Shown: positions 1 through 64,000 of the stretch, piece after piece
How the letters are laid out: every line of letters begins with the position of its first letter
Numbering within the stretch: the first letter of the stretch is position 1
DNA from: Utricularia gibba
Taxonomy: Eukaryota > Streptophyta > Magnoliopsida > Lamiales > Lentibulariaceae
Assembly (NCBI GenBank): GCA_002189035.1
Contig: NEEC01000004.1
Location: 5,332,001-5,396,000, forward strand
Length of the DNA: 64,000 nt
Direction of reading: 5' to 3'
Translations under genes and position numbers: made by a program
Notes under the pieces: model-generated
The model's input: the letters and a program-made list of their open reading frames with translations, nothing else
Told to the model about the DNA's origin: nothing
Databases searched by the model: none

Positions 1-707
1 CATTAAATTTGCATCCAGAAAGGCTGTCTGTTTTAAACTGTCCATCAAAACTGAGTTCTTCCTTCACTTTCCCACAAGATTTCGGCTAAACATAAAAATG
101 CCAGCATTATATTTCGAAACCCTGAACAAAGTATCATCCATTTGGACTACGAGCAACAATAGAATCTAAGTCAGGAAACCTATTTCGAACAGAATGCCAC
201 ACAAGTGAAACAAATAAGAAAAAATCTGAATGTTGCATACTTTTTGCCATGAATAAAAGGTTTTGTGTATATCTCTAAAAAAGTGTTGGTCTTAATTCAC
301 AGAGCTGGCTAAGATACATTATGAACTGCAGGCGTGACAGAAGCCTCACCAGAAGACTTTTCAATCTGTCTTTCAGCACCACATGATCAAGTTCATCGAC
401 AGAATCAGCCTTAGAGCATGGTTCACAGCCAGGTCCCTGGCTTGTGGAGGCACATGAACTGCCCAAACACTGAGCTGACGAACTTCTGAAATGGTTGTCA
501 TCATACTCAATCTTCACCGAAAGAAGATTTTTACCTGAGATTTTGTCATTTGTAAAACCAGTATCATTCGAATCAGCATTCTCCGAATCAGCAGCCTTAC
601 CTAGATTGTTATGGTCCCCAGTTAAGCCTGCGTCTTATGAAGAACAAACAAGATTTTATTTTAATGACCCATTGCTTACCAGGATCCCTCTTCGCCTGCA
701 GCATCAT
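1..707 (-). CDS. 5' part of an unrecognised gene, runs off the left edge
   Basis: Three exons fit together by frame and splice sites: 680-707 (start ATG at 705-707, donor GTAAGC), 350-627 (acceptor GCAG, donor GTGAGG) and 1-85 (acceptor TTTAG), the last still open at the window edge. They give about 130 residues beginning MMLQAKRDPG. The protein is hydrophilic, rich in Asp, Asn, Ser and Cys, and has a helical stretch near residue 90 (DELDHVVLKDRLKSLL) that looks like a conserved core, but I do not recognise the family. No signal peptide or membrane segment is visible. Join of exon 2 to exon 3 is in phase 0, but a further exon between them cannot be excluded. It is divergent from the GH17 gene at 1678. 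Confidence 0.55.
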
Positions 708-1677
708 CTCAACACCTATTTCCCATGCGAATCAGTGACCCACGGCAGCGAATGAATGCAAACCCCAAATTTTATGGCCTCATTGACGGATGCAACTTCA
801 CTCGTTGGCAAAGCTTGCAATTGGATTTCAGACAACAATAATTCCTCAGCATTCCCGACTAACGGCATACCTCAAAACCCCAATCTCCGTTTTCGCAGTC
901 GTTCCCGCGGTAAAATGGGGCTGATTTAGGTAACCTTTTTACAAATGGCGCAGGGCGGGGTCGAAATTTCACGATTACGGGCCCAAACCGTTACTGGGGC
1001 AGGTTTGTTAAAACATGGGTTTGCCATACGTGTAATTCGTTGTTACTTTGAATTTTCCTTGACTTTTTTTGACCGTTGGATACAGCTGTTCTTACCGACA
1101 AGGCCAAGGATCCTTGTCGCCCACAAATCTACTCTACCACTGAATCAACCTGCAAGTGTTTTTGTGGATACTAAAGTTTGTCCTTGAACATTATTTACAG
1201 TTGATTGTCCGCAATTCCATATTAGAGATTCTTTAATGAATATCTCTATTGCACGTTCAAGCTCCTAAGCTCATCCCTGTAAGAACGCCATGAGTTTCAC
1301 ACGTTTTTTTTTACTTCAAGTCCTACTCCGGAACTACCTGTGAACTAACACAAGAGAAGAGTGAACCGCCATGGGCAACGGCTACAAAGAATTGATGTTT
1401 CACTTGTGTTTGAAGCTGTAGCAGTAAATGCAGTAAAAAAGGGATAAATGGCGGTTTTTCTAGCCGTTGTTGGTAAATAATAATTCTCTGACAAGGAGTT
1501 TGTGATAGATGCACTCAACCATTTTCCTCATTTTTCTGTTCTTTAAGTGCCCTACTGTCCTCAGGCCCCCCTCCTCCCTCAAGAATATTTCTTCCCTTTT
1601 TGCTTATTCTCCTGTCTTCTTCTATTCTTCAAAGTTTATCTTTTTGCTGCATTTGTGTTTCTGGGTTGAATCAAGAA
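708..1677. other. intergenic region, divergent promoters and leaders
   Basis: Lies between two genes reading away from each other. Short open frames occur on both strands but none resembles a known protein. The part next to 1678 is pyrimidine-rich on the plus strand, as expected for a plant 5' leader. I see no repeat or RNA gene here. Confidence 0.5.
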
Positions 1678-3425
1678 ATGGTCTTTCTGCTCTTTTACTT
1701 GCTTTTCATTGTCCCTTTTGCTTCAGCTGAAGAAGGTAGTTTAAACAGCTAGAAAGTAGAAAGGGGGTCTTAGTTGCACCTTAATCTGCGGTTAGTGACT
1801 TGCCTTTTTGACTAATCTTTTCATGATTTTCTTGCAGAGGCATTCATTGGAGTGAACATAGGAACTGATCTCTCGGACATGCCTCACCCAACTCAGGTAG
1901 TTGCTTTGCTGAGAGCCCAACAAATACGCCATGTGAGGCTCTACAATGCTGACAGAGGAATGCTTGCTGCTCTTGCCAACACTGGAATCAAAGTTACCAT
2001 CACGCTTCCCAATGAAGAACTTGTAGGAATTGGACAATCTAATTCCACTGCAGCGAATTGGGTTTCACAGAATGTGGTTGCTCATTACCCTGCAACTAAT
2101 ATCACAGCAATCTGTGTTGGCTCTGAGGTTCTATCATCCCTTCCCAATGCTGCGCCTGTTTTAGTTGACGCCCTGAGGTTTATACATTCTGCGTTGGTTG
2201 CTTCAAATCTTGAAACCCACATCAAAGTTTCAACTCCTCTTGCTTCTTCCATTATTCTGGACTCTTTCCCACCTTCTCAAGCTTTTTTCAATCGTTCATG
2301 GAACCCTGTTATAGTCCCATTGCTCAAGTTTTTGCAGTCCACTGATTCCTACTTGATGCTTAATGTGTATCCTTACCTTGAATACATCCAATCAAATGGT
2401 GTAATTCCATTGGATTATGCACTTTTCAAGCCTCTTCCTTCAAATAAAGAAGCTGTCGATGCTAACACACTTCTCCATTATACAAACGTCTTTGATGCTA
2501 TGGTTGATGCTGCTTACTCTGCAATGGCTGATCTGAACTTCACAAATGTTCCTGTTTTGATTACTGAATCCGGCTGGCCGTCCAAAGGGATTTGAATGAA
2601 CCAGATGCCAACCCCGACAATGCTGATACTTACAACAGCAATTTGATCAGGCATGTGCTTAATAAAACAGGAACTCCTAAACATCCTGGAGTTGGAATCA
2701 GTGCTTTCATTTATGAGCTCTACAACGAGGACATGAAACCAGGGCCAGCGTCTGAGAAAAACTGGGGCTTGTTCAATTCAAATGGAGTTCCAGTTTACGT
2801 TCTCCGACTCTCTGATTCTGGATCTGTGCTGGCAAACGACACGGTGAACCAAACTTACTGTGCAGCAAGAGAAGGTGCAGATGAAAGAATGCTGCAGGCT
2901 GCTTTAGATTGGGCTTGTGGTCCTGGAAAGGTAGATTGTTCACCACTGTTGCAGGGACAAGCTTGCTATCAACCAGATACGGTGTTTGCACATGCTACAT
3001 ATGCATTTGATGTGTATTATCATCAAATGGGAAGGGCTCCCGGAAGCTGTGATTTCAATGGAGCTGCTGCAATAACCACCACCAACCCAAGTAATCATTC
3101 ATCAAACACTGAAATTCTTAAATTTGGACTAACCCTGCTTCCAGCAATCTAACAACACTTACATATACTTGGAATTTCAGGTCATGGTTCTTGCCTCTTC
3201 CTTGAAAGGTAAAAGAAATCAAAAATTGTGTGTGATTTCTGAAAAGGAGATCGTATGGCTACTAATGCTTTTGTTGGTTGATGCAGCAATTACAAAAATG
3301 GTTCACTTCTGAATGCAACGATTCCAGTTTCCGATTCAAGAAGCTCAGATTCAGACCGGAAGTTCAAGTTCTCCACTGCATATATTGTGATTGCTGCTGC
3401 TCTGTTGCAGATAGCTCAAATGTGA
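1678..3425 (+). CDS. GPI-anchored glucan endo-1,3-beta-glucosidase (GH17 + X8/CBM43), frameshifted as sequenced
   Basis: Hydrolyses beta-1,3-glucan (callose) at the cell surface, by family. Exons: 1678-1735 (signal peptide MVFLLFYLLFIVPFASA), 1838-3090, 3181-3208, 3287-3425. The GH17 barrel starts at AFIGVNIGTDLSDMP; the proton-donor motif is CVGSE and the nucleophile motif LITESGWP. An X8 domain with its spaced cysteines follows (YCAAREGADERML to NPSHGSC), then a Ser-rich linker and a hydrophobic tail (AYIVIAAALLQIAQM) typical of GPI attachment. One base is missing at about 2587-2590: the frame meets TGA at 2593-2595 right after the nucleophile motif, giving 271 residues, while the next frame continues the family sequence without loss (NEPDANPDNADTYNSNL). 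Undamaged length would be about 492 residues. Either a recent lesion or a base lost in the assembly. Confidence 0.85.
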
Positions 3426-3858
3426 GACAAGTTGTGGTACAAAAATTTTAGTGTCACCGAATCAGGCCTTTTGGAAGTCAGTTCCTGGAAGATGCTGATT
3501 TGCTCGAGAGAAGACAGTACTCGAGTCTTGAGATCGTAGTACCACTGTTGGTGTCATGGAACGAGAGTTATGAACTCTAATTTCGTATTTTTTCACTAGT
3601 TCAATATCTCCTAGTTCAACCATTCGTAGGGGAATGCTAACAGATATAATGTAAGAAGAGTTCATAACATCTCATGAAAGAACAAAAGCTCAAAACTAAT
3701 GAATAAGCAATGCCAAGCTGAGTTATGGGGATAGGGAGTGGTAATTTATTGAAAATGTACTCTGGCTTAACAGCATCCACAATTAACCATTCCCCCCACA
3801 TGAATTTGGAGTCTAAAATAAACAACAAGATAAGGCAAAGAAATGGCATCACCCCTGA

Positions 3859-4839
3859 TCACCCCAAGCTTGATCGAGTAACTTCATATGCGAGGAAGCA
3901 AGCAGCATTAGCTGGCACACTGCGTGCCATTGCAGGGCCGAATCCCTTGTATAGCCCTTTGACCCCCTCAGCTTTCAAGGTCTTCCGGAAAGCATCAATG
4001 GATCCTGAGAACTTGGGGTTCTTGTAGTCATCCACCTGTACCACGCTCTTGACCACATCAGTAGGATAAACACCAAGCCAGAATGCAGCCCCTGCCAAGC
4101 CTCCAGCCAACATCAATGATCCTCTTCCTAATTTAGATGTGTCTTGGCCTCCAGCAAGATACTGTTTCAAGGCTTCATAGACACCAAACATGGCAGCGTT
4201 ACCCGGTACTTCACGAGCCAACGTTGGGCCCAGTCCTTTGAAAAGTCCCCTTGCTCCACCCTCTGATTGAAGAACATGCTTTGCCACGTCAAGGGGACCT
4301 GCATACTTCACTGCAACGCTGCCATTTCCGGCAACCGTTGCTAGTACACTTTGTGCCTGCAGTCTGCGTGTTATGGATTTTATAATCCTCCTCCAACTAG
4401 TAAATTTTCAAAATTTTTATGTACAAAGCTGTTTAATTTTTACATACCTGCATTTGATGAGCTCAGTGGGGCAAGCCAAAAAAGAAACAGCAACACCAGC
4501 ACCGGCACCACAAATGACCTGCTGTTGAACAGAGAGAGAAGCACCAGGTTCAGTCCTCAACAATGATTCCATTTGGCCACGGACAGTGAACAGAACGGCA
4601 TTGAAGGCTGCAACGGTAGCAAGCGGCGCGCCCATACCCTTGAACAAGCCCCTTGGACCTTCTGCAGCTACCGTTTGTTTTAAAGCATCAATGGCACCAG
4701 CATATTTTGGGGCCTGACCTGGAGGAGGAACCGGCTGGCTTTGGAGCTTAACCTTGATGGTGTCAAAGGGGTGACCACATATCAGTTGCGCTGAACCTCC
4801 AACGGTTCCAGCGATAAGATCTTTGGCTACGTCGCCCAT
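3859..4839 (-). CDS. BOU: mitochondrial carrier A BOUT DE SOUFFLE (BOU)
   Basis: Two exons, 4448-4839 and 3859-4363, join within CR|LQAQ and give 298 residues, close to the roughly 300 of the family. It is a mitochondrial carrier with three repeats; the signature Px[DE]xx[KR] appears as PFDTIKVKLQ, PTELIKCRLQ and PTDVVKSVVQ. The sequence is strongly BOU-like throughout (GAPLATVAAFNAVLFTVRGQ, KGFGPAMARSVPANAACFLA). BOU acts in the inner mitochondrial membrane; it was named carnitine/acylcarnitine carrier-like and later tied to glutamate exchange needed for photorespiratory glycine decarboxylase activity. The 3' ends of this gene and the GH17 gene converge across 3426-3858. An intron in the 5' leader is likely but not resolved. 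Confidence 0.93.
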
Positions 4840-6014
4840 CTAGACTAAAGAATATTCATTATAAGGAGAAGAAATAGAAAAGAATCACAAAATTTTAAAT
4901 TTATTATTCTACTTCCCTCGGATTCAGAGAAGGCAACTGAAGGAATTTCAAAAAATAAAAAATGTCCTTTACACCAGATTCAGGGCACTGATCAAGTGAA
5001 ACTATGATGCAGTGTGAAAATACACAATGCTTATGATGCATGGTCAACTCCAGTAGACACATAGATCTGGGCCATTTACAAGATCCCAAGTATATAAAAG
5101 AAAAGTTTCACTTGAGACAATCACAGTTGATTTCATTGACTATATAAAATTCACGGAAACACTAAAAACCAGTTCTTGCACGAACCCAACATTCAAAGAA
5201 GAATAAAACATCAATGCGAAGAAGCTATTCCCACAGCCAAACGAAAACATCAACAGCTTAGAGAGCGTGTCATATAAATGATCTCAAACCTCAGCTGGCT
5301 TGCCGCCAACCGTCAATAGAATGAACCAAATGGATTCACAAGAGATTCCCAGATGCCTAAAAGATGGGATTCCAAGAAATCACAGCCACCCAGATACAGT
5401 AATGCCAAACAGGACAAAAAGTATTGAGAATTTAAAGTTCAGTTGGGGGCAACGCAGACCAGAAGAAGCGGGCAAGGCAAGTGCGGCTGGCGTTCTTCGG
5501 TCAACCTCAGCCTCTCGCCCGGGCCCCGGAGTTGGTATACAATTCACTCCCCCTCCAATAAGTCTGCAGAATCAATGGAATTTCGTAAAAGGGGATCTCC
5601 GATTCCCCACAGATCCCTTTTTCCCTAAAAGGGCTGGAAAATAAAATTCATCCTTTTTTATTTGGTTTAATTTCGTAATTGCCATAAACAAAAATGTATC
5701 CATTTTGGGTTTTCTCTATGTATCTCTATAGGTTGGGATTTGGGCCATATGGGCTTCCAAAATGATCTGGGCCTTCACAGTCCTGAATCAGTATACGCCC
5801 AACCCAATGCATTATTTGGGCTGGAAAGTGTTTTGGGCCGCACTTGATCCTGATATTAATCTTATTCTTAACTGAGCTGGCGCCTTGCAAAATTGTAGCT
5901 TGCATCGCCGGAGAGAGAGGTGTGTACTGTGTCTGTAACTAATCGGAATCTGATCCCATTAACAATCGCCGGCGAGGAACGCGTACGCCGGGAGTTCCCC
6001 TGCGCCGTCGTCGG
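4840..6014. other. divergent intergenic region between BOU and the GT47 gene
   Basis: The BOU side probably holds its untranslated first exon and leader intron (roughly 4840-5600). The open frame at 5300-5644 on the plus strand has no family likeness and is not called. The other half carries TGGGCC/T elements, listed separately. Confidence 0.45.
5741..5840. promoter_or_regulatory. cluster of TGGGCC/TGGGCT (site II-like) elements
   Basis: At least five copies on either strand within 100 bases: TGGGCC near 5741, ATGGGCTT near 5749, TGGGCC near 5769, TTGGGCT near 5816 and TTGGGCC near 5832, with GCCCAA near 5797. TGGGCY motifs bind TCP factors in many plant housekeeping and mitochondrial-protein promoters. 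The position, between two divergent genes, fits a shared promoter; that it drives both is inference. Confidence 0.5.
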
Positions 6015-8127
6015 ATGTCGGCGGTGAAGCAAAATCATCCGCTTAACCTGGGCGCCATCTGCAGTCTACGGGGCTCTCTTGCTTCTCTGGCCATTGTGAC
6101 GTTGATAACTTTGTCTGTCTTCTCAATTAATTCACTACGCGTTGCTTTCCCGCGACCGGCGTCACTCTCCGCTCAGCCCGCCGGTGCAACTGGGGAAACC
6201 TCGACTTTTAAGGTACTATCGATTAGCCTAAGGTTTCTGGTTGTGCTCTCATGCTCAGATCACTAGAATGGTGTTCTGATCTTGAAGGAACGTGTTACTT
6301 CCTGTCCGGATTATGTGAAAGAAACTATTGTTTTGGATGGCGCAAACGATGAGAAAGATGCGGAGGATGATGTTTATCATACCCCCAATGTGTTTAGGCT
6401 TAACTACAAGGAAATGGAGAAGAGATTCAAGGTGTATATTTACCCCGATGGGGATCCTAATACCTATTACCAGACGCCGAGGAAGCTGACTGGTAAATAT
6501 GCGAGTGAAGGATACTTTTTCCAGAATATAAGAGAGAGTGGCTTTGTGACTGATGATCCAGATCGCGCGGATTTATTCTTCATTCCTATATCCAGTCATA
6601 AAATGCGGGGCAAGGTATACGATGTTTCTGCATAATCCTTTCATGCACTTCATTTAAGATTAAAAAGGGGATTGGATTGTGATGGAGCCCAAAAAAGGTT
6701 TCCATAGTGGCAAGATTTGATGTTTTTTTTTTCCCATAAACTCGCAGGGAATTTCATACGAAAACATGACCATAATTGTGAAAGACTATGTTGAGGGCCT
6801 GATGGAGAAGTACCCATATTGGAATAGAACTCTTGGTGCAGATCATTTCTTTGTTACCTGTCATGATGTGGGTGTCAGGGCAACGGAAGGACTTCCTAAT
6901 CTTGTGAAGAATTCAATTCGTGTTGTTTGCTCACCAAGTTATGATGTCGGATTTATACCGCATAAAGATGTTGCTCTCCCTCAAGTTCTTCAGCCATTTG
7001 CTCTTCCATCTGGAGGAAATGATGTGGAGAATAGGTACCTTTTATTCTTCTAAGACCTTCAATCTTTATTGGGATGTTCATGTTTAAAAAAAGTATTGAG
7101 TGGAATTGCCAAGTTTTAGATTTGGTTGTTGGATTCCTTTTCAGTAACTAAGGTGGTTTTTCCATCCCCTGAGTTATTTTTAGTTCCATTTCACCATTAC
7201 AAAGTGTTTTTTACTGATGGCTCTCTTTAGCTAACCAGCAACAGCATCGCCTTTTCATGGTATAATGACACATTTTCCCATTAGTCGTATAGTGATACTT
7301 GAGTTTTGGCAGGACAACCCTGGGGTTTTGGGCGGGGCACAGGAACTCCAGAATTAGGGTTATACTGGCTCGTGTATGGGAGAATGACACAGAGTTATAC
7401 GTTTTGAACAACCGGATTAGCAGGGCCGAGGGATCTCTACTTTATCAAAAGAGATTTTACATTACTAAGTACTGCATTTGCCCTGGTGGCTCACAGGTCA
7501 ACAGCGCTCGCATAACAGATTCCATACATTATGGATGCGTACCTGGTAAAGTTCGTTTTGGTTAGAAATTTATTGTTACTTCTCCACTGCCATTTTCTGT
7601 ATTCATACCTTTTTTTTCTGTCCTTGGCTGAAGCTGTCTATGATCCGTTTCTTGAGCTCTCCCCCTCTCTTTTTTCTCTTGCAGTTATACTTTCTGACTA
7701 CTATGACCTGCCTTTCAATGACATTTTGAATTGGCACAAATTCGCGGTTGTACTGAGGGAGAAGGACGTCTATCAGCTGAAGCAAATCCTAAAGAACATA
7801 ACACAAGAACAGTTTGTTTCGCTACACAACAATTTGGTTAAGGTACTAGTTTTCTCTCTGCTATTCAACAATGCTGTGGTAGTACTGCCTTTGAACTGAT
7901 AAAAAACACACACCAAGTCCTCTGTTCGTTATAAACCCGACATGGCCGTAGCAATATACAACAGCAATCTACTTGTGATCCAGTTCTTTTGGAATGATCT
8001 TTTTTTCTTCTGGTTCTTGTTCAAGGTTCAGAAGCACTTTCAATGGAATTCACCTCCAGTGAAACATGACGCTTTCCATATGGTCATGTACGAACTTTGG
8101 CTGCGCCATCATGTGATCACGTACTGA
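6015..8127 (+). CDS. GT47 exostosin-family glycosyltransferase
   Basis: Six exons: 6015-6212, 6288-6614, 6748-7034, 7313-7545, 7685-7842, 8026-8127, giving 434 residues with every junction in phase. It is a type II Golgi membrane protein by family: a short cytosolic N-terminus and an anchor helix at about residues 21-43 (SLASLAIVTLITLSVFSI), then the exostosin domain from MEKRFKVYIYPDGDPN on. Conserved blocks include DPDRADLFFIPI, GADHFFVTCHDVG, LGFWAGHRNSRIR, KYCICPGGSQVNSARI and IHYGCVPVILSDYY, the last two near the sugar-nucleotide site. Plant GT47 members build pectin, xyloglucan or xylan side chains; substrate cannot be told from sequence alone. N-glycosylation sites (NRT, NDT) are present. 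Confidence 0.9.
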
Positions 8128-8494
8128 TTCACCTTCTTTATTTGGGTAGATGTTTAATAGGAAAAAGGGGTGATTTCATTATTTGTTATAGCTTACATTT
8201 GTTCCTAGCTACCTTTACCACTCCTCAACTCTGGTATCTATCTAGGATTCTGAACTCTGCTTGTATCTATCTATGGTTTCGGTGACTTGGTAAGATGTCC
8301 ATACCGGTGTCAATGCACAGTTAGCAAGAAATTTGAATTCAGCAATCAAAGGTTCCGATTCAGGTGAAGACTGCTTCAAATAGAAGAACCCAGAAGATGA
8401 TCAATCAAAGAAGATGTGTTAAGGGATTTACAGATAGTGGCACACAGGGCAGGCACGCACCAAACAATTGCCACCAGCAGCGGTAAAGCTTCTG
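8128..8494. other. short intergenic region, convergent 3' ends
   Basis: Holds the 3' flank of the GT47 gene and of the small minus-strand ORF. Nothing else recognised. Confidence 0.4.
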
Positions 8495-8827
8495 TCATAC
8501 GTAATTTCCTTGAAAGAAAATAGCGATTGCTTCTTTGGTGGCGAAGCAGGGTACGAAGACGAGTGGAGGTGAAGCAGGTATTCTTGCTGTTCTCTGTATC
8601 GACGCCGGAAGTAGGTTTCGACTTTCGAGGATCTCCTTAACGCGCACGAACTTGTTCATCTCTTCCAGACGACGCCTCATCTCGGCTTCCGTCGCCTGGC
8701 TTGCTTCAGACGCGCCTCGGTTTTCGGCCAATCGATCTCGCAGATTCTGCATCACTGTGTCTCGATTCCTCCGATCAGATTCCGACGGTATCGTCTTGCG
8801 GCGGCGATCGCTCTTGCCGCAGCACAT
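8495..8827 (-). CDS. small unrecognised basic protein
   Basis: A single-exon frame of 110 residues from the ATG at 8825-8827, beginning MCCGKSDRRRKTIPSES and ending FFQGNYV. The middle (RDRLAENRGASEASQATEAE, then MRRRLEEMNKFVRVKEILES) is charged and likely a short coiled coil. The N-terminal Cys pair is not behind a Gly at position 2, so it is not an obvious N-myristoylation site. The start choice rests on position: it lies 270 bases from the PIGG start on the other strand with TGGGCC elements between them, as in a divergent promoter. The antisense frame 8535-8861 is a competing reading without family likeness. I do not recognise the family. Confidence 0.4.
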   Translation of the reverse strand: MCCGKSDRRRKTIPSESDRRNRDTVMQNLRDRLAENRGASEASQATEAEMRRRLEEMNKFVRVKEILESRNLLPASIQRTARIPASPPLVFVPCFATKEAIAIFFQGNYV

Positions 8828-8936
8828 GGCTTCGGTTGCACCGTGTGCTTCATCTTCATAATATTTGTGCGCGGGTAGCGCTTGCTCTGAAAGTGGGAGG
8901 AGAGGTAAGTTAAAAAAATGCACATCTGGGCCGATA

Positions 8937-8974
8937 TATAAAATGGGCTGGGATTAGCTCATATTAATTGGGCC
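8937..8974. promoter_or_regulatory. TGGGCC/TGGGCT elements in a short divergent promoter
   Basis: Three elements (CTGGGCC, ATGGGCT, TTGGGCC) lie in 38 bases between the start codons at 8827 (minus) and 9097 (plus), around a TATATAAA-like run. The gap is only 270 bases, so both genes probably use one bidirectional promoter. Confidence 0.5.
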
Positions 8975-9096
8975 GTAATGAGAGTAGATTTCTTTTTCCA
9001 GGCCATTGTTGTAAAGCAACAACGGAGACTTTCTACTCAGGCTTTCTTCTCTCTAGTGCTCTCCTTCCCGGGCTTGCTTCAGGCAACATACAGATT

Positions 9097-12000
9097 ATGG
9101 GGAAAAAGGGAATGGACAAAGGTGCATTACCATGCAGAAGGATAGCATTCTTGACCATGTCTGCTGTAGTGATCCAAGTTGTAGGTCTTTCCCTTTTCGT
9201 TATGGGATTTTTCCCTGTAAAACCAACTCTCTCTGGCATGAGGTGTGATCTCTTTCGCCTTATCTTGTTCTGAAACTGCTTCTGGGAAGAAAAGTATTTT
9301 AATTTTGGTATTCTGTGCTTTATTTTGTTCGCCTCATTTTTTCTGAATAGTTTCTTCTTTCCCGGTGGCAGTGGGTTGGAGAGTTTCTTTCCACCGGGAT
9401 CCAATGTAGTGGATTTGGTTCAAAACGTTTCTTTATTATCTCCTAAAGAGCTGAGATCTCTATATAAGGTGACTTTTATGTTGAATGTCAGTATAGCTAA
9501 TATCATTTCATTCTCTGATGGTCGTTACCAACTTTCTTTTATTGGTCTAAGTGGGGTTCTTCAAAGACACGTTTAATCTCGTACACTGAATTTTCTCTAA
9601 ATGTAGGAACTTTCGGGCATTCCTTCACGCTTCGATAGACTGATTATAATGGTATTAAATTTCAGCTGATTATGTAGTTTTTTTTTCTCTTGCGTTTGTT
9701 GCTAATATATCTTTGCTATTGTATTTTTTTTGTGGAATAGGTAGTCGATGGTTTGCCAGCTGAATTCGTGCTAGGAAAGGACGGGAAGCCTCCAACCAGA
9801 TTTTATATGGATTCTTTGCCGTTTACACATTCATTGCTGTCTGAAGGGTTTGCAGTTGGATACCATGCTAAGGCTGCACCTCCAACAGTGACAATGCCAC
9901 GCATAAAGGTGTCTGATGTGCATCATTTTTTTATTATTATTCGACCTTAAACTTAGGTTACACTCTTAGGAACCTCGAATATGTCGATGACTGAGAACAG
10001 GCTATGGTTTCTGGGGCTATTGGTGGATTCCTTGATGTTGCCACCAACTTTAATACGCAGTCCTTCCTAGATGATAATCTTATTGGTTAGTTTCATTTTT
10101 TAAATTGATCGCTTATGATTAGTTTATTGATTATTTTCTATTTTGAGAAAATGATAACTTACTGAATCATCCACATATAATCTACAGCACAATTTTTCAA
10201 AATTGGCTGGAAAATGGTGATGCTTGGCGATGATACATGGCTTAAGCTGTTTCCGAATATGTTCTATAGGCATGATGGTGTGAGCAGTTTCTTTGTGAGT
10301 TGATCCAGAAACTTGGGTCCATTGCTGTGGATCATTCATATTTTATGTCAGCATTGAAGTTTTTTGATGTTCTTTTATTTCTGATTTTTTTGTAACAAAA
10401 TATCTCGCAAGGAGGTCATGGAAGGAATAATTTGTAGAACTGCTGTGTGTCCTTACTACAGGTTAAAGACACTGTTCAAGTGGATTATAATGTTTCTAGA
10501 CATCTGGCAGACGAGCTTCATAATAATGACTGGGATCTTCTGGTGAGGGCCATTAAGTTATAAGGATTTATTTGAATAAATAATGATGTTCGATTTGTAA
10601 GAGTTATGACCACCCGATACTTCAATGATTTGGGATTTTTTTAACTGATTTCAGATACTCCATTATCTTGGACTGGATCATGTTGGACATATTGATGGAC
10701 GCAGTAGGTAACTATTTCAGTTTCCCTTTGTGCTAATGTGGTGTATGATTTTATGTTGTCATGTTTGTATTATCACAGTAGCATGATGGGGCCGAAACTG
10801 AAAGAGATGGATGAAGTGATTAAGAGGATTCACTTGGACATCACATCATGTGAAGCAGTTAATCGAAGACAGACACTTCTGGTTAGTCATTTTTATTCCA
10901 TCCTCTAGTACCATAGCATGACATTTTCGTTGTCTTTTTCTGCTTGGTGATATGATGATAACATTTCTTGTCTGCATAACCATTCAAATCAGCTGATTTT
11001 AAGTGACCATGGCATGACTGAAAGTGGCAACCATGGGGGTTCCTCATATGAGGAAACTGATTCTCTGGCTCTTTTTGTTAGCGGAGAAAAATTTAGTGAT
11101 GCCCAAGTTCGGAAAGAAACTTACCAGGTACTTTGATTTCGATCTTCTATCATGAATTGTAATTCAAAACCACACACCTCTTTCCAGATGTCATGGTCTA
11201 TACATTTTTAGCTTTGATATTGTTGCTGCTTCGGATGCTTTTATACTTGAAATGCATGTGTGCGCTTCCCTTTCATAACTGAATATGCATTCTTCTTTGT
11301 TTCATCTGGAGTAAATGTCCCAATTTGAGAGAATCTGACGTCTCATTTTATTTTCATCTGACAAGCGCTCTTTTATTGCTTTGATATGCATGCGCCTGGC
11401 TCACTGCTTTGGAATCTTATCAACATTGTCAGGTTGATATTGCCCCAACACTGGCCCTTCTTTTTGGTGTGCCAATTCCCAAGAACAATGTAGGGAGTGT
11501 AATGACAGAAGTCTTTGAATCTGCACAAGGTATCTCTTCATTTTTCAAACTATGTTACTAACAAAAGTTGCAGGATTTTATACTTCGTCACCTCAATTCA
11601 CATCCATGATTTTCCTTTCTCTTTTCCACACTGACGTGTGTTTTTTTTCTGCCCTCTTTACCATTGCTTTCCTAGGCACAGCAGATGAAGTTAGGCTGAG
11701 GATACTAGAGCTTAATTCATGGCAGCTTTTGAGCCTAGTTCTATCTCATTTCGGTCAGTTGGAGTGTGGAAGACTCTCTTGTAAGTTTGGGAGCAGTAAA
11801 AATGATGGTGCTGAAAACTTTTGCTGTCTATATTTAGCAGCCACCAAACTTCATCAATCCTTGAAATCAAGAAATTTTACGAGGTGATTCTAATAGTTTT
11901 AGGGACTTTAAATTTTCAGAACACCCAAATAATGTCATAGCTCCTTAACAGCTTCTTTGTGTTCTTTCGATTATTTTACTTCCAGAGATGAGTATAGAAG

Positions 12001-13892
12001 TGTAGAATTGGCGTACAGAGATTTTCTTATGACTTCAAGCAAGTGGTTGTCAAGCAGATCAACGGATGTATGCTTAACTCTGAATTCAAAAATCTAAAAA
12101 TCATCAGACCCCTATTTCTTCAATTACACTCATCCTTTATATGTGATTTTTCAGAAACCTATTGGTCTGCTTGCATTGGGAATAACTTCAATGCTCGTCT
12201 CTTGTGGGTTATTTTTTAAACTTCTATTGCTTCTTGAGCAAGAAAATAGTTTTGGAAGACATCGGAAGCTTTCTTCTGTTGATCAAATCATACGCAGATG
12301 GCATTTGGATGAGGTTTTTGCTGCCGGAGTGGTTGTTATCCTCGTTGTAAGTATGGGTTCAAGTTCGATGATTGAAGAAGAGCAGTACATTTGGCATTAC
12401 ATGACATCATCTTTGTATTTGATATTTCTCAAAACAATGAATTTCACCAAAGGAAGCAATGAGTCGAAATCAGCTTCCAGGCAGAAAAAAACTACATTGC
12501 GTAGCGTGCTTTATATTATTGCTGTTCTCATATCTGGCAGGCTTCTGAGAGGTTGGCATCAAGGTGGTGTCAATTGGTCTTATCTACCAGATATCTCAAA
12601 ACTGCTGTCAGAAGCTGGATCTGTTCATGTCAAATCCCTGCATTTAGTTTCACTCTTTATTGTCCTTCTCTGTTCTGCACATTTATATGCATTAAGACTG
12701 AAGATACCCGGAGCTCTGTTGATGATGCTGATTCATGTATTTCCTTCTATTATGGTTGTGATACAAATCTGGAGAAGCAGAGAAGAGGGCATATTCATAT
12801 CATCAGTTGCTGATGCTACTTCAATGGTGCAAGTGATTTATGCTCTTCTAGGGATTTCTACAGTGGGGATCCTTGTTTCAACACCATGGTTACTGCCTCT
12901 TCGTAATCCTCGACTTTCACAAAATGACTTAAAATCCTCTGAAGTTCTAAGAGAAACTGGACATGAATTTCCGCAGAGAAGCTTCATAGATTCTGTACAT
13001 ATAATTGGATGTTCCTACATTTTTTCCTGGAGCCTACTACAAATAGTGGTGCAACAGCCCATAAATTCCATGCCAGCTTCTTTAATTGTTTTGCAACTCC
13101 TGGCTACTGCCTACTATTTTTCTCAGGGTGGTGGGTTACATATCAAGCAATGGATCAAGGTCAGTCGCTTGAAACACATCAGGCTTACACTTTGTGTTAC
13201 ACCAATGCCCTCTACAGATTTATTCTTTTTTCAATCTCTTAGGTTGCTGCATTTTACTATTTGGGAATGGCTGGCCACTTTGCTCTTGGCAATACCAACA
13301 CTCTTGCTACTATTGATGTTGCTGGTGCATTCATTGTATGCTTCATTATAGTTTCCTTACACATTGTTCTCCTGTTCTTTCCCAATATCTGTTTCATTTC
13401 AGTGATCATTTGCAGGGCGTCTCAAGCCACTCAACTGTCATTTCTGGTATCCTGATGTTCTGTATAACATATGCCTCCCCAATGCTCTCTCTTCTTAGCA
13501 TGCTTATGGTTGTTCCAATCAATAACTCGAGGATCATCAACGCCAATGTTGATCTAGAACTCCTCAAGTCAAGCCTTGCCTACCCATGTCTAGTTCCACT
13601 CGGAATCAATTCCATTCTCCTCCTCGCGTACACAATCGTGCTGCTGGCCATGAGAAACCATTTGTTTGTTTGGAGCGTCTTCTCTCCAAAGTAAGCCACA
13701 GTTCCCTTATTATCTAACATGTTTCTTCCAAAGTTCTGTAAACAGGGATGATTATGTTTCTTTCTGCAAACCAGGTATCTGTACATCTGTGCAACTACAG
13801 CCTGTGTTTATCTCGGCACATCAGCTGTTGCATTTGCCACGACTTACAGTTACATTGTACTCTGCATACGAAGATACCGTGCCTGCCGTTAG
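9097..13892 (+). CDS. PIGG: GPI ethanolamine phosphate transferase 2 (PIGG/GPI7)
   Basis: Seventeen exons fit in phase: 9097-9242, 9372-9468, 9607-9651, 9741-9908, 10001-10085, 10188-10294, 10462-10542, 10655-10707, 10779-10881, 10993-11127, 11433-11529, 11676-11883, 11986-12067, 12155-13159, 13243-13335, 13416-13690, 13775-13892; 965 residues. The enzyme adds ethanolamine phosphate to the second mannose of the GPI anchor in the ER. After an N-terminal anchor helix (VVIQVVGLSLFVMGFF) comes the alkaline-phosphatase-like lumenal domain: VVDGLPAEFVLG (metal site), TVTMPRIK (nucleophile Thr), LHYLGLDHVGHIDG and LILSDHGMTESGNHGG. The C-terminal half from exon 14 is a chain of about a dozen membrane helices. 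LGLDHVGHIDG followed by PKLKEMDEV is typical of PIGG rather than PIGO or PIGN. An upstream in-frame ATG at 8968 is taken as leader. Confidence 0.93.
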
Positions 13893-14168
13893 ACAAGAAA
13901 CAAGACAACAAATGCCATCTGTACGTGTCATTTAACAAACAACTGTCCCATTGAGGTATCATAACATTAACCCATGTGAAAAGACAGCATTTTTTTGTCC
14001 TGATTTTAGGGTTTAGGGTTTAGGGTTTACGAAGATACCGTGCCTGCCGTTAGAAAGAAACAAGACAACAAATGCCATCTGTACGTGTCATTTAACAAAC
14101 AACTGTCCCATTGAGGTATCATAACATTAACCCATGTGAAAAGACAGCATTTTTTTGTCCTGATTTTT
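13867..14168. repeat. tandem duplication of the PIGG 3' end, about 140 bp per copy
   Basis: Copy 1 (13867-14007) begins in the last codons of PIGG and includes its stop; copy 2 (14028-14167) repeats it almost exactly. The only difference I see is TTAGACAAGAAAC in copy 1 against TTAGAAAGAAAC in copy 2, plus a longer T run at the end of copy 2. The copies are separated by plant telomere repeats. PIGG coding sequence is unaffected because it stops in copy 1. Confidence 0.95.
14005..14029 (+). repeat. interstitial telomeric repeat, (TTTAGGG)3 TTTA
   Basis: Three perfect TTTAGGG units plus TTTA sit exactly between the two copies of the duplicated segment. TTTAGGG is the usual plant telomere unit. 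The flanking TTTT and TA give one or two bases of microhomology on each side. Confidence 0.97.
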
Positions 14169-14538
14169 TTGTGTCTTATTCTATACAAGTTACCTCATGA
14201 CAAAACGGAACCATGTCCTAAACCATTACATCATCATCAAATAGATGGTGGACAATAGGCATGGTATGGCAGCTCTTGTTAAACTTGATGGCAAATGATC
14301 AGGATAACGAAAAAACGTCTAATAAGCATAAACGCCGTCACAATTCCAAACCTGTTAGCAGGAGCATCTCTTGCCTCTCTATCAGATGCAACATTCCAGC
14401 CCATGGTCCAAGCAAAGGCTATGACCACGAGGCCACTATCTGTACACACATCAACATTTCAGGAGCGCAGCTCCAGAGATCCACTGTTATGGCACAAGCA
14501 AAGGCCCTGTGTGTAATGAAAGCCTACGAAAACAGGAT

Positions 14539-15761
14539 TTAGTGCTTGTAAAAGACGATATCACGGCTACAGTTGGCCTTCAAAGCTTCTTCCAAGCCTT
14601 GTACACGATCAAAGTCAACTTTGAAAGTGATCATTGTAACATTTTCTTTCCCTGTTTCGTAATCCTGCTTGATATCCTCCACTTGAAAGGTCTGAAGCTG
14701 CCATAGAATAGTCATCACTAAGAAAATAAGCTGCATAACGTAAATCAAAATGCAATTTATAGATTTGGATTTTAAATGACAACAAAGATACACTTGAGCT
14801 GTTAATACGAGGTGAAACTCACCTGGTGGTACAGAACTCCCAGAAGATCAAAAGGGACCTCCAATCCCATTGGAACCTACAGATGGAAGAAAAAGTTGAC
14901 TCAAAAAATCCAATGCCAGCACATGGAAAACATGGATCTTTACAAGTTTCAATGAAAATGTGGATGACTAAGGAATCAGATCAGGTGATCAGGAGAAAAC
15001 AGAAAAACTAAACAAATTGACTACCTTGGATTTTACCAAACAAGTTGGGGCATTTTTCAAACATTCTGCAGCCACCCCACCATAAGCTCTAACTAATCCT
15101 CCTGTTCCTAGCTTGATTCCTCCAAAATATCTTCATAAAAAGAAAGGCATTTTACAACAAAAACAAGCATAAGATTCAAGCATAACCGGGCGCTCACACG
15201 TTGTAGCTGTTATTACCTGATAACAACCACCATAACTCTATCCAATCCTGAAGAAGCAATTGCAGAATGTATTGGCTTGCCGGCGGTGCCAGATGGTTCA
15301 CCATCATCATTGCTTCGAAATTGATCTTGAATCTAAACGGCGTAAAGTCACAAAAGAAACCTGGTCATTCCTTTCCTCCAGTACAAGTGTTAATCAGCTT
15401 CCTATTTTACAACGAACAATCCCGCAAATCAATCAACACCCAGAGACAGTGAGGAAACCACGAACGGCGTACCTTGTACGCCCAGCAATTATGCGTGGCG
15501 CGAGGATCGCTTACCTATATAACACCAGGAAACAAAAAAAAAAAAAACATTTCTTTAATTCCAGCCAATGAAGCAGAAGGGGACAAAATATCTGCAGACC
15601 TCGGAAAGGAAGGAGAAGGCGGAGCGCTCATCTGAAACGGGCCCAGCGATCGCAATGAATTTACTCTTCTTAATCTCCCTCTCGAATCTAACCCTTTCGC
15701 TCAGCGTCGTAAACGAACCGATACTAGAATCATTTCTCGAAGTAGAGCTCATTGCGACCAT
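14539..15761 (-). CDS. IMPACT/YigZ family protein (UPF0029 domain)
   Basis: Six exons on the minus strand: 15600-15761, 15473-15514, 15217-15332, 15025-15130, 14823-14876, 14539-14697; 212 residues. The UPF0029 domain is clear: [12 protein letters not shown], then [42 protein letters not shown] and [15 protein letters not shown]-terminal region of the DUF1949 kind follows. Animal and yeast members (IMPACT, Yih1) bind GCN1 to restrain GCN2, but they carry an RWD domain that is absent here; this compact form resembles bacterial YigZ, whose role is unclear. A second ATG three codons downstream (MSSTSRND) is an alternative start. Convergent with PIGG. Confidence 0.88.
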
Positions 15762-16285
15762 CGCAGCTCTCCTTTCGGGGGATTGCTGCAAATCGGAATA
15801 TTAACCGGAACAGAAATCAGGAGCTGCTTGTGAAAACTAAGTCGGGGAATCAACGGTGATTTCGTAACCGCCAGCATCACCACCGTCCCGGCGGTGCCAG
15901 CATGATATGATCCTGGTGTATCATATATGAATAAAGAAGAGATGCCACACATAAAACTTGCAGAGCTTGCTGGAGATGCGTTGCACTCACTGCCCTTCCA
16001 GTACTGCAGGAGGTCTACACCACTTCCACATGGGCTGAGCCCATTGAAAAATCAACTCAATAAGCCCATGCTACCAGGCCCAGATAACCTTCCGGGGGAA
16101 ACTGTAGTTTTCTTCTTGATGCTAGAATGTTATTTTTTTAGGTAAGCAGTTTAACCTAGAATCATGTTCACAGGAAATCCCAGTTGAGGACCCAGGAAAT
16201 CCATTCTCAAGGTGGTACTTATCACCTGCGCGAGTTCACTGCATATACAAAGAATCAGGAGGGTGGTGCAGGAATAAGCAAACGG
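15762..16285. other. intergenic region between two minus-strand genes
   Basis: Promoter of the IMPACT-family gene plus the 3' flank of the CURT1-like gene. Several GGGCTGAGCCCA and GCCCA elements lie at 16030-16085. No gene seen. Confidence 0.4.
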
Positions 16286-17581
16286 TTAAGCTTCTTCGTC
16301 ACTGCCCAGGACCTGCGACTTGATCTGCTTCACTTTGTGAACTAACTCATCCCTATTTTCCTGCAGGGAAATCCACCGTGCCAGAAGTATAAGTCAGAGG
16401 AAGCAATAGAATGGAGTTACAAAACTGCTCCGGAATGAATTGGATAAACAGACCTTGAAGATCAAATAGCGAATGGTGAACCAAATTGAGTATCCTAAAC
16501 CCACTAGTTCCAATGCATTTGGAAGCTGTTGTAAAATGAGAGACCATCGTATTGGTAAGATGAACTTCTGTTGACAGTAATCACAAATAGACTAATCTAA
16601 GGGGTGGGAGAAAAGAGTGAGCTCACCAGTGGGATCGAATCAACGGCACCCACAACTCCTGCTAGTAATGAAAGAGCAACCACCCCACCACCACCAAGAA
16701 CAAGAAGTTGATAAGCGCTGGTGGTATCCAGCTGAAATTTTGGGAATAGATCAAATTTTAAGGGCATCATGGAAATAACAAAAATATCATCGTAAATGAA
16801 ATCAGGAGCAACTACACAATTTCCTTATGAACACCACTCTATAAGACTCATATAATACACTCGTTTGAAAAACAAAAGGCACGAGCTGTTTCTCATTGCG
16901 TAGAACCTAAGCGTAGAAAAAAAAAAAACTCCATCTTTTTTGTTTTAACAAGAGCAGCAAACCAGAGAAATACCTTTATGCCAAAGTCCTCCAGGAACTT
17001 AAAAAGAGACGGATTACCACTGGTCTCTTCTTCCGGCGGAGAATCGTAGCCTTCTTTAAGACCTGCCACCTTAGTCACCGGAATCCGGTTTTTCTCCTCA
17101 TTTTTTGCATACAAAGCGTTAACTGCTTCGGCTGTCTCATCTGTCACAATTGTTGTTACATCAGGCGCTGACATTAAATATAAATTGCTACGGAAACGCA
17201 GCCCTATAAAAAAAAAGAAAAACGTGTATAAATCATTTTTCTCCAGCATCTACGCCCACAAGCAAAAAACTAATCAACAGCACCGCCGTGGATGCGGAAT
17301 TTCAGGTAATGATGCAAAGTCAATCACACACCGAATTACAACAAAACCCAAAACAGTTGCTCCATTTGAGGCATTTACTAGTAGAAGCATGTACGAAACG
17401 ACTGAATACCAATCCATACTCAGCAGTTCTTGCAAAATCAACATTTACCACAATCAAAAAAGTTTTTTCCGTAGCCTTGAGTTCTCCGACAGCGAATCAA
17501 CGACTGAAACCGTGTCCGATTGGAATCGAAATCCGCGCCACCGGCGTAGGTCGCCGGAAAGTTCGAGACGCAGTGCGCCAT
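16286..17581 (-). CDS. plastid CAAD-domain membrane protein, CURT1-like
   Basis: Five exons: 17449-17581, 16974-17203, 16627-16731, 16454-16525, 16286-16360; 204 residues. The N-terminus (MAHCVSNFPATYAGG, then an Arg/Ser-rich stretch) looks like a plastid transit peptide. The C-terminal half carries the CAAD domain: an amphipathic stretch (SLFKFLEDFGIKLDTTSAYQ), two membrane helices (LLVLGGGGVVALSLLAGVVG; ALELVGLGYSIWFTIRYLIF) and a final charged helix (ENRDELVHKVKQIKSQVLG). CURT1 proteins bend thylakoid membranes at grana margins; the long acidic segment before the domain suggests a CURT1D-type member, though I am not sure of the subgroup. It is divergent from the 14-3-3 gene, 278 bases away. 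Confidence 0.82.
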
Positions 17582-17858
17582 AACGACTTCGTGATTTCGT
17601 CGTTTACTGGATTAGGGTATAAGATGGGCTGGACTAATAGCCCATCAGACCTACACAGAGGCCTCTTAGGACTGTAGGCCAATAGAGAAGAAGAGGCTGA
17701 GTAGGATCCTAGTCATGTGCCCTATCACTTTCACGTCACCATTTATGAGATGATTAACGAAAATGTAGACAGCTGTGGTGTGTGTGATTTCGTATTGCTC
17801 CGATTTCTCCCTTTCGCTTTCTCCTCCGGTTTCTCTCTCCCCGTTTCTACGTTTTCCG

Positions 17859-19577
17859 ATGGCATTGACCAGAGAACAGTACCTGTACATGGCGAAGCTG
17901 GCGGAGCAAGCCGAGCGCTACGAGGAGATGGTCCAATTTATGGATAGCCTCGTACTCGGCGCTGCCGGTACGGAACTGTCGGTCGAGGAGCGTAACCTCC
18001 TCTCCGTGGCGTACAAGAACGTCATCGGCTCGCTGCGAGCCGCCTGGCGCATAGTCAGCTCTATTGAGCAGAAAGAGGAAGGGCGCAAGAACGACGACCA
18101 TGTGTCTCTTGTCAAGGGTTATCGGTCTAAGGTGGAGAATGAGCTATCGCATGTTAGTGCAGGCATTTTGAAGATCTTGGCTGAGAGCTTGATTCCGTCT
18201 GCGGCTGCAAGTGAATCCAAGGTTTTTTATTTGAAAATGAAAGGAGACTATCATAGGTACTTAGCGGAATTCAAGATTGGGAATGAACGGAAGGAGGCTG
18301 CTGAAGAGACCATGTTGGCTTACAAAGCTGCGCAGGTATTTTGATTAGGGATCTCATTTTTTATTGAATCAATTACCCCAAAAAATGTGACCTTTATTGA
18401 AGTGAAATTTGGTAGTATGAGCCTTGGGTTATTTCTAGGGCAAAGATTGGGACCCTAGGTTTAAGATCCTCTTTCCAAGTTTGTAGTTTTGATATAGTGG
18501 CAATTTTTGAAAGATTGGAAAGAATATTCTGCGAGTGAAAGTTGCAGTCAAACTGCTTTTTGTTTTACTCATGGAGTTCAAGTTAGCTTTCTTTTATTAA
18601 TTTATACTTTTTTCAAGAAATAAAATGCCTTAAAGTATTCTGCCTACTAGAATTGGATGTTTAATGCCACTATTCTCAGAATCATTGGCCGTTTGATGAT
18701 GCGATATGATCAGCCAAGTCTCATTGGTTGTAGAAAACGAATCACAAGGGGGAACTTGTTTAGTTGTGCTATGATACTGTCTCTTGTTTTTCTGCTTCAA
18801 CATCGTTAATGTGATGTGTTGCTAATAGGATATTGCCCTTTCTGATCTTGCTCCCACACATCCGATACGTTTGGGGCTGGCACTGAACTTCTCAGTTTTC
18901 TATTATGAGATCTTAAATGCTCCAGAAAAGGCTTGCAACATGGCAAAACAGGTATGTTTTTAGGTGTCTCACGATTATGTGATTCTTCATTTTTGTATTA
19001 GATTGATTAGATATATATATATATATCTCTTGTTATAACCACTCTAAAAACAACGTACTCACATTTATACACCCTTTTCTTTTGTTGCTTGCAAAAATTA
19101 ATTTCGTCCTTCTCTTGCAATGAAGGCTTTTGAGGAAGCCATTGCTGAGTTAGACACTTTAGGCGAGGAGTCTTACAAGGATAGCACTCTGATCATGCAA
19201 CTTCTGCGTGATAATCTCACACTTTGGACCTCAGATATGCAGGTAACCTGCTATTAGACATTTTGTTTTAAAAGAAGGAAATCGTTTAATGATTTGTTCC
19301 TGTCGTCTGGTTACCATGCATGCGCATAACTGGTATGAGCTTTCTATCATTGTTTCTTTAAAGAGCCAAAGAAGCTTTAATGTCAAAGTAATGCCGGAAT
19401 CTAGTTCCCTCAGCATGTCAGATTTCCCACTGACCCGAGTGTTGAATTATTATCAACTGTCTTTTTTACCGCCCACGAGCAAAGTCATTGCTCTACTCCG
19501 AGTGCGAGATCAACTATCCCAGTCTAACGTTCTTCTTCCCTATCATTGCGGTGCAGGACCAGATAGACGAGTCATGA
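17859..19577 (+). CDS. 14-3-3 protein, epsilon group, short tail
   Basis: Four exons: 17859-18335, 18829-18951, 19126-19242, 19557-19577; 245 residues. A phosphoserine-binding dimeric adaptor of the cytosol and nucleus. Family blocks are all present: [64 protein letters not shown] and [16 protein letters not shown]. The binding residues Lys and Arg of helix 3 ([13 protein letters not shown]) and the Arg-Tyr pair (HRYLAEF) are kept. Closest by eye to the iota type. Two oddities: the usual RRASW is LRAAW, and the C-terminal tail after SDMQ is only DQIDES, encoded by a 21-base last exon. The start is the first ATG with the family N-terminus. Confidence 0.94.
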
Positions 19578-21878
19578 GCCTGTGGCTTCACCTTCTCCTC
19601 TCGAAGCTGGGGATCCACTCTCACAATCATCCATCCATCCATCCATCCATCCATCCATCCATCTATCTACCTATCTCTGCATGTACATGCCTGTGGTGGC
19701 TTCTGTTTCCATGCAATTGTGACACTCAACACTTGGCTATGCTCTCTCGTGTGCCCGCAGAATTCAGGATGAAAAGAATCATCTTCCTACTCCTATTAGG
19801 GAAACTGTTGTATGATGCTTGTTACACGTAACCTGCTGCTGCTGCTGGTTTCATAATCATGTTCCTCTTAATTCCTCTGCTAGTGTCTAATGGTTAGATG
19901 CAGTCTGAACATTTTTCAGGGCTCCCCGCCAAGCCAAGTGTACTCACCCGATCCTCCCAGAATCTGGTGGCAGCCGGCGGGAACAGATTTGACTGGGCAC
20001 ACCGAATCCCTCCCCTTCTGGAAGACTTTTGACTCCCCAGGTGTCAGAGGAGAGGGAGGAATCTTACCGATGCCCCATCCCGATTCCTTCTCCCCAGAGT
20101 GACTACTAACTACTCATCCCATTCCCATTCTCCTCCCCTCGTCTTGTTTCTTTTCTGTGTGTGCTTTTACTCCTCCCCCCCATTTCTTCACCAGCTGGCT
20201 TTTACCCTCTCGAGATGCGTTTGACTCCCCAGAGCCACCGTTTACCTGCTGCCCCCTCCTCCACTGTATAATTTCAATCAGCCAATCGCTCACAGACAGA
20301 CAGGGAAGACAAGACCAGAAGCCAAGCCAGCGAGCCGTACCGCACGCGAGCCAGCCATTGGAATGAAAAGCCCAGAAGCGTGGCGGTAGGTCGACTACTA
20401 ACTGGAAAGAAATGCGGGTGTAAAAAGTACACGGATCTCAAAAAATAATATCAAACAATTACTGTTTTTTAAAATAAAATATTCTCGAAAAAACTTTTTG
20501 GAAATGGGAAGAAGATTTTCATCCATACATACATAAATGATAGGTAGGGGGAGACGGAGGGGCCCCACTTAGGGCACAGCTTTGGTGGTTTCCCAGACAC
20601 GCAGTATCATTATTCTCGCAATTATCTTTTTCTTATTTAATATAAACAACTAAACTGTTCATTATTACTCCCCCTACGCTACTGCCCCTTTAATCCCCTC
20701 TATGCCAGCAACCATTATTTAAAAAATGAATATTTTAATTTAATTATGAAGATAATATAGGAATATATTTATAAAAGAACATATATTTAATTGATTAATT
20801 GTTAGTGAAATAATAAATATTTTATTTCTACCAAAATATAATTATGTACTCATTATATTTTAGTACAAAATAAATGATAAAAATATTAAATAAACAGTGA
20901 GATATGTAAATCATATTGGGAAGGTGGAATTTATACATTATTCTATAAATTTTGTTTTATTTAATGAATGCGAGATTTTAATATAATTATTAATATTTTT
21001 CATTTACTATTACTTATTAAAGATACCCGTAGAGATTTTATATAATTGAATTTAATAGAAAGAATTATTAAGATATTTATGCTAAATATAAAATTAGTTA
21101 CATATCTCCTTTGATGAAGCATATTGTGAATATACTGATTTTTTCACACTCTACCAAACATATTTGCATACTTTGGTGAGGGTAGACCTTAGCTTTGAGT
21201 GTCCAAATATGATATAGATATTAGCATGGAATAAAAATAGCAGTAAATTGCAATTAAGAAAGTACAATAAGTCTATAGTAGATGCATAGATAGACACATA
21301 AGATCAAATTTGTAGGCCTTAAAATCTAGTGCCAATCAGTTGATTATGTTACCTAATTGTATTTGATTATTTCATACACACAAAATCTACCCTATGTTGT
21401 GAAACCATGGTATCTTTTGTTCTAAGTCGAATTCGAAATATCGATTTGAATTAAGATTAAGGAATAAAATTGATTAAGAGATGAATAGTTGACATGAAAT
21501 TTATGTCTAAGATCCCATTGTGAAATTGTTGGATTTTTTTTCTGATTAGAGAATAATACTTTTTAGGAATTGCAATTGTTTATTATTTTTTTAAGGAAAA
21601 TAAATAAAGTTGTCTTTAATAGCCTAGAGACAAATCTATATTTCTACATAAAGCGCTTCATCTTCATCTTCAATAGTCCATTCAGGATCTCTTTCTTCTC
21701 ACCACTCTCCATAGAATCGCTTTCCTCTCCTTTCCAGTCTTCCCCCTTCGCTGGGTTTTTGCAGAAACGGCAGGAAATTAATGGAATCCTGAAAAGGCGC
21801 TAAATAGTATCTCAAAAATCGATTCTTTGTGAGAGTTTGATGTCTTGATTCACATTGTGGGTTTGGGGTGATTTTTCA
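19578..21878. other. intergenic, 3' UTR with CCAT microsatellite, then AT-rich DNA
   Basis: The 14-3-3 3' UTR probably extends to about 19880. Around 19900-20380 the DNA is C-rich on the plus strand, with the phrase TTTGACTCCCCAG appearing twice (about 20027 and 20220). From about 20400 to 21600 it is very AT-rich with no open frame worth calling. The last 200 bases are the cyclin leader. Confidence 0.45.
19630..19676 (+). repeat. CCAT microsatellite
   Basis: About eight perfect CCAT units at 19631-19662 followed by degenerate CTAT/CTAC units, inside the probable 3' UTR of the 14-3-3 gene. Confidence 0.95.
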
Positions 21879-23582
21879 ATGGATAAGGAAGATGGGAGCT
21901 TTGTCTGTGTTGAAGCGGACTTGCTTTGCGACGAAGAAGCTACAAGTCTTAGCTTCAATGATGGCGACGCGCTGTATGAAAAGGCCCACAAGCGAAACGG
22001 GACAGCGGGAACCAGTTGGTGCAATGACGGAGAAAAATGTGAGCAGGTGATCGATATGCCGTTTATTAGCGATGATTGTTTTGGGTGGATGATTGAGAGG
22101 GAGAAAGATTACTTGCCCAGAAATGATTACCTCGAGAGATTAAGGAGTGGGGAGCTTGACGCAAGTTCGAGAACAGAGGCGCTTGATTGGATGTTGAAGG
22201 TGAAGATTCAGTTTTTAACCACTATTGATTCGTGTTTTTCTTTCGGCATTGTTTATGCAACATGATCTATGAGCCCTTTTGTTATTTCATGATGGGCATT
22301 GTCTTTGTTGTTTCACTTTCTTCTTTGACGAACAAAAGTAAAAGCAGGAGGATGAGGATTCCTTCTTACTAGTGACTGCATTGCTAATTCCTATTCATCG
22401 CTGCCTATTTTCTGCTTCGGCATTCTTCTCAACTTCTGTCACTGTTCTTGGATTCCAGAAATCGGACAAGATTCCGGATTCTCTTGACTCACACTACTTT
22501 GTGATTTCCAGGCCTGTGTTCATCACAAATTTGGAGAAGTCTGTTTATATTCATCTGTGAATTACTTCGATCGATTCGTCTCGGAGTTTGATCTCCCAGT
22601 ATGTGAACTACATCTTCCTGATTTGTTCATTTAAACCTCTGCCTGCTTTGATTCATTGTTCTTTACCGAAGCAGGTGGGTAAAACGTGGGCTACTCAATT
22701 GGTGGCGGTTTCCTGTTTATTGCTTGCAGCCAAGATGCATGAGGTTGATGTGCCAAACACACTTGATTTACAGGTGAAATATGGCGTTGGAATCATTCAT
22801 CTTCCATTGTTACGTCATTCGGATTCGATCCCATCTGATCAGTTTACATTTCCTGCACAGTGTGGTCTTTTGGAACAGCCAGGGGAGCCAAGATTCTTCT
22901 TGTTTGAGTCAAGAACTGTCAAGAGAATGGAGATGCTGCTGCTCAACGTCTTGAAATGGAACATCAATCCCTGCTCCCCGTTAAGTTTCGTTGAGTATTT
23001 CCTCCAGAAGAAGAATTACAACCAACTTCAAACGCAGCAACTGACTGCCAGATCATTGCAGATAGTTGCAAGGGCAACCAAAGGTAGCACAACCCCTATT
23101 GATAGATTTATCCATTCTGGAAAAAAACAGCATTACCAAAGCTCGGTTCTTGGTCGAACACAGGGATCGAATTCTTGGAATTCAAACCATCCGAAATCGC
23201 TGCAGCTGTCACCAGTTACATCTCAGCAGAAATGCCGGCCACTCATACCGCAGCACAGTCTTGTTCCATTGGAACAGATAAGGTAGCAGAAATGAACTGT
23301 TTCCTCTCCTCCTTCGCTGCCCTTTTACCAAACTTATCTAATGACACCGATCATTGCGCCTGGCAGGAAAGAGTTACGAAGTGCTTAAAGCTCATTCAAC
23401 ATTGTTGCAGTGCAAACGCTGTTTCTTCATTATCATCGGTTACTAACAGCCCGAACGGCGTTCTGGAAGCGACCTTTTGGAGCGACGACGGTGCCATGGT
23501 GGGATCACGGAGAAGTTTTTCAGACAACGGTCCAGATGCCAAGAGGAGGAAGCTGGGTCAGCCTAGGACAAGCCCAGGGTGA
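21879..23582 (+). CDS. D-type cyclin (CYCD2/CYCD4-like)
   Basis: Six exons: 21879-22199, 22512-22598, 22675-22773, 22879-23083, 23164-23282, 23367-23582; 348 residues. D cyclins bind CDKA and start the G1/S transition by driving retinoblastoma-related phosphorylation. An LxCxE RBR-binding motif is at residues 15-19 (LLCDE). The N-terminal cyclin box runs from YLERLRSGELDASSRTEALD through NYFDRFVSEFDLP and VAVSCLLLAAKMHEVDVP to RTVKRMEMLLLNVLKW. The C-terminal box contains EFLEFKPSEIAAAVTSYIS and ERVTKCLKLIQ. Short introns of 75-105 bases explain the apparent frame jumps. The intron 23283-23366 is a multiple of three without stops, so keeping it would still give a protein. The exon 2 segment (HHKFGEVCLYSSVNYF) departs from the usual FGPL...LS pattern. 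Confidence 0.85.
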
Positions 23583-24570
23583 GATTCATGAAATTTGAGT
23601 TCCTTTCGTTGGAGTTTTTGAATCCCAGATGAGTTCAAGATCAGATTTTGAGGATGGGAACGTGGATGGAGAACACTGTTCGGATCACGAACTGGAAACT
23701 GAGCACCGAACACCCCAACCTAGATGGCCCATTTCTGTGTTCTTTGTCCGAGGGAAACCCTGAATATTGGAAATTCTAATTTCATGAATTTTAAATTATT
23801 TAAGTACAATTAACGTGTCTTTTTTTTTCTAATATAAAAATAATTAATCTATTTGAGAAGCTCACGATCAAAATAAACAAGATTATGCACATTGCTTTTT
23901 ATGACCATTGAAACGAGAAGATGGCGGGAAACCGAGGCTGAATACGACGTCGGTTTGGCGTAGAGCAGGAGGCCCGCATCCCGTCTCTGATCGCTTGACC
24001 GGTCAAACATCCCATCCCAGTTCTTTTTTCCCATACGCATTCAATCTCAACAGCAACAACCAACAGGACGCTACGCGGATCAGCGCTCTCCTTTTTGGTC
24101 CTCCTCGCTTATTTCATTATTTTTTCACCAATTTGATGATAAAAAATATTTTTTAATTTTAATTAATATAGTTTTTATTTGTTATGCATACATAAATGCA
24201 AGGTACGAGTTGAGTCATATGTTGGGCCTTAGGATTAAATTGGGCCTCAGGACTAAATTGAGCCTCAGTTCATTCTTGTACCCAAAATGGGCTTTGTACC
24301 CGAAAGTACACAAAATGGGCCAACAGTGGTGATGAACAAAATGGACCCAATAATGGGCTCTATAAAAACATATAGAGCCCATAATTGAATCAAATTTGAC
24401 TATACAATAAACTGATAATTTTAAAATATTACTAAAAAGCCTTTTTGTACATGACTCGGGTCGAGGCAGTGCTTGAGCCACATTATTTGACCCGAGGTTT
24501 AATCGCATCGAATACAGTAATAAAAATATAGTATTTTTTAAATTCCGCTTATGCCCCTTGTTTTCTGTTC
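23583..24570. other. intergenic region, convergent 3' ends
   Basis: 3' flanks of the cyclin and ATL genes. AT-rich, with an 18-bp tandem repeat at 24222-24268 (listed separately) and several AAAATGGGC(C/T) phrases at 24280-24350. No gene. Confidence 0.4.
24222..24268 (+). repeat. 18-bp tandem repeat carrying TTGGGCC
   Basis: Two full copies (TTGGGCCTTAGGATTAAA at 24222, TTGGGCCTCAGGACTAAA at 24240) and a partial third (TTGAGCCTCAG at 24258). Confidence 0.9.
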
Positions 24571-25550
24571 CTATCGGTGGGTTGCCTTCGACGGTCTTCT
24601 CCCGTTGGAGGAGCCCTTGGTCAAGCCATGGGAGCTTGAATTTTCGCACTCCCGTTTGGCCGTGGTGGAACCGGAGGATCCTGGGCCGAGATGGTCTCTG
24701 TGAGGGGCCGGAAAGTTGACCATAGAAGAGGACCTTCTCACCGGGGCTCCTCGTTGCACACCGCCGCAATCCGATAGTGATCGGTTAAATCACTGAGCGC
24801 TCTAAAATCTCCGAGATTCAGACCAATGGGTTTATCATCTTGGGGTGGAATAGAAATCAAGATCATATGGGGATCGGTTTCTCCATTCTGAGTGGTTTCC
24901 GTTTCTGCGTCTGTGTCTTGTTGACTGGTCGCCCGGTTTTCCGGCGGCGGCTGGGCTTCGACGGCGACAGCAACTGCGTTCACGGGGGTGCTCAAAATTG
25001 GAGCCCTGCACACAGGACAATTCTTGTGCGACCTTAACCATTGATCAATACACTGAGAATGAAAAGCGTGGCTACATTTAGGCAGAAGGCGGAGGCTCTC
25101 ATCTTCCTGAAAATCACTTAAACAAATGGCACAATCGCTTCCTTCGATCAACCCATCTCCCTTATGAAACCTGAAAATCAAAATCGATTCAATAATCGAT
25201 TGAGGAAGCCCAATCGTGCGAATATACCAAATCGGGTGATCCGCAATCGGCCCCTGATTCTCATCGATAAAATCCTGCCCCATCTCCGGCGCAGAGGCGG
25301 CCGCCGCGGCCCTCCTTCTCGCCCTCCTCAAACTTGATCGGAACCGTAGGACCGTGAAATAGGATAGAAAAACAAGCGCCCCGCCGAGAAGACAGAGAAC
25401 GATCAACAGCACCATAAAGTTCCCCGTTTTTCTATCCTGGTGCGGAGGCGGAGGCGGAAGCAGAGACGTGTGGCATTCATTTGGGTCGATATAACATTCT
25501 GCTTCCGTTCCTGGATCTCCAGGGAGAAGCTTTCTGGTGTAGAAAGGCAT
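24571..25550 (-). CDS. RING-H2 finger protein, ATL family, C-terminal frameshift
   Basis: Membrane-anchored E3 ubiquitin ligase by family; single exon. From [14 protein letters not shown] the order is a hydrophilic start, one membrane helix ([20 protein letters not shown]), a basic stretch with a poly-Ala tract, the GLD-like motif ([11 protein letters not shown]) and the RING-H2 domain (CAIC, then CSHAFHSQC and CPVC, with W in DQWLRS). The open frame stops at 24738 after 270 residues (VCNEEPR). One base offset away the conserved ATL tail continues: [17 protein letters not shown] and about 50 more residues to a TAG at 24571-24573. A one-base loss near 24755-24790 therefore truncates the tail, or the assembly lost a base. 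RING and helix are unaffected, so activity may be kept. Confidence 0.87.
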
Positions 25551-26221
25551 GGAGGAGAGACGACCGGGGAGACTCTTCAGACAGTGGAATCCACACGCGT
25601 AGAAGCCTGAAAAAGGAGTAAGTTATCAATTCTTTGAAAATGAGGTTTTTCAGGTTGATTAAGTCAAACGCAAGGAGATTAGTTAAATAATCATCCAACC
25701 GCGCTTACTTACAGCATCCGTTAAATACTCCCCTACATGGTGGGCCCGCCTCCTTTCTAATATATGCTTTGTCGGTTATAAAATATTCTTAATTAATTTA
25801 TTATTCTCTAAATAATTCTTTTTTTCAAAAAAGTTATATTTTTTTATGGGGATGAATATGCAATTTTCCACATTGTGGGCCCCAGATTTTCATTCACCTA
25901 CCGTCAATCCGTCACATAATTGTTTTTTTTTTTTTGTGGCGGTTGGTGAAATTTGTTGGGATGTAGTGGTTTTACTTGTAGGTCACCTAAAACAGGACAC
26001 CGTGAGGATGACATTAGGGCATTGAATTTCAAATTATTTTGAAAAATCAGAATTCAAAAAATATGTATCTATGGATGTATCTGATATAAAAATTTGAATT
26101 TATTGATAATACAATTAAATTTATTATTTTATTTACATAATGAATTTATGGATATAAATAATAATTTGATTTTCGATGGGAATATTCAATGATTAAGCAA
26201 TCTCATTGGATAAGTTCAACG
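25551..26221. other. intergenic region between ATL and histone H3.3
   Basis: Divergent spacing. AT-rich with poly-T runs; the ATL leader lies next to 25550. No gene. Confidence 0.4.
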
Positions 26222-26517
26222 AATGGGCTAAAAATGGAGTGCGGCCCAGCGTATGGGCTAAATGGAATGGAGCCCAATTTGGAAAGTTTTTACAAAAGCC
26301 CACCTACTTCACTGCATGGACAGTTGGATTGTTAAATAATGTTAGTCGTCTGGATCCGTGTCTGCCCATCATCCTCGAATCCCTATCGTCCGTTTGGTGA
26401 ACCGAAAAGCACAATTTTAGAGATTTGGAGCCGTCCGATTCCGAAATTAATAAGCACACGGATAATGGTTCTTGGCCGTAGGATTACCCCTAGTCGTTGG
26501 AAGATCTCTTTATATAC
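26222..26517 (+). promoter_or_regulatory. histone H3.3 promoter with TGGGCT elements and TATA box
   Basis: ATGGGCTAAA occurs twice (near 26224 and 26253), with GGCCCA near 26243, AGCCCAA near 26271 and AGCCCA near 26297. TTTATATACG at 26509-26518 is a plausible TATA box, about 80 bases before the leader intron donor. Confidence 0.5.
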
Positions 26518-26596
26518 GTCTGAACCACCATTTCATCTGCCCTTTTCAGAATTCGCGTCGTTGATAACCGAAGTGGATCGTTCAAGATCTTGAGAG

Positions 26597-27753
<1,157 letters not shown>

Positions 27754-28279
27754 TTTGCTTCGGACAACCTCCTTGTCTTGCTTTCTGTGTCTAGTTTCGT
27801 ATTATGGGCATGTAAGTAAGTAGATTAATCTTCGTGAAGAATTTGATTGCCTTCATTACAAGTTAAACTCAGTGTTGATTGTAAGGGCTTCGTCGGTTGT
27901 TTTCTGGGTTGTAGGATTGGTTACCGTCGACTACGTTGAAAAGACGAAACTCAGTTTCTCTGTTGTGAAATTATATTCCGTGACTGCTCTTCTTTCAAGG
28001 GCTATTTCTTCCGGTTCTGGATATAAGAATCTGTCTTAAAAGTCAAAGTTGGGTCATTAATTTTGAAATGCCGTTTTATTAAGCAGCATCTTTGTGTTCA
28101 AAAGTCAGCACCCATGGTCAACGCCACCCCCACTCTCTTCCTTGATGGCGTTCTGTGTTTCTTCAATCCTTTCTCATTTCCGGCTTGCTCGCTTAGCAAC
28201 AGCCTACTGTTACGCCGAGGTGGCGCCCGGCAGCCGGCACCCGAAATCGTCGCTCAATTAATCCAAGTAAGCAATCGTC
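27754..28279. other. intergenic: H3.3 3' UTR and WEB gene promoter
   Basis: About 250 bases of H3.3 3' UTR, then the leader of the next gene. A frame at 28063-28338 in this stretch shows no family likeness. Confidence 0.4.
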
Positions 28280-30298
28280 ATGGGACGTTCAAAAACAAGG
28301 TAAAAATGTATTTCTGCACTTACGTATGCATATCTTAAGATTTTAACTCACATCCCCCCTGTTTTATCGGCCTATCGTTCATCAAACTACTCTTGTTTTT
28401 GTGGGTTTTTTTGTGTAATTTCATTGTCGTAGTGATCGCAGAACAGAAGAGAAGAACGCCGGTTATTCTGGATTCATTTCCAGAGACATTTCTGTATCGA
28501 AGCTTTGTAAAGGCGCCTCCATCCGGTCACAGGTTGATGAAAGCGCGCTTAAATCCGTTTCCAGGAATTCATCTGATGTTTCAACTTTTTCCAAGGTACT
28601 TTTTCCTGGTCAGGGTGCGTTTATGGCTTGAAATTGAGTAGTTCGATTGTGCTTAGTCGCTGATGGGGTGTTTCTGAATTGGGTTTGTAGCCTCGGGTAC
28701 GAGCCATGTTGATGCAGCTGGAGGAGGAGCTGCAGGGGACTAAAGAGAAATTGGATGTCAGTGAGATGGAAAAGTTTCAGCTTCTCGATAAGCTCGAGGA
28801 GGTGAAAGATGAATCCAACATCGCGGCGATGGTAGCAGCAGAAGAGATCCGGAGGTTGAAGATGGCGATATTTGAATCGGAGAACGAGCGTAAAGCGAAG
28901 GATGTAAGGATCGACATGTTGGAACAGTGGATGGCTGAGAAAGAGGAGACTTTGAGGGAGAGGGAGCAGCGTTTGATCCTTCTGCTTTCTGAGAATGAGA
29001 AGAGAATCCATCACTTGCAGGGGGAAGTTGCTGCTGAAGGAGAGATCATTTGTAATGGAAGTTGTTCGAGTGAAGAGGAGATTCGAAGTCTTCAAAATGA
29101 GCTCCTAGCAGTGAAGGAGAACCTAGCGCAGGCTCAAGATAAGGAGAAGAGGATCCACGAAGAAATGGAACTGCTCAAGAGGGACTGCAGGAAGGCCGAG
29201 GAAGCCATGGATGGCTTTGCTTTCGCGCTCAAGGAAGTGAATACTGAACTAAAGCATGTGAAGGAGAGGCTTGAGGTTAAGGAAGACGAGCTGGAGCATG
29301 TACGAATGGAAGCCGAGCGCTTGAGAGAAATGGTTCGCAGCAACGAGGAGAAGTACCAGGAGCAGATCCGTGAAGCTAACCAGGAAACAGAGTTATACAG
29401 AAACATAGCAGAGAGATACAAACTGGATGCTGACGAATCACTCTCGGCTTGGAATGAGAAAGAGATTGGACTTGTGAGTTGCATCAAAAGAGCAGAAGAG
29501 GAAAAGGCGATGGCACAGCATGAGAGCCGTACACTTTCCGAATCCGTAAGAGCAGCTGAAAATGAGATGAGGGCTGCGAGGGAAGAAGATTTCAAGCTGA
29601 GGAATTTACTCAAGCAGACCATCAGTGAAGCAAATGCAGCAAAGACTGCTGCTGGGTTAGCTAGAGAAGAGAACTCCTTTCTCAAGGATTGTCTTGCAGA
29701 AAAGGAGGAGGCATTGCTTTTGCTGACTAAAGAAAACGAGCGGTATCGAGTTAGCGCAGCTGCAGCGAACGAAAGTGCCAAGCAGTTAAGGAAAATGCTA
29801 TCAACGATTTCATCAGATTGCAGTGATAGGAATCAGAGTGATCTCCTGATGTTCACAGCAATTTTGGATGGTGAAAATGAGGACAAAAGTATGAATAGAA
29901 CCTTCAGCTTCCGCCTCGAAGATTTGAAATTTTTGAATGATCCAGAGGATGAGATCATTTTACATGAAGACCCAGCGAAAGCAGCAGCTCTTAAGGGCTC
30001 TATTTATGACACGAATGCGGAGACCCCCAAATCGGAACCACGGACTCCACAGTCGGTTTTTAATCATCATCATCGGAGAAGACATTCTTATGCAATATCA
30101 GAGGGCGGAACGGGGGCGAATTCAGAGGGGTACGATCATTTTGACTCGGGGCATGATGATTCGGACTCGGACAAGCATTCTCACAGACGAGTGAAGACAA
30201 TGTTCAGGCGTGTAGGGGATCTTCTGACCATCAGAAGAGGGGGTGCCCATAAGAAGGATTCCTCCGGTGACTCTCCGGTTGCTACTCATGAGAAATGA
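28280..30298 (+). CDS. WEB-family long coiled-coil protein
   Basis: Three exons: 28280-28299 (MGRSKT), 28442-28595 and 28691-30298; 593 residues. The first two were found by frame: MGRSKTR, TEEKNAGYSGFISRDIS, then FSK joined to PRVRAMLMQLEEEL. Residues 60-430 are almost unbroken coiled coil rich in Glu, Lys and Leu (for example QLEEELQGTKEKLDVSEMEK). The C-terminus is acidic and basic in turn (HHHRRRHSYAISEG; HDDSDSDKHSHRRVKTMFRR). This layout matches the plant WEB family, whose known members WEB1 and PMI2 act in chloroplast photorelocation; other members are uncharacterised, so no specific role is claimed. The long antisense frame at 29134-29781 is a by-product of the Glu/Lys-rich codons. 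Confidence 0.75.
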
Positions 30299-30411
30299 GA
30301 TCTTGATACTCACGTCTGCTTCTACATTATTCACACATTGCACAGTCTCTATTTATGCCGTAGATTCACATAAAACGCTATACATTCATCTACTTGTTTC
30401 TCTGGGGGAAA

Positions 30412-31345
30412 ATGGCTAATCTGTCGTCATGCTTGTTCTTCAAGAACACAAAGCTCCTATCTTGTTATGCGTTTCGGTATCGAACCCCGATTGTGAAACC
30501 TCCACGAGAATTGCTGCTTGTGGTTTCAGAATTGGGAATTCATTTGGATTCCCGGAGCTTATTGAAGTGGAAAAGCGGGGGCCGCATTTTCTCCGCCCCT
30601 GAAACCACCGCCTCTCCAACGGAATCTTGCGACTCCGGCAGATACTCAGAGGCCTTCACTTTTGATGATTTTCTTTCAGTTCTGGAGTTCATGGCCCTCG
30701 TTTCCACGGCGGCGATCTCTATTTACATTGCGTCGAGTCGTTTACTATTACCCAATGGGGGAATTCTAGGAATCAATGTTTTGGTTGGTCAATATGCGCT
30801 TCTGGTCAGCTGCGTGGTGTTGGGGGCGGCGATAAGGCGGCGGCAGTGGCGGAGAACGACTGCAAATACAGGTCACCTGAATTTACCGGTGAGGGTGGAG
30901 AAACTGGCGGCGGATCTGCGTAGCTCCGCCGCCATCCTGTCGGTTTTGAACAGGCAGATTGATAAGCTGGGTATCCGGATTCGGGATAGCAGGAAAGCCC
31001 TCAAAGATCCCATCGCTCAGGTAAATCAACAGCTGAATCGAAAAATTCATATTCGCTTTTGAAATACTGCATTCCATTACAGACATCGGCCTTGGCCCAG
31101 AGAAATTCCCAGAAGACTCGAGCATTGGCTGCTGAAAGGGAAGCTCTGGGAAGGGAACTAGTTGAGATTCAAAATCTTCTACTTGCAATACAGGTTTCGT
31201 AGTCATTCTTCACTTCTTCCTACTTAGAAACATAATTTCTGAATCCAAACTCAGGGCACCTGTTATTTTATCGCAGGAGCAACAGCGAAAGCAGCTTGAG
31301 CTGATTCTTGCGGTTGGAAAAGCGCTGAATCTATGGGGTCCGTAA
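30412..31345 (+). CDS. unrecognised protein, two membrane helices and coiled-coil end
   Basis: Three exons: 30412-31020, 31083-31193, 31277-31345; 262 residues, all junctions in phase 0. The N-terminus (MANLSSCLFFKNTKLLSCYAFRYR) is rich in Ser and basic residues and could be an organelle targeting peptide. Two membrane helices follow (FMALVSTAAISIYIASSRLLL; INVLVGQYALLVSCVVLGAAI), then a charged helical region (RVEKLAADLRSSAAILSVLN through ELVEIQNLLLAIQEQQRKQL). It probably sits in an organelle membrane with a coiled coil facing the stroma or matrix; this is inference. I do not recognise the family. Confidence 0.7.
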
Positions 31346-32079
31346 AGTCCTCCCAGAACCATGAAGATGAAGATATGACCATCTGAACCTTTAAATGGCA
31401 CGAGCCCTACAAAAGCATATCCAGTGTGACGCAACTCGAGAGGAAAAAGAAGATGCTTTGATTCGTATCAGTTGTTCTGGTGCATAAACAGTTGCTATGA
31501 AAAAAGGAAGGATCTTTCAAAGCAGTCCTCCTTTTTGCTTGTGGGGCAGTGTGTGTCTCCAAATTTGACTATTTGATGAACTCAACCACGAAAACAAACA
31601 CACACAAGATGTTTATGTGGAAACCCCGACACTAAAAGCGGAATCACAGGAACATGCATAAGCTTCTTATCAAATGTTCGACAGCGGCAATGCTGAGAGA
31701 GCTATAGGAAGAGGGTTTGTGCTGCTGATGAACAACGGCGCCGAGTTTCCTAAACTCCCATTAAGAGGTACTTTCCTTAGCTCGGATTTCCTTCTAAATA
31801 TTCATGGCGTTCTGAAGGGAGGACAGTCAATGCATTTTCTGAGGTTATATTAATACAGTTGGATTCCTACTAATGCTGGGGCCCAGCGCTGATGAATTTC
31901 TGACCGTTATAAACCCTAACGATGAAGAATCTTTTCCGTATAGCAGACTACAAGGCTCATTGCAGCGTTGCTCTTTGTGCTGGCCGTCTTCTGTTCTACT
32001 TCATTTTCCTGATCATTTTGTGACACCGAGTCGGTGTATAGAGTAGGATTGTGTATCGGAAGGAGAAACATTTGGAGAT
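31346..32079. other. intergenic: promoter and leader of asparagine synthetase
   Basis: No gene. TATAAA at 31908-31913 overlaps a telo-box AAACCCTAA at 31911-31919. A 33-codon ATG frame at 31922-32023 lies too close to the TATA box to be in the main transcript. Confidence 0.45.
31908..31919 (+). promoter_or_regulatory. TATA box overlapping a telo-box, asparagine synthetase
   Basis: TATAAACCCTAA: TATAAA runs into AAACCCTAA, about 165 bases before the start codon. Telo-boxes are common in plant promoters of growth-related genes. Confidence 0.45.
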
Positions 32080-35000
32080 ATGTGTGGAATCCTCGCTGTT
32101 CTTGGTATCGCCCACAACCCCGATGCCAAGCGCTCCAAGATTATTGAACTCTCCGAGAGGTAACGTGGTGGTTTCAGTTAAAGTTGTCTTTTTCGAGATG
32201 AGGAAGATGGTTTCTAGTGGATTAATGGGAAACATTTAGATCTTTTCTCTTAAAAATGAGGACTTTAGACAACTGGGCCTCTTCTGTGATTTTTTGTGAC
32301 ACGGGGTTGCAAATTCATTCAACTTCTTGAGTTTTACCGAAATGTTGATATGGATATTGTTGCCCCTTTACGGTTTGGGACGCATTTTTTGGACATGCTG
32401 AACTTATCTCGAATCTGGAATTAAAGGTTGCAACATAGAGGTCCGGACTGGAGTGGAGTTCACCATCACAAAGACTGTTATCTTGCTCACCAACGGTTGG
32501 CAATTGTAGATCCTACTTCAGGAGATCAACCACTTTACAATGAGGACAAGACGGTTGTGGTTACGGTGGGTGATCAGTATTTTTGTACGCATGCTGATCG
32601 GTTAATCCCCATTGGAAGAGGTAATGCTGATAGGGTATCTGTTCTTCTTTATTTTATTCAGGTTAATGGAGAAATATATAACCACAAGGAACTTAAAGAG
32701 AAGTTAACCTCCCACACCTTTCTGACGGGAAGTGATTGTGAAGTCATTGCTCACCTTGTAAGTGTTATTTCCGAATCAGTTTTTTTTGTCCCTTTTTGAC
32801 TATTTCACTGGTATACTGGCGCTGCTGTATTTATTGCTATTTTTGGAGTTGTTTAGTGTGATGCTTGTTGGTCTCAAGCGTCTTTGTTTCATCCTCCCTT
32901 CTCCCAGTATGAAGAACATGGAGAAGATTTTGTTGATATGTTGGATGGGATGTTCTCTTTTGTGCTTCTTGACACTCGAGACAATAGTTTCATTGCTGCT
33001 CGTGATGCCATTGGCATTACCCCTCTTTATATCGGATGGGGCCTTGATGGTATGTGAACATTTTCAGCCTTTTATTTCATCGTTGATGGCTTGTTATATT
33101 TTGATGCAAAAGATTAACATGACCCTTTAATGATTTGAATGATTGGGGGTGTTTTGCGGTCACTATTCACTAGCCAGGCACCGACGCACAGCACACAGCA
33201 GATTAACCTGGCGTTTATAGTTTTGTATTCCAGCTCATCCTACTACATATGCTTGGTCTGGGGTTTGATTATGAAGAACTGCGCTTTTAAATGTTTGCTT
33301 TATTCCACTGAGTAATACTGGTGTGTGTAACTATTATATTACTCTCTGCAGGATCCACTTGGTTTGCATCAGAAATGAAAGCCTTGATTGATGAGTGTGA
33401 GCAGTTCATGGCTTTTCTTCCTGGTCACATTTACTCAAGCAAAAATGGTATGCAAACTTATTCCCATTCACCAGCCACATTCTCTGCTTTTTTTTGTGCA
33501 ATACAACCTGTAGCTTTGCATGGCATCTTTTGGCATAACTAGGAAACATAGTAATAATTGCCTGTCCTATGGAGTATTCTAGGCCGTCTTGCCAACTCTA
33601 TGCATATGATCGATGACAGATGAGCATTGGTTTCATGTTAGATTCACTAATAATTTCATATTAACGACTTTTGTAGGTGGAATGAGGAGGTGGTACAATC
33701 CACCATGGGTATCTGAACTCATACCTTCAACTCCATATCATCCCATTGTGCTGCGACAAGCTTTTGAAAAGGTCAGCATGACCTTTGCTTCTTGAATCCA
33801 CCGCGGAGTTTTAATTAGTCTTTTCTCTTTTTTTGGATTTTTCATTCTTCAGGCTGTTCTTAAGAGATTAATGTCTGATGTTCCATTTGGGGTGCTTCTA
33901 TCTGGTGGACTTGATTCCTCACTTGTTGCTTCAGTGGCTTCCCGCTATTTATCTTCTTCCACAGCTGCTCAATGGGGGTCGAAGTTGCACACCTTTTGCA
34001 TTGGCTTGAAGGTAGGATGAGAAGCATATCCCCATAACCCTGCAACCGTTTTGTGCAATGAGCAAACGTCATTGTAACTTCATCGGTGCGTTGCATGGTC
34101 AAGCGTTACATATCTGAAAGTGTGATTTCATCTTTTAGGGCTCCCCAGATCTCTTAGCTGCCAGAGAAGTGGCGGACTATCTGGGTACTCGACATCATGA
34201 ACTATATTTCACGGTGCAGGTAATAGCTCAAGTAACCATAGATCATCAGTTGTTTATGGATTTTATATATCGTTATTGCGAAAACACACTTCATCATTCC
34301 TTCGACTTCTTAATCAGGAAGGAATTGATGCATTAGAGAAGGTCATATATCACATCGAAACATATGATGTGACTACCATTCGTGCCAGCACTCCTATGTA
34401 TCTTATGTCTCGAAAAATCCGTTCTTTGGGAGTTAAGATGGCCCTTTCTGGTGAAGGTTCTGATGAGATCTTTGGTGGTTATTTGTATTTTCATAAGGCT
34501 CCAAACAAAGAGGAGTTTCACCGGGAAACATGTAGAAAGGTATTGAATCATCAGAAATTTCATAGTCATGAGTTGGTTTTCACCTTGAGACTCTACTTCT
34601 TTTTCTACTCCACGCCCTTGATATCTGCGTGATTTGGATCCAGATCAAATCTCTACATCTATACGACTGTTTGAGAGCCAATAAATCAACTTCAGCATGG
34701 GGTGTCGAAGCTCGTGTTCCCTTCTTAGACAAGGAATTTATTAATGTTGCCATGAGCATTGATCCAGAATGGAAAATGGTATAATATGACTTTGTTATTG
34801 TTCTTCGTCCAATGCAGTGACCATGCATTTGCTTATGTGCCATATTGTAGAACTTGAAGTTCTCCATATCCGTACTTTGAATATTTTGTCTGGAAGTTCA
34901 CAGGCTTACTTTGTTTATTAAACTTACGGGATAACATTTTGCAGATAAGGCCTGATCTTGGAAGGATCGAGAAGTGGATTCTTCGCAACGCCTTCGATGA

Positions 35001-35656
35001 TGAGCAGGCTCCATATCTGCCAAAGGTCTGCACCTCGGTCCTATTGCTCACATCACTTGTGTGCTCTGTTTCCACTGGCTCACTCACTATTTAGTATTTG
35101 TAACCTTCCTTCTTTCCCTGCATATCAGCATATCCTGTACAGGCAGAAAGAACAGTTCAGCGATGGAGTCGGATACAGTTGGATCGATGGACTGAAAGAT
35201 CACGCCAACAAACAAGTAAATCTTCCTTCCTCTCTGGTTCCTGAAAACCTTAACTAATTCCTGATGTTGGTTTTCAATCGTTTTGCAGGTCACTGATGCC
35301 ATGCTAGTGAATGCAAAGTACGTGTACCCGAGAACACCCCAACTACCAAGGAGGCGTACTATTACAGATCCATATTTGAGCGAACTTTCCCCAAGGCCAG
35401 TCCTCCCTAGCCACTTTACCTTTGCACATAAAACGAGCATTCTGTAGTTAACTGCAGGTTTAAACTTGAACAGGGTGCTGCTAGATCAACCGTACCAGGG
35501 GGGCCAAGCATCGCTTGTAGTTCAGCGAAGGCTGTGGAATGGGATGAAGCATGGGGCAAGAATCTCGACCCCTCCGGTCGAGCTGCAGTTGGTGTCCATG
35601 TCGCTGCTTATGACGTCGAGAAGAAGGCTGATGTTAATGGAGCCATCTCGTCCTGA
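32080..35656 (+). CDS. asparagine synthetase (glutamine-hydrolysing), ASN2/ASN3 type, damaged 3' end
   Basis: Makes Asn from Asp, Gln and ATP in the cytosol. Fourteen exons: 32080-32159, 32427-32565, 32662-32757, 32908-33049, 33352-33447, 33677-33771, 33853-34011, 34139-34219, 34318-34539, 34644-34778, 34945-35025, 35129-35215, 35289-35395, 35474-35656; about 567 residues. Catalytic Cys2 (MCGILAVLG) heads the glutaminase domain ([32 protein letters not shown]). The synthetase domain has the PP-loop [12 protein letters not shown] and [20 protein letters not shown]. Two defects lie close together. Exon 13 lacks one base near 35327-35331 (VYP then a frame jump to [20 protein letters not shown]), so the frame as written stops in the next intron. 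The exon 13 donor is GC (AAG|GCCAGT). The last exon ([17 protein letters not shown]) is otherwise intact. Confidence 0.9.
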
Positions 35657-35785
35657 AGCTTGTCGTCAACTTAGTTTCCTTGTCTTTTTTCCTAGTGAAG
35701 TCATCCTGGTGTCTTATTTCGATGCTAGTATCAAATGGCTTGTTTATGTATTTGATATCTTTGTAATGACATTTGCGACAACAAG

Positions 35786-35858
35786 GACTCCGTGGCCCAA
35801 TGGATAAGGCGCTGGTCTACGGAACCAGAGATTCTGGGTTCGATCCCCAGCGGAGTCG
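35786..35858 (+). tRNA. tRNA-Arg(ACG)
   Basis: 73 nt that fold as a cloverleaf: acceptor stem GACTCCG with CGGAGTC, D arm GCCCAATGGATAAGGC, anticodon arm CTGGT-CTACGGA-ACCAG with anticodon ACG, T arm CTGGG-TTCGATC-CCCAG, discriminator G. No intron. It lies 130 bases after the asparagine synthetase stop on the same strand. Confidence 0.96.
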
Positions 35859-36074
35859 TGTAAATGATGCGTTCATTTTTTCCCAGTTGAAAGCCTTGCT
35901 GCAGGTGGTAGGATGCATAGGTGGAGTGGAATAGACTGCATGGCCATTTTATTGAAAGAAAACAAAGGACATCTTTGGTAAAACTGTAAAACATAAAATT
36001 ACAGTTGGTTGATTGCTATTTGAAAATGACAAAAGGTAAAAAAAAAAAAAAAGGGGGGGACAAAAACAAGAGGT

Positions 36075-37262
36075 TCAATTTTTTTTACCCTCGTCTTCTC
36101 CGCCCTCAAAATAGGCTTTCTTCCCACGATCCAATCTCCCCAGCAGACACAACAGAATAAAAGAGGCGGCGTAAAGCGCGTGCACTTTCCAGCTCGTCTT
36201 CGGCAGCTGTCGGAGAATCGCTCTGTGGAACACCGTCATGTAGTAATGGAGTCCCACGGCGAATCCCACAAAGGTGTATCCCAAGCTCAATAGTCTCGTC
36301 CCTAACCCGGTTTCCGTCGAGAAGACGAGGATTAGGTACATCAGGAGGAGCAGGAGGTACAGCACGTAGGACAGAGTCTGCAGCACTTGGACGCACACGT
36401 AGGTGGACTGTGAAGACGTGTAGAAGAATCGCAGAGGCTCTAATCCCGTGACTAAGGAGGACAGGCAGAGGATGGAGAAGTAAATCGCGAGGTAAATCTG
36501 GATGAAGATGAGCATCTTTTGCAGCGAAAAGTGGGCTTTGATTCTGTTGAAGATTAAGGATACGAGTATGAGGGGGATGAGTATGAATGCCAAGGACACG
36601 ATTGAAGCGATTGTGGAGGCGTATTTGTTGCCGACGTAGGGTTTGAAGCCTTTGGCGAACTCCTTGTTGTATCTGTTGAGGTATGACTTTGAGGTTTTCG
36701 AGATCCTCTGCAAATCTGGGACAATTGTTTCCTGGAATTTTGCTGGGAGTTCCCTGAACTCTGCAACAAGATCATCGTCTTCGTCTTTTGATGAACTGGG
36801 CTGCTGCTTCTTTGGCACCTTCTTGGCACCAGCTTCCAATTGGGCTTTTACTTCCTTCAATTTGGCTGTCTTGTTCTTTGCCGCCGCTAGATCTGTGGGA
36901 GTACTCAAAGCTGAAGCTTTTACACTCGAATCGGAGGTGGTGGAGTTCAACTTCTTGATCTTGGGTTTGAGTGTTGGCACTTCGAGATCAATGGATTTGA
37001 GAAGCTTTATTTTGTCTTTGGGTGCATCATAGGATTTCACCATCTTGGTCTGGTTCTTGCTGGAAGCAAGCTTGTTGTTGCTGGCACCGGTTTTTGTCTG
37101 GTTCAGCTTCTTCTTGATAGCCACAGGCTTCTCCCCTTCATCCTCGTCACTCAGCAACAAATGGCGACTCCCCAAATGCGAAGCAGAGATGATCCCAGAG
37201 TCCATCACAAGCAGCAAGAACAGTAATAAACTCCAGTAGCCTCCTCGGACCGAGGAAGCCAT
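36075..37262 (-). CDS. unrecognised multi-span membrane protein with signal peptide
   Basis: Single exon, 395 residues. A signal peptide (SLLLFLLLVMDSGIISASH) is followed by a long Lys/Ser/Thr-rich, probably disordered region with several N-glycosylation sequons (NQTK, NSTT, NKTA). An acidic patch (SSSKDEDDDLVAEF) precedes a helical segment (LQRISKTSKSYLNRYNKEF). The C-terminal 180 residues carry about five membrane helices, including IASIVSLAFILIPLILVSLI, LIFIQIYLAIYFSILCLSSL and LSYVLYLLLLLMYLILVF, and a basic/acidic end (GGEDEGKKN). The soluble part is therefore lumenal or extracellular. The arrangement recalls conserved plant-only proteins of unknown function; I can give no function. Confidence 0.8.
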   Translation of the reverse strand: MASSVRGGYWSLLLFLLLVMDSGIISASHLGSRHLLLSDEDEGEKPVAIKKKLNQTKTGASNNKLASSKNQTKMVKSYDAPKDKIKLLKSIDLEVPTLKPKIKKLNSTTSDSSVKASALSTPTDLAAAKNKTAKLKEVKAQLEAGAKKVPKKQQPSSSKDEDDDLVAEFRELPAKFQETIVPDLQRISKTSKSYLNRYNKEFAKGFKPYVGNKYASTIASIVSLAFILIPLILVSLIFNRIKAHFSLQKMLIFIQIYLAIYFSILCLSSLVTGLEPLRFFYTSSQSTYVCVQVLQTLSYVLYLLLLLMYLILVFSTETGLGTRLLSLGYTFVGFAVGLHYYMTVFHRAILRQLPKTSWKVHALYAASFILLCLLGRLDRGKKAYFEGGEDEGKKN

Positions 37263-38227
37263 GCTTACTAGTGAAGTGAGATCTGAAACAGAAACAGAAT
37301 CAGCAAGCTGAAGAAGAAGAAGAAGAAGGTGGGAAATGGAATGGCGATTGACTGTTGAGAGAAGAAGCAGGGAAGAAAAAGAGCCACCCGGTGAGCCACG
37401 TTAATGTCCACATAAAGCAGCAGATTTGGATCCAATCTGAAGTCACATGGTCCAGAATTCCACTGCGCCGCTGAACGCGGTTTCATATTATTCCTCCATT
37501 TGCTCCCATAATTACATGCCCCTCTGTCGGTGTTGCAAACTCTGACTCATCTCATGATACCACCAGAGCCATCAATACACACACACAGTCATAAAGATTC
37601 AACCTTTGTGCTTAATGACTCTGGTCAAATCGAATGATGATCGAATTATCATTTTTAATCCGGTGTGTTTGATTCAGTACAGGTACTCGTCCCGATCCAC
37701 CGACGACCACTAGGAGCCCATTGTACTGCTACCCATGGCCGGTTCCAGGACCTACGAGAGAGACGTCTCTTCCTTCTTTAATGTCCTCCCAGCTGAATGA
37801 TTAGACTCATTGCCGTAACCTACTTTCTGCCTGCTTTCTCTGCTTCTTTTCTTTTTTACTCTCTTACCGTCAAAAAGGTTAACGAAATGATACGACGCCG
37901 TTTTACTTGGGCTTGTGGGCCACGTCTCGACCACCCAAGTTTATTTGGGGCTGGACAAACGTTAAAGCCCAACGGCCCAGCTCCGAACACATCCAAAATA
38001 CATTTGGGAAAATTTTCTAGAATACATTGTTATTTCTTTGAATGCGTATAGAGCGTGAGTTCAAAGATGAACGTGACAACAATTGGTGATCAACTTCTCC
38101 AGGGTGAGGAGTTTGAAGTTTTGATTTTTCATTATTTCGGCTGGAAAAGCCTCATGCAGTAATCAAGGACATGAAACAACTGGTGATAGATGGATGGATT
38201 GATGGCAGGAGTAGCCGAATCCAGTGA
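37263..38227. other. intergenic between two minus-strand genes
   Basis: Promoter side of the membrane protein gene, with TTGGGCTTGTGGGCC near 37908 and AGCCCAACGGCCCAG near 37966, and the 3' flank of the aminotransferase. A CA repeat of about six units lies near 37577. No gene. Confidence 0.4.
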
Positions 38228-40444
<2,217 letters not shown>

Positions 40445-41033
40445 AGTTGCCTAAGGAATATACACCAAACCATCCCCATAAAAATGCGATATTTGACAAA
40501 GAAATGTGTTTCGGTAGGAGTCGTGTTAGGTGGGTGCTGACCAGACGAGAGGGTTGGTGGATTGGCAGATGAATCACAAAGGAATCTTCACAACATCTTC
40601 GCTTGGAGTAGCACAATTCTTTTTCATTCCTTGAATCTTACAATCATCACAATGTCCTCCATTTCTCAACCCTAAAATCCATTGCAAAAACTATCAGCTG
40701 CAGCTTCAACTGCAAACCTGTGCGAAAAAAAAATCTCAACAAATTAAATAACCTTTAGCAAAATGGCAACTACCACGCACTACGACGTCGTTTGTAATGC
40801 GGGCCAAAAGCCCGCTCCATTCATATGGGTTATATTAATTAATGTAAATGACTCAATTTACATTCTGCTAGCCCATTCCGAAGTAGCCCGCGGCTTTGGA
40901 CACGTTTCCTCTGGTTCATACCAAGTGTCTTCTCCACAGAGACCGGGATTGTTGCATCATCAGTTCACCACCGTCGTCCCCTGAGATAAATGATAAAATT
41001 CAAATAAAATAAGTTGCCCAACTTCCGACGACT
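40445..41033. other. divergent promoter region, PAT and SDH2-3
   Basis: Contains GGGCCAAAAGCCCGC near 40801 and TAGCCCATTCC near 40869. No gene. Confidence 0.4.
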
Positions 41034-42139
41034 ATGGTGAAAAAACTGCTGAGAGATGGCTACAGAAAGTTGGTCGACACCGCGTCCAAAAACAGAGCTT
41101 TTCCGATCTTGAAAGGCCACCCAGCTGCAGAGAGTCATGCCAAAGAATCTGTAGAAGCCTACGACGACGTGAAATCTAAGATCAGTGCTCTCATGAAGGA
41201 GTTCAAGATTTACCGATGGAGCCCAGAGTATCCCCATCAGAAACCGTTCCTCCAATCCTATTACGTCGACCTTTCAAACTGCGGGCCGATGGTTGCTAAT
41301 TCTTGTTTCTTCATCCTCTCCGTTTAATTCGACCTGACACATACATGCGAATGCAGGTTCTTGATGCGCTGCAGAAGATTAAAGCAGAAGATGATTCCAG
41401 TTTGAGCTACCGGAGATCGTGCAGGGAAGGAATTTGTGGGTCGTGCGCGATGAACATCGATGGCGCAAACACCGTGGCGTGCCTGAAGCCGATCAACGCT
41501 GATACGAGCAGAGCCACTGTGATTACACCGTTGCCTCATATGTACGTTATCAAGGACTTAGTGGTTGATCTCACCAACTTCTACCAACAATACAGGTAAA
41601 TCACAGTGCCAAAAGTTATTCCAAAATCAATTTACAGAGGAATCACATTCTGGGGACATACGCGATGATACAGGGCGATAGAGCCCTGGTTGAAGACGAA
41701 GAAACCTCCATCAGGGGAGAGAGAATACAAGCAGAGCCTGGAGGAGAGAAAGAGGCTGGATGGGTTGTACGAGTGCATCCTCTGTGCGTGTTGCAGTGCA
41801 TCATGTCCTTCCTATTGGTGGAACCCTGAAGAGTTTCCCGGCTCCGCCGCACTCATTCACGCCTATCGCTGGATTTCCGACAGGTTCGGATTCATCGATA
41901 TTTTTCAGTCCACACTTTCATGAATAAAAGCATATGACGTGGGAGGGTGGTTTTGCAGTCGAGATGATTATGGAGACGAGAGATTGCAAGCGTTGGCTGA
42001 GGATCAAAAGCGATTGTACCGCTGCCGGATGATCCAGAACTGCACGGCCAACTGCCCCAAAAGCCTGGACCCGGCGGGTGCCATCAGCAAGATGAAAGCG
42101 AGGCATTTACTGGGCCGGCGCGTTGAGAAGATGCAATGA
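41034..42139 (+). CDS. SDH2-3: succinate dehydrogenase iron-sulfur subunit, SDH2-3 type
   Basis: Iron-sulfur subunit of mitochondrial complex II, passing electrons from FAD to ubiquinone. Four exons: 41034-41291, 41357-41595, 41674-41883, 41959-42139; 295 residues. [2Fe-2S] ligands are in [16 protein letters not shown] with a following Cys (TVACLKP); the [4Fe-4S] and [3Fe-4S] ligands are in [16 protein letters not shown] and [36 protein letters not shown] marks the start of the mature fold. The N-terminal part ([20 protein letters not shown]) is basic and fits a mitochondrial presequence. The N-terminal region ([19 protein letters not shown]) and four-exon structure resemble the seed-specific SDH2-3 rather than SDH2-1/2; that assignment is by eye. 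Confidence 0.92.
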
Positions 42140-43701
42140 AATGAGGAGCATCAGGCCATCCAACAAAGCTAGCAATCGCGTGGAACCTGTATCTTCGTTC
42201 ATACAAACAACAAAAGGCTGTTCTTAATGTTCTGTTTAAGGTTCAATTACTGCTGTTTCAATAACACCTGCAGTGGCAACAGTCAGCTCGACCCACGCCC
42301 ACAACCCCGGCCCTGAAGCCCATTTCCATCCATGACAGCAGCAATTTTCATATGGCTGCCACTAATAGATCCACGAAGCCTGCCCGGGGCCGTAGAAGGT
42401 GTCAAGGATAGCAGCAGATATGATAGGAGTAGAAGAGAACAGCATCTCCTCGTTTCCCTCCAGTCGCTGTCTGCTGATATTTGGTGTGGACAGTATATAT
42501 ACCTCCGGATTATTGGTTTTTATAAGGGCAGGCAAGTGGATTCAATGCAATCCAATCCGATTCAACTACCAAACTGGAGTCACCCAATCAAGCCAACCGT
42601 AACTCACACTAAGAAACAATAGAAAAAGGGAGAGAATATCGGTACGCGATCATTTGAAAAGTAGTAAACCGTACCGTAGGGCGGTTGTCTTGTCCCTGAA
42701 AGGATGGGCCGGGGAATCCGAACCCACGAAACCGACAACTCGAGGGCGCGCGGCTCGGCCCTCGATGCGGGGACCGATTCCCGAGGGCTGCCTCAGCTCA
42801 GCCTCCAAACCACAGACGTGTGGTGCACAATGAATTCCTGGAACAATTATTTTCCTACAGCAGCGGCCTGCGCGAAGGGCCCCTCCGGATTATCCGAACA
42901 TTAGATTTATGTATGAAAATTCAGGTGGGCAGACAGGATTTGTCTCGACCCAAGTGTGTCATCAGTTGGTCGTACAAAGTAGAGGTAAGGTGACAACTCC
43001 TTTCACTGTGGAGTGTGGACACCGCTGCCCCGTATCCCCTCCTCTCCTCATCACCCTCCCACCAACTTTGACCCCCTCCTCCTCACCCGTAGAAAAAAGA
43101 GAGAGAGCAGCAGCAGCCACCTTTCTTTCCCCTCGGGGCTCGGGCCTCCCTCCCACTGGGTAGTCCGCCATGCACCCCCACCCTTGGTTAGCAGCACGAG
43201 GCAGAAATAATGTTACAATGTTTAGTTTTCAAAAAGACAACAAGAATGATTTTGAAAAGGAGCTACCCTGTACATTAAGAATATAAAATTTTTATATCAA
43301 TGTGTTATGAAGAATTTTAACAATGATTAGTTTTCAAAAAGACGTCGTGCCCAATTATTGTTCCTAACACCATCCACACTAACGTTTTATAAAATGTTAG
43401 TATAGTATTTTAAAAAGAATCATTGATATGATGGATATTCAACGTGCATGTATTAAAGAAATGGAAGAGAAAAAGTAGCCTAAATAGGATTTATTTATAG
43501 GGAAGTGAAAGTACAAATCCGCCCACGTCAACCTCAGTGAGGCAAAAAGGGGATCAGGGAACGGAGCAGGGGTACTTTGGTCACCTAACTTATACCCCAT
43601 TCGAGGGAGGAATTAGACTAGCTTAGGTGGCTAGGGTATGTACACCAAAAGGGGGAATTATATGATATGATTACATAACTATTATAATATATGCTTTTTT
43701 T
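42140..43701. other. intergenic, convergent 3' ends
   Basis: No convincing gene. A GC-rich stretch at 42680-42900 and a C-rich stretch at 43020-43190 hold several random open frames. A 24-base phrase (TTTAGTTTTCAAAAAGAC core) occurs twice, near 43218 and 43323. Confidence 0.4.
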
Positions 43702-45645
43702 TTAATTGGTTCCCAGCTCCGGTTGCAAAGTCGCCTTCATCTCCTGGACTCTTCTCCTCAGCCTGCACTGCCTGCGCAGCGACATCCGACGCCACTCCAC
43801 CAGCCGCCCGAGAAAGGCCATGACCTCCGACGGCTCTTGTAGGGAGTACGATGCGTACGTGTCTTTCGGAGTTTTCGACACCAGAATCCCCAATCCCTGT
43901 CCTCTCTCTCTCAGAACCTGAAATTCCCCCACACAATTAATGACTGTCCAAGGCAGTCGTTTTGCATGGATCTCTCTACCTTAAAGGCGTCCTCATCCGT
44001 CCGATCGTCTCCGATGTAGATCGGAAACACACCGGCATCGTTGGAGTACCCTGTATGGTGAGGGCTAGAGTCAGATTCAAGCTGGGAAATTGAAAAAAGG
44101 AACAGGAAATTGTACTACCCAGCGATTCCAGCAGGAATTCTATGGCTTTGCCTTTGTCCCATTTGATGGTGGGACGAATCTCCAGTACCTGAGTTGCGAG
44201 GAAACAGGGATTGCATTAGATTTGGTATTTGTTTAAGGTACAACGGCTCCTCCGTCACGTGTAAGTCATTACAGAGTGATTAACAGAGACAAACCTTTCT
44301 CCCGTGGGTCAATCTGAGGCTTGGGTATCCCTCTAACACTGATCCTACATCCTTGGCAAGGTCAAACCATTTCTGCAACATGGGTCATAATCAGATCAGA
44401 ACGAAGCTATTGATGCTCCCACCACAACCGACGGTCAGATTTATTTACTCACTGAATGATATACCTTTTCATCGACACACCGGAAATGAACAGAGACGCA
44501 GAATTTGTTATTCTCCACCAAGGCTCCGGGAGTAGATTTCACAACTTCAAGAAGGGAGTTATAAACCTAAGAGGGAATTTGAAGATAGTATAAGAAAATG
44601 ATGATCAGGAAGAAACAGGAGACGAAGAAGAGAAAAAAACAAAAAGCATACTTGGTCAATCACGGGAAGGTATTCACGTGCAGGCTGGAAGGGAACAGCT
44701 TCAGAGACCTGAGTTCAAAAAGAATGGTTTTTTTTTTTTCCAAATCATTAACACTGCTGATGGATGCTTGAGGAAGCTGCACACAAGAAACCGGTTGCGG
44801 AGGGAACGCAATACTCACTTTTTTGTCATATTTGAAACCTTTTGAGGGACCTTTTATGTCCATGCCATGGCTTCCAGCGTAGTAGAGCTCTTCCAGACGA
44901 ACAAAGTTATACACCTGGACAAAAACACGTGATTATGGATAGATCTCTGGTGCGAAGTTGAATAGCGAATGAACATATGATAGTGGTTAGTACCTTGTCC
45001 CTGCATCTTCCACTAACTATGGCGGAGGGGAAATGCCTAGCAAGCTTCCTCACTGTTTCCCTCATCTGCAAAAAAGGGTTATTTTTCAACGTTAGGAGTC
45101 AAAAGGGGTGAGGCGAAATTCGGAGAAAAAGACAAAGGAAATGGTGCTAACCCCTTCAGACATGAATGCCTGATCTGGGTCATCCACTATGGGAGAAAGA
45201 GTTCCATCGTAGTCCAGAAACATGACTATCTGCTTCCCCTTTGATGAGCTGGTAATTTCATCGAACATGTCCAGCGCAGATGGCTGCTGCTGTTTCCATA
45301 CCCACAACGTCAGTTACCATTAAAGCATAAGGGAAGGTAAAAATGCCCCATGTCTGCATGTCGCCGTATACACACATTAATGGGGTAAAAACGCAGTCTT
45401 ACAGGCCAAGTGCTCTGAGAATCCGGGAGCGCCGCAGATTTGACATGTGTCGGAGATGAAGCTCTCATTGAATCAACCCAGGCGTTAATTCTATACCCGC
45501 TACCGATTTCCAGATTCTGCACGAGTTTCCTCTTTGAAAATGTGATGAAAGTCCCCGGAAGCGACGGCGGCAGAGACGAACCAGCGGCCGCCACCGCTAT
45601 AATCCCCGATCCCCCATCAGTCACCACCACATTCGAGTTAGTCAT
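43702..45645 (-). CDS. TPP: trehalose-6-phosphate phosphatase
   Basis: Dephosphorylates trehalose-6-phosphate, a sugar-status signal. Ten exons: 45403-45645, 45152-45289, 44994-45065, 44819-44914, 44652-44708, 44465-44566, 44295-44372, 44119-44188, 43980-44050, 43702-43917; 380 residues, typical for plant TPPs. HAD motif I is [15 protein letters not shown] with the nucleophile and acid Asp; motif II/III regions are [10 protein letters not shown] and [14 protein letters not shown]; motif IV is [13 protein letters not shown]. The substrate cap holds [12 protein letters not shown] and [15 protein letters not shown] leader intron likely ends just before the start (TTTCTTGCAG at 45660). The N-terminal 80 residues are variable and may be a targeting or regulatory extension. 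Confidence 0.95.
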
Positions 45646-48641
45646 TTTTGAATCACCCTGCAAGAAAAAAAAAACACAAGGAATCATCAGCACACTCATT
45701 ATAACAAGTCAAGAAGAAAGAAAAAAAGTGTTTACGTGAATACAGAGTGCTCTGTTTCCGAAAATAGGACTCAACAATGGTGTCTGGGAAGCGAAGGGGA
45801 CAGGAAAGAGAGTCAATAGAAACAGAATTGGGGATGAGGAGGACAAAGACACTGAGAATTCAGTGCGTTGTTACTTTGAGTGAGTGCGAGGATGATCTAC
45901 TAAAATGGGGCTGGTTTTATAGTTGCAGTTTTTTGGCTTGGTAGGTATGGAGTTTGGTTCGGGTAAGGTCTTTGGCTCGGAGTGAGTCCCATCTTTTTAA
46001 CTGTTTTCTTCCTTGACAGCGAAGCTAGCCGAACCTGCACTACTTAAGCAGGCTACGTGATGTATTTAGTTTTTTCCTTCCTTTTTTAATGTTTTAATAA
46101 TATAATATGCATGTTAAATAGTAATTAATTCATTATAATACTGAACCAAATCGTTATTCTACTACTATTTCGACACTGCACCTATTAGACGTGGCATTTT
46201 TTTGTACGGTTGTCGGTGTACGCTCTACGCCAACCCCATACCGGTGCACGTGAGACGGAGCATCCCTTACACGTGGCACTTCGGGAATCAGCGCCACCGC
46301 GAGACCCCCCCCCCCCCCCATGATCGAAGCCTGTTTTCTTTATTTTCTATTTCTCCGGTGGCGAAATTCATGCATGGCTAATTTCCCGAATCAGCAATTC
46401 CACCCCGCTGCTTGTTCCTTCAAAACGGCCCAGGTTTGCACTCGAACCACCAGAGACTGATTGTAGGGCAGGGCCGGGCCGGGCCGTGGCGGTCAGGGGA
46501 ACGTAGCCCTTTTACAGAGGCACAAAAGTCAAATCTCTGTATTTCGACTGCTGGGATGGGTGCTTACTGCGCCCGCCTGCCTGATTCATCCAGGCTCGAA
46601 GCTTTTGAGAAGAAAACAGTAGGAATGGGTCTTGAATAAAGCTTAACAGTAACGGAAAATTCAACCCATTTTCAGTTTGTTCTGGTTCCGTGTTGAAAAC
46701 TCAATCTGGGGAGCATATTCCCACACAGAGATCATGCCTTTATTGGTAACAGTAGGCATTTATTTGAGTTCCAGGGACATGGAAGTGAAAGCGCAGAGAG
46801 CTGTATTAAATGCTTCCTTTTTCTCCTTATAATAAAACCATCGCTATTAATTGTGGTGTTCGACCAGCGGCGTGAACGAGATACCATTGAGATGATGTTG
46901 TTTATGCTGTCATCTCCAAGTCGTAGCTTTTGGAAGAAAAGGAGGATGCGAAGTGTGGGGAGAATTTGGGAAAGAAAGAAAAGGCTGACGAGAGTCGGTA
47001 ACGACAAGGAACACGAAGCACGCAGAACGAATCTTGATGAATGGCTAGGAAACGAGACAACTAACCGCCAAAACTGCCGATGAATGCACCGCCGACCGGC
47101 CACCGGCAGACGGCCGTCGACTGCTCTCAAATAGTTATCACAGTTCATCAGGTCGTAAATTACGTTACATACTTTATTGGTGAGTTTGTGCCCTTTTTTA
47201 ACCAGATGGAGACCGTGGATCTTGAACCCGCACACAGACTTGTTATCTCCTGCATTTGTGATGTGACTAGAGATGGGTATCAGTTCCATGAGCTCCAGTC
47301 CATCTCGAGGGTTTGGATTCTCATCACCAATCACTATGAGGTTGATCATTCCACTCGAGCTTAGCTCAAACCTAGAAACTCACGAGTTATTAGTTAACAC
47401 TTAACCCTGTAGTCGACTGTTTGTTTCTCTCCATTCCCTCAATTATTTCATCTCACTGACACAAAAGCCTTACGTCACGAAAACAAGCACACCCACATTC
47501 TTCTCTTTTCTCTCAGGCACAGATTAGGGTTTCAGGTTGCTCCATCACTTCCCATGCATACACTGGATACTGGGTTTGGGTATTCTCCTCATTTTCTCAA
47601 TTTCCATGTTGGGCATTCAAGATATAGTGGGTTTGCACACTGAAGAAGGGAGTTAGACTCTGTGGTCAGCATTACCAAACTACCGGTCTTTGTCCTTATG
47701 TTACTGCAACAGAAGGCTGGGGAGTTGTCACTCAGTCAACACAACCCACTTGTTCTATTTTAGTACTGCAGACCACCCCCACCATGACTCAACTTGTGTA
47801 CTCAGACTTGGACGTGGACTCCTTTGCAACGCACAACTTGCATTTTCCAGTGAGTTGGTTTGCAGACAGAAATTATTGGAGTTAGCTTGACCAACACAGG
47901 GACTAGAAAGGTGAAAAAAAGAAAAACAGTTATGAAAAAAATACTGTAACAGCGTCCCTCTGGTTTTCCAGAAGACATCAGGAACATATTTTGCCTTTGA
48001 TCGGTCCAAAAGCGCGCATTGAAGAACCTAATCTTCTGAATTTTACACGTGTCGGTGTCCCCTCGTGTCTCACGACTCACAACATGACAAAAAAGTCCAG
48101 TCAAGTTGTTCCAGGTTAGGGAGAAGGTGCATATTACATCAAATAACCAAAAGAAAGAAAAAAGATCCTATGGTTTTTGTATTCTTTTCCTCGGCTGATG
48201 AAGTTTCGAGTTGAGTTCTTCCCTGTCCTTTGCAAAAATTTCTCGCTCGCCCCGTCCGTCCGTCCGTCGGATCAGAAACATCCGTTGCTTCGACAGTTGT
48301 GCGCATTGACTCAACCGCCACAGCATCAGTTCACCAGTTACAGGTGTCCTGGTCTGGTTGTTTCGCATCAACTTGCTTGCTTTTCACCCTCCCTGGAAAG
48401 GCTGCACCACGTGTTCTTGAATGTAGGGCCGTAGAGGGTGGTTTTATGGACGCATTTTGTGGTTCGCGTTTGGTTTCTGAAAGGGGCTTCGTGTTCAAAG
48501 AGTGCCCACACCTCTACCATCCTGAAACTGTGGGCTTCCTTTGGATTTTCTCCACCGCAAGCGGGGATGGATGTGAACCTGCAAGAAAACAAACCTCTCT
48601 CCTGCTCCAGAAAATCTTTCCGGCAACCGCTGCCAACTCCT

Positions 48642-48886
48642 CTTGGGCTTGATCTAGTTATTCCCACTCGGCCCAAAATTCATATTACATGGGCTTCATC
48701 TACTGGAGGCCCAATACGTAGCAGTAGAATCTCACTTGGCTTGTGCTAGTTATTCCCAATTGGCCCAGACGTCATATTGCATGGGCTTCATCTACTGGAG
48801 GCTCAATAAGTAGTAGTCTAAGCCCAATAACGTGAGCTTCGTCTACCTAAGGCCCAATACGCAGCAATCTAAGCCCGATAACGCGA
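48642..48886 (+). repeat. diverged tandem repeat, about 90 bp per unit, rich in TGGGCC/GGCCCA
   Basis: Unit 1 at 48642-48734, unit 2 at 48735-48823, partial unit 3 at 48824-48886. Shared phrases include CTAGTTATTCCCA, CATGGGCTTCATCTACTGGA and GGCCCAATACG. Units 1 and 2 differ at roughly one base in seven by eye. Confidence 0.88.
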
Positions 48887-49341
48887 CCCTGCCTTCTTGC
48901 GGATCCTTAGACCCATTATTATTCTACTCATTTCATAACTTATTTAAAATCTAAGTTATATAATTTATGTATTTATATTTAAAACGTATTTAAAATTTCA
49001 TAACTCTTATTTTACCACGGTAATGTATTATATATTCACGATATATATGTTATGGTAAACTATATTAGATAAAAAGTAAACGTGTTTAAATATAAGAAAT
49101 AAATAAAAACATCAAGATTGAACACTCCAAATAAATGTATCCATTAGAAAATTGGCCATCATGTCTTCAATATGTGATAAAAGTAGTCATTCTTAATGTA
49201 AAAGTTTTAAATCACTATATTCAATAGATTATACGAGTGATCATTTTTTAAATAAATTTTAATTGAATAACACCCAAATCCAAGAACGGATAAAATAAAT
49301 TTAAACGAATCTCGTATCACTTACGTACATGATAAATGAAC

Positions 49342-49343
<2 letters not shown>

Positions 49344-49377
<34 letters not shown>
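49344..49377 (+). repeat. TA microsatellite
   Basis: About 17 uninterrupted TA units in AT-rich DNA. Confidence 0.97.
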
Positions 49378-49379
<2 letters not shown>

Positions 49380-49521
49380 ATCTTCTCTAATCTTGCATCA
49401 CACCTTAATATAAATCATGAAAATTTGATGCTTAATACGAATAATATCCTATAAAAGTATAGGATAGGTCGTAACAACTGAATATATAACAAGAGTCCCA
49501 TGCCAATGAGATATAACAATA

Positions 49522-49629
49522 GCAATGAATGAGAAAGTGGAGTGGCTAATTGGAAGATAATGTAATCTATACTACAACCAATGAGGAAGTGGAGCTGTGT
49601 AATTGGAAGATAATGTAAACTATTACATT
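49522..49629 (+). repeat. imperfect tandem repeat, about 54 bp per unit
   Basis: Two copies share AATGA, GAAAGTGGAG/GGAAGTGGAG and TAATTGGAAGATAATGTAA; the second starts near 49577. Confidence 0.85.
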
Positions 49630-50737
49630 ATTCTCTTGTATCCATGATGGGAACTGGGAAGGGAGGCACGCGGGCATGTCCCCCGCACCGCACTCCTTTT
49701 CTCCCAACAACTTCATTTCCATTTCCAAATCCAAATCATGGTGGCTGTGCTGCACGTTGCCTCTTTTCACCCTTCACAATTCCCTTTTTCATGGATTCTC
49801 TTCTCACTTGTAGCCTCGCAACACCATCTCACCAACAAAAAGAGACGACCCAGTGCGGTGGGTGCCATGTTCGAGAACAACATAATGATCAACACTTTGC
49901 CGTACTACAAGACATGCGAGAACGCATCATAAAAAGATCAACTTTAACTCACGCCCCACATTAATTTTTATTTAATTTTATTAAACCCAATTCTGAATTT
50001 ATTTTTTCAAATATATATTCCATTATTCCTCTCGAAAATCCATCTTGGAAGTTTGAACTTTCTAATTACGTGTTGTGCTGCCATTTTTAAAGAAATTCAT
50101 TTGGTATAGGGCCATAGGCTGTCCCACACGTCACATATTTATTTTAATTATCGTTATTATTATTATTGGATATTTTCTTGGGAGGCTCCTACTTAGGCTG
50201 AGTTGACATTGCCGACCACGTGGAGTGGATGTCAGGTAAACCATACTAATCCTAAAATTAACTTTAAATTAAATTAATAATCACGACAAAAATAATTAAA
50301 ATTAATATCACTGTCTGAAGCCCACCCCCCACCAAGCTTTTTACACTAAAATTAAGAATGAATGGAGTACAGTCACCACAAATTGATCAAGAGAAAGCCC
50401 TCGTTTTTCGTTACTCCGGAAGCTATATTTAACTAGAAGAACCTCAAGGCATCTTCTTCTTTGCGTGGCAGAGAAGAAGCTTCCTTCTCTGAACGAGTCA
50501 ACAAAGGAGATGATGGAGATGGGTAGGTGATTTTCCTTTGTTGACATTCAAAAACCCACCCCTTTTTTTGTAGGAACTGTTCCATGTGTAAGAAATTCAG
50601 ATCATTATCCTTGGGGGTTGAATATTCAGAGAAAGACAACTTGATGAAAATCTTAGTGTTGATAAAGAGAGAGTGGACTGACCCCATCCTCCCATGGGAG
50701 GAGGGCGAGTTGACTCACACGGTTTCTCCCATCTTCT

Positions 50738-50746
50738 TATATATAT
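50738..50746 (+). promoter_or_regulatory. TATA box of the ascorbate oxidase gene
   Basis: TATATATAT about 50 bases before the start codon, after a CT-rich stretch. A short leader is implied. Confidence 0.55.
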
Positions 50747-50792
50747 GTGAATGCATTTTGGCAGAGGTTCGTGAAAGAAAGCAGCGTCAAGG

Positions 50793-52740
50793 ATGGACGC
50801 CGTGGTGGTTAGGCTCATAGCGCTTGTTTTGACTGTGTTATGCTTGGGGAGCGTCGAGGCCAGGATTCGACACCATAGATGGGATGTAAGGTATGAATTC
50901 AAGTCGCCGGATTGCTACAGGAAGTTGGCCATCACGATCAACGGTCAAACCCCCGGGCCGACGATCAGAGCACAGCAAGGTGATACCATCGTCATCGAGC
51001 TTCACAACAGCTTGCTGACTGAGAATGTCGCCATGCACTGGCATGGGATTCGTCAGGTGAGAAAAGAGAAACCCAGCCTCAACAAGTTTAGTAAATTAAG
51101 ATTGCTTGAAATCTGTCATCTTGTTGCAGATTGGAACGCCGTGGATGGACGGGACGGAAGGGGTGACCCAGTGTCCGATTCTTCCAGGGGAGACTTTCGT
51201 GTACAAATTTGTCGTGGACAGGGTAAGCAAACGCAACCACCTTCAACAACTTGGGTTATGGGTTGAAAAAGTCCGACTGAAGTTCCTTCATCTGTCGTTG
51301 CAGGCTGGTTCATACCTCTATCATGCGCATTATGGTATGCAGCGGCAGGCGGGATTGTACGGGATGATCGAGGTGTCGCTTCCCGACGGCGTATCGGAGC
51401 CGTTTGCTTATGATGCCGACCGGAGCATCATTCTCACCGACTGGTATCATAGGAGCACCTATGAGCAAGCTGTTGGTCTCTCTTCCATTCCCTTTGTTTG
51501 GGTTGGTGAGCCTCAGGTACATTACAACTCAAAAACTGTTAAAATTTTTAACCTGTGGGTAAAAATCCGGTGGTAATGGAAGCTGTGCGTCTTTTCGCAG
51601 TCAATTTTGATACAGGGAAGGGGGAAGTTCAACTGCTCCACGCCGGGGATTGAAGCAGGGCTTTGCAACGCGACGAGTGAAGAATGTGTACACCACGCTC
51701 TGACGGTTGTACCTGGGAGGACATATCGGCTTCGTCTCGGGAGTTTAACGGCGCTGGCGGCGTTGAGTTTTGAAATCGAGGGTCATAACATGACGGTGGT
51801 GGAAACCGACGGCCATTACGTGGAACCCTTCACGGTGAAAAATTTATTCATCTACTCTGGGGAAACGTATTCCGTTATCGTCAAAGCCGATCAAGATCCT
51901 TCTAGAAACTATTGGATCGCCGCCAAGGTTGTTTCCCGAAACAGCACCACTCCTCAGGGATTGGGCATCTTCAATTATTACGGGAATCATCCCCGGCGGA
52001 ACCCGCCGACGGCTTCTCCGGTAGGTCCCAGGTGGAACGATGTGGATTCGAGGGTATCCCAGAGTTTGGCTATTAAAGCTTTGAGGGGGTACATCCACGC
52101 GCCGCCTCAGACGACGGATCGCACAATCGTGATGCTCAATACCCAGAACAGGATTAACGGCAACGTGCGTTGGTCAATCAACAATGTCTCCTTCACGTTG
52201 CCTCACACGCCGTATCTGGTGGCCTTCAAGGAGAATTTACTCCACACATTTGACCAGACTCCACCGCCGGAAAACTATGATTCCGAGAGGTACGACATCT
52301 TCTCCGTCGCGCCGAACGTGAACGCCACCACGAGCAATGGCGTTTACCGATTGGAGTTCAATTCCACCGTCGACGTCATTCTACAGAATGCCAACACCAT
52401 GAATGTGAACAACAGCGAAACTCACCCCTGGCATCTGCACGGCCATGATTTCTGGGTTTTAGGCTACGGCACCGGAAAATTCAACATTCAAACGGATCCA
52501 AGGAACTTCAATCTGATCAACCCAATAATGAAGAACAATGTGCCTGTTCATCCCTACGGCTGGACTGCTCTAAGATTCAGAGCTGATAATCCTGGAGTTT
52601 GGGCATTTCATTGTCACATTGAATCCCATTTCTTCATGGGCATGGGTACAGTGTTTGAGGAAGGTGTCGAAAGAGTGGGCAAGCTTCCAAATTCTATAAT
52701 GGGCTGTGGTCATACCAAAGGCCTCTATGGCAAGCCATAA
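50793..52740 (+). CDS. AAO: L-ascorbate oxidase (multicopper oxidase)
   Basis: Secreted apoplastic blue copper enzyme that oxidises ascorbate with O2. Four exons: 50793-51056, 51130-51222, 51304-51516, 51601-52740; 569 residues. A signal peptide (LIALVLTVLCLGSVEA) precedes three cupredoxin domains. Copper ligands are in AMHWHGIRQ, YLYHAHYGMQRQ, HPWHLHGHDFWVLG and AFHCHIESHFFMGMG; the axial Met follows the His-Cys-His motif, as in true ascorbate oxidases. RHHRWDVRYEF and GTPWMDGTEGVTQCPI are also typical of this subfamily rather than laccases. Several N-glycosylation sequons are present (NATS, NMTV, NVSF). Confidence 0.94.
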
Positions 52741-52917
52741 AGTTGAAGATTGTAATCTTTAACTTCAGCTTCTATTTTTTTATTTGTGTGTTCAATCTTT
52801 AGCTTGGTTTATCTGGTCTTAATGTCTATGGAATTGGTGAGAATGTTAATCTTTTGACCGCGTGAAGATTTTAAGTGAATGAAGGTTTCCTCATGATATC
52901 AAACCAGAGATCACGGA

Positions 52918-54519
52918 TCACAAGTTAGTCAAGAAAAGACCTGCCAGTAGAAACATAATCTGAGCCGCATTTCTGTGGAAACCATCTGATAATCTTCCTG
53001 TTCCACCGTAGTGTGGCCTGATCATGATGTTAAACCTGCAGCTTCCGATGCTGGGATCGGTCCTCGTGACCGTTCCCAGGCCGTTGAACCTGCAAGCTTC
53101 ATCAAGCTGGTTGTTCTTCTGATAGTAGCTATTGAATGCATACGAGATATTGTCTCTGGTATCCAAACCACTACATGATGTAACATAACCGAGGCTGGTG
53201 CAGTCAGCTAGCCCACAAGCGTAGCTCACGCTTGCTGCAATCTGAGCATCATCAAGTCTAGCATTTGGCCTCATGATGCACCACTTTCTGTCCAAGTAAG
53301 AGACATTTCTAGCAGGGATCAAAGAGCCTGAATTTGATGCGGCGAGGTTTAGAGGGTACTTGGGCTGCCCATCGAAACTGAATATCCCCCAGTGGCGTTC
53401 GAAGTTCCCGGGCTGAATGCTCTTCTCGTCCTCATCGATCAAGCTGAAAAGATAAGCGTCTATAGGTCCAGGCCGCATAGGAGTTCCCCTGCCACCAGAA
53501 ATATGAGCCATGAAGCCTTGGTTGAATCTCTGAGCTAACTGAACATTGGCATTTCTGTCCCCATCTGTTGGCCATCCTATTTCTCCAACTATAATGGGGA
53601 GATTTCCAAAACCATTCCTCTGTAACGCCCACACAAGAGTATCGTAATTTGCATCGAACATGTTGTCGTATCGTGTGTTGCCATCGTTTACAGGAGATGA
53701 ACTTCCATCCAAGAAGGCGTACTCCACTGGGAAGTTGGGATCAGTGTACAAGCTTATGAAGGGATAAATGTTGACAGTGAATGGACATTGATTCTCGCTC
53801 AGAAACTGGATGATTTGGATCATGAGATCATGAATATCGGCACGAAAATCGCCTCCAGACGGCATTCCATTGTTGCTGGAATAAACATCAGCATTCAGAG
53901 GAACCGTCACCTTCACTTGGCTTTGATGTCCACCTCTTGTCAGTGCTTGCTGAACATTCCTCAGAGCTGGTAAAGTTATTCTGAGATAGCTCCCGTTGTA
54001 TGCAGCCAAAAAAGGCTCATTCCCAACAGCCACATACCTACACAGACAATCCAACATTCCTTCACAATCAGACATGCATCTTGATGAACCGACAGTGAAA
54101 TCAATCGAAGCACCTGATGGTAACATTTTGATGCAGATGATGAGTGACATTCTGTGAGACCCAGTGATCAGCAGCTCTGCTACTGGCAGCTATAGATGCA
54201 AGCATATCATTAGGAATGCCTACCATAACTTCGATACCTGATCTTCTCAAAGCTCTCAATGATTCATAATCTGCATCAAAAAGCTTGACTTTTTGAATCC
54301 CATTTTCCCTCAGCATTCTCACAACTATATCTGGAGGCAAGCGGTGAGATGACTGAAGGCCCCAGTTTGCACCTACTCCACCAACTGCACGTAGTTGCAG
54401 CCACTGAAATAAATGAGTTAGGTGTCTTGTCAATATTCTAAAAAAGGTTAGATGAACAAAAACAAGAATGTGTGAGTTACCAAGATGAGAAGAAAGAGGA
54501 GCAGCAGCGAGGGAAGCAT
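52918..54519 (-). CDS. GH17 + X8 protein, glucan endo-1,3-beta-glucosidase 8 / ZERZAUST-like
   Basis: Three exons: 54481-54519, 54114-54403, 52918-54037; 482 residues. A signal peptide ([13 protein letters not shown] then WLQLRAVGG) leads into the GH17 barrel ([19 protein letters not shown]). The proton-donor motif [13 protein letters not shown] and nucleophile motif [13 protein letters not shown] are both present, so it may be an active beta-1,3-glucanase. An X8/CBM43 domain follows ([20 protein letters not shown] to IGSCRFN), then a hydrophobic tail ([17 protein letters not shown]) fitting a GPI anchor. The overall form recalls ZERZAUST and its relatives, which shape cell walls at the plasma membrane and plasmodesmata. 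It belongs to a different subgroup from the GH17 gene at 1678. Confidence 0.9.
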
Positions 54520-54776
54520 TTGCAGCTGATCTGTGTGTGTGGAGAGTGCAAATACATATGAGTTATAGTTAAAAATCAGATCTTGAAGAAGAAGAAAAAA
54601 AGATCAAGCAAATCAAGAGCTGGAAAGTGTAAAGTATATCTGATCTTTTGACCATGCAGCAACTTGTTTTAGTTAAGAAGAGTTCGCTTTGAGGAGGTGC
54701 AAGTGAACTTGTGGAGTGCCGGAGTTGCCCAGGTATCTTGAATTGCATCAAACAATACAAAAAAATGTCAAAAGAC

Positions 54777-54850
54777 TGTCTGAGCCCGGGTTCGAACCGG
54801 GGACCTTTAGTGTGTGAGACTAGCGTGATAACCAACTACACCACCCAGAC
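54777..54850 (-). tRNA. tRNA-Val(CAC)
   Basis: 74 nt cloverleaf read on the minus strand: acceptor GTCTGGG with CTCAGAC, D arm GTGTAGTTGGTTATCAC, anticodon arm CTAGT-CTCACAC-ACTAA (anticodon CAC), T arm CCCGG-TTCGAAC-CCGGG, discriminator A. The outermost anticodon-stem pair is a C-A mismatch. It lies about 260 bases upstream of the GH17 start on the same strand. Confidence 0.94.
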
Positions 54851-55487
54851 ATCTGTGGCAGCTAGTTTCACGTTACAATTTGATCAAATCCCAAATCAAC
54901 TTCCTTATAGACATGTTTGTGGAAAAATGGCTAGTTGATGTTTCTCTGCCTCCCTTCTCCCGAATGCAGCAGGGAGCTAGCTCCATGTAGAAAACGATAA
55001 AAGGGTCTCCAAGGTAATATATCACTTCAGTAATCAGACCACCGACTACTACACTTGTCCGCAAGAGTTAGTGATGGAGATTAGCAAGGTAAGAAGATCA
55101 CAGTGTTCACCTTTTCCTTTTCCCTTATGAATGATGCATTTCTGAGCTGCACCACAGGCCCGCAGGAGTAACAGTCCGTCGAGTACATCTTTTTTAGTGC
55201 TAACTTCTGACACGATTCATTCATTCAACTACCCTTTCTTCTCACGGCTCTGCTTGCCTTTAGATGGCTGCAAGTTGATCGACACCAAAAACTTCCTCCA
55301 CTTGCCGCCGATCCGCCAAGTTACAATCAATCAATCCAGATACCAACCAGGTCAAACCCTATATTTCATTCCATTCCGTAAGGCTTGTTGCCCTGCTGTG
55401 TTGTAGATACCTCATATATCCTCCTCTCTTTTCTTTTCTGAGCATTTTTCAGTGAAGCGAGACACCCAACTTCGGTATGAAAACGGT

Positions 55488-55612
55488 TAGAGCGCTGGCT
55501 CAGGCGGATCATCTCCGGCAAGAAAGCGCTGGAGCAGATTTCACGAATTCTCACAACTGGTCAGGCGGCGGCTGCGTAGGTGGTTTCAGTGATTACATTC
55601 AAAGCGCTCAGG
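55488..55612 (+). pseudogene. decayed duplicate of the last exon of the TGA bZIP gene
   Basis: Matches 57464-57591, in the last TGA exon, along its whole length. Shared runs include CTCAGGCGGATCA, GGAGCAGAT/GCAGCAGAT, CTCACAACT and GATTACATTCA. An extra G after GAAA, and other changes, break the frame soon after the start (RALAQADHLRQE is readable). No other TGA exon is seen beside it. It lies about 2 kb upstream in the same orientation. Confidence 0.85.
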
Positions 55613-56209
55613 CTTTTTCTTTTTTTCGGCATCGAAAGCAGTAATTATATTAAAAAAAATCGTTATTTCTTAAAAAAACATGAATAAAGTATGACCCTCG
55701 AAAATTCAATATCTTATTCAATATATATTTAAAAAAATCTCGTTTTTATTTATTGAGTAGAAAAAAAAATTAAACCTATTGGGTAGTTTTTTGTGTGGAT
55801 ATTCGTGTCGGTTGGGGCATTTTAGAGCATTTTTAGATAGTTTTTATGTTTTATTTTGGTCTTTAGTTGCGACTGTAATTAAGAACTCACTGATCCATGG
55901 GCGGAAGATGATAAGTCGCCAACTTGTGACTTGGGGACTGAGCAAGCTGCTTCCTTTCGTTGTTTTTCTAGTTAAGCTGAGAGGTAGTGCCCATCATTGT
56001 TTTTGTGCAAACATATCGAGTTCCGGAGTTGCAGGCGAAGACTAGGGAAGGAGTGGTTGGAAATGCTCTGTTCTGGCCCTCACTGTTTACAAGCTGTCTG
56101 TTTGCAAATGAAAACTACTGACAAATGAAGTGGTTTTCCTGCCTCCAGTACCCTGTTCATGTTTTGTTTAATACCCAGTCGGTCCTTCTCTCAAGCTGAA
56201 TCTCTATCC

Positions 56210-57631
56210 ATGAAATCTCAGTGTGGGGGCGATGATTTCAAATCTGGGATTTTTAATTCGTCGCCTCTCCCAATGGAGTTAGATTCAAGATCAGATAACC
56301 AGGTGAATGAATCTGTGTAGTATACTTTCTTTCAGTTCATTCTGCAGCAATTCTTCTTCTTCTGGGAAGTTGACTCTTTCTGGGTGTCCTTCTAGTCAAA
56401 TGACGTTTCACATAGCAAGGATAAGCAGCATACAGCGAAGCCTGAAAAGGTGAAGTATCTGAAGCGATTCCATCTTCTTCATAGCAAATTTGTTGAGACC
56501 GCTTAAATGAAGATGCAGGTGCTGAAAAGGCTGGCGCAGAACCGTGAAGCTGCGCGCAAATGCCGCCTGCGTAAAAAGGTCCCACTCTCAAGTTACCACT
56601 CAGTAGATGTGGGTTAGGGCATCTTCGATGTCTGTGTTGAATTGCAGGCTTATGTTCAAGAGTTGGAGAGCAGTATGAAGAGATTGATTCAGTTACAACA
56701 AGAGCTAGATACAGCTGAACAACAGGTGAAATTTGAAACAATATGCGGTAGTTCATATGAAGCAGCCCATGAATCTGTGAGCTTCTTGTGGTGCAGGGGT
56801 GTGGTTCTTTGGAAGTGTATCAGCAGATACCTTACACGGGAAGCAGTTACGTTTTTCGCTTTCGCTTTCGCTTTCGATTGTATTGTATTTAACTTTCAGC
56901 AGCAATTGGGGTTTTTGTTGCATAGATTTTGCTGCATTTGAAACGGAATACGGGCGATGGTTGGAGGAGCAGAACAAAAGAACATCTGATCTGAGAAACG
57001 CTCTGTTTTTGGACATTGGAGATGAGGAACTTGGAGTTCTTGTGGAGAACGCAATGAAGCATTACCTTGATCTCTTCTCCATGAAAGCTTCCGCCGCCAA
57101 AGCCGATGCTTTGTACATCATGTTGGGGATGTGGAGAACTTCAGTCGAACGCTTTTTCTTCTGGATCGGAGGTTTCAGGCCTTCACTCATCCTAAAGGTT
57201 GCCGCTTTTCTCTCTTCACATCGTTTTCCTTCGAATTTTCCAAGTGTTTGTGGACTTGATAATGCGCGTAGGTGTTGTCGCCCCAACTCGAGCCCCTCCT
57301 TGAGGAACAAAGATTCGATATTTCTTGTCTGAGACAATCATGCTACCAAGCAGAAGATGCACTATCAAAAGGAATGGATAAATTGCGCCAAATGGTGGCA
57401 GATACCGTCTCCGGAGGCTGGGAAATAAACGCCGCCGTGGAGAGGATGGAGGGTCTGGTTCGAGTGCTGTCTCAGGCGGATCACCTCCGCCAAGAAACGC
57501 TGCAGCAGATCTCGAAAATCCTCACAACTCGCCAAACCGCAAGAGGGCTGCTGGTGTTGGGCGATTACATTCAGCGCATTCAGTGCCTGAGTTTGCTGTG
57601 GTCTACGACCCAAGGAACTGGTTTTTGGTAG
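56210..57631 (+). CDS. TGA bZIP transcription factor, TGA1/TGA4-like
   Basis: Binds TGACG (as-1) elements; family members work with NPR1 and glutaredoxins in defence or development. Seven exons: 56210-56302, 56396-56449, 56519-56578, 56648-56725, 56797-56845, 56926-57197, 57272-57631; 321 residues. The basic region is LAQNREAARKCRLRKK, followed by the zipper (YVQELESSMKRLIQLQQEL) and the DOG1/TGA domain (EYGRWLEEQNKRTSDLRNAL, MLGMWRTSVERFFFWIGGFR, QAEDALSKGMDKLRQ, LTTRQTARGLLVLGDY). Two cysteines in SCLRQSCYQ lie where TGA1 has its redox pair, though the first is shifted by one residue. The basic region has Cys where nearly all TGA factors have Ser. Exon 4 to 5 junction gives QQ|GCGSLEVYQQIPY. 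Confidence 0.9.
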
Positions 57632-58831
57632 CGTTCCAGAGCTCATCTTCCTTCCTTAGATTCTGTAATAGTTTGACTGTTGTTCGTCAATAAAAATAAG
57701 TTTCAAATTCGGGCACAGCAAAGCACCTTTGTCTGGAAGCTCCAAGTACGAGACATTAGCACCGACTAGTGATCTGTGCATCACATCATCCACGATCTCT
57801 ACCTCTCCTATACAACCCAGATGACGCCCATAGAGTTGTACGGATCATCCACTTTTGCTGCTGTCGGTTCCCTTCCCGAGGTAAAAAAATAAAAAGAAAA
57901 CCGACATGGGCCAATACATGCACATTTTTAGTATCATTAAGATATGTCACGTGTGTCATAAAGCGGTTGACAGGAGAGATCCCGGTGACGTCACATTTCT
58001 ATTTTTTTTATTGTCATATTAATTTGTTATGATGGCCCAATGGATAGAGCACGCAGGCCCTATTATAATTTGCGTGGCCCAGCCCAGCCCAAATTGAATT
58101 CAGTTGAACTGCTCAACGACCTCCCCCTTGATCGACTTGACTAATTTCTTCCATGGTTCAAACGTAGTGGCTGTGGACTACTACATCTACCAAGCACTAC
58201 CCCTGTTAGTTCAACTAACGTGTGATCCCAAAGTCTCAACCAATTTGATCATTCGAAATACGAATGATCGAAAATTGATTATACTGTAAGAGTGTGTTTA
58301 GTAGAATAGTAATTATCTATTAAAATCATTTATTTTTATATAAATACATATCATATGATTATAATCGAATTCTATTTCAAAACTTTTAATCTTTCATAAA
58401 TATATTAAAACTTATGAATGAGTAGCATTCCTAAATTTTTTGCACTTTTTGGAGTAAGATGGTATTTGATAATAAGATTACTTGTGAAGCGTTTTTTCAA
58501 AAACGTAATTTGTTCAAATTAATAGGAGAAAAAAGTTTTGGATTTATAGGAGTGTTTTACAAATGAGGGTATTTAGAGTGATGTACAAAGTTAGTAAGAA
58601 GGATTTGGGTATGAGTTGGTGCTAGGCTTTAAGGAGTGGAGGGACCAAAGATTCGGTGACAGATAAGCTACCAACCAGATTAATGAAGATGCAAGTCTAA
58701 CTTATTATGGAAAGAAATCCTCGCCTCACTCCATCTCTTCCTTTATATATATCACCTCCCCCTTCAAGACAGAAAGCAAAGCTTGTGTGCACTTGATCTT
58801 TCAGGGATCATTCCTTCATTCATTCCAAGGG
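57632..58831. other. intergenic, TGA 3' UTR and CYP96A promoter
   Basis: An AATAAA-like poly(A) signal (AATAAAAATAAG) lies near 57690. AT-rich from 58290. TGGCCCAATGG near 58034 recalls a tRNA D arm but no tRNA folds around it. Confidence 0.4.
58744..58752 (+). promoter_or_regulatory. TATA box of the CYP96A gene
   Basis: TTATATATA about 80-90 bases before the start codon, with a plausible transcription start near 58775. Confidence 0.5.
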
Positions 58832-60426
58832 ATGGGGATGGACAGCTTCCAGATCCTTGCCTGTGCCCTGCTGCTCTGTGCTTTCTTCTTGTGGTGTTTG
58901 ATCAGCACGGATGGGGAGCCGTGGGACTGGTTTTTCTTGGGGAATCTCCCGAGCTTGCTGCGCCACGTTCACCGTGTTCATGATCGGTGTGCTTGGGTTA
59001 TGGAGAAGGTTGGAGGGACTTTTGAGTTGAAGGGGCCATGGTTCATGGACATGGATCTGCTGGCCACTGCCGATCCGGCGAATGTTCACTTTATCATGTC
59101 TGAGAACTTTGTTAATTTTCCTAAAGGAGGTGAGTTTAAGAAGATTTTCGATGTGTTGGGAGATGGGATTTTCAACTCCGATGGGGAGGCATGGCGGAGC
59201 CAGAGGAAACAGGCCAGAATCTTGATTACTCACGATCGTTTTCGCCGGTTCTTGGTGGGAACCAGCGCTTCAAAAGTGGAAAAAGGTTGATATGGTGCCT
59301 ACTGTAATTTGACTTTATGGTTCTTTTCTTTCTTTTTTTTCACTGGACTACTGAACTCTGCTCCGCAGGTCTTGTTCCGGTGCTTGATATGGTAGCTGAA
59401 AAGGGGGTGGTGATCGACTTGCAAGATATTTTCCAGAGGTTTACTTTCGACACGACGTGTATATTGGTGACAGGGTATGATCCAGGGTGCCTCTCCCTGG
59501 ATCTCCCCGATGTTCCCTTCTCCGCCGCCATGGATGCGGCGGAGGAAGCTATATTCGTACGCCATATCTTCCCGGAAATTCTATGGAAGGTCGGGAAGTT
59601 CATTGGAATCGGCCCCGAACAGAAGCTGAAAAAAGCACGCTCTGTTCTGGACGGTGTGATCAACCATTACATCACCCTGAAGCGCCAGGAACTCTCCAGC
59701 TCCACTGAAAATGGCGATCAGGGAGTTGATTTGTTAACCTCCTACATCAAAGGAGAAGAATCCATCGACCCCGTCAAAGACGACGAGTTCCTCAGAGACA
59801 CCATCCTCAATTTCATGATCGCTGGCCGTGACACTACCAGCTCTGCCTTGACATGGTTTATCTGGCTGGTTTCCACGCACCCGGAGATAGAAAGCAAAAT
59901 CAGGGAAGAACTAAACTCCATCATCCCAGCAAGCGAATCCCAAAAACGTAGGCTTTTCAAACCAGAAGAGCTCCAAAACCTCACGTACCTACACAGCGCC
60001 CTCTGTGAATCCTTGAGACTCTACCCGCCAGTCCCTTTTCAACACAAGTCCCCTGTGGAGCCCGTGGTTCTCCCCAGTGGGCACCGAGTTCATCCCAAGA
60101 TGAAGGTGATGTTTTCGATATATTCCATGGGAAGAATGGATTGCATCTGGGGTAAAGACTCAAAGGATTTCAAACCAGAGCGATGGATCACCGACAGGGG
60201 AACCATCAAATACGAGCCTTCTTACAAGTTCATGGCGTTCAATGCCGGACCCAGAACTTGCCTTGGCAAAGAAGTGGCGTTCACACAGCTGAAAACCGTA
60301 GCCGCTGCGATTCTTCACAACTATCAAATTGAGATGGTGAAGGGACATGATGTGAGCCCCAACGTTTCCGTCATCCTGTACATGAAACATGGGCTGAAGG
60401 TTAGGGTAACCAAGAGATGGAGTTAA
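58832..60426 (+). CDS. cytochrome P450, CYP96A family (alkane hydroxylase MAH1-like)
   Basis: Two exons, 58832-59285 and 59369-60426; 503 residues. ER-anchored P450 with an N-terminal helix (SFQILACALLLCAFFLWCLI). I-helix: MIAGRDTTSSALTWF. ExxR: ALCESLRLYPPVPFQHK. PERF-like: DFKPERWITDRG. Heme loop: FNAGPRTCLGKEVAFTQLK with the Cys ligand. The C-terminal KHGLKVRVTKR is typical of the CYP86 clan. Among these, DWFFLGNLPSLL, GDGIFNSDGEAWRSQRK and DVPFSAAMDAAEEAIFVRH point to CYP96A. MAH1 (CYP96A15) oxidises stem wax alkanes to secondary alcohols and ketones; other CYP96As may act on other very-long-chain substrates, so the substrate is inferred. Confidence 0.92.
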
Positions 60427-61126
60427 GATTCATTCCCTTCGTGTCTGTGTGTGTGTGCGTGTGTGTTTTGCTGCATCCAGTCCATGTAATAATCCTTCCA
60501 CGAAGCCCCTGTACTACTACTGTATATCAGATAATGAAGGCCGAGGGGCACACACAAAATTGATAAAGGACGAGGAAAACTCCATGTTCGACTCCTCTAA
60601 CATCATGGAGAAGTTTTCATGCCAGGGACACGGACACGGACTCGGACACGATGATGATTCTGCATAATCACGTCGACCGCAGACATTAATTTCATGATGA
60701 AATTCTGGGACAGGTGCCGTGAGAAAATTAACATGCAACCAACTTATTTATATCGTTAACGACGTATAGGGTTGTCTGCGTTCCTAGGACACGAACGCAG
60801 ACTAATTTGTCCGTGTGGCCGAATAATGATATTCTTCTTCATGGCACCAGGTCGGCCCCTTCGCTTACATCCACATGCCATCGCTGTAATGATTCTCATG
60901 ATGTTACGGCAGATTTCATCAGAAACCGACACTTTTTTTTTTCCTTAGCTTTTTGGGCGAGTTTTAAAATTATTACAAGTGGGTTTTAATCATCTAACCG
61001 ATACTCTGAGCGTAATCTAACTGCTAACTGGACCAGCGACTTAAATGACTCCAGTTTAAGTAGCTAGTGGCTGCAGGGAACTGAGGACATTGTTGAAGAT
61101 ACACAAGAAGACTTCTGCCGACTGAT
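60427..61126. other. intergenic between CYP96A and the retrotransposon
   Basis: CYP96A 3' UTR with a short GT run at 60445-60465. A 72-codon frame at 60449-60667 is not supported. Nothing else seen. Confidence 0.45.
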
Positions 61127-61348
61127 TGTTGGAAGTTAGTATGGTTATAGAATAATAGGTTGTTGTAACTGCTTGTAGCAGTTTTATGTTTTAGATAAGG
61201 ATGATGAATTACTATTTAATGTAGACAACTCTAAGGTGGTTTAATAGAAAATACATTTTCTGGAGCAAGTGTTGTTTTCGTTGCTCTTACTCTGGTTTTG
61301 AAGTATCTTGTTGTGTTCTTCTCTTCTGTTTTTACTCCTCATCCAACA
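61127..61348 (+). repeat. 5' LTR of the copia element
   Basis: Begins TGTTGGA and ends TCCAACA, a 7-base terminal inverted repeat with TG...CA ends, about 222 bp. An alternative start is TGTTGAAG at 61090. The 3' LTR is not in the window, so the limits cannot be confirmed. Confidence 0.7.
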
Positions 61349-61351
61349 TAT

Positions 61352-61363
61352 TGGTATCAGAGC
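61352..61363 (+). other. primer binding site, initiator tRNA-Met
   Basis: TGGTATCAGAGC, the usual plant copia primer site complementary to the 3' end of initiator tRNA-Met, three bases after the LTR end. Confidence 0.93.
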
Positions 61364-61367
61364 CAAC

Positions 61368-64000
61368 ATGTCAAACAATGGTAGCTTTCCCGTTCCTTTG
61401 TTAACCAAGGAGAACTTTGATAATTGGAAAATTCGAATGCAAGCGCTTTTTGGAGCATATGAAGTCTTAGATGTAATCCAAACAGCCGTTCCGGTGACCT
61501 CTGATGCAGCAACGGTTAAGAGAGACAAGAAGGCCTTGTCTTTGATCTACCAAGCCTTGGATGAACGCTATTTTGAGAAGGTAGCAGGTGCAACAAGTGC
61601 AAAGGGGGCATGGGATGCCTTATCAGCCTCTTTTCAGGGGGTTGATAAAGTCAAAAAGGTTCGACTACAGACTCTGCGTGGTGAATTTGAAGCTCTTCGT
61701 CAAAATGCTGGTGAGAGCGTTGGAGACTATGTGATTCGTGTTCAAGGCATTGCCAATCAGATGAAACGTTTTGGAGAAGAACTAACTGATGTTAGATTAG
61801 TTGAAAAAGTTTTACGCTCCTTGGACCGCAAATATACCTTTGTGGCCGTAGCCATAGAGGAAGCCAATGATCTGGATGAGTTGTCATTAGATGAATTAAC
61901 TGGATCTCTTCAAGCATATGAGGCACGGTTGAAGAACGAGGATGATTCTGCATCTTCATCAAAGTTGTTGCAAGTGAAGGGGACTGAAGGTTCCAAAGGC
62001 GGTAAGAACAATTGGGATAACCGTGGTCGTGGTAGGGGACGTTGGTCCTATCGAGGGAGAGGTTCAGGGCGTTGGAATTCATCTAATGACGTGAAGGAGA
62101 ATGCCTCCTTTCATCAGAACAGAGGACGTGGGAATTGGCGCGGAAGAGGTGGTCATGGCAAGCAAAATGGGGGCATTGATTCTAAGAAAAATAAGGCTAA
62201 TGTAGAATGTTATACATGTCATAAGAAGGGCCATTACTCTTGGGAGTGTCATAATGCGGAAGAGCAGAATAATTTGCTTGTCGAACATACAGAGGAGACT
62301 ACTGAATCACCTATTTTATTGATGGCTAAAAACGTGTCCAACGATGATATTGCAAGTTGGTACCTAGATTCTGGAGCCAGTAATCATATGACTGGGCACA
62401 AGAGTTTGTTTTATACCCTTGAAGAAACGTATCGTGGCCTAGTTCATCTTGGAGATTCTACAAAGATCACTGTGAAGGGAAAAGGCGATGTTCTTTTTTC
62501 TCTAACGGATGGCAGTCATAAATTAATTTCAGATGTTTGGTATGTTCCTGGTTTACGGTATAATATCTTGAGTCTTGGCCAGTTGTTGGAAAAAGGCTTT
62601 ACAATGCTCTTAGAAAATCGACAGTTGCTGTTGATGGACATCAATAAGAAAGTCTTAGCATCCGTAAAGATGAAAGAAAACAGAATGTTTTCATTAGAGT
62701 GTAACTCTGTTTTCCCAACATGTCTGAAAATATGTTATAGGCAAGAAGCTTGGACATGGCACCTACGGTTTGGACATATTAATTTCCAAAATTTGAGGAA
62801 ACTTGGAAGCAACAAGATGGTCAAAGGTTTGCCTGTGATTTCACATCCAAACCAGATATGTGAAGGGTGTGTTCTTGGCAAACAAACTCGGACTGAAATT
62901 CCAAAGGTGACATGGTCGCGTGCTACAAAACCTTTAGAGTTAATCCATGGAGACGTATGTGGACCGATCAAACCTCCCACGATCGGTCACAACAATTATT
63001 TTCTCCTGTTTGTTGATGATTTCAGCAGGAAAATGTGGATTTATTTCATGAAGAATAAATCGGAAGTCTATGGACTCTTCAAGGAATTTTTGACGATGGT
63101 TGAAAAACAGAGCGGCTTATCAGTCAAGTGCTTAAGAACAGATCGAGGAGGTGAATTTACTCCTAACAGTTTCATTGATTTTTGCAAGTCACTTGGGATA
63201 CACAAGTCTCTGACCGCAGCTAAGACACCACAACAAAACGGTGTTGTTGAGAGGAGGAATCGCGTCATTCTTGATATGGTGAGATGCCTTCTGAAAACCA
63301 AACAGATGCCCAAGGAGTTTTGGGGTGATGCTGCTGCCACATCAGTTTATATTTTGAATCGAACCCCATCCCGAAGTGTAGTGGGAATGACGCCGCAAGA
63401 AGCATGGAATGGAATTAAACCATCAGTTTCTCATATGAGAATTTTCGGATCCATTGCCTATGTACACCAACCGGATGATGAACGCACGAAACTGGACGAC
63501 AAAGCTCAAAAAATGGTGTTTATTGGCTATGATCAGACCTCAAAGACTTATCGCTTATTTGATCCTAAACTGAAAAAGGTTCGCTTGAGTAGGGATGTCA
63601 CTTTTGATGAATCTTCAAGCTGGGACTGGAAGTCTCTTTCAGACAATGATCCTTCATATAAGTCTTTTGATTTTAATTGGGAAATAGAAGGACGAGAGCC
63701 ATTGATGGATGATGCTGAAGCCATTAATCATCCTATCTCTCATGAAGAAGAAACAGAGTCTCCTGTGGATACGAGAGTTGAAAATCCATCAGTGGTGAAT
63801 AGAGGTCATAGATCAAGGAGACTTCCAAGCCGTTTTACTGATTTTGCCGTTGATCTACCGCCCTCGTTGTTACCCGAGACGAGCCATGATCTGTTACGTG
63901 AGGTTCAGAACTTTTCTCATTTCTGTCTTTTTGTTGAGACAGAGCCTCTGGACTTCTTTGAAGCTGAAAAATCCCCTGATTGGCGTACTGCAATGGATGA
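61368..64000 (+). CDS. copia gag-pol polyprotein, 3' end outside the window
   Basis: 877 codons without a stop from the ATG at 61368-61370. Gag (MSNNGSFPVPLLTKENFDNW) has an Arg/Gly-rich stretch and a CCHC zinc knuckle (CYTCHKKGHYSWEC). The protease has the DSG active site (WYLDSGASNHMTG). A GAG-pre-integrase HHCC zinc region (TWHLRFGHINFQNLRKL, then CEGCVLGKQ) is followed by the integrase core with its DDE residues (ELIHGDVCGP, LRTDRGGEF, QNGVVERRNR). The final WRTAMDE is the start of the reverse transcriptase domain. It is open at the window edge. Confidence 0.95.
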   Translation, partial: MSNNGSFPVPLLTKENFDNWKIRMQALFGAYEVLDVIQTAVPVTSDAATVKRDKKALSLIYQALDERYFEKVAGATSAKGAWDALSASFQGVDKVKKVRLQTLRGEFEALRQNAGESVGDYVIRVQGIANQMKRFGEELTDVRLVEKVLRSLDRKYTFVAVAIEEANDLDELSLDELTGSLQAYEARLKNEDDSASSSKLLQVKGTEGSKGGKNNWDNRGRGRGRWSYRGRGSGRWNSSNDVKENASFHQNRGRGNWRGRGGHGKQNGGIDSKKNKANVECYTCHKKGHYSWECHNAEEQNNLLVEHTEETTESPILLMAKNVSNDDIASWYLDSGASNHMTGHKSLFYTLEETYRGLVHLGDSTKITVKGKGDVLFSLTDGSHKLISDVWYVPGLRYNILSLGQLLEKGFTMLLENRQLLLMDINKKVLASVKMKENRMFSLECNSVFPTCLKICYRQEAWTWHLRFGHINFQNLRKLGSNKMVKGLPVISHPNQICEGCVLGKQTRTEIPKVTWSRATKPLELIHGDVCGPIKPPTIGHNNYFLLFVDDFSRKMWIYFMKNKSEVYGLFKEFLTMVEKQSGLSVKCLRTDRGGEFTPNSFIDFCKSLGIHKSLTAAKTPQQNGVVERRNRVILDMVRCLLKTKQMPKEFWGDAAATSVYILNRTPSRSVVGMTPQEAWNGIKPSVSHMRIFGSIAYVHQPDDERTKLDDKAQKMVFIGYDQTSKTYRLFDPKLKKVRLSRDVTFDESSSWDWKSLSDNDPSYKSFDFNWEIEGREPLMDDAEAINHPISHEEETESPVDTRVENPSVVNRGHRSRRLPSRFTDFAVDLPPSLLPETSHDLLREVQNFSHFCLFVETEPLDFFEAEKSPDWRTAMD

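Follow-up and report, generated by a model that had tools for sequence, protein, structure and literature searches.

A telomere-repeat tract at the seam of a recent tandem duplication in the 3' end of a PIGG-type gene of Utricularia gibba

Organization of the locus

The window analyzed here, a stretch of 64,000 nucleotides of Utricularia gibba DNA, carries the upstream exons and the last coding exon of a PIGG-type gene (Table 1). The last exon of this PIGG/PIGO-domain gene ends with ...RYRACR* (...IVLCIRRYRACR-stop), and its final codons belong to a segment that occurs twice in tandem, with a short telomere tract at the seam between the two copies.

Table 1. Features of the PIGG-gene locus, in positions of the window.
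Feature	Position	Strand	Description
Upstream exons, PIGG-type gene	12143..13694	+	GPI ethanolamine phosphate transferase membrane region; Pfam PF19316, E 1.3e-9 and 1e-7
Last coding exon, PIGG-type gene	13776..13892	+	YLYICATTACVYLGTSAVAFATTYSYIVLCIRRYRACR*; frame closes within copy 1
Copy 1	13867..14007	+	141 bp; end of the PIGG coding sequence with stop TAG, then the beginning of the 3' flank; ends ...TGATTTT
Telomere tract (TTTAGGG)3TTTA	14005..14029	+	Seam; TTT common with copy 1, TA with copy 2
Net insert between copies	14008-14027	+	20 bp, AGGGTTTAGGGTTTAGGGTT
Copy 2	14028..14167	+	140 bp; one C fewer; then TTTGTGTC

An earlier note on this DNA had described a tandem 141-bp duplication at the PIGG end, with three TTTAGGG units plus TTTA between the copies, and both statements were confirmed. 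The duplication was evident from direct reading, from TRF analysis, which returned an array of period 160 with a 99% match at 13867-14167, and from exact repeats, which paired 13867-13893 with 14028-14054 and 13895-14007 with 14055-14167. The telomeric array was detected by TRF with a period of 7 and 3.6 perfect copies, and it measures 25 bp (3 units + TTTA) when the edge letters shared with both copies are included. The sole difference between the two copies is a C at 13894, which is missing in copy 2. As this base is located directly past the stop codon in A-rich surroundings, the difference may stem from an indel error left over from long reads, in which case the copies would be fully identical. 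A chance origin of the 141-bp tandem copy is excluded as impossible, and two-unit telomere matches in the 64-kb window numbered 3, against 0.07 expected per shuffle. A second two-unit TTTAGGG tract occurs at 26720-26733 of the window, where a flanking duplication was not found. At positions 48646-48883, degenerate tandem repeats of periods 92 and 51 overlap each other and contain GGCCCAATAA motifs.

A search of the whole assembly (100,091,633 bases in 516 contigs) returned no second copy of the gene or of the duplicated segment, and no paralogue giving the empty site. As the genome has only one such locus, the repeat arose by duplication on the spot and not by insertion of a paralogue from elsewhere. 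The telomere-bearing end of the contig (5,667,865 bases) is about 322 kb away from the tract. The structure spans about 160 bp and is located deep within its 5.67 Mb contig; single reads would cover it if the assembly was built from long reads, and its junctions follow the same rules as those at other loci of this genome. These observations speak against a chimeric or mis-stitched long-read stretch. We therefore regard an artefact of assembly or library preparation as quite improbable, even though the round sizes of some contigs (8,500,000; 6,192,500) hint at chunked processing. The sizes of contigs C1, C2, C409, C505 and C507 of the assembly (G000) are all multiples of 500 (8,500,000; 6,192,500; 2,492,500; 3,452,500 and 642,500, respectively), which suggests trimming at processing chunks.

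No substitution was detected between the copies across 140 aligned sites. At assumed plant rates of 6e-9 to 1.5e-8 substitutions per site per year, the 95% upper bound for the age of the duplication is about 0.7-1.8 million years, in agreement with the recent event that had been claimed. The gene had also been described as left with a doubled stop and 3' UTR segment. The doubling is real as DNA, with stops at 13890-13892 and 14051-14053, while its consequences for PIGG were overstated: the second stop falls in the 3' flank, and the PIGG-type protein is unchanged by the duplication because the reading frame closes inside copy 1, ahead of the seam.

Junction letters and interior telomere tracts in the genome

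The outer edges of the copies, namely ...CTCTGCA to the left of copy 1 and TTTGTGTC to the right of copy 2, were used to deduce the site as it would have been before the event. It would have read ...CTCTGCA followed by the segment TACGAAG...CCTGATTTT and then by TTTGTGTC, and the empty site would thus appear as ...TGCATACGAAG...CCTGATTTTTTTTGTG. As copy 2 continues into TTTGTGTC, the right cut of the original site probably fell in a run of 7-8 T. The letters TTT on the left of the seam and TA on its right agree with the telomere register as well as with the original site; the probability of sharing letters at a random site is 0.067 for at least 2, 0.017 for at least 3 and 0.004 for at least 4 letters. 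Extension of an end by telomerase, which the earlier note had put forward, predicts an in-register TTT and a 2-nt TA microhomology. Both are present, the TTT register being less telling with a cut within a T-run.

Interior tracts of at least two perfect units were then surveyed throughout the genome by a boundary-pattern search, fetched with their flanks and reduced to 76 distinct loci. Contig-end tracts were excluded as true telomeres, and the set leaves out tracts ending in GGGTT followed by C, A or G, variants that are abundant in the end arrays. Each locus was scored by the length of the longest perfect direct repeat that touches the tract and has its second member no more than 200 bp away on the opposite side. 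A direct repeat of at least 12 bp touched the tract at 7 of the 76 loci, the PIGG-gene locus and L054 among them, against 0.20 expected when mismatched flanks from different loci were used; other TTTAGGG tracts with flanking direct duplications, for which a genome check had been proposed, were thus found. Control points reached 12 bp in 12 of 1140 cases at the same loci and in 8 of 2897 cases in the window (Fisher P = 8e-5 and 3e-8, respectively), with a threshold that was picked after the data had been seen and with 12-bp repeats that include the in-register letters, so that their detection is favoured. At a threshold of 10 bp the corresponding figures were 10 of 76 loci and 2.7% (same-locus) or 0.9% (window) of the controls, and an initial screen of 64 loci over a shorter distance had returned 4 with a flanking repeat against 0.19 expected. 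This enrichment supports break repair as a general cause of interior tracts. Among interior tracts of at least 3 units, a flanking duplication was found at none besides the PIGG-gene locus. The duplications at the other survey loci are much shorter (8-16 bp), and two of these loci show unexplained filler (19-22 bp).

The latter two, L073 and L035, are organized as copy, filler, (TTTAGGG)2 and copy. In L073 (G000:C1:6577310-6578720) a 16-bp direct repeat, GGTGAATTTGTGCTTC, surrounds about 20 bp of filler and two TTTAGGG units. L035 (G000:C244:1591140-1592540) and L036 (C247), which are probably one locus represented twice on two contigs, carry a 13-bp direct repeat, TTTACATAATTCA, around the insert GATTAGGGTAAAAAATCTAAAA plus (TTTAGGG)2, and their filler itself contains TTAGGGT. 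The 19-22 bp filler ahead of the tract in L073 and L035 indicates that untemplated or copied additions also happen. The letters shared with the original site at the 3' (right) junction are GGT at L073, TTTA at L035, GGTTTA at L038 and GGT at L080, with a selection rule that favours letter sharing at L038 and L080 and affects the PIGG-gene locus, L073 and L035 much less. The pattern of the junctions fits a G-strand tail produced from one break end, with its 3' tip annealed to the other end.

Some candidates were discarded upon inspection. L054, which is still counted in the 7 of 76, was rejected as an instance of the same structure, its tract being itself duplicated within a tandem repeat of about 190 bp, and at L039 the duplication is older, degenerate and does not adjoin the tract. 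L107 (12 bp) and L104 (10 bp) are borderline. L048/L049 and the L074, L071 and L018 groups were rejected as independent events, being copies of repeats. At L048 and L049 (G000:C98, near 254,261 and 256,883) two copies of the tract with its flanks lie 2.6 kb from each other and point in opposite directions, forming an inverted duplication. L074, L075, L079, L083, L090 and L094 constitute a repeat family with the common context GGATTTATAGGG-TTTAGGGTTTAGGG-TAAACCTCGTTT, in which a telomere-like tract has spread within the repeat, and L071, L076, L082, L084 and L085 constitute a second family with a two-unit telomere tract. L018, L019 and L031, on three contigs, share a nearly identical flank that runs into TTTAGGG and variant repeats, an arrangement that resembles a moved subtelomere.

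The occurrence of some two-unit tracts within repeat families (the L071, L074 and L018 groups), and the existence of telo boxes as plant regulatory motifs, would be in line with a telo box or a mobile element in the 3' flank having a function for the gene. However, telo boxes work in 5' regions (PMC3022908), whereas the tract at the seam is single-copy and lies 3' of the stop codon, and the insert is devoid of element-like ends, which makes such a function hardly credible at this locus.

Proposed origin of the duplication and of the insert

We consider it likely that the locus is the scar of a staggered break in which both overhangs were filled and telomerase extended an end prior to rejoining. 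A tandem duplication of this size requires that both overhangs of a staggered break be filled before the ends are joined, which is the usual way in which small tandem duplications arise. At the gene 3' end, one nick in each strand, separated by about 141 bp, would have generated a staggered double-strand break, and copying of both overhangs would have left the 141-bp segment at each broken end. The 3' strand of the left end, terminating in TTTT within the T-run, would then have primed telomerase, with TTT pairing in register and AGGGTTTAGGGTTTAGGGTTTA being added. Finally, the TA at the tip of this tail would have paired with the TA of the other end and the break would have been sealed, giving as end product copy, 20-nt telomeric insert and copy, with the coding sequence intact. 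The sequence itself shows the anatomy of the locus, the letter register, the microhomology, the single-copy state, the near identity of the copies and the excess of flanking repeats at other telomere tracts, whereas we infer the offset nicks, the order of the steps and telomerase as the source of the units.

CST is the fill-in complex at telomeres, and the genome encodes TERT (Telomerase_RBD, E 1.2e-33) and bears TTTAGGG arrays at contig or chromosome ends. As telomerase acts on single-stranded 3' ends, the scheme would be neatest with 3' overhangs and fill-in by CST-Pol alpha; 5' overhangs would lead to the same product, and both the polarity of the overhangs and the participation of CST are presumptive. 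Since a 3' overhang ending in TTTT can serve as a telomerase primer, TERT is present and CST fills telomeres, one telomere-like processing of the break would account for the duplication and the insert alike.

The same staggered break and duplication might instead have been completed with captured or template-copied telomeric DNA filling the seam, from a broken telomere, an extrachromosomal telomere circle or through polymerase theta. End joining often captures filler from other places, this genome offers interior telomere repeats, non-telomeric filler stands beside the tract at L035 and L073, and a short tract of perfect units could equally derive from captured telomeric DNA; capture has indeed been named as an alternative to telomerase (PMC2246262). 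Against it, the insert continues the TTT of the break end in register at its left edge, and the seam tract is perfect while the chromosome-end arrays are rich in TTCAGGG and other variants, the tract being too short for this comparison to decide. We consider capture unlikely, while giving it some weight.

Extension by telomerase and capture both place duplication and insert in one event. Two separate events, with an ordinary patch-repair duplication and a telomere insertion at its seam at a different time, are very improbable: each process does occur alone, as many interior tracts are found without a duplication and tandem duplications without a tract, but the insert sits exactly at the seam and has letters in common with both edges, where an independent hit would hardly be expected. 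The structure thus supports the earlier note in joining the tandem duplication and the telomere insert at the seam in a single event.

Significance and comparison with known systems

Taken singly, the PIGG-gene locus is a neat yet ordinary scar. Its seam records the order of events, and its signature, a direct repeat plus an in-register telomere run, can be counted in any genome. The locus also links two ideas on plant repair that are usually kept apart, namely duplications arising from offset nicks and telomerase acting at internal 3' ends. A more general view, in which bladderwort telomerase and telomere-style fill-in regularly repair staggered breaks and leave duplication-plus-telomere scars, is tentative and appears rather doubtful to us. 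If true, these scars would keep a dated account of break repair, legible in the sequence, for a lineage in which break damage has been held responsible for the small genome. COX1 (contig C515) reads SLLLLCCSALVEVG in this assembly, with an adjacent Cys-Cys pair. Such a pair is reported from all Utricularia species and from one section of Genlisea, and a rise in break damage tied to this change has been put forward as a driver of genome shrinkage in Utricularia (PMC11688529). Scar counts over Lentibulariaceae would represent a direct test of this proposal.

Tandem duplications of 50-200 bp are routine in plants. In rice, tandem duplications make up the most frequent type of insertion, with an enrichment at 50-200 bp, and are attributed to the repair of adjacent nicks (PMC7971508); the same paper cites Vaughn and Bennetzen 2014 and Schiml 2016 for the patch-repair model. 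The bladderwort locus is similar in its local tandem copy of that size range, with direct 141/140 bp copies of a sequence unique in the genome, and differs in the telomere-repeat filler added at the seam. In mammalian cells, tandem duplications form at 3'-overhang breaks by CST-guided Pol alpha fill-in, and they resemble our locus in the filling of overhangs and in the telomere-associated complex; the system is mammalian and a telomerase insert is not described in the sections of that report consulted here (PMC8355091). According to the telo-box model, plant telomerase adds units at internal free 3' ends, yielding about one unit, in 5' regions and without a duplication, unlike the bladderwort seam (PMC3022908). 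In a plant review, break repair is named only as one way in which short tracts could arise (PMC8621592). A plant telomere tract at the seam of a tandem duplication was not found in the literature searched, which covered few subscription papers and may have missed such a case.

The closest parallel is offered by mammalian short ITS at double-strand breaks. Duplications at sites of telomere-repeat insertion were reported for 6 of 130 events in rodents and for 4 of 25 in primates (Nergadze 2007, PMC2246262), and simple duplications at 3 of 66 horse loci, where a figure legend describes a staggered-break insertion with in-register GG (2020 horse and human study, PMC7215372). Short perfect interior repeats, break-end letters in register and a target duplication attributed to a staggered break are shared with our locus, which shows an interior, non-subtelomeric, perfect tract of 25 bp, in-register letters (weakened by the T-run) and a 141-bp duplication. 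Subtelomeric or fusion ITS consist of degenerate or head-to-head arrays, whereas the seam tract is perfect, single-orientation and far from the contig end. The bladderwort locus differs from the mammalian ones in the plant repeat TTTAGGG, in the 141-bp length of its duplication and in an empty site that is only deduced. This class of scar is already known from mammals, and the bladderwort locus is a clean plant example of it.
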